From the NCBI RefSeq assembly GCF_024713975.1, contig NC_091110.1, forward strand, positions 19,187,501-19,251,500: a stretch of 64,000 bases of DNA. The letters run 5' to 3'. The notes beneath the pieces are model-generated. The model was given only the letters and a program-made list of their open reading frames with translations, searched no databases and had not been told where the DNA came from. Made by a program: the position numbers and the translations under genes. Below, in pieces: positions 1 to 64,000 of this stretch (positions within the stretch are counted from its first letter, which is position 1; every line of letters starts with the position of its first letter). This DNA is from Paralichthys olivaceus. Taxonomy: Eukaryota; Chordata; Actinopteri; Pleuronectiformes; Paralichthyidae.

Positions 1-425
1 CTACGCAACGCTTCAGCAGATTCTCCACCAGGAGGAGCTGTTGAGTTGACTTATGTTATAGTAACCCTAAAATACTGTTTATCTCGACACAACACCACCC
101 CCTGTAGGTGCTAAAATGTAACAGCAGGAGTGTCGCCCCCTGCAGGCACAAAAGATGAACACCTGCTGTCATTTTTAGCTCTTGGGCGCCCCCTGCAGGC
201 AATGAGCTGTATTTTATAGCTGTTTTCTTTTACATTAAAGAATTTGAAGGGAAATGGTGAATAAATTCAGGAACTTAATAATTGTGTGATTGTTAAACCA
301 ACGGCAAATAACATTTAGGGTTGAATTATTTTTTGCGAGTGCACATAATCATCCTCTCGCCTTTTATAGCTGATGGATCAGTCACTCGATATATAAAATA
401 TCTTTGACGTCATTGTCTCCTCCAG
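1..425. other. kcnv2 upstream intron, no coding sequence seen
   Basis: This stretch precedes the first recognisable kcnv2 exon, which begins directly after a CAG acceptor at 423-425. I could not find the start of the T1 domain here, so the N-terminal exon(s) must lie before the window and this is most likely intron. It holds three copies of a C-rich CCCCTG(C/T)AGG motif near 102, 137 and 190, which resemble the core of the CTCF site. No other structure was seen. Confidence 0.55.
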
Positions 426-2826
<2,401 letters not shown>

Positions 2827-3195
2827 ATTTTCACATCGACGGAAGGATTCAAGTTGTTTTTGGTGAAATGACATGATTTGTGACCGTGGATGCAGGAAAC
2901 AGTTCCTGCAGAGACCTGTGGGGGGCGTCACGTTTTTTCTGTCTGAGCTTCAGGTTTTTTTTTTTTTTAATTGAGAACAGTTTTCTATTCTAGATCTCCT
3001 CAGTTTAATCTACACACGTTTGTGTCAAAGCTTGAAACGTCATCAGCCTCTCCTCCTCCACACTCGCTCCCTCGTTCTCTAAAGCTCACATGTAATCCAG
3101 GACTCAGGAGTGAACGACAACACGACTGAATTAAATCACAAGTTGAGGAAACATCTGGACGTGAAAACTGTTTATCTCCCTCTTGTGTCTCTAAT

Positions 3196-3201
3196 AATAA
3201 A
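3196..3201 (+). terminator. Likely kcnv2 polyadenylation signal
   Basis: A canonical AATAAA lies about 370 bases after the kcnv2 stop codon. A GT-rich stretch (gctgtgtgtgta) follows from about 3231, as expected downstream of a cleavage site. The 2827-3196 interval is therefore read as 3' UTR. Confidence 0.55.
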
Positions 3202-3381
3202 CCAAAGTCACTTGATTTCAGTGTTATAAAGCTGTGTGTGTATTTTTTAACTTCATTCTCACCATTTAAAAAAAACAGAGTTTTTGATATTGGCCTCCGT
3301 AGAGAACAGCTCTGTCTGACGAGCTGATGAAAGTTGAGACTAATTGATCAGAATCTGGTTTAAACTGTTTAATTAATAATC

Positions 3382-3387
3382 TTTATT
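3382..3387 (-). terminator. Likely pum3 polyadenylation signal
   Basis: AATAAA on the minus strand (tttatt on plus), about 370 bases past the pum3 stop. The two convergent transcripts would end within about 150-200 bases of each other. Confidence 0.5.
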
Positions 3388-3754
3388 TTGCATTTTTCAT
3401 CTGATACAATCATGAAAATATTTAAAGATAAAAAACAAAAACAAAACCAAACAGGATGGATGAGGATCAGTGGACAGGAAGTTATCATCATTGACTGAAC
3501 TGCTCGTTAACTAGTCCTAGTTGAAGGACCAGTTTATCCAAACTACCCAGACTTCAGGTTAAAACATGAACTTGTCCATATTCTGGCTGTGATTGACCGG
3601 AGACGATACCAAAAGGTTGGTGAGCGACAGAGAAGTTGTCGTCTGTGTTCCAGGTTGTGTCCACGTCCCTCAAAACGTTCCCATCGACACAGTCTTGTCG
3701 GGCTCGGCTGAACAGGACGTGTCACGTGAGCAGTTTGTTTGAAATTCAAAGTCT

Positions 3755-5467
3755 CTACTTGTTCAGGTTCTCCAACAGGATTTCAGCCCCTTTGTTGTTG
3801 CTGATGCTGCTGAGCTCTGACGTGATGGGCTTCAGCGCCGCCTTCACCTCCGCAGCCACCGACTTGTCGCAGCTGTTCAGGAGGCTGCACACAAACACAG
3901 AGGAATTAATTTAAACTGATTAAAGTTTCATTTACGACACAGGACCTGGTGTTTACACCCGTCCTGAGAGATCTGACCACAGCTCCAGGTTCTGTTCACA
4001 CCTGGTGTTTAAAAATGTCTTGAATGTGTCTCCTGTGATCAGTCATCTCTCTGTGTGTGTGTGTGTGTGTGTGTGTGTACTAACCTGCAGAGAACCATAG
4101 CTCCTCTGTTCACCTTCACCCAGGTCTTCAGTTTGTCAGTTCCCACCGTGTCCACCAGTATCCTGCCAAACCGCTCTGAGAGGGCGAGAGAGGTCAGCGG
4201 CAGCAGGGAGAAGGCAGAAGAGAGAGAGAGAGAGGAGCAGAGGAATATAAGTTTTTGATTTTCCTTCACCTCCCGATTCTGTTGTTTTCTTAAAAACTTG
4301 ACTGGTTTCAGTTTGATCTTGCTGAAAGTTTAAATGTTCCCATCTTATATTTCCAGTGAGTAAACAAACAGCCACTGGTTTGTTTACCTTCCTTTTCTGC
4401 CTCCAGCAGCGTCATGTCCTGCTCTATGAGCCACTTCAGCACCAGGTGTCCTGCTGGATGTTCGGCCATGTGGAGCTGCAGAGAAAATAAAACAGGTCAC
4501 GCTGAGGAACAAAACAACCTTTAACCAGACTAATTCATCTTTTCTCACACGCACCAGGCCGCCTATCCCTCCCGGCACCAACTCTTGATTGGCCAGCTGA
4601 GCCACGGCCGTCATGGCGGGCCTCAGGTCCCCGCAGGCCGATGCCAAGATGTCGCTAACGGTGACGCTGGTGGCCTTGTCCATCACCATGGTGGCAGCGT
4701 TGTCACGGAGATGGTCCAGCAGGAGCGGGGAGACGACCTCCAGCAGCTCCTTCCTCCGAATGGCTGATTCTTTTTTACTGAAGAGAAGACGAGTCACAGA
4801 GTTTCACTTTGAAACTACTTTACAATGACTGCAGATTAATAATCTATCACATCGATGAGCAGCTTTTAACTGGACTCATTCTCTTTAATGTCTTTAATTA
4901 CCTGTGAGCGTTTCCGTCTCCTTTCTCCAGCACCTTGATGATCTCTGGCAGCAGGTGAGCCGGGTCTCTGGGGCTCAGAAGATACAACAGAACCTTCTTA
5001 CCGTATTTATTACCGATGACCTCGTCCAGAGACGAAAGGATCTCCTGAAGAGGACGGAGAACAGACCAGATTAAACACTGACAAACACGGAACTGAAGGA
5101 GTCACACATGTGATGAGGTTAATAAGATGATTCTGGATTTACTGAGAGCACGGCTTGTTTGACCAGCTTGGTGTCGTCCACACAGTCGAACAGGGCCAGA
5201 AGAACCAGGTGACCGAACTCCCCCTGTGGACCGAAAACAGAAAGTCTGAGATTCAGACCTTTTCTAAACTTCACTTCTCTAATAACACTAGCAGCTTGTT
5301 TCAGTGAGTGAATGAATGAATGAATGAATGAATGAATGGATGAATGGATGGAGGCTCACTGAGAACTCACCGTAGCAAACTTCACCATGAACGTCTTCAT
5401 AGTTTTGATGATGACTTTTCTGTCCTGAAACAAGAAATAAAACAAAGATACTGTGCTGTTCACTTTG

Positions 5468-5498
<31 letters not shown>

Positions 5499-6034
5499 CT
5501 CTCTCTCTCTCTACACACCTTGGCCGTCCCGTGCCACAAACACTGCATCGCCACTCGAGCTCCGTCGTGTGTGTGAGCCATGTAGACGACCGACTCTCTG
5601 ATGGACTCGATCATTTCCTGCTCACACAACAAAGAGTCAAACCGTTAAACAGACCTGTGGACTCTTCATCCAGGAATTCATTTAATATTCGTCTGTACAA
5701 ACATTAAAGGGATAATTCAACAGTGTGAAGAGTCGAGGTTCTGCTCACCGCTCTCTGTTTGTCGGCTGTGAACAGGAAGAAATCCAGGAAAACCTTGTGA
5801 ACCAGCGAGTGTTTGATCACCTGTTCTCTGAAAACACAACGACAGTTAGTATATATATAAGATTTAAATGATTTTACTTCCAATTCTCATCTCACGTCAT
5901 CTAATTCTTTTTTTTCATATCTTACTTTGTGGCCATGGGAGTGAGAATCTGCTTCATCTCATCGATTATGTTGCTCAACTTTCCCGGGTTCGCCTCCGCT
6001 ACTTTCTCGATGGTGTTACACACCGAGGACTGGA

Positions 6035-6107
<73 letters not shown>

Positions 6108-6249
6108 CACAGCAGGTTTTTCCACTGACTTCACTCAAGTTATAAATATTTGTTATAGTGTAAAAACACTTTCTAAAGAGACTTCAGGTAAAAATACATT
6201 TAAAAATCCTGTTTAATGAGAAATGTCAAAATTGAATTCAGAGGAAATG

Positions 6250-6303
<54 letters not shown>

Positions 6304-8108
6304 CTTGCAGACAGTGAAGGTGTTGCCGTACAGCTCCTCTGTGAGCATGAGTCTCTGTGCGAGCACAGCTTTGTCGTTGTAGGCGTACTCAATGATGGAC
6401 GAGGCGGCGGAATGGCGGAGCATCGTGCGCACGTGACCTTTAAACGTTTGCATCACCGCCGCCAACAGCTCCTTGTTCCTGTGGAGGAAACAAATCCACA
6501 ACGAGAATCTTACACACGCGTCCGCGGACAGGAAGGAGAACCGAGTCCACGCAGCTTGTTAGGAACCGTGAATGAACGACACCGTAGCGAGCGGGTTGTC
6601 GGTGGTTGTTCGGAAGTGGACGGAACAACAGAAGAACTTGTTCATAGAGAAGAAGAGAATGTGAGGACTCACCCGTACATCAGCAGTTTTTTCACCACGT
6701 GTCGGCCGTACTGAGATTTACACAAACCAATGACATCATCTGGAAAGAACAAATGAAAACAGTTCATGTTTGTCGCGTCAGAAAATGTAAAACCAGGAGC
6801 TGGACCACCGACCAGATCCGGATGCTCCGCCCATCACATGCCTTTTTAACGAACCTTTGAGTTCTTCAAACACTTCCTTTCTCTGCTCGTGGCTCCCGAA
6901 CTGGATGAAGCACTGCAGCACGCGCACCGAGTCGTGAGCAAACGCCATCTAGAGGCAGAGACGACAATGTGCAAGATTTCAGTTCAGAGAAAACACAAGA
7001 GCAGCAGCATCAGTTCACAACAAAGATGTCGACAACGTGCGCTCGTTCCCACAAAAACTCTCAACACAGTAACAAGTCGACAGTAAACTAATGAAACAAC
7101 AGAGTGACACTCACCTGTTTGATTTTCCCACGGATCAGATCATGAAGCTCCTTCATAAGTTTCTTCTTCAAGTCCTCGTCACAATTCTTCCTGTTGACAC
7201 AAACAGACACACACACGTTGTGATTATGATCATGATTTAACTATAACACAGAAACCTACTGGGAATGTGCTTATTGAAGGTAAGGTTCAGTGTCATCCCT
7301 GAACCTTTTTATTTGTTTTACGAGTCTGAACAACAGGAATATTTTCACGACACATATTCAACCTGAACTGAAATGTTTCAGAAAGTAAACACGTATGCAC
7401 CTCCTGAGGTTTCCCCACACTTGTTTGGAGTGACAGATGATCTCGAACATGTCCTTCCTCTCCGCCTGCTGTCTGTTCTTCTTCAGGTCCTTCTTCCTCT
7501 GCTGCCTGTTTTTCTTCATCTCCTCCTTCGTCATCTCTTTCTTAGGCTGAAACTCTCCCTTCTTGACCCTCTTTGCCCCCGGACCTGTTTTCACAAGTCA
7601 CACTCAATTATCAAGAAAGGATTCAGAACCAGGCAGTGGGGGAAAATCAAGGTAAAGTTCAGATGCTAAATTCTCAAACACAAAGAAGTTTCTCACCTTC
7701 ACCCTCTTCATCTTTAGCTGGGTGTAGTTTCCTCTTCTTCTGTCCCATCCCGGCTTTGGAGAAACCAAATTTCTGTTCTTTTTTGCCGTCATATCTTCCC
7801 TGCCCCGGCCTGCTCTTCTTCTCCGCGTTGTTGTATGGTTTAAAGGGTTTCTTACCACCTGGTTTACCTCCAGGTTTACCGCCCAGTTTACCTCCAGGTT
7901 TACCGCCCAGTTTACCGCCCGGCTTTCCTCCCAGTTTAGTCCCTATGGAGTCTGGACAGAATGAGACATGTGAGTGACAAGACTGGTCAGAAATGCCTAC
8001 ATGTCCGGTTGATGTGAAACGTGATCTTTTTTTTTTTTTACCTTTTCCTTTCTGAGTAAACTTCTTTCCTCCTTTAGGAGAAAAGGGTTTCTGGGATTTG
8101 GCCTCCAT
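3755..8108 (-). CDS. pum3: Pumilio homolog 3 (Puf-A/KIAA0020), complete coding region
   Basis: A nucleolar PUF-like RNA- and DNA-binding protein used in large-subunit ribosome maturation. The 17 coding exons in transcription order are 8108-8042, 7951-7697, 7584-7401, 7190-7115, 6948-6855, 6739-6673, 6478-6304, 6029-5926, 5827-5749, 5617-5519, 5424-5371, 5223-5143, 5044-4902, 4777-4555, 4475-4388, 4175-4085 and 3884-3755. They sum to 2010 nt, or 669 residues; human is 648. Recognisable blocks include AFAHDSVRVLQCFIQFG, YAYNDKAVLAQR, EELYGNTF, HSLVHKVFLDFF, HTHDGARVAMQCLWHG, YGKKVLLYLLSPRDPAH, GDGNAHSKK and the C-terminal NRGAMVLCSLL. The N-terminal 120 residues are basic and low-complexity, with a PGGKLGGK-type repeat in exon 2 that human lacks. 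The start codon follows a pyrimidine-poor TTTAG, so a 5' non-coding exon is likely, with a good GTGAGT donor at 8918. Confidence 0.95.
4050..4078. repeat. (GT)n microsatellite in a pum3 intron
   Basis: About 28 bases of GT dinucleotides, ending six bases before the 3' edge of the exon that encodes the NRGAMVLC block. On the minus (sense) strand this is an AC tract just after the donor site. Confidence 0.9.
5287..5352. repeat. (GAAT)n/(GGAT)n microsatellite in a pum3 intron
   Basis: A run of gaat tetranucleotides that drifts into ggat units at its right end, in the short intron between the exons at 5143-5223 and 5371-5424. Confidence 0.85.
5470..5512. repeat. (GT)n(CT)n compound microsatellite
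   Basis: A GT run followed directly by a CT run, in a pum3 intron. It abuts the donor side of the 5519-5617 exon. Confidence 0.85.
6038..6105. repeat. (GA)n microsatellite in a pum3 intron
   Basis: About 67 bases of uninterrupted GA. On the transcribed strand this is a long CT tract ending eight bases before the acceptor of the 5926-6029 exon, so it supplies that exon's polypyrimidine tract. Confidence 0.9.
6252..6302. repeat. (GT)n microsatellite in a pum3 intron
   Basis: About 50 bases of GT. It reaches the donor of the 6304-6478 exon, where the sense strand reads GTACACAC. Confidence 0.9.
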
Positions 8109-9244
8109 CCTAAAGCACAACGAGGAAAACAGCAGAAAGACCAACAGGCTTTAAGTTGCGTCGTCAGAACCTAGAGGACGTTCGGTTCAACAGACTCTTT
8201 GCTGAGACGTCGATACTTCACATCACTAATTCTTTACAGCGTCACCGGTGCTCTACTCTGTTGATGGTTGACTGTGTTCACAGAAATACAACATGGTGGA
8301 GTCGTGACTTCTAATCCAAACTGTTTTCTGTGTAAATGATGTGGGAAGGAAGTTTCCTTTTCTGTTATTGTAAATGTTGATGAGTTGAGCGCATGGACAT
8401 TTTTAATTAGCTCCAGAGAAAACCTGAGAGGAGACAGAAGACATTTAATAGATATGTAATAGATCTGTACGTTGTGTGTGTGTGTGTGTGTCATGTCTTT
8501 TTCCCCTTTTCCACGTTTTGTAAATGTAAAGAACAAATGGTGTGATGCAGAAATAATAAATGTCTCTATTGCTTAACTGGACAGATGCAGTTTCACTTCC
8601 ACGAGTTTCTTACAGGAGCAAATAGTCACTTCATGAATATCTCTGCTGGTGTGACGACGAGACAGTGAAGAGCTGTGAACACTGTGAACACAGAAATATG
8701 AAGATGGAGTCTGTGGAGCAGAAACCTCAGATAACGAAGCAGGAACACGTCAACGAAGCAGCTTCAGTGATGGTTCGGGTTTATTCATGATTTGAACCCG
8801 AACCCGTCCTTCGGCGGCTCGCACACCGGAAGTCAACACGCGTTATAAAACCTTTCGTTCGTGACGTTAACACGAACACGAATCGAGTTTTTAAATCGTG
8901 TCTGAAGCTGTAACTCACGTTTCAGAAGCTCACACGCGCCGCCACCGCGATATCCCCATGCGTTCTGCCACCGTCACGATTTACGGCACGAATCGTCCAA
9001 TCGCGTTCCGTTTCAGCTGCCGTAAAGCGATCGGAGTCGCGACAGTTGCTTCACGGGTGAAAAGCGGCGGGATTCGAACGTTTGGCGTCGACGCGTCGGT
9101 AGATTTCAACATTTCTAATCCGACAGTGACCGACGGCAGCGCGATCCACTGTGTGTCGGTGATATTAACGTTCGGCAGCGACACGCGGCGGCCATGTTTG
9201 TTTACATGTCGCATTTAAAGGGACAGCAGCCCCGTAAACCTCTC

Positions 9245-9258
9245 GTTACCATGGTAAC
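9245..9258. promoter_or_regulatory. RFX X-box palindrome GTTACCATGGTAAC
   Basis: A perfect 14-base inverted repeat matching the RFX-family consensus (GTNNCC AT GGNNAC type), about 610 bases upstream of the cfap44 start codon. RFX2 and RFX3 drive ciliary genes in vertebrates, and cfap44 is an axonemal gene. Confidence 0.7.
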
Positions 9259-9412
9259 ACCGATGTGTTTGAGTTCGTCATCAGTAACTCTGCACGTGTG
9301 TCGGTTGTGTTGCGAAACTTTCTGTTTCATCCCAAGTTACAGACGATTGCGACGATTACCAACGAGTGGCTCGTGAACTACATTGACCGGCAGGCTTTGC
9401 GGCACGTAACTT

Positions 9413-9425
9413 GTTGCCTAGCAAC
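9413..9425. promoter_or_regulatory. Second RFX X-box GTTGCCTAGCAAC
   Basis: A near-perfect inverted repeat with half sites GTTGCC and AGCAAC and a one-base spacer, the classical GTTGCC/GGCAAC X-box form. It lies at or just before the inferred cfap44 transcription start and 155 bases from the first X-box. Confidence 0.75.
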
Positions 9426-9864
9426 GCCTCCAAACTGAAACTCACGAGCGGAGAGAAAAAACAGGCCAAAGAGGTAAATATAGAAAAATGTGTCGTGGAA
9501 AATCCTTTTAAATTAATTAATTTACTGCACTGATGAGAAGAAACAGTTTTTAACATCATATATATTTATTTATAAAGTATTTATACACAGAAACATGTGG
9601 GATAGAGAAGAAGGGAGCAGCAGGGACACATGAATTTACGAGTTATTGTCAGTTATGGTTGAATATGTGAGGAGACATATTGAATATCAAGAAGTCTTGT
9701 TGTAGTTATAGTCAATGATCAACTGATCTGTGTTTCACTGTTAACGGTGGAGCTGCACATTTCTCTGTTTGCTTTACAGATAAAATAATAAGAACAAGAG
9801 CAGCTGATTGTTCGAGACGCAGCTCAGTCATTTATCCCGGTTGTCTTAATCCTAGATTTCTGCA

Positions 9865-12800
9865 ATGGACCCCGGCGGATCTTCCATCACACCGGACTCT
9901 GACATCCCAGAGAACCCGCTGCGCCTCTCGTATCCTTCTGCAAGAAATGATACCAACTTACAGAATCAGTCCTCTAAAGATGTCTCATCTTTCCTCTCAA
10001 GATCCATGAGTTATTTATCTCAGAAAGTGTTCTGTCTAGACCCATGTCTCGTCCTCCCACAAAGTTCTGTGGAAATGTGTTCAGTAGCTTTTACTTAATC
10101 CTGCCAGAACAAACAACAAACAGTGAATGTGATCTTGATCCTTTACTGATTCAAAAATTCAGTCACTCCTTCGGCTATGAGAGCGGACGCAGGGCGAACC
10201 TGCAGCTGCTGGATGACAAAACTCTGATGTTCATCGCAGGGAACCAGCTCGTCCTGCTCGACGTTTCCACCAAGGAGCAGAGATACCTGCGCTCCTGCAG
10301 CGGAGGAGGAATCGGCTGCATCACGGTAAGATGGCTGACAAACTGAATGTGTCTGACTGATGCTCCAGTCCGACAGAAAACTTTACATTTACTTCAGAAG
10401 AGCTTTGAGGTTGTCTTGCTTAAAAACTGTGTGTGTGTGTGTGTGTGATATGAAGGTTCACCCTAGCAAACACTACTTTGTTGTAGCAGAGAAGAGAAAC
10501 CAGCCCAACATCATCATATATAAATATCCATCCTTAAAACTGCACCGGATCCTCAGAGGTAAAAAAAAAAGTGACTAAGATGGAATCAGTCAAATCCTGT
10601 TCACGTTATTTAACGATCATCATGTTTTAACCTGCACGTCTGCAGGCGGCACAGAGCAGGCGTACAGCTGTGTGGAGTTTAACCATGACGGCAGCCTGCT
10701 CGCCAGCGTGGGCAGCGCCCCTGACTTCATGCTGACGCTGTGGAACTGGAGGCAGGAGGCGGTGACGCTGAGCTGCAAGGCCATTTCTCAGGAGGTCTAC
10801 CGGGTCAGCTTCTCCCAGTTCAACCCAGAGCTGCTCGCAACGTCAGGATCTGGACACATCAAGTAAACAACCAACGCAATCATCCTGAAACTACAAAACC
10901 TGCCTCATAAACACTTTTCACATCTTTAGACCCGATGACCTGCTATATCTCGTTTTTACACACACATGCACATTCCTTTGCTTTTACGTTCAATATGTTT
11001 GTTCTTATTTATAAATGGTAAAAAATACCTTCTCTGTCAGGTTCTGGAAAATGGCGAACACATTCACAGGGATGAAGCTGCAAGGGCTTGTGGGACATTT
11101 TGGGATAACTCCAGAGACTGATATTGAGGGCTACGTGCAGCTTCCTGATGGAAAGGTCGGTTCCCTGTTGCTGTGACAGCATAAGTTTCCTCTGTCGGAG
11201 TCAAGCGAAAGAATACTTAACCCTCGCTCTTGTGACTTCCTGTTAAAGGTGGTGTCCGGCACAGACTGGGGCAACTTGCTGCTGTGGGATGGAAACACCA
11301 TTAAGGCGGAGATTTGCAGAAACAAGACGCAGAGCTGCCACATCGGGACGGTTCAGCCGTTTGTTCTTGAGGAAGGGCAGCTGTTAACGATCGGTTCTGA
11401 TGGAATGGTCCGGGTGAGATATCCTCATATACCTTCAAGAACTTAACAAGGCTCAGTAGTTTCCCTAAACCAGCCGGGCACTGTGGTTTGGAGAGTTTAC
11501 TCTGCAGAGGATTCATTTACATTTCGTCCGAACAAAACCCAGAGAGTGATGGTCAGTGCTAAAATACAAACACATAATGTGGATATAAGTAGTTGGAAAT
11601 GAAAGATAAGAGGAAGTAGAAATACTGCACTGTGGTTGTTTGCCAGAATGTTTATGTATGTATTCATATGTCTCTATAAGCCGTATGATTTTCGACGCCC
11701 TGCAGGGCTGGGACTTTGAGAAGATCGACGCTGCAGACAGCAGCGTCAACGGCAGCAGGTTTGAGATGGAGCCGTTAAATGAGCTGGAGGTCGGAAACAA
11801 CGTCTGCCTCTCGTCCGTGGTGAAGAGCCCCCAGCCCGACTCCTCCGTCTGGTTTGCTCAGGTCAGTGCAGGACAAAGGGTCAAAGGTCATTAGTGATAC
11901 ATGATGCGTTCATTCCTCAGTTGTGATTTCTCTGCTCTGTGGATCTCGTGCTGCAGGATTCCTGCGGAGCGATCTGGAAACTGGATCTTTCTTTCACCCA
12001 CACGGTAAGTTCTCCACACGTTTATACACACGCTACTGATATTACACTTTGTTTGGTGCATTGATACGTGTTTGTGTGTGTGTGTGTGCGTGCGTGTGTG
12101 CAGGCTCCCGATCCAGAGTGCCTGTTTTCCTTCCATGCCGGGGGGATCCAGGGCATGGACGTGTCACCGAAATCCCACCTGATGGCCACGATTGCTCTGG
12201 ACCGTGAGTCACACACTTCCACACCTACACCCCCCCCCACACACACACACACTACAAAGGTACTGTGTCTCTCCCTCTATCCAGGTTCGGTCAGAGTTTT
12301 TGACTTCCTGTCCAACAGAGAACTGAGCACCAGCCGCTTCTTTCAGGCTGGAACCGCTCTCATCTGGGCTCCACCTGTGGTGAGTGTGTCGGCATGAATA
12401 CGATCCGTGCAGCCTCGTGATACGACAGAGGCGTGACCTCCGGTGTTTGTCTTCAGGTGAACCAGGGTGGGGGTTTGCTGGTGACAGGTTTTGACGACGG
12501 GGTGGTCCGGTTGCTGGAGCTGTTCGACCCTCAGAGGGTGTCTGCGGTCACCAGGCGCCAAAACAAAGGAGACGCCGGACTTCACCTCAAACAAGCCTTC
12601 AAACCCCACAATGCACCTGTAACGGCTGTGGCGTATGAGCGAAATGGAGACATCTTAGCCACAGGGGTAAGAAGTTGATGGACTGTACATAGCAGAGGTC
12701 GACTCCACTGGTTTTAAAAGAAGTCTCACCTGTTTGTTCTGTCGTCACTCGTGTCCTCCTCAGAGCTCAGACTGCACTGTGTTCTTCTTCACTGTCGGGG

Positions 12801-14936
12801 AATCTTACAGTCCCATCGGCTTTGTCCGTGTTCCTGGGCCGGTGCAGGGGCTGGAGTGGTCCCCTCACTCCCACGTAAGTCTGGTGTCTCACTTCCATTA
12901 GAATAATCATTCTGTGCTGGAACGTTACTGTTTACACCTGAAATCTTTTGCACTTTTCCTCAGAGTGAAAACCGGCTGCTCATCCTGTGTCAGAACGGTT
13001 GTGTGGTCGAGGTCCACAGTTCTGATCTGAAAGCTCAGAAGCCAACGGAGAGCTTTGAGCTGCTGGAGCTGCCTCGTAGATCCTTCAGGTTCAGGAGCAT
13101 CAAATCTCGAATCAAGGTTTAAATACGCACATCCTGTTTATTACATCAAACTGTGTTATGTTGTAATCTGTCTCGGTCATCATGTGTTGTTCTAGTATTT
13201 TCTCTCCCTCGACTCCTGCTGTCTCAAGGTTTATTTGAAAGGACTCCTGTAATAATCGTGTTTTTAATTGTGTATGTTTGTGTTTCAGAGAGAGGAGGAA
13301 AAGGCAAGACGTCAAGCTGAGAAGGAGAAGAAGAAGAAAGATTCGTTAAAAGAATCAAAGCTGGGAGAAGCGGAAGAGGAAGAAGAGGAGGAGGAGGAGG
13401 AGGAGGAAGAAGAGTTACCACCCATCCAGATGCCCCAAACTCCGAGTCCTCTCTACTGTGGCTTCTACTCACAGTCTGGACACTTCTGGCTGTCAATGGT
13501 GCATATCATGTCAGAGCAGTGGGCTCACCTGGTGGATAACCTGGGGAATGACAGATCTGAGGATGATGTGTGTGTCTCTCTCTCTCCTGTAGGGAGGCTT
13601 CGACTCAGGCTTCTTGTATCACTGTGAGTTCTCTGAGAAGCAGGATGAGGATCCGGAGCAACGGGAGGATGAGCCCTTTGACTTCTTACCTATTGACGAG
13701 ACAGATGACGACCCGATTCGCTCCGTCACCTTCAGGTAGCCGGAGTTCAAACTCTACAGCCTCATATTTTAAACTCCAATAGTTTTACCTCTTCATTCTT
13801 TGTTGTTTTATTTTATTTTTATGCGTAGCTCGAACAGGCAGATGTTGCTCTGCGGCATGCACTCAGGCTCCATCAGGGTCTACCTGCTGCAGCCCGGGGA
13901 CCACAGCCTCTCCTCCATGAAGGCCTGCCGGGCACTCAGTGTTCACGACAACCATTATGGACACCTGCGGCACATTCGCTGTAGCCATGACGACAACTTT
14001 GTGCTGACAGCGGGTGACGACGGTAACATCTTCTCCTTCAGCTTGCTTCCTCTGGAGGAGCTGCAGAGGAGCCTGCAGAAACAGAGGGCCGAGATTCCTC
14101 CACCCAGGGTCGGTCCACCTTTCAATAACATTTAATTCTTTCACATTTGTATTTAAAGGAGAGAAACTATAATTAGATTCAGCTTCATATGAATAGCAAA
14201 TAAATAGTGATATCATCTTTTTCACATGTTCACAGGTTGGTTTTGAAAAACAGCCATATGCTCATGACATTGAGAACTCTGCAACTGACAGGTGAGAACG
14301 TCACCTCCTTCGTGTTATTTCATTTTTCTTCCCGTCCATTTATTCAAGTGATTCATGAAGTAGATAACTTTGTTGTCTGTATTGTTTTCATTGAATTTCT
14401 TCCAGCATAGCGACGGCGAAACAGAAGCTGGAGAAGGATCGTCTGCAGCGGGAGGTGGAGCTGAAGATCACCGCCAAGAGGAGGAAGCTGGACGAGCTCA
14501 AGAGGAAGTTCCAACAGGTGCTGAAGGTCAACGAGAGTCTGCCAGAGCACGTTCGCCTGAAGCCTGAGGTAAACACACACACACACACACACACACACTG
14601 TAAATTACAAATACTGCATACACAACAGCTGGCCGTCATGAACCAAACCATTCAAGGTCAAACCTGTGTTGTGTTTAAGGTTAGAGTTTGACACATTCCA
14701 ATTACAGTATGGCCTCGAGGAAAAGACATGAAAGATGGTGTGTGTGTGTGTGTGTGTCTGTGTGTGTGTCTGTGTGTGTGTAGGAGCTGGAGCTGCACCC
14801 TTGTTTCAAAGAGGAGGCAGAAAGGTTGAAGTCGCAGCGAATCATGGAGGTCAGAAAGGAGCTGAGCTGGGAGAAGGAGCGCAGCCACATCGCACTCAGC
14901 AAACTACAGGATTGGTACTGAACACACACACACACA

Positions 14937-14975
<39 letters not shown>

Positions 14976-17142
14976 GGCTAAAATGGCATAAAAGAAGTTT
15001 CTGAAAGTTTCACAGAAAACAAGTGGACAAATAAATATATCGCTGTGGACGTTTCGTCCTCTAAATTCTGTACAGTTTGAAAGTTGTCCATGTTGGTAAA
15101 TAGGTTTATCTAGTTTACTGCACATGCTTGATTGTGAATTGTTTATGCTTTGAATGGTGGATACGAAGCCCTCCTCTCATGTGTCCGTTCACAGGTTCGG
15201 AGACCCTCTGGAGGTCAGTGTCATCGACGTAGTTGCCATCCGCAGCGACCACAGAGTCTCCACCTATCGTTTGCCGAAGCTCACCGAGTCCTCTCAGCTC
15301 AGACATCAGGACACGCCCAGCTGCTCTGACCGAGACGAACACGTCACATCGGAAAGCAAGAAATCCAGAGCTGAGCCGGAAAAAGTCATCAGTGAAATAG
15401 AAGGTAAGCAAGTGTCAGTGTGTTTGTTTGTCACAGACGTGCTTGACCTTTAACCCATGTGTGTCCTCCAGAGGAGGAGGTGCTGCGCCCCCAGGTGGTT
15501 CGTTCAGCAGCGATCAAACTGGGTGATCGGCAAGAAGAGAGGCTGAGAAAAGCTGCACTGAAGGCTGAACAAGCTCGAGCCAAAAAAGCAAAGAGGATGC
15601 AGGAATGGGCTCAACTGTGAGTGGGACGATCAACGTTGTATTTACGTGGAATTCATTGATTAATTGATGATGATTCTGATTATTGGTGCCTCAGTTACGC
15701 AGAGAAACCAGGTGAGAACTATGAGGATCCGCAGGATGTGCAGAACATCAGCGAAGCCCGAGAGAACATCGGAGACTTAAAACTAAAGACCGACAAAGAC
15801 TTCAAGGTGCCGAGACACCTGATGATGACCAGTGGGAGGAAGAGAGCGGAACTGAAAGACCTGGAGGAAATGGTACACACATATACTAACACACATATAC
15901 ACACTGCCTCATTTACAGGTATATCTGATCCGTTTAATGAGTCCCTCCATCTTACAGACCCGTGACAAGCAGACTGAGCTGAATGGACGAATCGTGGCGT
16001 TGCGGGACACCAAGGTTCACCTGGTGTCTCAGTTGAACGCTCAGGCTAAGCAGCTCCGAAAGGTCCAGCAGCGTCTGCCGGCCCGTCTCCACCGCCCTCC
16101 ACCCGTCCTGCCGACCCTGCTGCCAGAGGAAACCCCAGAGAAGAGGCTGCAGCCCAACAGAGCTACCCTGGAGCGATACCGTGTTCTGAGGGAACAGAGG
16201 TACAAGAACCAGGAACCACACTCACTTCACAGTGACGTCTCTCTGACAGCTGGTGTTTTGATTTCAAAAGTAAATCTACTGTTTTATTGTTTTAGCAGGT
16301 TTAAGGGCACACAGGAGGACGAGGAGGAGGGAACTACACGTCTGTTGGAGCAGCTGGAGAAAGAGATGGAGGATAATCAGGAGGGAGAAGAGGTGACATC
16401 AAGAGAAGAAGAAGAAGAAGAGGAGGGGGAGGAGGAGGAAGTGGAGCTGACTGAGCTGGAGGAGGAGCTCCGCCAGGAGGAGGAATTCACACTTTTGTAT
16501 GAGCAGGACTCTCTGCTGGAACAGGTCTCTGATCACCAGTCAACTTCAGATTAAATGTGTAAACAACATGTTGTATAACGTTTGTTTTGAAATCATCAGA
16601 TGGAAACATCAGTGATTCAGTTTGACGCAGAGCTGCTGCAGCTGCGTCACCAGAAGCAAAATCTGGACAGGGAGCTGGCGTTGGCGGACCTCCGTCAGAT
16701 GACACTTTACCAGGAGCTGCTGCTCCTCCAGGAGTTAGAGAGGAAGGAGGGCAGCCTGCAGGAGAAGTTTGACGCATGTTTAAGGGAGGAGAACAGCATC
16801 GTGGTGCGTGGGAGTTTATGCACCTGTGGACTGGGTGATGTGGACGTTCTCCTCATATTATCCTCGTGTTGTTGTTTAGCTCAATCCTCTTTATCCCGAC
16901 AGTCAAAACTGGAGGAGCGTAAGGAGCAACTGCAACTGAAGCAGAGGGACATCGTCAAGCTGCAGGAAAGAGAGAAGGCTCTGCTCACCGCCCTCCTGGA
17001 CTCGCTGGGCGAAGACAACAAGTTTGAAAAGTTTCTCATCAAAGTCTTTGAGAAGAAAATCAAACGTGTGAAGAAGAAGGAGCAGAGCGGAAACAACGGT
17101 GAGGTCGGAGTAACGAAACACAGTACGTTGGTTCGTGAGATG

Positions 17143-17179
<37 letters not shown>

Positions 17180-19317
17180 TCATGATCCCAGTGTGTGTTT
17201 GCAGAAGAAGAAGTGGAAAGTGATGAAGAGTCTGATGAGGAAGACGACTGGGATGACGATGATAATGATTACGACAGCGATTCAGAGGGAGGGAGTCTGG
17301 ATGACAGCGTTTGTCCTCCAGGTCAGTACCGACTGCAGACAACGACTCAAACAGGTGAAGTTCGGGTTCAGTTGTGGCCTCAAACATGTTGCGTGTGTTT
17401 CAGGCTGTGATCCGCAGTTGTTTGAATACACACTGCAGCTGCGTGAGCGTCGGCTGAACCTGGAGGAAATGCTGGTGGAGGAGAAGAAGTGTGTTGAAGC
17501 TCTGAAGGACGAGTGTGACGCCCTCATCAAGAAGGTCAAACTTTGATTTTCATCGTCCTGTCTGCCGACATGTTTCTGTAACCACTGACATCCTTGTATG
17601 TGTGTGTGTGTGTGTGTGTTGGCTCTGCAGGAGAAAATGGTGAAGAGCAGTTTGAGAGCGGTTGATGACGACTTGGAGTTGGTCAACAGAGAGAAACAGC
17701 AGAAAATGAACGAGCTGGATGTGGTGGTTCCTCTCAGACTGCACCAGGTGATTAGTGTAACTGCTGATGAAAGTAAAACAGATGCGCTTCCTGCTCATGT
17801 CGGAAATGTCGGCCTCTGCTCTCTTGGATTTTTCCTCAGGTCTGCTTTAGCTTTACTTCCTTGAGAATCCACAGCTTTATTTACAGTCTTACACTGAAAT
17901 CACTAAGTCCTGCTCTGAACGTGAAATGCTCTTTTAATAAAGAGAGGTCAAAAACCCACATGCAGAGATTTTATTTTAATATTATTATAAGAACACATGC
18001 ATCTCTTCATCCCAGACTTGAGACTTTTCCTTTCTCCTTCTCTTGTCCGTTTATCTGCCAGATTAAGTTTGTCGTCGACGGCTCTGTGCCATTGGATCTG
18101 ACCGAGGCTTTGGTGGTGGACAGGGCGGAGCTGACCAGGCTGAAGGAGCGCATCAAGCAGCTGCAGGTGGAGAAGACTCAGCAGAGAGAGCTGAAGGTTA
18201 AGGCCCGGCAGCATCACACCAGGCTGCGCCATGAGTGCAAGGACATGAAGGCTCGGGTCCAAGGTGAGAGGCTCCCAGCGTGTAAAGTCTCAACACGAGA
18301 TATTAAGATGCCAAATATACAATTCACAGGAAAGACGCCACTTCTTTTGGCGTGAGTATTTCAGGTGCCAGAGAGTCAGTGGTATGTTTACTGATGTGTG
18401 TGTGTGTGTGTGTGTGTGTGTGTTGCTGTAGAGCTGGAGAAGGAGTGCGACAAGCTGATGATGATGAAGTTTGGGCGGCTGGTGGATCTGGAGGCTCTGC
18501 AGATACTGTCGGGGAACAGGAAGCTGGAGGTGCTGAAGCAGGAGAAGCTCAGTCAAGAAGCTGCATTCAACAAAGAAATCAAACAGTGGGATGTACGTTG
18601 TCCGTTTGTGTGTATGTGTGTGTGCTTTGATAAGAGTGAGATAACTTTATCATTCACTTGTTTTCTTCTATCCACTTGTTTTCTCTGTGTGTGTGTGTGT
18701 GTGTGCGGTCCAGGCGAAAGTCCGCAAGGCCTATGAGGCTCTGATGGAAGTCACCAGACAGAACACGGAACTTCTCCTCAGAAAGTCAAAGCTCCTCGAG
18801 GAGACGATGGAAATTGAGCTTAAACTCGAAGCCAGGCAGAAAAAAATTGTAATTTGTATTTTCACACGTTGATCAAAGCAGAGACATATTTAACACGTGT
18901 TATCAATGTAAAACGTTTTCATGCTCTAATGTTCAGAAAACACTCTCCTCCCTGCTGCAGCTCCTCCTTTCAGCCTCTGTCTGAAACTCTTGGCTGTGGA
19001 ACGTATGTGTGTCTTCATCTGTGTGTTTGTGTATCCAGGCTGTCAGACAGCGCCAGGAGGACAAGAGACGTGAGAACCTGAAGGACATAGTTCGGCTCAA
19101 GTCGCTGGTGAAGAAGCAGTCGTCTCAGATCAACGCCGTCAAGAGTGAGATCGAGGCCCTGTCCCATAAAGGAGGCCCAGTGGTGCCCTTCATCCAAACA
19201 ACCCAGCTGCTCACACCAACCCCAACCCGCCCCAGCGACCCCACGCTCCCTCCCGAACCAGGACCATCGCGTCCGTCCGAACATCAAAATTCACGCGGTA
19301 GAAAGGGAACTTGTTAA
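9865..19317 (+). CDS. cfap44: Cilia and flagella associated protein 44 (WDR52), complete coding region
   Basis: An axonemal protein of the tether/tether-head complex that holds the inner-arm dynein f motor; loss causes sperm flagellum defects. Exons: 9865-9929, 10163-10325, 10456-10558, 10646-10862, 11041-11155, 11249-11413, 11706-11861, 11957-12004, 12104-12203, 12285-12379, 12457-12666, 12764-12874, 12964-13116, 13289-13498, 13593-13735, 13829-14108, 14236-14291, 14406-14568, 14784-14914, 15195-15403, 15472-15616, 15695-15872, 15958-16199, 16299-16524, 16600-16803, 16903-17098, 17205-17321, 17404-17534, 17631-17747, 18062-18263, 18432-18592, 18714-18848, 19039-19317. The sum is 5226 nt, or 1741 residues. 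Residues about 20-780 are WD-type repeats, with family blocks such as [31 protein letters not shown] and [11 protein letters not shown]. The rest is coiled coil, with acidic runs in exons 14, 24 and 27. Exon 24 has a tandem TAGCAG acceptor. Donors after exons 5 (GTCGGT), 13 (GTTTAA) and 25 (GTGCGT) are weak, so those borders are less sure. Confidence 0.93.
14735..14782. repeat. (GT)n microsatellite abutting a cfap44 acceptor
   Basis: GT dinucleotides with two TC interruptions run directly into the TAG acceptor of the exon starting at 14784. The repeat occupies the place of the usual polypyrimidine tract. Confidence 0.85.
14922..14972. repeat. (CA)n microsatellite in a cfap44 intron
   Basis: About 50 bases of CA with one TA interruption, starting eight bases after the donor of the exon ending at 14914. 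With the GT tract just upstream of that exon, the 131-base exon is flanked by complementary GT and CA repeats. Confidence 0.9.
17142..17174. repeat. (GT)n microsatellite in a cfap44 intron
   Basis: About 32 bases of GT in the short intron before the acidic exon at 17205-17321. Similar but shorter GT tracts sit in cfap44 introns near 10428, 12070, 17597, 18396 and 18687, and CA tracts near 12240 and 14576. Confidence 0.85.
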
Positions 19318-20646
19318 TGCGCAACACAAACGTATTCACAGGTATTGTAAGACTCTTTCTGGTCCTGATGACCACTCAAAGCACTTTATTCATACATATA
19401 GTGCATCTGTTAGCAGCACTTCTTGCTGTTCTATGGGGTCATTCAGGGTTCATCTTGCTGAACTTCTGACCTTCTGGTTGGGGGACGACCACTCTACCCC
19501 TCAGCCACAGCCACCCCCACTCTGTTATCATATTAAACCAGGAGGTTGGTTCATCGCCTGCTGTTCTTTGAAGAAAATTAAAAATGAATGTGATGTAAAA
19601 ATATTGAATAAAAACAGGGTTTAACTGCTGCACGTACTGAGTTTGAATATTTTCAAACAGACAATAGTTAAAACTCATTGACACAAACACGACAGGGAGA
19701 AACTGGGATTTCAAAATTCCAGTGATGCAGATGAGAAAGATGTCCATCACCAAGGAAACAGGACGCCAAGGGCGACACCTAGTGGTACAACACAGACATT
19801 AGAAAGATGTTCCAACAAAGTGAAGGGCTCAGGAAAGAGGAGAATCATTTAGATTCTTTGTGACGGGAAGATTTTAAAGGTCTTTAACACAACACACATA
19901 AGATGGCAGATGGTGAGAGTGGTGCGATATAGACCCGATAATTATTCAATATTACAAACATCCCATAAAGAGCAGTCAGCTGTGAGAAGAATGAAGCATC
20001 ACAAGTTTCAGAGGCTCAAGATTTAGGTTATTTACAAATGCACATGCGGACAAATGTGGGTTCAGGGTAAAAAAACAGCAGAAGGGAAACAGCTCCTGTT
20101 ATTTCCTTCAGTGACGTGTGGTGCGTTGGTTTATCTTCGTAAAATGTTCCCGTTGTTATAAAACAGGTTTTTTAAAGTTTCCGGTCTGAAAACTCTGGTG
20201 GTTGTTCTTGATTATAAAAGACTGAAACTTCAGACGAGTTACTCACAGACACATTTATAAACATCATCTTCCTCATTGTGTCAGAACAGAAGTGAAGCGA
20301 TGACGTAAATAAGAAAATGATTTATTTTATAGTTGGAGGAAGAAAACATCACACATCAGAATTTGTAAATCTGTGACGAGAGCAAAACAATTATTAGAAT
20401 CCAATAGCATCGAGTATGTGCTTTACATCCCATAATCTTCATAAACATCTTACAGTATCCACAGTAACACTTTAACTCGTCTGAAGGCACATTTTATCTT
20501 TGTCCGTCAAAGGGGAGGTTCAATTAGATGCTTAATGCATTTTACCTTCATCTGTGTTCATTAGTTTGTTTGTTGGCAGGATGACACACAAAGTGTTGGA
20601 CAGATTTACAAGTTGGAGGAGAGACGGGACCTCGGTCAAGACAGAA
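19318..20646. other. cfap44 3' UTR and gene-free spacer to brcc3
   Basis: The first 290 bases are cfap44 3' UTR up to the AATAAA at 19607. From about 19640 to 20640 the sequence is AT-rich and I see no gene, long open frame or tandem repeat. A short CACCTAGTGG-type motif near 19775 resembles fragments of dispersed fish repeats found elsewhere in the window. Confidence 0.5.
19607..19612 (+). terminator. Likely cfap44 polyadenylation signal
   Basis: Canonical AATAAA about 290 bases after the cfap44 stop, in an A-rich context. Confidence 0.55.
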
Positions 20647-20652
20647 TTTATT
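20647..20652 (-). terminator. Possible brcc3 polyadenylation signal
   Basis: AATAAA on the minus strand (tttatt on plus), about 400 bases beyond the brcc3 stop codon and past the C-rich minisatellite. Other A/T-rich candidates lie further on, so the choice is tentative. Confidence 0.35.
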
Positions 20653-20905
20653 CAAATGTGTCATCGATCGGGACAAAGGTTGTTTTATCACTTTCTTTAA
20701 CATCGAGACCCAAACAGAATTAACAAAACTATGAATCTGCGGAACAACGAAACTGATCCATGAACTGAAAATAATCCAGTTACAACTATTTAAGTAACTG
20801 ACACCAAACAAAAGACAGATTCACAACAACCTCCTTTTTGAAACTAAATGTTTGAATTATATAAGTTATATAAAATAAGTTGCAGAAAGTACGTTGTCTT
20901 TGCCC

Positions 20906-21042
20906 AGTCTGTCCTCCCTCCACCCCCCAGTCTGTCCCCCTCCACCCCCCAGTCTGTCCTCTCTCCATCTTCCAGTCTGTCCTCCTTCCACCCCCCAGTC
21001 TGTCCTCCTCCACCCTCCAGTCTGTCCTCCCTCCACCCTGTC
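20906..21042. repeat. Pyrimidine-rich minisatellite, about 22-23 bp unit, in the brcc3 3' UTR
   Basis: Six imperfect copies of agtctgtcctcc(c/t)tccacc(c)c occupy the interval immediately after the brcc3 stop codon. On the sense strand the array is purine-rich (GGAGGACAGACTGGGGGGTGG type), with G-runs of three to six bases in most units, which could form G-quadruplexes in the mRNA. Unit lengths vary between 22 and 23 bases. Confidence 0.85.
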
Positions 21043-21050
21043 CACCGGGT

Positions 21051-21833
21051 TCACAGAGCAGCCAGCTCCTGCAGCAGCGTCTCCTTCTCCCGCTGCAGCT
21101 CCACGATGCTCTGCTTGTTCTGCTCCAGCCGGTCCTCCAGCCACTGCAGCAGCGGCCCGCTCACCGCCGACATCTGGCTGCACAGGTTCTTGGTGAACAC
21201 GGAGCCGTTGTGGATCTTGGTGACGGGGTCCAGGTGCGCCAGGCTGTGGATCTTGCGGTACGTGTCCTGCTCCTCCTGGCACAGGATCCGCGGCAGCTCC
21301 ACGGCCGACTCCAGGCACACTTTGCCGATGGCCTCGCGGGGCACGACGTGGATGGGGATCTCCACGCGCTCGTACTCGGAGCCCTTCTGCGCCTGCACGG
21401 ACTGGAAGCAGGTGTACAGCACCCGGCCCGTCTTGGTGTTCTTGTCCTCGATGAAGCAGGAGAAGATGAGGCCCACGAAGCACTGGTCCAGCATCTGGTA
21501 CATGGCCTGGGTGCGCACGTCGACGTGGGACGGCCACACGGTGATGTGAGGGTGGGAGTGGTACCAGCCGACCACCCGCATCGACCTGCCCGTCATGTCC
21601 GCCAGCCTCTCCGCCTCCGTGGAGGCCGCGGACAGCTGCTCCGGGGAGATCTCCACCCGGTCCTTCCTCTTGTCGGAGCGGCGGAGGATGATGACGGAGT
21701 GGATGTGGACGATCCGCGAGGTCTCCACCTCCCCGATGCACAGACCCATCACCTCCTCCTTCTCCGTGCTCAGCGCGTGGTTCATGCACACCAGGAAGGC
21801 GTCGGACTCCAGGTGAACCGCGCTCACCGCCAT
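21051..21833 (-). CDS. brcc3: BRCC36 Lys63-specific deubiquitinase, single-exon
   Basis: BRCC36 is the JAMM/MPN+ metalloprotease that cuts K63-linked ubiquitin in the nuclear BRCA1-A (ARISC) and cytoplasmic BRISC complexes. One open frame of 260 residues runs from ATG to TGA without introns. The zinc-binding motif is intact: Glu27 in KEEVMGL, then HSHPH with His92 and His94, Ser102 and Asp105 spaced as H-x-H-x7-S-x2-D. The C-terminal third ends in a leucine-rich coiled coil (LLQWLEDRLEQNKQSI) used for pairing with Abraxas or KIAA0157. The 260-residue length matches non-mammalian BRCC36; human is 316. Mammalian BRCC3 has many introns, so the uninterrupted GC-rich frame suggests a retrocopy that stayed functional. 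No frameshift or stop is seen. Confidence 0.95.
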   Translation of the reverse strand: MAVSAVHLESDAFLVCMNHALSTEKEEVMGLCIGEVETSRIVHIHSVIILRRSDKRKDRVEISPEQLSAASTEAERLADMTGRSMRVVGWYHSHPHITVWPSHVDVRTQAMYQMLDQCFVGLIFSCFIEDKNTKTGRVLYTCFQSVQAQKGSEYERVEIPIHVVPREAIGKVCLESAVELPRILCQEEQDTYRKIHSLAHLDPVTKIHNGSVFTKNLCSQMSAVSGPLLQWLEDRLEQNKQSIVELQREKETLLQELAAL

Positions 21834-21959
21834 GGTTCCCTCAGGTCCGCGGGTTTACCCGGAAAGAGACGAAGACATGAGACATCAACACAGGAGCAGA
21901 GCTTCACTTCCGCGTTCTCGCGTACTGCGACAAAAACATTCCGGGTGGCTGCGGTGACC

Positions 21960-22500
21960 TGACAAAGGTTCCGCTCTGTCTCATTAATTCATTTATTGTA
22001 AATGTGTTTTTTTAATCAACAGTGATTCTGTTATAATAAGTTCATAAATACACCAATCGATAAACAAAAATTAATTGGCTATAAAATAGTCAACTTCAAA
22101 TATAAATAGTATATAAATATATTAAAACAGCTGAATTAATTTAGGCATTTGAAGTATTTATTTCAATATTACCTCAAATCCTTATTATTAGAGAAGCATT
22201 CATATGTGGCCACTTATAATAATTATTTATTTATTTATTTTATTTACATACATACATACTGTACATACTGTATATGTCAGTCTCTTAAATATTGTTTTCA
22301 TCAAGATCCATGAATTATTCTCTGATAAATCAGTGAAAGTGTCAAAAGGAAATATTAAAAACAATCTTAAAAAGTGATAAAAAATAAAAATAAAAAAAAA
22401 CTTTCTTGGCCTATGTCTCATCCTTCTTCCAGGTTTCATGGAAATCTTTCCTAAAACCAAAAGCTGTTATTGAATCAGATCATTGATCTCTGTGATCATT
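21960..22500. other. AT-rich spacer
   Basis: Strongly AT-rich sequence upstream of brcc3 with runs of tta/tat and a short ttta repeat near 22225. No open frame, conserved motif or tandem array beyond simple AT richness was seen. Confidence 0.5.
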
Positions 22501-22550
22501 GATCTGGTGAAGCTGAGCCTCTGTCACACACACAGCTCAGCTGCAGATCG

Positions 22551-22739
22551 ATGGTTGTGTACGTGCTGAAAAACACAGAGTCCCTGATGGAGCGGCTGGT
22601 GTCAGAGACGCTTCAGAAGGACAGAACGTCTGCTCTGTGGTCCAGGTTCACTCCCACTGTGGAGGCCAGAGGGCCTGAGAAGAAAGTAGTAACACCTGAG
22701 ACACTCCAGAGCACAAGACTTGTTTCCAAATCAATATGA
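22551..22739 (+). CDS. Unrecognised small open frame, 62 residues
   Basis: An ATG-initiated frame encoding a charged, fairly normal-composition peptide (begins MVVYVLKNTESLMERL, ends LVSKSI). I do not recognise it. It ends eight bases before the convergent minus-strand frame at 22747. It could be a real small exon, part of a decayed gene, or chance. No splice signal or polyadenylation signal supports it clearly. Confidence 0.2.
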   Translation: MVVYVLKNTESLMERLVSETLQKDRTSALWSRFTPTVEARGPEKKVVTPETLQSTRLVSKSI

Positions 22740-22746
22740 TTTGTTG

Positions 22747-23184
22747 TCAACGTTTCAAGATTTCTTCTCTGGTCTTCCGGGTTCTTCTTGTGGCTGTAAA
22801 ATGTCCCCCTCCGTCTCTGCCTGTGAGATCTTGGTCCACGTGTGACTGAAGAGTTTTGGATCTGACCTCTGACTCAGCTGTCGTCACAGAGGACAGAAAT
22901 TGAAGCTGTCTGGGGTTAGCAGGTTTACTGAGACTTGACAGAGACGGGACGTTGTTGAAGAACTTGATGTGTTGCTCTGTGTTCGAGAGCTTCTCCAGCT
23001 CTTTCCTCCTCAGCTCATCGATCTCCTGCTGGGACTGACGGCCTCCACCTCCTGCTGCAGCACCTGCACCTCCCCGGACTCTCTGCTGGATCTTCTGGCT
23101 AAATGGCAGCTTTCGTATCTGGGATACTTTGGCTTCATTTTTGTACAACGAGAGGAAACATGTCAATGCTTCTTTAGCTCAGTT
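22747..23184 (-). pseudogene. Unrecognised C-terminal-like coding segment, possibly a decayed gene or last exon
   Basis: A minus-strand frame of about 145 codons ends in a stop at 22747-22749. It has no ATG at its start: the frame opens after a TGA at about 23185-23187 and reads through SLYKNEAKVSQIRKLPFSQ. Composition is protein-like and polar, with a glycine/alanine-rich run, a probable helix (QQEIDELRRKELEKL), a segment FFNNVPSLSSL and a basic end RTRKTREEILKR. This looks like the last exon of a gene or a processed fragment, but I cannot name the family and found no convincing upstream exon. Confidence 0.3.
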
Positions 23185-23189
23185 CCATA

Positions 23190-23390
23190 TGAAGGTTCTG
23201 ATGTTTACACGACACGTGAATCTCGTTGTTACATCACTGTTGGATGTTTACACGCTGCCATGTTTCCTCTCTGAACTCTTGTCGTGAACGATTCTCACTT
23301 TCTTCTCTCAGCACCTTCAATAGAGAATTCACTGTCATGTCTCTATGGCAACAGGTTGTGGTGGTAAAACTTTGATCCTGAATGCAGCTT

Positions 23391-23425
<35 letters not shown>

Positions 23426-24540
23426 TGCACTTGCTGAAAACATGTGTGATCAGGAGCTGCAGACCATTTGCTCTGGCAGCTCACATGTTTGCAGAGGCGT
23501 GTGGTGTCCATGACGACTGAGAGGCAGCCAATGGGATTTGACTGAAAGATTAACCGGAGCCCTGTGAGTAGATATGATTCAAAATTAAAAGTATTAACCA
23601 CCGGTGAAAGAAGGCTGTTTATTAAACTGTATATTAGAGTCTATTAGAATCAGCTCTTCTTCCGCTGCTGGAAATAAAAATCCTCAGGGCTCAGGTTTTT
23701 AATATTATTTTTCTTTTTGTCAACAAATCACATGAAAGCTCTGCTCATTAATCCTTTTTGTCAGTTGATTATCTGTCAAACACAATGAATATTTAATTCT
23801 TATACAGTTAACACACTGGTCTTTGTGTTTGTTTTGCATTTTGACATTTTTTTAAATGTAAAACACATTTTTGTGTAGATGTATAGAAAGGCTCCCTCAG
23901 TGGTACTGTGTTAAAATGCTGTTTTCCTTTATTCCTTTATTTGTTTTCATATATTTATGAATGTCTATTGTACCAATTTATTCTTGTCAAGAGTTTCTAA
24001 AGAAAACTTCGTCCCTTTATGTAGAAATGAAGCCAAAATATCATGGATACGAACCCACCTCAGTTAATGAATTATCAATATTACTGAATATATTGAATTA
24101 CACTTATAAATGACATCTACTCTATTTCATAGTTCCTAATGGATCCTCACATCACAAACCAGCACCTGTGGCCTTCTAACATTGTATTTTACAGTTGATT
24201 GCTTTAATATGAATATTTAAAAGATTAGATTTCCTGTGTTTTCCCTCTGTTCCTCTCTTTTCTCTTCTCACCTGTTGAACACTGAGGACGAAGTGATCGA
24301 GGAGGAAACCCTGCGGGCGTTAGGACCCAGTGACGTCACTTCGCTAACACAGTTAAGTGGAGTCGCCGTACACGAAACGATGCTGCCTTCAGGTGCTGAA
24401 GGAATTATTAGCTTCACTTTTCTAATTTTGGTCCATTACCAAATTTATTGAGGGAACTATTTAATTTCTACTTGAACGAAGCCCTTCGTCTCTGTCATGG
24501 CAGGAAGGAGAAGATGGAGGTGAGGGGGAGGAGGGGGTGT
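23190..24540. other. Gene-free AT-rich region with a CA tract and repeat-like fragments
   Basis: No convincing coding exon was seen on either strand. A (CA)n tract lies at about 23393-23422. The segment near 24015-24060 (aatgaagccaaaatatcatggatacgaacc) has a relative near 42255, indicating a dispersed repeat. A short polar frame at 24236-24451 lacks support. Confidence 0.4.
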
Positions 24541-24554
24541 TTGGTTGCAACATG

Positions 24555-24605
24555 ACACTTCACCACTAGATGTCACTAAACCCTACACAGTGAACCTTTA
24601 AATCA
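24555..24605. repeat. Dispersed repeat end fragment
   Basis: The segment with caccactagatgtcacta and a following cctacacagtgaacc resembles the common end of interspersed repeats that I recall from many teleost genomes. Only this terminal piece is visible here. Identity is from memory and not searched. Confidence 0.35.
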
Positions 24606-25110
24606 TCAGAACAAATCCGACGCAGTGAGCGGTCCCTGAACGCAGCAGGAGCCCACCCTGGAGGAAGCCGCAGATCTTCGTCCTCACAGCCGCCAGACGC
24701 TGCGCTGAGCCCGGACACTCCTCACGCTGCCGCCCGCTCTCACACACCCACGCCGGGCCGTCACACCGAGCTCCGGGGCCGGGCGGCTGGTCCTCTGCAC
24801 CGGGGTTTCCGCCTCATTGGGACCGTGGGAGACATGCGACGCCTGGGAGGAGGAGGAGGAGACGCACTGGTCCGGCAGCAGCAGACACCTGAGAGCCGCG
24901 TCTGACTTTGTTTCTGTGCCGTCAAACGGAGGTGAGTCCCGGGAGACGTTGGGGGGGGGGGGAGACGTCCCCGGAGCTGCCTCCAGGCTCCGGGCTCGTC
25001 GTGCCTCACACGCACGGTTGTTTGCTTGTTGTTTGTCGGCGCGTTTCCGTGTTGTCGTCCCCGGTGTCGGTGCGAGGGAGGCGGCATGAGTCATAGCCCG
25101 GCGCCGGGGC
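24606..25110 (+). promoter_or_regulatory. GC-rich block, probable rab27b promoter and 5' non-coding exon
   Basis: The region is GC- and CpG-rich against AT-rich flanks, as expected of a vertebrate CpG-island promoter. A strong donor follows position 24931 (ACGGAG before gtgagt), so a non-coding exon could end there and splice to the acceptor at 51261-51263, which precedes the rab27b ATG by 21 bases. The nearest downstream plus-strand gene is rab27b, and long first introns are typical of that gene. The link is inference. The island could also serve an unseen minus-strand transcript. Confidence 0.45.
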
Positions 25111-25139
25111 TGCTGGAGGAGCAAAGTGTCCAACACTCA

Positions 25140-25142
<3 letters not shown>

Positions 25143-25212
<70 letters not shown>

Positions 25213-25365
25213 TGTGTGTGTCTGTGTGTGTCTGTCTCTGTGTGTGTCTCTGTGTCTGTCTCTGTGTCTGTCTCTGTGTGTCTGTGTGTGTGTGTCTGTG
25301 TGTGTGTGTGTGTCTGTGTCTGTGTGTGTGTCTGTGTGTGTGTGTGTGTGTCTCTGTGTGTGTGT

Positions 25366-25398
<33 letters not shown>
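25143..25398. repeat. Long GT/GTCT compound microsatellite
   Basis: About 255 bases of GT dinucleotides. The left 60 bases are pure; the rest is broken regularly by TC units (gtctgtgtgtg and gtctctgtgtc patterns). It directly borders the 3' side of the GC-rich block. Confidence 0.95.
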
Positions 25399-25400
<2 letters not shown>

Positions 25401-25681
25401 ACTCATGGCTGCAGTGTGTGATCCTCACATACATGATTCTTTGCGTCCTGGTTAGTTTGGATAATATTAAAATGTCTGTGTTATATGAGAAGTAGATTTG
25501 TGATCTTACTTTATTCAAACCCAGAGAAATCCCCAACTTCATTCAAGGTAACATTAGTGTGTCGTATTTCACGATACGTCCACACGACTGCGTGCTAATT
25601 AGGAAACGACTTCATCAATTTGACGACACACGCGAGAACTTTTTTAAATTCCCCTGGAAACATTTTCTGTGTCGTTTTCGC

Positions 25682-25790
25682 TATTTGCAGCATGTTTCTG
25701 TATTTGCAGCGTGTTTCTGTATTTGCAGCGTGTTTCTGTATTTGCAGCGTGTTTCTGTATTTGCAGCATGTTTCTGTATTTGCAAGTGAT
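25682..25790. repeat. 19-bp tandem minisatellite, about 5.7 copies
   Basis: The unit tatttgcagc(a/g)tgtttctg repeats almost perfectly; copies differ mainly at one A/G position. Each unit reads as a short pyrimidine stretch followed by TTTGCAG, so the array presents a series of splice-acceptor-like sequences on the plus strand. Confidence 0.95.
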
Positions 25791-26849
25791 TCGACCATTA
25801 GAGTTCGGTCTGAGCCCTGAGCTCCAACTGGATGTGAACTTTTGAAATAATCGTAAGTTTTTTTCAGCTTCTGTCTTGTTTGAAATTCATTGTAAAGCTA
25901 TTATTTAGATTCTAACATTTCACGAGAAGCTCCACTGATACCGTGACAGTAACGATTATCTCTCTTCCGTCCCGCCGGCAGAATCCTGGTATTTGTTGAC
26001 TCATAAATCAGTCTGTAAACAGAGGTAATTAGAGGAAGCCGTCTTTATTGGTCGGGTAATGCAGTCGTGTCCCTCGAGCCGCCGGCAGCTTTATTGTTTC
26101 ACGTCTCCAGGATCAGACCGGGCTGATTCGTCGGTGATGATTCCAGAGTGGAGGTTACACATCACGTTCAGCTCACGGGGTTGTTATCTGCCCGTGTTAT
26201 TACACACCGACGACCTCAGCTTCCTCCAAATAGCTTTTAATTTGTCAAGAAATAATAAAAAGAGACAAGACTCAAATTAACTTGTATTTTCTATTCCTGC
26301 CTGAGCCGAAGCTGCAGTGTTTTATTACCGCCTGAGTGAGGAAGTAAAAGCGTTGGTTGGTTGGGGTGTCCCGATTGGCTGTTGCTCTGTCAAAGAGTTG
26401 ATGTCAGTGGATGGTGATTGGCCAGCTGGTCCACTCTGTTGTGATTGGTCAACAGCTCATGTAGGAAATGTCGGCCTCCGGAAATGTCGGCTGGGTGTGT
26501 GGGTCGACAGGCTGGACAAAATAAAATGATCGGATGAGGTTGAATTTTTCATTTATACATTAAGTAACTTGGTTCAACACACACATGCAGTTACTTTGGG
26601 TTTTTAATTTCTACGTAAACCAGGCGTCAGCTGGATTCTACGTGATAAACTCTCGTTGAGTCTGTTGCCTCTTTCTTTCCGGCCGCTCTCCAGTTTATCC
26701 AGCTGTGAATGATACAGACTGACTGGTTGATCTGAGCGAGACACTGGGGATCAGATCACTAACCTGAATGTGTCACAGCTTCTCCATCAATGAACCGAAA
26801 GACAAACGCTGCAGAGACCTGAAAACAATAGAGAGGGTCCGAGTGGGTG

Positions 26850-26851
<2 letters not shown>

Positions 26852-26882
<31 letters not shown>
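26852..26882. repeat. (TA)n microsatellite
   Basis: About 30 bases of TA followed by a T-run. A similar but shorter (TA) tract occurs near 49618-49640. Confidence 0.9.
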
Positions 26883-26890
<8 letters not shown>

Positions 26891-28400
26891 TTTCAGTGTT
26901 TCTTTTTCCTCCAGTGTGTCGTTAATGTAAACGTTCAGCAAAGTTAAAAAAAAATTAAGTATAAAGACATTTCCTTCATGGGCTGGAGGCGGTTGACCAA
27001 TCACAACACACTGGGCTTTATAACGAGGGGGGGAGCTAAACCCAAGTGTTTGAGACAGAGGCTAAACAGAGGAGCTGCAGCGACGGGCAGTTTGAGGAAA
27101 GTGATAGAGCAGTTGACTCATAACCATCAAAAGTGGACTGCTGTTGGCTGAACACTGTTTTCTGATGAGATAAATCTCCAGCTGATCACCGGGTTCATAC
27201 TGATCAGCGTTTATTCGTTCCAGCTCAGATTTGCAATTTAGCTCATTGGCTCTGTGGAAAAAAAAAACAAAAAAAAACTTTGGGTTCTTTGGCTCGAAAC
27301 TGCGGCTGAGCTTTATCTCCACCGGATTATATCTGCCAAGAATCATTTCTATCAGTAAAACTTAATTCTGCTCACAGACGGTACTCTCAGGAAAACACAC
27401 ACACACACACACAAACACTGCAGCCAGGTATCAGGTGGAAATCTTATCTATGCATTAGTCATCTCCGAAGGGCTGATTCCTGGTGTTTCTAGTCAATACA
27501 CCGCAGGAGGGTGGCAGGAGGAGGGAAGAGAGACAGTGACGGAGACAGAGAAAGACGGAGAGCGAGACGAAAAGGGCAGAATGGTTAGGAGGAGCCGTCC
27601 CAGTGTTAAAAGGTCACAGAGAATCATCACAGCAAAACACCTAACCTGAACTCTCGGGGGCTGCAATTCTCTGCGGATAAACCTCAAAAGCACAACCGGA
27701 TTTTTCAGACATTACCATGGAAACGGTTGATGCAGCTCATGGAAATTAAAAGACAATGGCATCAGGAATGTACAAACGGAAATGTTTTGACCGTGATTAC
27801 AGGTTGCAGCCGTTTGAGTCAGAGTTTTTAGTGGAGCCTGACTGAGAGCTCAGGTCTGTGGGGAAAGTTGGACTCAAAGTTGAATCTATCCAGACTTTGT
27901 CACAGAACACAAGACACCACTGCTGGGTCACATCAAATATGACATTTCTCCACCTGTCAGGTTTCTTGTTACTTATCAGCTGACAAAATACTGAGGAGCT
28001 GAAATAGTACAAATTGCCTTGGCAGATTTATTTCTAATCCCCGAGGCTTTGTGTCAATAGATACTTTCCTCGAAGTTTGCTGCTCCACAGACGCGGGGCT
28101 GTGAGAAATGGACATGGATTGAAAGAGTGAGAACAGGAGCTTGTGGGTTTGACCGGGATCGATAGCGAATCCTTGTTGTGGACAGTAAATCAGCGCTGCA
28201 GTGCGATCTCTCCCCTCGGCTGCACCCTTTTATCCTCACTCGTATATAAACCAGGATCACAACTTCCTGTGACAGGGTCTCCTCGCCATGCACTGCAGCT
28301 TTAATGACGGAGGCTGATGTTGATTTATATACAGCAGAGGTTCACCGATCTCTGAAGGATTCCTCCGGTTTTTTTCTGTGTGGCACAAATATCTCACTCA

Positions 28401-28401
<1 letters not shown>

Positions 28402-28439
<38 letters not shown>

Positions 28440-28456
28440 ACACCCACACACACACC
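28402..28456. repeat. (CA)n microsatellite
   Basis: About 50 bases of CA with two CCCA interruptions at the right end. Confidence 0.9.
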
Positions 28457-31414
28457 CTAAGGCACCTCTCTTAATATGGTACATTGACAGCTGCTGGTTA
28501 CATTAATTATTAAAAAGCTGCAATTAATTCCTAATCTGCTGCTTCCTTTTGGAGCAGAGACACAGTCTGATTACCTGACAAATAAACCCCCCCCCCCAAA
28601 AAAAACCGTTCACACTTAACAACAGCGTTTGCGCTTTTTATTTTAGAAAATTTAACTCGCGTTGACTTGTGGAGGGGAAGAAAGAATCAAAGGATCCCTC
28701 TGTCCTTCCTCGACCAGCCGTCAAAGTGGAGAGAGCGCTGAGGAAAGTATAATAATTCAGAATGTGCAGAAAAAAAATGTGAAGGTTTTCCCCAGAACCA
28801 GAGGAGATTGCAAATGATGTACAAATGTTGTGCCTCCAGGTCTCCTCCACATCTCTGCACCGGAGCCTGTGTGAAGCAAAGCTACGATAACAAAAAAAAA
28901 CACACGCTACCTGTCAAAGCAGAATAAGAAAGAGAGAAAGAAGAGAGACTTGTTTTTCATCCAGCAAATAAAAGAGGAGAAATCCCTGCTGAGAGAGATG
29001 AAGGTGTACACGAAGAAACAAAGACAGAAGCTTCAATTCATCCTGACACTTTCCAGCAGCAAATAAACGACAAAGAAGCCGAAAGAGAGAGAGAGAGAGA
29101 GAATGAAAGAAAGATGAGACTGGGTTTAGTCCCGTGGAGGATTCTTGGCAGTGACGTATAGATCTCATTACTTTCCAGTGTATTAATTCATGGTCAGTTT
29201 ATCAACAATCTGGTTCCTGGTCCTTTAGATGCTTTTATCTTCTCGATCTAACTTTTAATAATGTTCTGAGCTGAGAGGATTGTTAATCAATATCTGTAAT
29301 ATACAGCCAGTTACATTCTGTGTGTGTGTGAGGCCTTTGTTTTTGTCTCTGTTGGACTCTGCGGTCCAGTGTGTGTGTGTGTGTGATTGTGTGTGTGTGA
29401 ATATGAGAGGAGTTTGTGCGACACACAAAAAGAATCATTAATGCAGTAGCAGGGATGTTGTGTTTCAGAAAACAACAGTTGTGTGTTTGTTGACGTCCAA
29501 ACTCCTGCGGCGATGAACCATATGACTTTCCTACGAGTCACATGACGATGGCTGTACACATGGGAAATACCGCGAGTCAAAGAATGTAATGAAAGCTTCA
29601 CACAGAGAAGACCGATGTTGGATAATTAACACAGATAAAGATGCTGAGACAATCGTAAATCAGCCATTATTCATTTTGTGATATCGACGCTGCGCTGTTC
29701 ATCAATATTGATTATCTGAGGCGACAGCAGCACGACTCACTCGGAGTAAATCTAGGTCGTGCTCCTGGCACCAAGTCGACTTGATGGACTGGAATGATTT
29801 TACCTCAGAGAGCGGCGTGAAAGTGAGGAGTTCTCACTCCGCAGCTGCCTCTGGGGACTGAAACGTCCCCTGAAGTAGACGGAGCACTCACTCTACGGAG
29901 AAAAAAAAAAAGAAGCTTGATGACTCAATCTGTGGACTTTCAGGGATCGGCCCTGAGACACACGTGGTGTAACAGGATGTTTTTAAAAAAAAGTGAAATG
30001 CAACTAAAAACAAAAAATGTAGTCAAGCGTGACTTCACCCGGAGCTTCAGCTGAAGACACGTCCCTTCCCTGCGGCTTCCTCCCTCAGTCCAAAGACAAG
30101 CAGGTTAATTGGACCCTGTAAATTATCTGTAGGTGTGAGTGTGATGGTTGTTCGGGATGTTTCGTGATGTTTCCTGTGATTCTCCGGCGGTGAACCCTGC
30201 TTCAGCTGTGAGAGAAGAAACGCTCTGAAAACGAGGTCATGGCACAAACACTCTGCCTGAGGACCTGAAACCCTGAAACCGACAGTTACAACCTTTTTTA
30301 ATTTAGTTGTAGATCGTTGGCTTTTCTTTCATTTGCTGTTATAAAGTCTACAAGGGTTTTTCATCTTGACTTGGTTTGATGCCTCATCTCCGCCGTCACG
30401 CTGAGAGCAGTTTGCTTGATGTACGTCAGAAGTCTCCCCGCGGCTCATTGTGGCGACGACATCAAGGGGAAAAGTGAGCTGGTTTGGAAATGAAAGAACG
30501 AGAGAAGCAGCAGGAGAGAAGAGAGGAACGAGGGAGAGTCAAACAGAAGGAGAGAAAACGCACATGTAGGGCAGGGGAAGAGAGGGATGGGGTGAAAGAG
30601 AGGATGAGAGATAAAGCAATGAGAAAATCATCTGAGGTGGAAACACTTTACAAACCAAACCTCAGAGTCTGACAGAACAAACATGACTGATGTTCAAGCT
30701 TAAGCTCAAAGCCACATGTTGACGAGGGGAATGTGATCCAAATGTTTTAATGGCTCTGATGGAAACATGAGCGCCGGTCGAACGTGTTTCTGACCGACCA
30801 GCACTCAGACTCTCTCTAGTGTGGACGTCAGGTGGAAACGTAGCAGCAGAGATGCTTTTTAAACAGGTTGTAGTGTGGATGTAGCTTCCCCCTGGATAGA
30901 GATCTTGACGAAAATAATAATAATTCATAAATTTCGAGGACTGATATTTATGTGTGTGAGTCGGTGCAGCTTGATTGAATTTAAGGGACTGTTGGGCCTC
31001 GGTGGAGGTTTGAGCTCGAGGAAGTGCTGGTCTAGATAACTGAGAAAGTCTAAATCAGTGGAACCTGAAGTGTTCATGAAGCTGCGTTTTAAACATCCTG
31101 CTCCTGTGATGTGATGTGTTTCCTGTTGAAACTGTGAAGCACTGGCACGTTAGATTTATTGGATTTAATTAATCAGCGTTCAGAAAAGCTCCTGACTGAA
31201 GATTTAAAAACTCTGACTGAGGCTAAAAACTTAAGATTTCTCCTTCGTGGCAACAATCAGATTCATAAACTGTCAAAAAGACGTGAAACCTGAGAGACGA
31301 CGGCTCCACTTCCTCCACTGACGGGGAGAGAGAGAGAAAGAGAGAGGGGGAGCAGTGGGTGGGACGGCAGCAACATCGTGACCAGTAACTCTTTGCACTT
31401 GGAAAACCACCCCA

Positions 31415-31600
31415 CACCTCTCCTCTTCCTCCTCCTCTTCCTCCTCCTCCTCCTCGTCATCTCCTTTCTTCACCTTCTCTCCCTCTGCTCCTTCTGCCTC
31501 CGTCACCAGGCAACTGGCCGGTCCTCCCTCCCTCTGCTTTCTCTCTCTTCCTCTCTCGTCTTCGTCACTCCCTCTTTTTCTCGTGCATTAAACCTCTCTC
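31415..31600. repeat. Polypyrimidine tract with (CTC)n core
   Basis: A nearly uninterrupted C/T stretch with triplet CTC/CCT repeats at the left, grading into irregular pyrimidine sequence. The complementary strand gives a glutamate-rich open frame, which I read as a consequence of the repeat. A second (CTC)n block lies at 33861-33905. Confidence 0.8.
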
Positions 31601-34040
31601 CTTCCTCAGCCGCACAGTTTATGTTAAATCTTATGATGCGGTGGATTATGAATATTAATAATTATTAAACTTAATATTTTACAAAAATGAAGTTAAAATA
31701 TATCTTGTGATGACGTCTTGCCTATTTTGACGTCAAGTATAAGAATCAATAAACAGCTGAATGTACAGGTTTCTCTCTAGAGACGGAGAAAACAATCAAA
31801 CATCGGCAGATGATGGAGAAATATCGGATACGAACGCCGCCATCTTGCACAGATAACGTCATTTAAAGTGTTGTAGCGACGGTCGTGTGGAAGTTCAGAG
31901 ATTCAAGGTTCCATCAAACTTTTAGTGAAATATAAGAACCACCTAAAATGACAGAAACCTTTATTTACGGTGTATGGATGATAAACGTTGGGTCAGATAA
32001 AGGAAGAGGGTTGTTTTTTTTTTCACGCTCATCTTTTATTTTTCCAGATCATTTTACTTCTACGCCTCTAAATCATCACATCATCTGAAAAAGCAAATTA
32101 TCTTTCAAGACATATGCAACATAAGTGGTTGCAAGTAGATTCAAGCAGCCATATGTCATTTCATGTTTTATTACACTGATGTAAATTATAATTATAACTC
32201 CTCACTTCTCCCTGCTCTTCATCTCTTCCTCCGTCTACACTTTCAGTCCCCCTCTTGTTTTTCCTCTTAACGTCTCTGCCTCATTAGCGTCAGACGAGTT
32301 ACGATACTCGGGCGGCAGCCTCAGCCTCGTTCTCCTCTCTGGATGGTTTTCGGAGGAGGATTTCATTATTTATGGCTGAGGTCGTATTGAGCTGAATCAA
32401 CTGGGAGTCACTGCAGTTTCCAACCATACATCCACACATGAGCCGTTATTTATTCATTCAGTCCACAGACCAGGGGCGGAAGATGCTTTCAGACAGTTTA
32501 TGTATCATGCTTAGAGATTTCATGTCCTGTTTGAAGCATCTGCAGAAAGTGTACATTTAAAAATCGAATCAAATATTATCTGTTAAATTAGGGGAAATGA
32601 CGATGAATCTTATTTTAGTTTGTATTTACTTGAACGTTTATAACTCGATTTGTTTCCCAAAGGTCAAGGCCAACATGTTATCATTGAGTGGCTGGAGTCG
32701 TTATGTTTACACATTGTTCGTTCATCTGTCGGCCACATTTTGAAAAGGATATCTTAAGAACGCCTTAAGAGATTCCTTTCACATTTCACGGATTAACTGA
32801 TTTGATTTCAGTGGTCAAAGGTCCCGGTGACCTGAGTCTGTAAATTAAAAGTACACCTGCAGGGAGGTTGTTCTAAAAATGTTAAATACATTTCTTAAAT
32901 GTTGAATTTTGTCTCAACACAAACTACAGCTTTACAACAACTTTGCCTCCAACAATCAATTAAGAGGAACTAGTTGATGTAGATGAAGCAAAGAAGATGA
33001 TGCGTCTGACATTCATTTTCAATGCCAACTCTGAGTGTTGGTCTGTTTTCAGCCAAACTATCAGGGATGGAACTATCCAGACTGTCTTTCAGACCGCTCA
33101 GAGAAGGAGCCAGGACCCGCAGCCTGTCAGTTGGTGTAAATGTGGCGATAATAAGTCTGATGGGATAATAAATAACAAGCGTCTCGTTGCGTTCTGGTCT
33201 TTTTTTCCTGCTCTTGTGGGCGTAGAAAGTGTCCTGACTCTCCTCCAACATGAAGCTGTCCCTGTGGGATTTCAGCGGCTGCCAGTGCAACATGGCGGCT
33301 CTGCCTGGAAATTATCTTCTAATGGACGCAATGAACATTGATTCTGGTGCCGCTGGAGGAAGCGCTGAAGACCACCTGTGAGAGCTGCTCCAGCTCTTTG
33401 AGGGTTTCCAGTGGAGCAACTGCAGGTTCTTGAATCAGAGTTCAGAGTAAAGAGGAGCAGGTCTGACTCAGACTCTGCTGTGGAACGATCAAGGTTTTTG
33501 TTTACAGCACATTCACACCGGCGTCTGATTCTTATTCTCAAAAGCTGTTGATGTTGAGTCTCCTCGTCTTTCCACTTTGACGTCTGCGTCCAGTAAAGTC
33601 CAGTACCAGATAAATCAAAATCTGAAACCTGCAAAAAATACTGTACGAGAAGATATTTGTTCTTGTCTCGCTCCTCCCAGAACCCCCCCAATCCCCTGGT
33701 GACGATTTAAATATTACTCAGTTTTTATTTTCTCTGTTATTCCTCCTTCTGCAGACTTTATCTCTTGCTATTCTTTTCCTTTCCTCTGCTCCAAAGTCTT
33801 TCTCCTCCTCGACCTCCTTGTCCAACTTCTCTTTTCTTCCTCTGTTTGGCCGTGTTGTTTTCTCCTCCTCCTCCTCCTCCTCCTCCTCCTCCTCTTCTTC
33901 TTCCTCGTGACTCATACGCTGATCTTCAGCTGACGTGACTTTCTCATAAGTCAGACAGAGGTGTCTCTTTCTCCCTCACGTACATAAATTTAATCAGCAG
34001 GCAGTGTGTTAACTGTGACAAACAATATAATCTACTGGTG

Positions 34041-34041
<1 letters not shown>

Positions 34042-34101
<60 letters not shown>
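34042..34101. repeat. (CA)n microsatellite
   Basis: About 58 bases of pure CA. Confidence 0.9.
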
Positions 34102-34599
34102 GCGGCACATGATGCAAGACAACTCAGTTCTCAAGCGGCCAAATCCAAATGAAACTATAGCGAGCAGTGTTTTTTTTATTCATTATATGTTGTTGTATGT
34201 CTGGAATAAATCAGATACGACGCAAGTAAAATACAACCAAAATGAAACTCCCTGTTACTTTGAATAAAATGTGGATTTCTATGGGATCTCCTGAAATCAA
34301 GGTCCAACACTCAATCAAACCAATTCCATCTCTCAACTCTGAGGCTCTGTAACAATGTCCGCCTTTCCTCCCGACAGACCAGAGTCACTGACGCAGCCGC
34401 TCAAAGTGCTAATTGTGCTCAGAGCAGCCGTCTGTGCCCCGTTAATTAGTGACATTATGTGAGGCCCAAAGACAACATGTGACCTTTTACCGAGGAAAGA
34501 GGTACAGGCGGAAAAAGAAAGAAGGTACGAGGGAGGAGAGAGGAAGAACAGACTAACGACACCAGTGCTGTTAAAAAATGTATGAGTCTCCAGCAGATT

Positions 34600-34731
<132 letters not shown>

Positions 34732-36378
34732 GCATTTAACAGTCAGAATGAAGAACAGATAAACAGGGACCAGTTGAAGATGAGGTAAACGTAACTGTGT
34801 CAGTGATTATCTCCCCAAAGGAGTAGGTGATTTATACGGGGATGAAGAGGGGGGGGGGCTCCATTCTCATTAAACCAAACTGAATTGAAAAACCATCCTC
34901 CTCAAAAACCTCCCCGCTCTGCCTTCCTCCGTGAGCAAGAGCGTTTCGTGTGAGAGAATCTGTGTTTGCAGGTGAGCGTCCTATAGTTAGTGTAACTAAG
35001 TTGATGGTTTATATTTAAAAAGTTCAAACAAAACGGCATCGAAAAGATTGACCAACGGGAGAAACCCTATCTGTGGCCGTTGGTCTGTGTCATCCATAAA
35101 GATTTTACCATCCTGGGCAGACAGGACGTATCACTTTCCTTATTGTGCACACTCAGTTATAGCGGAGACGAATGAAGCGGATATGATGAAAAGACGACCT
35201 GAATGAAGTGTCCGGTTAGCTTGAATAATATTGTGGATTTCTCTGTAGATTCTGCTTAAAATGTTCAGTTCTCAACTACATCAGTGTCGTCCCCACCCCC
35301 ACCCCCACCCCATCAGCTCCAAATGTAAAAAACACTCTCAAACGATGTTCACGCCAAGTTTGGAGAAAATCCACAAAACTCAGAGGACGCACATCGTAGT
35401 TTTCTTTGAGGAGTTCTTTTTGAAATCAATCAGAATGAACTCACCGTCTTCTGCTGATATCATCCTTGTGCACTGTTGCCGTTCTTCTCCTGATCCGCCG
35501 TTGACGTTGACGTTGTTAATCTGAAAGAAAAAAAGCGGATGTGGTCATTATACATCAGCGACTTCCACTTTCTGCTGACTCGCAGACATTAGGACATGAT
35601 GATCCAGCACTGGAGCTACACTGGTCTCCATTGTGTGAGGCAGGAAAACAACAACGTGAGCGATTCCCCGAGTCTCAGAGTGTCTAATTAGTTAATACCT
35701 TTTTCTACCCAGTGTGTGAGAAGCTGTTGTGTTCAGACTCACGATGTCTCATTTCAGAGGTGACGTAGTTTCTAACATTTTCATACTTTAAACTACAATC
35801 ACCATTTTAAATTTCTCTATCTCTGGAGACAGAGATCCAGATGTTGGATCCAGATTTTTAGAATCTAAATCTGTTAGAACCCAGAATTTTTTTTGTGGAA
35901 GACCAAATCTCAAAACTTCAAAACCTGCCACTGTAAAGTTTACATTTTTAAATACGGCTGATGAAAATTGACTATTCCGTACTTCCCCTGTCTTGAAGTG
36001 GAATATTTATCCTCATTCTGGGATTTGAACTTGTGACCGCTCTCGACCATTGACTGGGCTGCTGTGAGCGTCTGTCTCTGGGTAAACAGGGCAGTAATAG
36101 AAACTGCATGACTGAGTGAGTGTTTTCCACCTCAGCTCTGCAGCATGTTTCCCAAAATTAGCTTTTTTAAATTCAGTTTTGCTCAGAAATAAATCTGTAT
36201 TTGTTTTAAAATTGTAAAATGATTAATTTGAATAGTTGTACTTATTATCAGTAGGTGTTTAAACACGTGAACAGGAACATCAGTGCTAGCGTTAGAGAGG
36301 TTGGAGACAGTGGTTTATCACATAATAAACAATATTTGAGGTCGAACTGGTTGCAACCTGTTGGTCATACTACCAGCC

Positions 36379-36412
36379 GCATCCATGTTAGCAGATGGGA
36401 CATGGACCAAAC
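36379..36412 (+). repeat. Dispersed repeat fragment carrying atgttagcagatgggacatg
   Basis: The same block (ATGTTAGCAGATGGGACATG then GACCAAAC) is present in the sixth kcnv2 intron seen here (about 2217-2245) and in truncated form at about 41269-41290. About 150 bases downstream, ttgtacgatgggaggaagcg (36551 on) matches a relative near 63788 at the right end of the window. These are probably pieces of one interspersed family. Confidence 0.6.
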
Positions 36413-39062
36413 AAAAACTGTGTTAAAGTCACGTAAAGTAATTATTTTTCTCAAAGAAATTGAGAAAGTGTTTGTTAATTAGCAGGATAATGTGTAAATT
36501 GTGAGATGGGAAGTTTTGCAATATTTTCATTGATATTTCAGCTTCTTTTTTTGTACGATGGGAGGAAGCGGAGACGTCTCATCCATCTTTGTATGAAGTC
36601 TATGGACATGGCGACGACCTCCTCCAGTGACTACGTTCACAGTTCATCTTTGAGCGATGCCGGCCCTCAGTTGTCAGATTCATATTTATGATCTGCTTCA
36701 TCTCCACCACAGAAAAGTGTCAAGTAAATCTGATCAGGCAGTTTCGGCTCAGAGGGAATGTTTCTGCTGCGGGTTGTAATGTTTTACGTCGGACGCCAGT
36801 GATTTGTGTTTGACTTGCGTCTCCCTGTTAGGGGGTTTTTACTGTCGGCAGTTATGGAATATGTCTCGCACGCCCACACACAGACACACACACACTGGCA
36901 GCAGCACTGTTGCATCAGTGGATCCTGTTGAACTGATATTAGCTGTGCGTGTCCTTGTTGTGTCCTCGCTGTGAGTTCATTTACATCTGTGTGTCAGTTG
37001 TGCGTCTTTATTCTGCGATACGCTTCCGATATATCAACACGATTCATTGTTGAGTGCCTCCCTCCGGTTCACTGGACATTCGCCCCGCTCGGACCATGTT
37101 TACGCTTCATGTCAGAGTCTTGGTAGATTGGTTTGAACCCAGCTGCCCTTTTCACATCCAGCAACTGGGGGTTGAACGTTTCCCAGCGTCCGTGCCACCG
37201 ACGCCCCCCAACACACATGCACGGTGATGTGAGTGGTTGTGTTATCTCAGGGAATCTTTGGTCCAGTTCCCTTTCACATCTCCGGCTGCCCTCAGTGCAT
37301 GTTCCTATCAAACATATCACATGGAACAGAAGGAAACACAAGCGATGGCGCCATGTTTGCCCCGAACAACCAGATTACTTTGGAGCGCCCTGTAAACCCT
37401 CTGATGTCAGTCACAGCATCACGTCAGTTTATTTTTCTCTGGTGCTCTTTATGTGTAATTTCATGATATCAGGCGATCACACAGGGATTGTCTCTGTTCG
37501 GCTCCACGCTGAGGTCACGTGATGAAGTCAGAGACTGGGAGAGCATGTGATGAGGCTGTAATCGTGTAGAGACTGGACGTTTCCTGCTTCAGTCTGTGGA
37601 TATTTACATTTTTAAAATAGTTTTCTTCATTAGATCTTAGAAAAATGGAGGGAAAATGAATAATGGACGTTTATTAATTTGTTTTATTTCTATACTTGTA
37701 TTTAGGGTGTATGTTTTAGTTGTTGTTTATACTGTGGTACACATATTTGCATATTGTTTCTGTTTATATTGGAGTTCAATCACAGATCTTTACATGACAA
37801 AGAAATGTAACTTGATATTTAACCCCAAACTTTAAAAACACAATACAATACTAGAAAAATCTTTTTTTTCATATCCACAAAACCTAAATGGTGAATTATT
37901 AAAACGTTTAAAAATATTAATATTCCACATTGAGCATAAAAACTTTCACCCAAGATGAACTGAGTGGCCGCATGTATAAACACTCATGTTCCAGCTAATT
38001 CAACCATGTCACCCAATAGAGCTCGTACCTCCGCCGAGTACAAGACAAGCTCAGATGAAAACATAACCTAAGGAGATAAGGTTGACCCACGAAACCAGCC
38101 GTCTGAGGGTTTGCGTTACGGTGGCCTGGGATGGAGTCAGATCCCTGTGTCTGGAATAGATGAAGTGAATGAAAACATTCACAACTCGTCTCACATTCTG
38201 CATTAATCGCATTTTAATTTGCATTATAAGCTGTAACGGATGCGAGTAGAGCGAAAGAAGCGAAACTCAACTCTTTGTTCTCCACTGAAAACCGAGGCTC
38301 TGTCGCTCTCTGTGGTTTGAGCAGCGCGTGAAACGGAGCCTGACATCAGATGACAAAGGAGTGAGAGTCGTCAGCCCCGACCGAATCATCGATTCTGAAC
38401 AATATTTAAACACCAGGGTCTGACTGTCGTACTTTATTTACGGTCTGTACATCTAATATGTGCATAAAGAGTCGAAAGTAATATAATGTTTATGTAAATT
38501 AACAGAGACACTCACCTCTATGTATATTAAATGTATTTTAAGAACAGAGATTTGCGAAGACGAACAGTTTCTAATGTATCAGCACATCGTCTCCTGCTGT
38601 CAGTGTTTCCTCGTGGAGACGGCGATGGATCTTGTTTTGTCGTGGTAGCTGTCGATTTTGTGGCTCGGTGACCTTTAACGTGGCCTAAAGGTCACCGACA
38701 TGAGCTGCGTGAAGCTCCTCCGGTCGGACACATGGAGACTTCCTGACCAGCTGAGAGAGGACAGGAGACGTTCTCTATTTACAATTTCAGCCACTTGACT
38801 CCACTCGCACACGTTTTCCATTTATACCACTGCTGAGTGGTTTCTGAGAAAGATTTAATTAGAAATGATTAGAGACGACACGTAGTAATGTTATAAAACA
38901 AAATCAAAACCATTAATTTTCTTCTTTTTTTTTTTATCCCTGAACTAAAAGCGACTCGGTCTCAATCTGCCTTCATGGCGACAGTGACTCACTTTATTTC
39001 AGGTGTGAAACTGAGACATACATTACTTTAAAGACATTAAGCTGCCGTTTCAATAAACTGAA

Positions 39063-39063
<1 letters not shown>

Positions 39064-39096
<33 letters not shown>
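39064..39096. repeat. (CA)n microsatellite
   Basis: About 30 bases of CA. Further CA and GT tracts follow at about 39400-39432 and 39498-39527. Confidence 0.9.
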
Positions 39097-39099
<3 letters not shown>

Positions 39100-39398
39100 T
39101 ACGGTAGCAGAAGTTCTACAGCGTTCTAGTAGAAGGAATCCAACCCACCACAGTTCACTTTTAAATAATCACTCTCCTTCGTTTTGTCGGAGCTGAACAA
39201 GACCCAGAGAAAACACAGACATGGTGTATAATTTCAAAGTAAAACAGGAAATAATCAAATTAAAGTACATGTCGAGAAGTCCCAAAAACTTTTGCAAAGT
39301 TATTCAAAGGTTTAACAACATTTTAGAATTCACGTCTACCCACGATTGTGCTGTTTAATTTTTTACCTCCTTCCTGTTTTATTACTGTCAACCACACA

Positions 39399-39433
<35 letters not shown>

Positions 39434-39494
39434 CAAACAGTTTCCTGCACCAGCATAACTGGAGGCTGATCCGCTCTGTACTTATTAACTGATA

Positions 39495-39528
<34 letters not shown>

Positions 39529-39699
39529 TAGAGTTAGTTTACATTAGTCTGACTCCACCCTCTCACTCACAAAAGCAGAGAGAAGCAGAGGAGGAACAAG
39601 CTGCATGCGAACGTCCGGAGGTAACTAACTAACCAGCGATCAACTAGCCGCTACATTTTGAAACCGGTTAACTTGTTTGTCATTCGACCTTTTAGTTTG

Positions 39700-39930
39700 T
39701 TTACTCATTCGTTATGGAATTACCTGTGGTTGTCAGTGAGTTAGTGGGTTAAATAATCCTCCAGCCAGTTAATCAGCTGGTCAGTTGGTTTGACAGTTAG
39801 TGAGTCAATCAGTCATTCAGATGTAAGTCAGTTAGTTCACCAGTCAGTTCCTCGACGAGTTCAATCAGTTGTTTTTGCTGCTGGTTGGTTGGTTAGTTAG
39901 TGTTTGAGTTGGTTAGTGAAGCACATTTAT
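39700..39930. repeat. Cryptically simple (TAGT/CAGT)-rich stretch
   Basis: The words ttagt, cagtt, gttggt and agtcag recur many times without a fixed period. This suggests a degenerate tetranucleotide repeat that has been reshuffled by slippage. Confidence 0.6.
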
Positions 39931-42900
39931 TCAGTTTCTTACTGGAGTGATGTTAACAAGTTAACCACCAAGACAACAAACATTAAGTCAGAGTCATCCG
40001 TCCCTGCAGCCAGTCAGCTGGTCGGTGAGGGGAGTGACTTCCTCTGTGCTCCGCTGCCTCCAGCTGAACTAGTCATCCACTCATCCAGTGACCCAGCCTC
40101 AGTCCGTCATTCATTCACACGCTGGCTGGGTGTGGATGCAGGGCTGCTGGTCAGCTGTCGTTCTCCCTCAGGATCTCACACTGTTGATTCAACAGCGGAG
40201 CCACTGAGAGGTAAGCAGCTCGGAGAATCAGCAGGATGTTTGTTTGGTCTGTTTGTCCAGTTGCAGCTCAGGTTTGTGTGCGACAGAGACAGAGGGTTCA
40301 GTGGACGACAGGAGTTTATAGTCGGGTATCTGAGGGATGTGATCGCACCCTTTCCTTCAAGCCGGTCGTGAACTGTCTCTCATGCTCGGTCTCATGACGG
40401 TGGTGATGATCTGAGGGAGAGTCAGAGGCTGATTAGAAAACAGGGCATCGGGTTTAAAAACCTTTTATTGAGCGTCATCTGAAACGAGTTCCAAGAGAAG
40501 TCACACTCACATTATTTAGATAATTAATTCTGCATTAAATGGACAAACATCTCCTGAAATGATAAATGTGGCTTTGTGCTTTAGGAGAGAAAATGACAAC
40601 CCATTTTAAAGTGCATCACTTTTTGAAACGGCTCAGACGAAAGTAAAAACACGTTAGAACTCGATCTGTGACGAGCAGGCGGTTAATGTGCACCGGTCTT
40701 TCCTCTGAGATGTTGAGGGAGGATGATGCAAAGTTCCTGCTCTGACGGCAAATGTTTGAAACTTGTGTGTTTTCTTTTGAAACAGATTTTGAGACAGTAA
40801 AGTGGCCAAAAGCTGTTTTCAACTTGTTTATCTACGTTCATTTCTTTTTCATTTTTATAAGAAAAGATTATTTTATTTTGGGAAGTGAAAGAACCCCAAA
40901 GCCCCCTCCTGGTGACGGCCCTGCGGTGAACGGTGAATGTGCGACCAACCACTGGTTCCATTGTTTGTTCAACAGCAACTTGAAAAAATGTTTTATTCAA
41001 TTTTTCATTCAGGTTTTAACTTTAATATAAATAATGTTAATGTGTAAATACAGTAGTTACGTTGTGATGTCACTACGATGTAAATGGTCGTAACACCTAA
41101 TTGAGAATTATTTGCTACCTTAGCTCTGGCTGGCTAGCTTGTTAGCAGTTAGCTCCGCAGCAGAGACTGTGATGGACGACACGACGGCTCCCTGAAAGTG
41201 AAACCAAAGCATCTCAGTCGCCTCCTGGTGGCTGTCTGCAGTATAGGTCATGAATCCAGCCTCCTCTATGTTAGCAGATGGGACAAACCGAAAACATTTT
41301 TTTTCCTAAAAGATAGTTTCTGTCATTTTAGGTGTCGGTCTTAAGAGGAAGTGGAGAACAGTCGTCCGTCAGCTCTGCTGCTGCAAATACTCTACCCAGG
41401 ATCAAATGTGTATTAATCCTCCTCTGGAAATAATCCGTATCAAGTGCCCGTCTTTTTCAAAAGCATTTTTAAAGATTGGTTGTTTTCACGTGGAACCTGG
41501 TCCGTCAGGGCAGAGAAGTCAAGAAGTCTAGATGGACAAACTACCCATTGTCTTGATCCTCTCGATGGATTTATCAACAGTAAAAAGAATTTTAGAGAAC
41601 AATCAGTAGCATTTTTCGGTGAATATCGAGTTTTTTCTGTCAAAGACAAAATCTAAGAAGTTAATTCACTGTCTTTTGTGTAGAGACGTCAACTCGCTGC
41701 TGTTGGTGTTTGAAGCTAACTGAAGATTTAAAGTGGAATTTGTTCTGCAGTCAGATTGAGGATCTTCCATGTTTGGAGTGTTTTGTTCTCATCCAGAGAA
41801 AACATAGAGATAGAAAGTGCTGATGATAAACTGATAAATATCTCGTCCTCCTCCTCACGTATCTGAGTTGTTTCCTCTTTCATGATTTATAACACAACTG
41901 AGTTTATGGTAAATATTTGACTTGAGCATTTTACAATAACGGTAAAAACACAGGCTCCATTTTGAAAATAAAAATCACATGAGAGTGTGGGTGTTCGGTT
42001 TGAATCTCCCTGTGGGAATGAGAATGTGGCGTCCTGCTCTCGGGACTAAAGGGAAATGTCAAACCTGAACCGAGGATTTGTTAGACTTTGCAGTTACACC
42101 AACTTCTTTAAGGATAACAGTTTTTAGAACACCATGTTTAGCTACGACATCGTGACTAAATCTAAATTAGCTGCACATGTCTAATTTTATTGGTTGCAAA
42201 GGTTGATGGATTTCTAGCAGAAAACGGAATAACATCTTTAACTCCTCACTATCAAAATAAAGCCAGAATCTCCTGGATACAAACCAAACTCAGAAATATG
42301 AACACGTGAACAAACACCAGCGTGATAAGAACTACCTTAAAAGACAGAAACTATAATTGAGACCCAATTTTTGTCTTTTCAAACTTTAGTTTTGAGTTTA
42401 AGGGGTTTATGATCTATACTGCAGCCAGACACAAGGGGGCGATCAAGGTGCTTTGGCTTCATAGAGTACACAGCGCAACTCTTCTGAATTTGTCACATTT
42501 TCTAAATGTGTTTTAAAAACTATTTCATTAGAACAGAAGCAAAAAATTGAGTAAAATTGGTATTTTAAGGCTTTTGGGATTTTAAATTAAAACTCTTTGC
42601 TGCAGTAAAGCTGAATTTCTTATGTGGTGAAATTGGATCAGTTCCTCTGCCTTAGGCACAGAGTCCACGTGGGACTGTGGTGGATTTCCACTCATTTAAT
42701 CGACTCATTTGTAATAAAGCAGCAGGAGAAAGAGCGGAGGTTTACATCTTTGGAAGGATTTTTCTCTCCGTTAAAAATCTCTGGGTATGTGTTTGGATAA
42801 AATATATATTTTCGTTTGTTTTTTCTTCCAAATTCCAAATAAAAATACCGTAATTTGAATCGTGTATTTATCATACACCTTGAATAAGAAGTAAGAAAAC

Positions 42901-45900
42901 TGGAATGTCATCCAGTAGAGCGTCCACCTCCACCAACATTCAGCAGCCTCTCTCTGCTGAATGTTGGTGAACGTCCCTTGAGTGTTTGAAACTCCTCGGC
43001 ACTAGTTTGATGATCAGTTGCCAACGACCAGCGGCTGTTGTCTTCAGTTGTGTAGCTTAGCATCAACTGGTGTTTTGCTCTTTTAATCACAAGACACAGT
43101 CTGATAAAGAAGGCATGTGTCACCATTTTTTTAATATAATAACCCTCGGTGAAGTTCCACATGCTTCTGGAAATGTAACAACATATAACTCAAAGTTCAC
43201 TTGACCTCTGGGCCTTAAACACGATCAGAGAGGGAAACCCTTAGTTGGATTAAGAGGCGGAAAACCAGACGGTGATAAATTAGAGTTGGAGAGTTTCTAC
43301 ACGTCTCTGAAGGTTGAGTGTTCAGTGAATCTGCTTTAGGACCCAGCGGACATCAGGAGTAGGGCGGGCTCGGCTCCGGCTGATAATGATGTGTGTTTCT
43401 CTCGTGTCCTGAGGCGATCATCGGGATCGCAAAATGAAGTCAGCTGACTGGTCACGTGACCTCTGGCTCGATGAGGCCAAGTGTGCTGAGGGAGAAGCAG
43501 AGAAGAGATGAGGATTTAAGAAGAGGCGAGTTAACGATGAGGAAAGAAACGATGGAAATGAGTTTAACAAATAAAGACTTGATTGGAACTAATCCTCCAC
43601 TAATGTTGTAAATGATGACTGACTGTATTCAGCTGTAACAGTCTCCAGGCTCCTGGGTTTGTAAATATTGGCTCATTGTTATGAAGGAACAGCTGAACTG
43701 AAGAGGAGCCGTTGATTTTACACCAGTTCAAGATCGTGGAAGAATCTTCAGTCCATGGTTTTAGCTCCGTCTCACGTCCTTCGCTCATCGTCTCTTGAGT
43801 GTGTTAACTGTAACCGGGTTAAAGGTGGAGTCATGAGACCAGCAGGTTGCAGCACAATGTTCAGTTGTGTGTCTCCACATTAGTTTGAATTCCACGGTGT
43901 TTCCTTTTGATTTGTATTTGATTAAGTTTCATGTGGCCGGGCGTAATGGGATTTGGCGCTTCCACTTGAAAAGGTTTCCGATCGGAATTTAAAGATTGTC
44001 GGTCAAAGTGTGAACTGTCGGTGACTCGGTTGTGTTTTTCTGTTCGGCGTTAATGTTGCCGTCTGTTTGGTTGAATCTCTCCCAGCAAGTCCAACTTTCA
44101 CCCACTCTACGAAGTGAGGATTCATTTCCTGCAGGATGGATTTTACCTGGTGATCCTTTTACCGCCAGCAGCAAATAAATCTGCCTTCAAACTAATGATA
44201 TTCACATCAGCCGCAGTTCTCCTTCAAGGCTAATTAGCAAATCTTACCACACTTTCTGTTGGAATCCAATTCTGAATAGTTAAAAAGACCAGAACCTTCA
44301 GAACCTTCAACCTTCTGAATTGGCAGCTGATTGTTCTGTGCTTTAATAAACGATGATCCCTCCTTGTCAAACATTTATAATAACAAACCTCTTCTACCTC
44401 TTTGTATTATTATTTTATATCCACGCTGACCTTTGAGATCCAGCTGTCTGTACAGATGTTAGCCCACCTGCTGCCAGGTGTTTCATATTCTATCTGATCA
44501 GACTCTGTGGTTACGAGATTAATCCAAACTAACACTGGTAAGAATTTACCCTGAAGAAACATCGACACACGAGTCCAGCGATGTTTGGATAAAAGAAATG
44601 AGAATAAATGAAAGTAGCAGCAAGTGTCACTGTCGACTCAAATTCTGCCAAGTGGGTCTGAGATGGAGAAAGGTTCGGGACAGTCTGAGGGGTAAACCTG
44701 GAGGACGTCTGGACAAATGAGATCATCAAGGGCCGGCCTCCGTCCCAGCGGTTATTGATCTTTGGCTCTGGGCGATGGATTGGTAACGACATCAAGGGCC
44801 GTCAGCAGCGTCCACAGAACAGCTGCAGCAAATTAGTTTGTCGTCTGATTTGGTTAAAACGTTTCACGAGGCCACGACAGTCAAACACAAAGGTCACTGA
44901 CAAATGTCGCCCGACCTTTTAACAGAAGCTTTTGAGCAACAGTTTGTGGGGACATCTTAAAACACACAACTCATCATTTATCCAACCTCACAGCCTTTAT
45001 GAGAGCAAAATATCTATGTACTCTCTGTAGGTGAGTTTAAAGTTCTGACACTGGGAACAAATGTCCCCTCAGCAGATTGAAGAATTGTTTACCATTCACA
45101 GGATGGATGTTTACTTCCCTCGGGTGACTCCAGAAACGACAACAGCCTGAAGCGCTAACAAACCAAGCATCGACGCAAGCAGCTTTGACAATGGCCCCTC
45201 AGAAGTTAAATACCTTGTGGCCTTTGTTGTCGTGCTAAGAATCGAACTCACGCGTTGGAATGGAGATCGTTCGTCGGTGCACTGATGTGCTCGTAACTCG
45301 AGACTTTCCTCCAGCTTTCGTAGCTTCAGCATTCACCTTCGCCTTTATTAATATGTTCACTTGTTAATGTTTGGGCTCCCACAGTGTTTCAGTAGTAAGC
45401 AGCCATTGGTGTGTTGTACTTGAAATGACGTGTGGTCACGTCAGGTGCATGTTGGGGCATTGGCAACTTGACGCAGTGGAAAGGAAACTTTTTCTAAAGT
45501 CGGAGCACATCTGGCTTTTGATGGGTAGTGGGAGATGTCACTCTGATTGGTTAGTTGCACACTACACACAAAAACATCCACAATTAATAAAGACAGTCAG
45601 TAAAAAACCTTCTGCACCGTTTGTCTGAGTGAAGGTAGATTTGGAAACGTCCTAAATGCACTTGCTCGATGTGCTTCAGAGAGTTTTTAATATCAGCTGT
45701 AAAGTTTCTGTTTCCAAAGCTGTTTACGACCTCTGTCTGTCTCTGAGATCGAGGACATCCAGTCTTTTATTTCATCCTAACAGCCAAGTGTAAAACTCAG
45801 CTCTCTAAGGTCACAACGTTTGAATTCTCTGCTCATAATGGAATCGTATTTGTATTTAATTGCTGGAAACAGACTTCTGAATGCACGGTGTGTGTGATGA

Positions 45901-48900
45901 ATCCGTGTGTCGGTGGAAATTACACAGAAATACTGCGATATAGCTAAAAGGAAATGTTAACAGATGAAGATGGTGAAAACTTACTGGTGGTAGTTGTAGT
46001 AATAGTACATGTACTACTATCACCAAATATTTGCAAGCTGCTGGAATGTTTGTGTGTAGACTGTTTGTTTGTTTTTCAGCAGGATTACTCAAAAACTGCT
46101 GAATGCGTTCACAACACTTGGTCGAATTGACCTTGTTGAGAAGAATTTCAGGGGACTGATATCTGTGAGTGTGGGTTGGTGCAGCTTGTTTGAATTTTCT
46201 GTACTTTCTTTGAGGAGTATTTTCTTTTGGAATTGAAAAACTCTTCAGAATCAACACACGGTCATCTCTGAGTGAGAGCCAGCTGGTGCAGATCCACATT
46301 AACACTGGATCCAGTGGTTTCATAGGGGTGAAGGAGTCATGTGGATTAGATGCAGGGTTTAAAGGGACTGTTGGGTCTCACCTCCACTGGGCGTCATTCT
46401 ACTTCGTCTTGTTTGCTTCAGCTCTCGGTGGAAAACAAATATTTCTGACCTGTGTTTATCAGACTACTAAACCAACACGAGGAGCCAGCTTTTCCAGAAC
46501 AGGACGTCTGTTTTCTTGAATAATCGCAGTCAGCGCTCTGAAGATGTGAGTTTGGTAATTTCCACAACAAATATGCAGATATGGAGAAAAGTTCTATTTC
46601 ATTTCCGATGCTAGAGTTTAATTTCTCGGTGATAAAGATTAATCTGCCGCCTCAAAGTTACAGGAACACCAGTTTAAATATTCATGTTGTTTCACTCAAG
46701 TATTCATTTTACTACAGCGACATGTTGTATGAGCTTGTAGTATTAATTAAAATGAGCAGTATTCATTTTAATATTTATAACTGGATCACATATGAATGAG
46801 TCTGAAAGTACTGATGCTTGTTGTTATCTGTCATGTGAAGGATAAGAAAGGAGGAAACACTGCAGCCTCCTGATAGACACACACACACACACCAGTCATT
46901 TCTTCTCTGTCCTGAAGGACTAGATTGTCGTCGACTCCTCCGATTGTCTCGTCTCCGGTTTATCTCCCCTCTCTCTCCTGTTGTGTGTGATTGCTCATAC
47001 ATTTTTAATGTCTCTTTGTGCTTTATGGTTTTGTTCTTGTTCGTTGTATTGAGATGCAGGAACCAGGGAAAACCTGTCCTCCACAATCTGTACGTGACAA
47101 AGCTTCTTTTTACTGTGTGAACACAGTCAAGATAAATTCAACCTTATTAGTGAACAATAGTTGTTAGCAGACAGTTGCGCACTTAGACATCCATCTTGGC
47201 CACCAAATTAATGAAAGTCCAATATTCCCTCTCTTTTAGCTCCGGTTCTTTTCTGCCTCTTCTGCATTAAAGTACCCTACCTATAATTCCAATGTGGGTT
47301 TTTAGAGGTTTGTTTTGGCTGAAAACATCTGCTGCTTCCATTAAAGCAGCAGTTAGAATCAATTAGTGAAGATGTTGTTGGCTGAGCAGTTAAAGAAATA
47401 AAATGAAACTCACCAAAAAGTACCATAAAGCCAAATTTGGCCTTGTTGATGTTTTAAAAAATATTTTTAAGATGAATCCCAGATTAGAAACACACTGGTT
47501 GAATTAATGGTTGTATAAAATGAATATATATATATATTAATAAATATAGATCTCTTACTTCTCCACCACCTCTAACTAAACATTTAGAAATAATAATATT
47601 CTCTACAGTTTGGTCCCGTGCTTTCGTTCATTGTAAGGATGAGTGTCAGCTGACCGAGCTGCTGGTTCACCCTCAGGGAATCATGACTGACACTGATCAC
47701 GCTACAGACACTGCTGCTTTTCCACCAGTGACGACAGATCAATAAGCTCAAATCCTCCCCCTTGTCTCACCCCCGACCCTCACACCCCCTGGAGGGCTTC
47801 ATTAACACCACGACAGTTCGATGCTAAAGTGACAAATACATGAAACCTTCTGTGAGCAGTTTCCTCGACAGAAGGAACATTTCTAAATTATTTTAAATGA
47901 GCTTATTAGCTATTTTCCTTTACTCTGAAAACATTGGTTTTAAATTATTAATCCCGCCCAGTGAGACTGTATTTATTTAATGAATTACATTGGAAAGGTC
48001 TGGTTTGTTCGAACCCACAGTTAGAATATAACAGTAAATCCACTGTGACGTGTTGTTTACCATAATGTGTTGTGGTGTTTTCCCACACACCAGCATGGAG
48101 CAGCATTAGCAGTCATTTGCAAACTGTGATGGGAAGTAAAAGTTTTAACAGCCGCTGCTTTATTGCACTTTTTACGCCACAGAACGGTTTATCTCTCGGC
48201 AGCATCAGAGGAAATGACGAGATTTCACCTTAATCCAAGTGTTTATCTTCGCTATGGTGGACACTTTTAGGACGTCTTAAATTCTGTCTGTTTGTTTAAG
48301 TCAGTTTCTGTAGGAGTCTGTAACAAAAGGACTTTACTTCTCACCTGATTTATAACGTCAGTAAACATTTATTCTCAGGAGTTTATGTCTCAGTCTCTAG
48401 TTTCAAGACTTCTTCAACACCGCTGATGTTCGTTTTGTAAATTATGATCATTAAGAGTCAAATAAACCATGAAGCACCGGACGTATTGGGGCGTGGATAC
48501 AGTGTGATTGACGGCTAGTACCGTCCAATGGGTGTAGGTGGGCGTGCAGTGTCAGTCAGGCTCCACCCCCTTCTTTCTCCAAATATGGTTAATTATGGTC
48601 TTAAAAAAAAACCAAGATGACACTGGACAAATTGTGGTCAGGGTGTGCTTTAGCATGCTAACACGCTAATGTTAATGGTAACATGGAATTTAAATTACAA
48701 TTAGCATAGATATGGTGTTATTGTAAACCGCTAATGAATAAGCTAACGTGAAGCCCTGACATCTCCTCAGGGTTCGTCTTTAATCCAAAGTCTTCAGAAA
48801 GTCGATGTAATCTCTCACTAAACATTCCTTCCATTGGTTCATTGTGCTCCAGGGGTTTTACAACAATCCATGTTCCAAGATAAATGAGTATCTGTGCCGG

Positions 48901-51099
48901 CGCTCGCCGTGAGAGGCTGAAGCCTTGGTGACTTTAACAAAATTAAACAATGATTTATTTGTCCGCGCGCGCAAAAATTACAGCTCCCATGAAAATGTAC
49001 CAGTGGAGCAGCAGTGTGTGGTGAAGTCATTGTAACTTGGGCTCATTAGATCCAGTTTGGTCGTCCTGTGTGGTCTTTCCAACATTCTCACTGTAATCTG
49101 TGGCCGTGTCCTGCTTTGATTGAATAATAATAATAATTATTATAACAGCCGCTGCAAAGCGCTTTACCAAGAGGACGAGTAAAAACACTAAACAAGCAAA
49201 ATAACACAATTTCATTTCAAATCAAATACAGCAAATGATAATGTACAAAATCTAAAATCAAAGATCTTCGGCCACTTAACTCACAAATGGTCTCATTCTG
49301 TCAAGCTGCTGATGTAATGCTGAGAGAGGCATGAGGCACGGAGATAAAACCAGTAGTTTTATACAAATAATGAGGTCTTTTATTGTCCATGTGACACCTT
49401 TGAGTGAAGACGCAGTATAATTCCCTGGCTGTGATTCTAGTGAATGGTTTTACTGTCGATGGAGTCATGTCAAAGGTATGAACCGCAGCAATAATTAACT
49501 TTAATGTGATTTAGCTTTAACGTGCTGGAGCGTCTACAGCTGCTCCTTCAAGTCTCGATTACTGCAAACAGCCGCTATTTATACAAACCTGAGTTGTAAT
49601 AAGAATTGATGATTGAATATATATATATATATATATATAAACTGTAGATCAGACGTCGGTGTACCTCTGGTTCTCACTGTACCGCCTCAGATACAGTGAG
49701 GTTATTGTGAGGCGATCAGAGCGGCTGCTTCATCACTGTCCACGTTGCAAGAAAGCCCAGTGTTCTATGTGCTTCCTCTCAGCTGAGTGAATTAGAGTCT
49801 TGTGATCCCTGCTCTAAATATACCACATTCAGCCATGAGGCAAACAGACGACGGCAGCTCACTGGATAATTTGAGAATTTTACATGAAAACAACATTCCT
49901 CTTATTTATAGATGCCATCAACACCGTTTGGCTCGAGGCCGTTGGCCTCACGGAGCTGCTGCTGCTGTGGTCGTGGACTGGTGGTCTTCACCTCAACAGT
50001 TGAAACCACATCATCTACATCCGCGTTTTAATTGTCAACGTCCTGTGGTGCGTTACCGCCGCCGGCAGCTGTGGATCAGCCGCGGATCATAAATTGTTGT
50101 CAATCGCCTGCGAACAAATACAGTTTGACCTTGTGAGCTCGATACGAGGGAATCGGTCCCTCCCATGTTCCTCCTGCGTGTTTTTCTAACGTGACATCCA
50201 CACGAAGACGCATCAACAAGTTTGCAAAACGCTGCAGGTCCCGTTTTAGTTTGAAAACTGCGGCTGCGTTTCAGTCTGGAGGAGCTGAAATTCAGATTTT
50301 TTTTGGGGGGGAAATTATGACACAACCACTTGGTTATGGGTCTTTTCGGTCACGACGTAGCCTTCGCTGATTCATCGGGCCGCTGTCACACGATCCCCCT
50401 TCATGAAGAAAACAATCGGCCTCAGCTGCCAGTGGAGAACACGACATGGAGAATCAATTAGAAGTGTCACTGACCCTGTTGTCTTTACTGTTTATACAAC
50501 TGTTTGAATGTGGAGGAGAGCTGCTGTTACATAAGGAGTCTGTTTATGAGTGAGCGGTCATGTGATGTGTTTTTAAGGATTCAAACTGATTCACAGTGTG
50601 GAGATCGATTTAGTTTGAAAAAAAAAGTTTTTTGGGGGGAAGAATTCTCAACAGTTCTGTGGATTTGTAACAGCGGCAGCTCTTCTTGTTCGCGTGTGGC
50701 TGCAGAGGGCGCTGTTCCTCTGGATGAGTTAATCAGTGTTGCTTTAACTACTTTATTTCCGTGTCCCTAAAGTTTTCAGTTTCAGTTTTAACTGAGTTCA
50801 CAGAAAGTTCACACAAACAATTAACCGCTGCAGCTGTCGCTAATCTGTTATCATCACCTCGGGGCTCGTGTGGGGACGAAGACTCCAACTCTGAATTAGA
50901 ATTTCACATTTTAATACTCGTTTCTTTCTTTTGCAATAATTGTTGATAAATTACAACATTTCTAACTTTACAATAAACGTTCTGGAGTAAAAAGTAGAAA
51001 ATGTCTTCAGGTAAAGTTACATAAAATGGAAATTGTACCGAAGGACGTAACATTTATATGCTGCTCTTTTTCTGTATTTCTGCACTGACCCCCCCTCTG

Positions 51100-51185
<86 letters not shown>
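51100..51185. repeat. (CA)n microsatellite upstream of the rab27b ATG exon
   Basis: About 84 bases of uninterrupted CA, ending about 78 bases before the acceptor of the rab27b ATG exon. Confidence 0.95.
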
Positions 51186-51188
<3 letters not shown>

Positions 51189-51284
51189 TCTGTTGGAGGC
51201 TGACACTGTGAGTTTCTCAGTGTATCTGTGTGTTAACCCACATCTCTGTGTGTTTTCCCGCAGGTTGATATCGTGGTCATCACT

Positions 51285-52080
51285 ATGACTGATGGGGATT
51301 ATGACTACCTTATAAAACTCCTTGCCCTGGGGGACTCCGGCGTGGGGAAGACCACCTTCTTGTACCGATACACAGACAACAAGTTCAACCCCAAGTTCAT
51401 CACCACAGTCGGTATCGACTTCAGGGAAAAGAGAGTGGTGAGTTCTCACCGGTGTAAAAATATAAGCTTCAGAGGATGAGGTCTGGTTACCACAGCTACT
51501 GAGGTTTTTTAGTTTTAAACAAGCAGTGAGTCAGGTTAGATTACAGTTTTATTTATAAAGCACATTTCATACACAGAAGTAGATTCACTGATTAAGAGTT
51601 TAAAAAGGAAAAAAAATACAAGTTGAAAGAGATAGAACTGTGTAAAATAATAGAAAACGTAGTACGACCTTGTAAAATAATTTGTTTAAAGACACTTGTG
51701 AATGAAAAACAGTAGATGTTGAGTCACAGTCGAGGAGATGGAATGAAAAGATGGTTCAGGTTAACGTGTTCGTTTCAGTTGCATTAAAAAGATGAAAAAG
51801 AAACGTCATCGCACCTCCATCGCTCGCTTCTTCTCCCGGTGTCTCCTCACATGGACTCACTGGGACTCTACTCGTGTCACTGTCCATCAACAAAACAATA
51901 CTTGAACAGGAACGAGGGACAAGTTCAACATGTTCTTTATATTCAGCTCATTTTCCTCCTTGTTAACCACAACTGCCCAATAAAGGATTAAAACCCTGAG
52001 ACAGCGACAGACGGCAGCTTCACATATTCACCCGCTGCCTGGTTCTGGATGAAATACCTTGAAAACAAGCTGTGACCTTA

Positions 52081-52137
<57 letters not shown>

Positions 52138-54037
52138 GAGGATGTGAGGTATGATGATCGATCCTATGAGTCATCCAGAGCTGTTGAAGCTGTGTTTTCT
52201 CAGAGGTGTGAGGGATGTGCAGCACCAGGCCCGGCTCACTCCCCGGCTCACTCCCCGGCTCAGATTTTCCACGTATCACACGGCGACGATCTGAATATAT
52301 TTTTCATGATAAGATTCCAGAGACAAACTTAAACATTTTCTCCAGGTCTCAGTGACAGAATCCACGCTGAGAATAAAATCCCCTCAAAGACAAGTCGTCC
52401 CTTGTTTCCCCCGCAGCTCCTTGTGAGTCTGTTTGATTGAATTGCATCTTGCTGTGAGATACTTTCGATGCTCTTGCCTCCGTAATAGAACTCTGAAGAT
52501 GTAGCTTTATATGCAGATACAAATGTTGTTGTGTCTGTGGAATAAAAACTGCTCCCGTCATGTTTCTGTCTCTTCAGGTGTACACAGCGTCCAACCCCAA
52601 TGGGACGACCACAGGGAAAACCTTCAAGGTTCACCTTCAGCTCTGGGACACGGCCGGACAGGAGAGGTGGGCGTGAAACTTTTAACAGTTTCTAAAGGCC
52701 TGATGACTCACTGCAGGATGATGTGGCATTATTTGTATAATTCTGATTCCATTCATTCAGCTCCTGATGAATCCAATAATCTTCTAGCTGTGTTTTAATC
52801 TCGCTGCTGGAAAACGAAGCAGATGAGATTCAGAGGAAACAGGAAAGTTTAGGGAGTAAAAATCTAAAGATGTTAAGATACTTGTGTTACATATTGTATT
52901 TGATGATTATTTGTGGGTCGTTAAGAGCAACCTCTTCCTCTGACATGTAAATCTAAACCTCCACAGTGGTGCCCAGTGGTCCTTAGAGGAACTACACCTC
53001 CCACATAATATGGAGCAGCCCGATGTGCTGTTTTTATCTCTATTTGTTTTTAACCCTGTTTGTTGAATGTTCCAGGTTCCGCAGCCTGACGACGGCGTTC
53101 TTCAGAGACGCCATGGGCTTCCTGCTGATGTTCGATCTCACCAGCCAGCAGAGTTTCCTTAACGTCAGAAACTGGATGAGTATGTTTTTATTTAAAAAAA
53201 GGTTCCTTTGTCGTAGCTGTCAGACATTTTAGGTGTGTGAGGATTCAGATTTATCCGATTTATATTTGCACATCTCATTTGTTCGCCACTGTCGTCTATT
53301 CTCTTTCATTTCCAGGTCAGTTACAGGCCAACGCCTACTGTGAGAACCCAGATATCGTGTTGATAGGAAACAAGGCCGACCTGGCCGACCAGCGGGAGGT
53401 TCAGGAGAAACAGGCCAAAGAGCTGGCCGATAAATACGGGTACTTTTAGTTTTTAATGCACTTAAATTTGCACATGCATTTGTATAGACAGTGAAGCAGC
53501 TGCAACACGTCACATAACACAACAGACCGTCAATGCATGACTTGTCTCCACTTAAACAAATGACTTCCTGGTTAGAGGCAAAGAGCGTTTCCTGGTTCCT
53601 CTCCAGTCGGCAAAACTCGGTCTGATGTTGCCAGGCAACAAAACTCAGTTCAGGGATGTACTCACAGGATAAACATCAGGGACTGATTTACATGTTCAGT
53701 TAATTCAGATATCATGTTTTTAAAGTAAGTCATGTTTACAGATTCATAAATCTATGTACTAAAATTCTAAAATGTGTTAAAAGAAGAAAATCATTCAAAT
53801 TGACTCGTGGAGCTTTTGAATAAAACGTCTTCTGGTCTTGACCCTCACAGGATCCCGTACTTTGAGACGAGTGCGGCCACGGGAACGGAGGTGGACAAGG
53901 CGGTGATAACGCTGCTGGACCTGGTCATGAAGAGGATGGAGCAGTGCGTCGACAAGCCGCCCGCCGAGCCGGCCAACGGTAACGGGGCGGCAAAGCTCAG
54001 CGATGCGCAGCCCAACGAGAAGAAATGTGCGTGTTAG
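51285..54037 (+). CDS. rab27b: Ras-related GTPase Rab27B, complete coding region
   Basis: Rab27 GTPases recruit effectors such as synaptotagmin-like proteins, melanophilin and Munc13-4 to secretory granules, melanosomes and exosome-forming endosomes. Coding exons: 51285-51437, 52578-52666, 53076-53179, 53316-53439 and 53851-54037, giving 657 nt or 218 residues, the same length as human RAB27B. Visible motifs are the P-loop GDSGVGKT at residues 16-23, switch [15 protein letters not shown] for guanine specificity and ETSAA. The C-terminus KKCAC carries the CXC double geranylgeranylation signal. The first 38 residues follow the RAB27B form ([16 protein letters not shown]), whereas RAB27A has [13 protein letters not shown]. 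The ATG exon begins at 51264 after a CAG, so the 5' UTR is spliced. The donor of exon 4 (GTACTT) is weak, but the join restores [11 protein letters not shown] exactly. Confidence 0.96.
52083..52135. repeat. (CA)n microsatellite in a rab27b intron
   Basis: About 52 bases of pure CA in the intron between the first two coding exons. A short direct triplication of cccggctcact follows near 52229-52262. Confidence 0.9.
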
Positions 54038-54609
54038 GTCACGAGGCGTCCGAGGAAACAACCTGTCAGTGCTCGTCCATCGTCACGTTCCCTCCATAGT
54101 TTACTTTCCTCCTCCCGTCATGTTTGATTGCATGTTTCTTTGTCGTCTCTCTAAAACTAACCTTTAACCACCATCTTCTTCTTCTTCTTCTTCTTCTTCT
54201 CTTCCCCTCTGAACTGTCCGCCTCTCTGACAACAGAGCAACCCGACCTCGGGATGAAATTAAAACAGGAGGAAACAGTTGAATGTGCCTCGTTTAAAACA
54301 AGCAGTCGGAGATTCGAGCGCTGTATGTTCCCACCTGCACGGTTCACAGGTGGTTTCATTTCAATTAGTCCAAACTTTTGTTTTTTCAATTTAAATCTGG
54401 TTCTTTTGAGAGTTTCCTCCGGACCAGGCTGAACAACCGAGTGACCGACATTCCCCCGTTTCACACCGTGTTCGATGCTGTACCCGTATTTCCAGAACAC
54501 ACAGCAGCTTTGTGGGATTCTATCGTTTGCAAAATTTGCACAAAATTATGTTTTGCATAACTGACCATTAATACAACACTTAAAAATAGAATAATCGTCA
54601 ATTACAAAA

Positions 54610-54910
54610 ACGTTTCTTAGCAAAACTTTTGTAACTAAACTTTCACATCAAAAGTTTAGCCAACCCAAGTTTAGTTACAAAATTTTAGCTGACAAAAGTT
54701 CAAAAACAAAACTTTTGCTAACAAAGTTTTGCTGACAAAAGTTTAGCTTGGAAAATGTAGTTACAAAAGTTAAGTACAAACATTTAGCTAACAGAAGTTC
54801 GGCTTAAAAAAGTTTAACTAAAAGTTTAGTTATAAAAGTAGAGCCAAACTTTTGTTAGCTAAACCTAATAAAATTTTGCAAACCGGTTAAGTTACAAAGG
54901 TTTAGCAAGA
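54610..54910. repeat. Degenerate palindromic AAAGTTTAGCTAACAAAAG repeat block
   Basis: About 300 bases built from variants of (a)aaagtttagc(t) and its reverse complement (agctaaacttttg), interleaved with acaaaa linkers and present in both orientations. At least 12 recognisable copies occur without a fixed period. Neighbouring opposite copies could fold into hairpins in the RNA or DNA. Confidence 0.75.
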
Positions 54911-57900
54911 AAACTTGACAAACACTTCTTTGCTGTTTTTGTTTGTTTGTAAATTACTGACATACGATTCTTTAGAAATAGTATTTATTCATATAACGTG
55001 AATATTTTTCATTGCTATGAAAACATCCGATGATTTCACACGTGTATGTTTATAAATGTTGAAGCAGCTAATGTTCCATTAAAACCTCCGTGATGAGTTT
55101 TGGCTGAAAACAGATTTGCAGATTGTTAAAATATTTTTGATTGAATATGGGTACAGCATGGTACATGAGGAATTCTGGGAAAAATCCTGTGTTGTATATT
55201 ATCGATAGAGCATCATCGGCCAGGATTCCCGTATTGTTCCGAGCGGATCTACTGCCTTGGCTTTTAAAGCGTTATTCCGTTGTGGAGCGACAGAACTCAG
55301 CCACGTTGTTTTCTCTGTGGTTCCATCGTCACCAGAACATTTAACTGAAAACAAACCTGCAGCACAGTCTGAAAGATTCACGAGGATTTAACAGAACAAC
55401 ACGGTGTTTGAATGACAGCTCCGCAGAAACAAGTTCAATAACAGTTGATGATCATATAAAATAAAATAAACTTCAGATCTTCAGAGCAGCTGAACTTTCA
55501 CCTCTTTTTAATGGATAATCACACAAAGTGAAATTACGCTTTAAGGCCCCACACGACCAATGTTTTTAGAATATGACAGATTATTTATATTATATAAAAT
55601 ATAAATATAAAACGGAGAATATTATTATTTCTGTTGTTCACGTTTTGTTGTTTTTTCACGTCCATCGCGAGCAAATTATCTCAACTGAAGCCGTCACGTT
55701 TTCCCAAAATACACATTTCTTAACGAGACGTGTCTCAAAGAACTCGTGAAGAAATGTCTTTGCTCTGAACTGGACTTTTTGATTTTTGGCTCAACACTTG
55801 AAGTTGTAACTTTTCGTCACCGTAGTTTGTCGTGCGGCACTATGTTGTTTTAGTTTTGTTGCGTAACGGACCATTTCACAGTCGGTGTAGAAACTTCACG
55901 ACGCCTGAGCACAGTGGGAAACATTCGTCTTTAGTGGCTCAGTAGATGAAAATTTACAGAGAATGATATTTAAATATCAAAAAATCAACTTTGGTTCCGA
56001 GATGATTTCTTTTGTTTTAAGTGCAACTCAACGATTTCCCTCACATCAAGTGAAACCTTGATCTGCCTTACTTCATGAACAATCTTGAGCCGAGTTGAGT
56101 TGCCCCGGAAACAACGGACATCTTCTATTGTCATTGTTTTCTCTCCTGCTGCGAGTTCAACCTGTTGTTTTCTTTAACTTGTCGTCATCGTCCCAACCAA
56201 CAGCTGTAAAATATTCAAACCACAGCTGGTTGGTTTTCAAAGTAAAACCAGAGGCTGCCAAACGGGTGAACACTAACGTTAATGATGTGGCTAATTAACG
56301 GAAACGGTCGAGGTTTGGCGTCGCTTCATCGTTACGTATATTTAATCTGTGCCAAATAAAAAAACAGGAAACACAACAGAGGAGAAATTCTGCTTTTCAC
56401 TACGAGAAAAATCTGCCTTTCATGGTTAAAACATGTTTTTCCGCGTGTTCTTTTTTTTAAATTTCAAAGCCAAACAGTCATTTGCCAACAGCTGATCTCG
56501 GTGCCATACACAACACTAAGAAGATTGAGATGTTCAGACAGTGTCACGTTCTCCACCAGTTATTTAGCTGCATTATAACAACAATGTTCTCAGAAACGAT
56601 TGTGTCTCAGTAGGTTTGTTGTACAGTTTCATAATTTATGTTATCATGATGTACAGGTTATGTTATTTTCTATAGGCTATGCATTTCTAAACATTTAATA
56701 GACGTTTTAGTTTTAATTCATTAAGTAATTTGTGTTGTTTAAGCTGAAGTTGAAACCTTTGGCCACCAGGGGGTGGCGCAATATGCCGAAAAAAATCGCA
56801 TTGTCATATTATCACCTGATGAAAGTCTGCGTAGTTTAAAAAAACCAATTTGTCTAAAGGTTCCAGTTTCTTCACAGCCAGATCCTATTTTCAGAAAACC
56901 TCTGCCCCCTGCTGGCTTGATGAGACACAACCAGACAGTTAAAAAAAAAGCTGCAGGAGATTAAAGCTGAGTTCACTCAGAGTGTAACCTTTAAAAATAC
57001 AAAACTACATTTTAATAGAAGAATACTGATCCATCCAGCTCCTGAAGTCTTTCACCAGGTTTTAAAAGTGTTGATTTCATTCATTTCATTTCATTTTCAG
57101 GTTTGTTAATTGTTGAAAAATCTAAAATTTGGACTTTTCTCTGTAAATAAAACAGTTAATTATGAGGAAATTAGATTAGTTGCCTTTAAATGTCATGTAG
57201 CCTTACGTGAGCACGATGACCGACGCCTACTTCAGGGGAATTCAGTAATTTCAATGAATTTATTTTCCATTAAAATAAAATAAAGCGTTGAAATTTGTCC
57301 GTAAGCAACATTTTAAATTACCCAACAGCTCAGACTGAATGAAGCAGCTCGGCACAAGAAAACTTGAGCATCAACAGAATCACTGAATTATTAGAAATGA
57401 TGGGTTTTGTTTCTCACATTCTTCAAATTAAAAAACTTTTCTTTTTAAACGGATGCCTTTCGATCGTGACAATCTGAACCAAACCATCAGCTCTGATCTG
57501 ATGCTTCTGTTGCTCGACATCTTATTTCTTATTTAAATCACGAATCTTTCCTCTTTTTTTGTAGCATCAAGTTTCCACGTTTCTCTTAAAGCGTCTCGTT
57601 CGTTAACCTCATTAATAAACTTTTTTTACTTCACTTGGAAAGTTTACACAGTTTGACGAGTCATGTTGTGCCTGTTAGTAACTGAACCTCTGTTACGTCT
57701 GTGAGCTACTGAATATTTTACTGCATTATTGATTATAGATTACAAAACAGAGGAGAGCAGAAGTCCTGATGTTGTTTTTGTGCCCGATATATCAAAACAA
57801 CTAATTAATCCAAGTACCTCTAAGAGCTTTTATTTTTGGAAATTCTCTGTGTGTGAATACTCTGATGCCTGCGGTTTGTACACGTTCGTTCTGTTTTCAC

Positions 57901-58015
57901 CGTGCGTATTGATGCCTGTGTGTGTTTGTCGGGTTTGTTGCACCGTCAGCATGTTTGACACCATGAGAAAGGAATGACCTGTGATGTGTTTAGTGTTTCT
58001 GATGTCTGAGCTGCA

Positions 58016-58021
58016 AATAAA
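58016..58021 (+). terminator. Likely rab27b distal polyadenylation signal
   Basis: AATAAA in gctgcaaataaatctctg, followed within 15 bases by tggttgtttttacc, a plausible GU/U-rich downstream element. Confidence 0.5.
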
Positions 58022-58704
58022 TCTCTGTGGTTGTTTTTACCCCTTGGGTTTTTTTCTCCACAATGATCTGACTTGAAGCAGATGGAGGCCAACGTGTTTG
58101 AGGAGAAAATTGAAATAGAAACATTTTAATTTTCACAGACCGCGGTATCACCGCAACTCAAGCAAACACTGTACTGAGCATTTAACTCTTTAGAAAACAG
58201 AGAATGAAACATAAAATGTTCATTGTTCAAGATAGAAACCATTTTGAGCACAATTTATTATCTCCTGTGCACAAGATGCATTTCAGCTTTGGAATAATCT
58301 GAGAATATAATTTTGTTAAAGGCACAATTATAAAAAAAAAAAGAAAAAGAAAAAGGAATCAGATCTTTAATCGAAGACACTTGTGAGTGATTAAAATTCA
58401 ATCCTTGGTTTTAACGTGTTGATAATTGTCTAGATAAGTAAAAGCAAAACTGTAACAAAAACATTTGACGCTGAAACACTTGATGAGATTTCTCTGGTTT
58501 CCGTGGTAACAGCATTGTGAGACTTGACAGCTGATTAAAGACAAATTCGTACAATAACAACTTTGGAATGTGACGTGTTTGTTGTTCACCTCATCGCTTG
58601 ACTGTTTGTGTCTGATCACAACTAGTTCAACACTCGATTCTGGAAATAGAACTGAAATCGAATCTGTTCAGTCCAAGTGATGAAAAGTTGAAGACGTTCG
58701 CTTT

Positions 58705-59225
58705 GTGAGGTCGCTTTGACTTTAACCTTCGATCACCAAAATCGAATCATGTCATCCTCGAGTCCAAGTGAATGTTTGAACCAAATGTGAACAAATTCCC
58801 TTGAGGCCTTTCGGAGTTATCGGGTTCACAAAGCAAACTTTTTTTTTGTGAGGTCAAAGTGACCTTGAACCTTGAGCGTTGGCAACCAAAATTGAATCAT
58901 GTCATCCTCGAGTCCAAGTGAATGTTTGTACCAAATGTGAAAGGATTCATCCAAAGCGTTCTGAAGATATCACATTCAGAAGGTAAAAAAAATTGCTTTG
59001 TGAGGTCAAAGTGACCTTGAGCCTTGAGCGTTGGCTACCAAAATCTAATCAGGTCATCTTCGAGTCCAAGTGAATGTTTGTACCAAATGTGAACAAATTC
59101 CCTTGAGGCCTTTCGGAGTTATTGGGTTCACAAAGCAAACCTTTTTTTCTGTGAGGTCAAAGTGACCTTGAGCGTTGGCTACCAAAATCTAACGAGGTCA
59201 TCCTTCATGTGAAAGGATTCTCTGA
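58705..59225. repeat. Tandem repeat, about 150-bp unit, four copies, with palindromic AGGTCA sites
   Basis: Four units begin near 58705, 58848, 59000 and 59151, spaced 143-152 bases. Each opens with gtgaggtcaaagtgacctt, then a gcgttggc(a/t)accaaaat segment and a cgagtccaagtgaatgttt segment. Units 1 and 3 end in a gaggcctttcggagtta tail. Units 2 and 4 end in a different gtgaaaggattc tail, so the array has an alternating A-B-A-B order. Units 2, 3 and 4 carry the perfect palindrome AGGTCAAAGTGACCT at 58851-58865, 59003-59017 and 59154-59168; unit 1 has a mutated version. Confidence 0.9.
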
Positions 59226-61135
59226 AAGTGTTCCGAGGCTTAAAAACCCACCTGATGCAAAGAATTGACAGTGGAGAAGATTTATTTGCATTTTGTTTTA
59301 AGACACTTCTCAGCACGAGAGACAGGATGAAACAAACATAAATACCCGAGAACAGTTGAACCTGTAGAGTGTGAAGTGTAGTTACAAAAATAATTATTTT
59401 TACATATCTGTCGACGCTGCCAATTTCATTCAAGAGGAAAGACTAAAGAAAAAAAATACTCGTGACATTGTGAAGTAATTAGATTCCCGACAGTTAAAAC
59501 ATTAAAATCTTTCATAATAAAACTCTGTGATTCCACAACACACATGCATCATCAAGCGTAAACAGGAGAATCTGAGTATTAGCTTTATGTCTCTAACACG
59601 ATGTAAAAAAAAAAAAGGGAACATGCAGGTCTGTAAAAACATCCACAATTAAAATCGGAGAATTAAACCAGTGAATAAAAGTGATGATTTGTATTTAATG
59701 ACTCAGTTTGTTTCTGTGACAGGTTTTTTCTTCTTTAACACTTTATCAACAAACATCCAGAATTTTATTTACGTCTGAGACGGACAATATCTCAGCTGTT
59801 GCACTAAAAACTGCATTTTAATTAAAAATACATTTAAAGCAACTTTTAACTCTGGTTTTTGTTTGATATGTGAAGTGTGACATGAGATTTTCTTCATCGA
59901 TGTTAAAAAGTTTGTCTCATGAGCAGAAACTTTGTGACGGAGGCTCGGTGAGTTTCAATAACACATTAACCCCTAAAATCCCTGAAACTGAACTTTAAAA
60001 TCATCTCATTCTCTTAAAATTGAAAAACTTTCCCCCGACAAGCGACTGCAAACAAAGAAGATTCAACGACCTTCATCTTCATCGTCTCAAAAACACCACA
60101 AAATAAAAATTCAATATAAATAATCTCGGAACTGTTTCTGTGTGTGAATCAAAAACAAAGATTGTGTTTTTTTACCCTGTAAAATGTCAGCGTGTGATAT
60201 ATATTTAAATACTGCAGGAGATAATGAACCAAACTCTTTCTAACATAAAACCCTCATTATGAGAAACTGTCAGCAACGATATGGAAAACATAAAGAAAAC
60301 AAGACTTTTCTAGAGAAAAATATCAGCTGATGTGAGAATTTCACAGATAAATCTGTGTCGATATGTAAACGTTTACTTTATAACTAGAAACTTTTAAATG
60401 TATTTAACAAACAAACCAAAAAATGCAGAAAATATGTTCTTGTTTTGTATTTTACATAAAAAAATATTTTTAAATTCAGTTCAATTAAATGAAATTCAAT
60501 TATTTAGTTGTTTTTGTAGTTTTTGGTTAAACTAAAATCTCAAACCTCAATTATGTTTCTTATTCAAAAAGGTTTTGATAAAAACATCTTTGTGAAAATC
60601 TCATCTTTATAAAAATTAGATTCTGAGGAGAGTGTTTCAGTGAAGCTGTCAATTAACCAGTCGAGCTTTTCATTTGAATGTGTTGTGTTTCCTGCTGGTC
60701 GCCAGGAGGGGGCGATGGATAATTAAGATAATTTTCCAATAATTTCTTTGAATGCAATTTGATACTGATAATTACAAAAACTCATTTTAAATTAATGTGT
60801 CATAAAAGTAATTTATGTGTTGAAAACAGCAGAACTTTCAAAATCAACTCGTAGAAACTTCTTGATGTTTAGTCTCAAAATGTTTCTTCTATTTAAACTA
60901 TTATTAGCACCAAAACACCAGGATGATTTCCAAGAGAATGATTAAACGACAGGCGGATTTCACACTAAAATGTTAGTTAACACCATCAGCTTTTAAATCA
61001 TAAGAGCAAACAAATACTTTTTAGAACAAAGTTGTATTTTGTCATTTGGACGACTGGTGGTGGCAGGTTTTAAAAAACGCTCCCTATCTTCACTGTCAGT
61101 GAAAAGACGTGGTCGTTTTTCTGCTTTAAAATAAC
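59226..61135. other. AT-rich region, possible 3' UTR of the cingulin-like gene
   Basis: No coding exon was seen. The sequence is A/T-rich with many short A- and T-runs and several minus-strand AATAAA words (for example near 59280), any of which could end the minus-strand gene. A CTCF-like motif (cgccaggagggggcgatgg) lies near 60701. Confidence 0.4.
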
Positions 61136-61174
61136 AATATATATATATTTATATATATATATATATATATAAAT
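61136..61174. repeat. (TA)n microsatellite
   Basis: Pure TA with a few extra T and A bases, 40 bases beyond the stop codon of the cingulin-like gene and probably inside its 3' UTR. Confidence 0.9.
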
Positions 61175-61213
61175 ATACAGATGTGTTTTGTGCTGAGTCA
61201 ATGTTCGGAGGGT

Positions 61214-62525
61214 TCAGACTTTGGTGACGTTTTCTGTTTGTTGCGGCGGCGGCGGCAGCGGCTGCTCGTCGTCTTCTTCGTCCACGTTCAGGTCCAACCT
61301 CAGGTTATCAAGAGTCTGACGGATGGTCAGAGTCTCTATCTGTCTGTGAGAGACACAGAGAGAGGACGGTTGATTGAGACGAGACGAGATGATATAAGAT
61401 AAGATAAGAAAAGAGGAGATGATATAAGATAAAATGATATAAGATAAGATGATATAAGATAAGATAAGATAAGAGGAGATGATATAAGATAAGATGATAT
61501 AAGATAAGATGATACAAGATAAGATAAGATGATATAAGATAAGATAAAATGATATAAGATAAGATAAGATAAGATGATATAAGATAAGATAAGATAAGAT
61601 AAGATGATATAAGAAAAGATAAGATGATATAAGATAAGATGATATAAGATAAGATAAGATGATATAAGATAAGATAAGAAAAGAGGAGATGATATAAGAT
61701 AAAATGATATAAGATAAGATAAGAGGAGATGATATAAGATAAGATGATATAAGATAAGATAAGATGATATAAGATAAGATCATCTTTTCTTAGTCCCACA
61801 ATGAGGAGCCCGTGTGAGGGTTGAGTAAAGAGAACGTACTTCTTCTGATGATGGCCTTGCAGCTGCTTCCGCAGCGTGGCGTTTATCTCCATCTCCTCGG
61901 ACAGCTCTCTCTGGGTCATGCGGTGATGCGCCTCCTTCCTGCTCGCATCCTCCTCCGCCTCGTTCAGCTGACGCTTCAGGGAACGGATCCTCTGGTTCAT
62001 CTGGACGGTCACAGATCACCATGGTTAGTTTGGACGAAGCATGAAAACCTCCCTGCTCATCAACGCTCCATTTTGAGGCAATTTAAACATTTCTAAAAGT
62101 CAGTATAATATAATACACTATAAAAACACAGGTAAGAACCTCTACAGAGAGGAATACAACTAATGATCGGTACAAATATTTAAAGTCTTAGATTTAGTGA
62201 ATCCATTCGAACAAGAAAGGTTGACGATATCAAATGTTAAAACGAGCAACGATAATGAAACTGTCCACACACGGAACCTGATCCTGAGAAGTTTTACCTC
62301 CGTTTGTTTTTTACAGAACACGTTTTCTTGAAACTCTGTGAAAAGATGAAACTTGGGGACTAAGAATGAAAGCAGAACATTTTGGCTTTGATCTGAACAT
62401 AAAGGTGGAGTCAGGGATTTTTTTATACGACTTTCTTTGTCAGAGGTTTGAGCTCTACTGATGGTTTCATTTATATTTATGTGTATTTCAGATTTTTGTT
62501 TCACTAATTGATTAATTGATTTGTG

Positions 62526-62558
<33 letters not shown>

Positions 62559-64000
62559 CTCACCAGGTCTTTCTGTTCGTTAGCTATCCTGTGCTCCTCC
62601 TCCATCTGATCACTCAGCTCGTTGATTCTTCTCTCCAGTTTACCGATGGTGTTTGTCAGAACAGCTTTGTTCCTGCATCAAAACACACAAACATTACACA
62701 TCGACTGGATTATTTATATTATCTAACACCAGTTCCAGTGTTTGTTCAAAGCTCCGGTGAATATCAAAGACTTACTAACTCAACTTTATCCTGTTATTTA
62801 TTTAATTATCATTCACCTTCTTCGATATTTCGTTTTTTGTATTTTATAATATTCATGTGGCTTTTTTTTTCTCCTTTAAATGTTTTTTATTTTATCTTCT
62901 TATCTTTATTCCAAATAAACTAAACTGAAACTAAACCAGACAATAAGAAAATCTTTTTTATCCAGAGGAAATCAGCGGGACCACGTGACCGACCTCTCCT
63001 CCGTCCTCAGCAAGTTCTCCAGCTCTTTGGCTCGACTCTCCGCTCTGGAGACGACGTCGTCCGGAACCCTGGAGCTCTGCAGCTCGTCCACCTCCAGACG
63101 CAGCTCACGCAGCTGCACACGGAGAGAGACTCAAGTTACAGACGGACGACTACGTATCAAGAGCTTTTCAGGTCAAAGTTCACTTCAATTATGTTTTTAG
63201 TGTGGAAATATAGTGAAACACACACAGACACACACACACACACACAGTACCTGTCTCTCCATGACGACCTTATCAGTTTCCAGTTGGTCGTTCAGATCTT
63301 TCTCCTGAATCACTTTCAGCTGCAGCTGCTCCGTCTGATCAGAAACAAGAAATGAGTCAACGACCGACAAAGACACGAACATCATTTCATTTGAAGTCTG
63401 TCGGTTTCGCCACCTGTTCGATGGCCCTCTTGTGTTTGGCCGCCCATCTCTTCTCGCTGTCTTGCAGCTCCTCCAGCTCGCTCTCCATGTCGATCATCTT
63501 CTCCTGAGAGAAAACAGAAATCAAATGGAGTCGTTCAAACAAACTTCTGGTCTGAGGTCAGGTTATTCAGAACTGGGGCGGATTGTGATGAATATTTGGA
63601 ATTATGGAATTAGCACTGAACGATGATTTGCATAATTGTTGCTCCATTAATCCCAAAGTCTGAAGTTTTTCATGTGTTTGAATCATGAGCTCGTTAAGAC
63701 ACTGCGGAGAGTTAACGATGAAACAAGTTTATGTCTTTTAATCAGTTATTTGATGATTTCTGACTCCACATATATTTCTGATTTATTTTTGTACCATAGA
63801 AGGAAGCGGGACGTTTTCCATCTTTTTTCAATGAGCTGTTTTTAACGATGTCCATGTGGAGTAAGAACCACCGAGTGTTTGTACCTGAGCCTGTTTGAGT
63901 TGTTTGGCCAGATCGTCTCTGGTCTGGTTTGTCCCCTGCAGCTCCATGTGGAGGTCCTCCACCGTCCTCTCCGCCTGTTTACACTGCAGCTGTATCCGCT
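61214..64000 (-). CDS. Cingulin/paracingulin-like tight-junction coiled-coil protein, C-terminal part
   Basis: Cingulins link tight junctions to actomyosin and RhoGEFs through a long myosin-like rod. Seven exons, in transcription order: 64000-63885 (cut by the window), 63503-63414, 63334-63251, 63112-62994, 62672-62564, 62000-61840 and 61343-61214. The join stays in frame for about 269 residues to a TGA. The product is continuous heptad-type coiled coil (DMESELEELQDSEKRWAAKH, EQLQLKVIQEKDLNDQLE, RIRSLKRQLNEAEEDASRKE) followed by an acidic, proline-rich tail (EEDDEQPLPPPP). The KRQ(L/V)xEAEE block and the short acidic tail after the rod fit cingulin (CGN) or cingulin-like 1 (CGNL1) better than a conventional myosin. 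Which of the two I cannot decide, so no symbol is given. The head domain is outside the window. Confidence 0.75.
61384..61786. repeat. (ATAAGAT)n/(GATAA)n microsatellite array, about 400 bp
   Basis: An array of gataa pentamers mixed with gatgatataa decamers fills almost the whole last intron of the cingulin-like gene. Some longer blocks recur, such as aagataagaaaagaggagatg, seen twice about 290 bases apart, which points to segmental duplication inside the array. Because the unit lacks stops in some frames on the minus strand, it creates a long artificial open frame rich in Ile, Leu, Ser and Tyr. Confidence 0.95.
62519..62559. repeat. (GT)n microsatellite in a cingulin-like gene intron
   Basis: About 40 bases of GT with one interruption, ending five bases from the 3' edge of the exon at 62564-62672. 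Another CA tract at about 63217-63247 lies equally close to the 3' edge of the exon at 63251-63334. Confidence 0.9.

Follow-up and report, generated by a model that had tools for sequence, protein, structure and literature searches.

Two strict X-box sites in the CpG-rich stretch between pum3 and cfap44: a probable RFX-driven ciliary promoter

Targets of Rfx2 and Foxj1 in Xenopus, and of RFX2 in mouse testis, have an X-box near the start of an axonemal gene, as described in the texts of PMC5245798 and PMC4498915. In mouse testis, nearly 3,000 RFX2 peaks were reported, with 977 promoter peaks concentrated near starts and approximately two thirds of all peaks outside promoters (PMC4498915). In Xenopus multiciliated cells, RFX holds FOXJ1 at ciliary promoters (PMC5245798), and cooperation of forkhead and RFX factors on ciliary genes is described in both PMC5245798 and PMC10393296, the former also reporting that forkhead motifs are enriched at multiciliated-cell promoters. 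RFX-regulated genes in Drosophila are enriched in palindromic X-boxes; there, the most degenerate X-box is equally frequent upstream of negative control genes, and conservation is needed to identify functional sites (PMC2375033). Paired Rfx/Fd3F sites, combining RFX with a FOXJ1-related factor, are also found at Drosophila motility genes (PMC6367277).

Promoters are termed bidirectional when the two starts are less than 1 kb apart (PMC4089025), and 7.84% (1,098/14,014) of the CAGE-defined promoters of zebrafish are of this type (PMC6292497). In mouse skin, the promoters bound by RFX2 and MOF include head-to-head ones, many of them belonging to ciliary and mitochondrial genes (PMC10362062), and PACRG and Parkin are transcribed from one bidirectional promoter (PMC8074078). 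With the mouse skin pairs and the zebrafish promoters in print, a shared promoter is therefore known in kind.

The locus described here lies in a 64-kb window, the whole stretch of DNA analysed, in which pum3 and cfap44 are arranged head-to-head on opposite strands, with their 5′ ends facing and their start codons, at 8108 (−) and 9865 (+), separated by 1757 bp. Common to both genes is the largest of nine CpG-rich stretches listed at a lenient threshold (4000 bp in total). The original prediction of a shared pum3/cfap44 promoter is borne out in the identity of both genes, their facing start codons and this common stretch. The features that define the locus are:

4387..8108, minus strand: pum3 coding exons; the open frame 4387-4803 encodes a CPL domain and the start codon is at 8108; limits approximate
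8651..9450, no strand: CpG-rich stretch between pum3 and cfap44, 82 CpG
10163..12874, plus strand: further cfap44 coding exons, 494 aa read by eye; the gene extends past these exons

The 494-residue translation of the right-hand exons gives full-length matches to CFAP44 chains in the PDB (8j07, 9d2f and 9fqr; best E 1e-194), with the related proteins CFAP43 and CFAP57 scoring far below. On the left, ten open frames were scanned against Pfam and one, on the minus strand, had a match, to the CPL domain (E 9.9e-20); this frame also hits human structures 4wzr and 4wzw (E 1.4e-17), labelled KIAA0020, which we take to be PUM3. More PUM3-like segments, judged by eye, occur in the translation from 8108; the pum3 open frame 7674-8108 had no match among solved structures. 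CFAP44 has been linked to male infertility in people. The protein forms part of the axonemal tether/tether-head complex, as described in PMC6367277. When CFAP44 was used in one scan of viral contigs, no relative was returned.

In common with the motile-cilia promoters of Xenopus and mouse, the locus has a forkhead-type site nearby; it differs in that the cfap44 promoter is predicted from sequence, and in having two strict X-boxes 167.5 bp apart. The comparison with PRKN/PACRG, where PACRG is likewise axonemal, is one of arrangement, the genes themselves being different. The mouse skin RFX2/MOF promoters share the head-to-head layout, whereas here the partner is a ribosome-assembly gene and the RFX sites are predicted. 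The Rfx/Fd3F study concerns a fly, and its text states that the CFAP44 homologue was missing from the array used (PMC6367277).

The case for RFX control centres on two sites:

9245..9258, no strand: X-box 1, GTTACCATGGTAAC, spacer of 2, perfect 14-base palindrome
9413..9425, no strand: X-box 2, GTTGCCTAGCAAC, spacer of 1, nearer cfap44

Both are exact matches to GTNRCC-N0-3-RGYAAC in a strict consensus scan of the window. This form, with half-sites GTNRCC and RGYAAC and a spacer of 0-3 bases, is said to be that of Emery 1996. An RFX1 crystal structure reportedly contains a symmetric X-box resembling site 1, a likeness not used as evidence here; the text of PMC13042984 mentions an RFX1-DNA structure but gives no sequence for it. 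By inspection, both sites also satisfy the looser RYYNYY-N1-3-RRNRAC, a form taken from PMC2375033. The two sequences were found at exactly the coordinates claimed for them, and their earlier description as one perfect and one near-perfect palindrome, each fitting the RFX X-box, is accurate: the five-base arms of X-box 2 (GTTGC and GCAAC, around CTA) are perfect, and when its arms are taken as six bases on either side of a single-base spacer, five of the six positions pair. The half-sites differ, being GTTACC in X-box 1 and GTTGCC in X-box 2. One-mismatch matches occur close by at 9126-9140 and 9277-9288, among 15 such sites in the window. The centre-to-centre distance of 167.5 bp corresponds to 15.95 turns at 10.5 bp per turn, a single number that is not evidence. 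The three direct repeat families and seven inverted pairs in 8100-9880 do not overlap the X-boxes, and no RNA element matched Rfam at gathering thresholds anywhere in the window.

Two strict X-boxes in one CpG-rich stretch are rarely produced by chance. Dinucleotide-preserving shuffles of the 800-bp stretch 8651-9450 contained none in 49,417 of 50,000 cases, one in 581 and two in just 2, and none of 20,000 simulated Markov sequences for 8790-9480 contained two. Five exact matches are present in the 64 kb (starting at 9245, 9413, 31378, 31502 and 53627). A set of 40 first-order Markov sequences gave an expectation of 0.475, and three other models gave 0.26-0.96, so the window as a whole is also above expectation. 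When up to two mismatches are allowed, the window contains three copies of GTTRCCATGGYAAC, where 0.57 would be expected and 1 of 100 shuffles had as many; site 1 is the only copy there free of mismatches. The looser 15-base form RYYNYY-N3-RNNRAC is not in excess in the window, with 68 found against 76.9 expected. Palindromy as a signal was rejected: other even palindromes of at least 14 nt containing G or C are found at 46003, 46303 and 55964, and because comparable palindromes of 14-16 nt exist elsewhere in the window, palindromy by itself is insufficient. It is the X-box match, rather than palindromy, that distinguishes the two sites.

The position of these sites relative to transcription depends upon the first exons of both genes, which were placed by splice scores only. 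The predicted elements are:

8919 (7.5 bits) or 8934 (5.9 bits), minus strand: possible donors, by splice score, for a non-coding first exon of pum3
9426..9473, plus strand: predicted 3′ part of cfap44 non-coding exon 1, donor GAG/gtaaat, 7.4 bits
9780..9929, plus strand: predicted cfap44 exon 2, containing the start codon at 9865, with a weak donor CTC/gtatcc

The donor after 9473 is the best for cfap44 in 9200-10200 and lies 48 bases beyond the end of X-box 2; lesser donors above 4 bits occur at 9666 (6.3), 9596, 9295 and 9253. The acceptor opening the exon at 9780 is the best for cfap44, at 12.8 bits, and ATG is absent from both 9426-9473 and 9780-9864. If the predicted exon is real, its 48-base spacing makes X-box 2 the promoter-proximal site, and, with the best donors used, X-box 2 would coincide with the start of cfap44 exon 1 or fall immediately upstream or downstream of it; the 5′ end of this exon could be upstream of X-box 2. 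Directly past the CpG-rich stretch, in the predicted cfap44 intron 1, there is a 16-base A/T palindrome, TAAATTAATTAATTTA, at 9509-9524.

Other candidate donors for pum3 are found at 8827 (6.9 bits), 8246 (6.0), 8614 (5.4) and 9250 (5.2). The acceptor one base ahead of the pum3 start codon scores 9.9 bits, and a stronger one at 8423 (13.0 bits) leaves room for an additional non-coding exon. Use of the best donors would place the starts of pum3 and cfap44 in or beside the CpG-rich stretch, with 8919 or 8934 and 9473 giving a predicted separation below ~555 bp; donor 8827 would give less than ~650 bp, and for 8246 the bound exceeds 1 kb.

For neighbouring elements, 24 motif patterns in consensus form, 4 of them forkhead forms, were tried in 8750-9480 (731 bp), with expectations taken at the window rate:

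8826..8833, plus strand: ETS-type site CCGGAAGT, the sole exact one in the window
8997..9003, plus strand: CCAAT box of NF-Y type, 0.21 expected
9188-9195, minus strand: YY1-like site ATGGCCGC, 0.03 expected in 731 bp
9195..9205, minus strand: forkhead-type site GTAAACAAACA, possible FOXJ1 site
9293..9298, no strand: E-box CACGTG, one site, between the X-boxes

The forkhead-type sequence occurs twice in the whole window, with 0.02 expected in 731 bp, and lies 39 bases from X-box 1. The E-box, entered twice because both strands are counted (0.41 expected in 731 bp), may be due to chance. The remaining counts in 8750-9480 were below expectation for a TATA-like TATAAAA at 8844-8850 (+) (1 against 1.92) and for MYB (2 against 2.82), with one CRE half-site against 0.50. 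Patterns for NRF1 (two forms), E2F, Sp1, the full CRE, and ZNF143-type and THAP11-type sites gave no match in 8750-9480, nor did the commoner YY1 form, AANATGGCG. As 24 patterns were tried, single neighbouring motifs are not strong evidence on their own. The X-boxes and forkhead site fall in the cfap44 half of the CpG-rich stretch, whereas the half towards pum3 has the ETS site and the CCAAT box, a layout that suggests two modules within one CpG-rich stretch; for pum3, the ETS-type site is a candidate general promoter element.

The two palindromes are probably functional RFX sites of the cfap44 promoter, while pum3 would be driven separately and show little or no response to RFX. This reading is favoured by the rarity of paired sites in the shuffles, the presence of CFAP44 downstream, and the position of X-box 2, which ends 48 bases before the best-scoring donor. 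We infer that an RFX dimer would occupy X-box 2 beside the cfap44 transcription start, and X-box 1 ~170 bp further up, the protein most likely being RFX2 or RFX3 in multiciliated and sperm-making cells. Bound RFX would recruit FOXJ1 or keep it in place, the forkhead-type site at 9195-9205 being one possible position, and cfap44 transcription would be raised during motile ciliogenesis. From the opposite side of the CpG-rich stretch, pum3 would be driven by the general ETS and CCAAT elements. The preferred interpretation is a cfap44 promoter that lies in a CpG island common to both genes and is driven by RFX, perhaps with help from FOXJ1. Promoters of this sort are standard for ciliary genes, and the present one seems well formed but ordinary.

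Several observations temper this account. At FOXJ1-bound promoters, forkhead motifs are depleted relative to distal sites and are not particularly conserved (PMC5245798), which weakens the forkhead step, and the site at 9195-9205 may be incidental. Against the placement of the cfap44 start stand the reliance of both first exons on splice matrices, the other donors above 4 bits, and the weak donor of exon 2. The TATAAAA at 8844-8850 (+) would be compatible with rightward transcription beginning well upstream of the two X-boxes. No literature joining X-box, RFX and CFAP44 was found, nor was site 1 as a 14-letter string, in a search that covered few subscription journals, which makes either absence weak. 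The main text of PMC4745085 names neither cfap44 nor wdr52, and wdr52 is also not mentioned in the main text of PMC5245798.

The original prediction had asked whether RFX input also reaches pum3, or whether the two directions are insulated. It is possible, if unlikely, that the two X-boxes act both ways, RFX raising pum3 together with cfap44 and coupling ribosome assembly to the onset of ciliogenesis or sperm formation. The X-boxes, like the CpG-rich stretch, are situated between pum3 and cfap44, and with the donor at 8919 or 8934 the first exon of pum3 would fall inside the stretch, ending 311-326 bases from site 1. Head-to-head pairs are, moreover, included among the RFX2-bound promoters of mouse skin, many of these pairs belonging to ciliary and mitochondrial genes and going down in the MOF knockout, as reported in the text of PMC10362062. 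Set against this is the division of the stretch, with the X-boxes and forkhead site in one half and the ETS site and CCAAT box in the other. Independently of RFX, a gene for ribosome assembly should be active in most cells. No literature joining pum3 and cfap44 was found either, an absence that is again weak given the few subscription journals within the search. The fuller version, a two-way switch raising both genes together in cells assembling many cilia or flagella, such that translation capacity would rise with the supply of axoneme components, is marginally less likely again.

A CTCF insulator in the shared promoter was rejected, as 8750-9480 contains no match to a CTCF-like core, of which there is one in the whole window. 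This absence is compatible with two-way action, and because of it the question of insulation is not prompted by any feature. Neither insulation nor two-way action is shown by the sequence itself.

A division of labour between the sites is similarly doubtful, and overlaps with the other readings: site 1 would belong to the general promoter architecture, bound by an RFX1-type factor in most cells, leaving site 2 as the sole ciliary switch. The differing spacers (2 and 1) and half-sites, and the greater distance of site 1 from the predicted cfap44 exon, are consistent with this, but RFX paralogues are not separable from sequence, and DNA-binding specificities are similar across the RFX family, as described in PMC4745085. 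That the matches are chance sequences without function is very improbable, for although three more exact X-boxes lie away from the CpG-rich stretches, the window total is above expectation and several palindromes of at least 14 nt with G or C are present, two exact sites in 8651-9450 were matched in so few shuffles, and the downstream gene is of the class for which the X-box is known.

As a type, the element is itself expected. If RFX-driven expression of cfap44 is confirmed, the locus would add one more well-formed vertebrate case of RFX control over a tether-complex gene, and would offer a compact natural test of one-way versus two-way RFX action where a general cell gene shares the promoter.

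The remaining exact X-boxes of the window, at 31378, 31502 and 53627, lie outside the CpG-rich stretches, and an exact site is therefore no proof of a promoter. Two of them form a further pair, 31378-31389 (GTGACCAGTAAC, spacer 0) and 31502-31514 (GTCACCAGGCAAC, spacer 1), with starts 124 bp apart, and the two open frames around 31378-31514 had no Pfam match. The third, GTTGCCAGGCAAC at 53627-53639, lies within a 15-base odd palindrome and is flanked by a Ras-family exon at 53180-53446 (E 5.2e-07) and by a frame at 53804-54034 that resembles the end of a rab27 and had no Pfam match. Elsewhere in the window, an uninterrupted open frame of 267 aa at 21054-21854 (−) encodes JAB and BRCC36 C-terminal domains (E 2.5e-31), and a long CA/TG simple repeat at 25144-25424 is read as VCVC or HTHT in overlapping frames. 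The frame at 61308-62015 (−) matches the myosin tail family over residues 6-52 (E 1e-07), its 30.7 bits falling short of the curated cut-off, 38.1, and this myosin-tail-like part is followed by a degenerate simple repeat.
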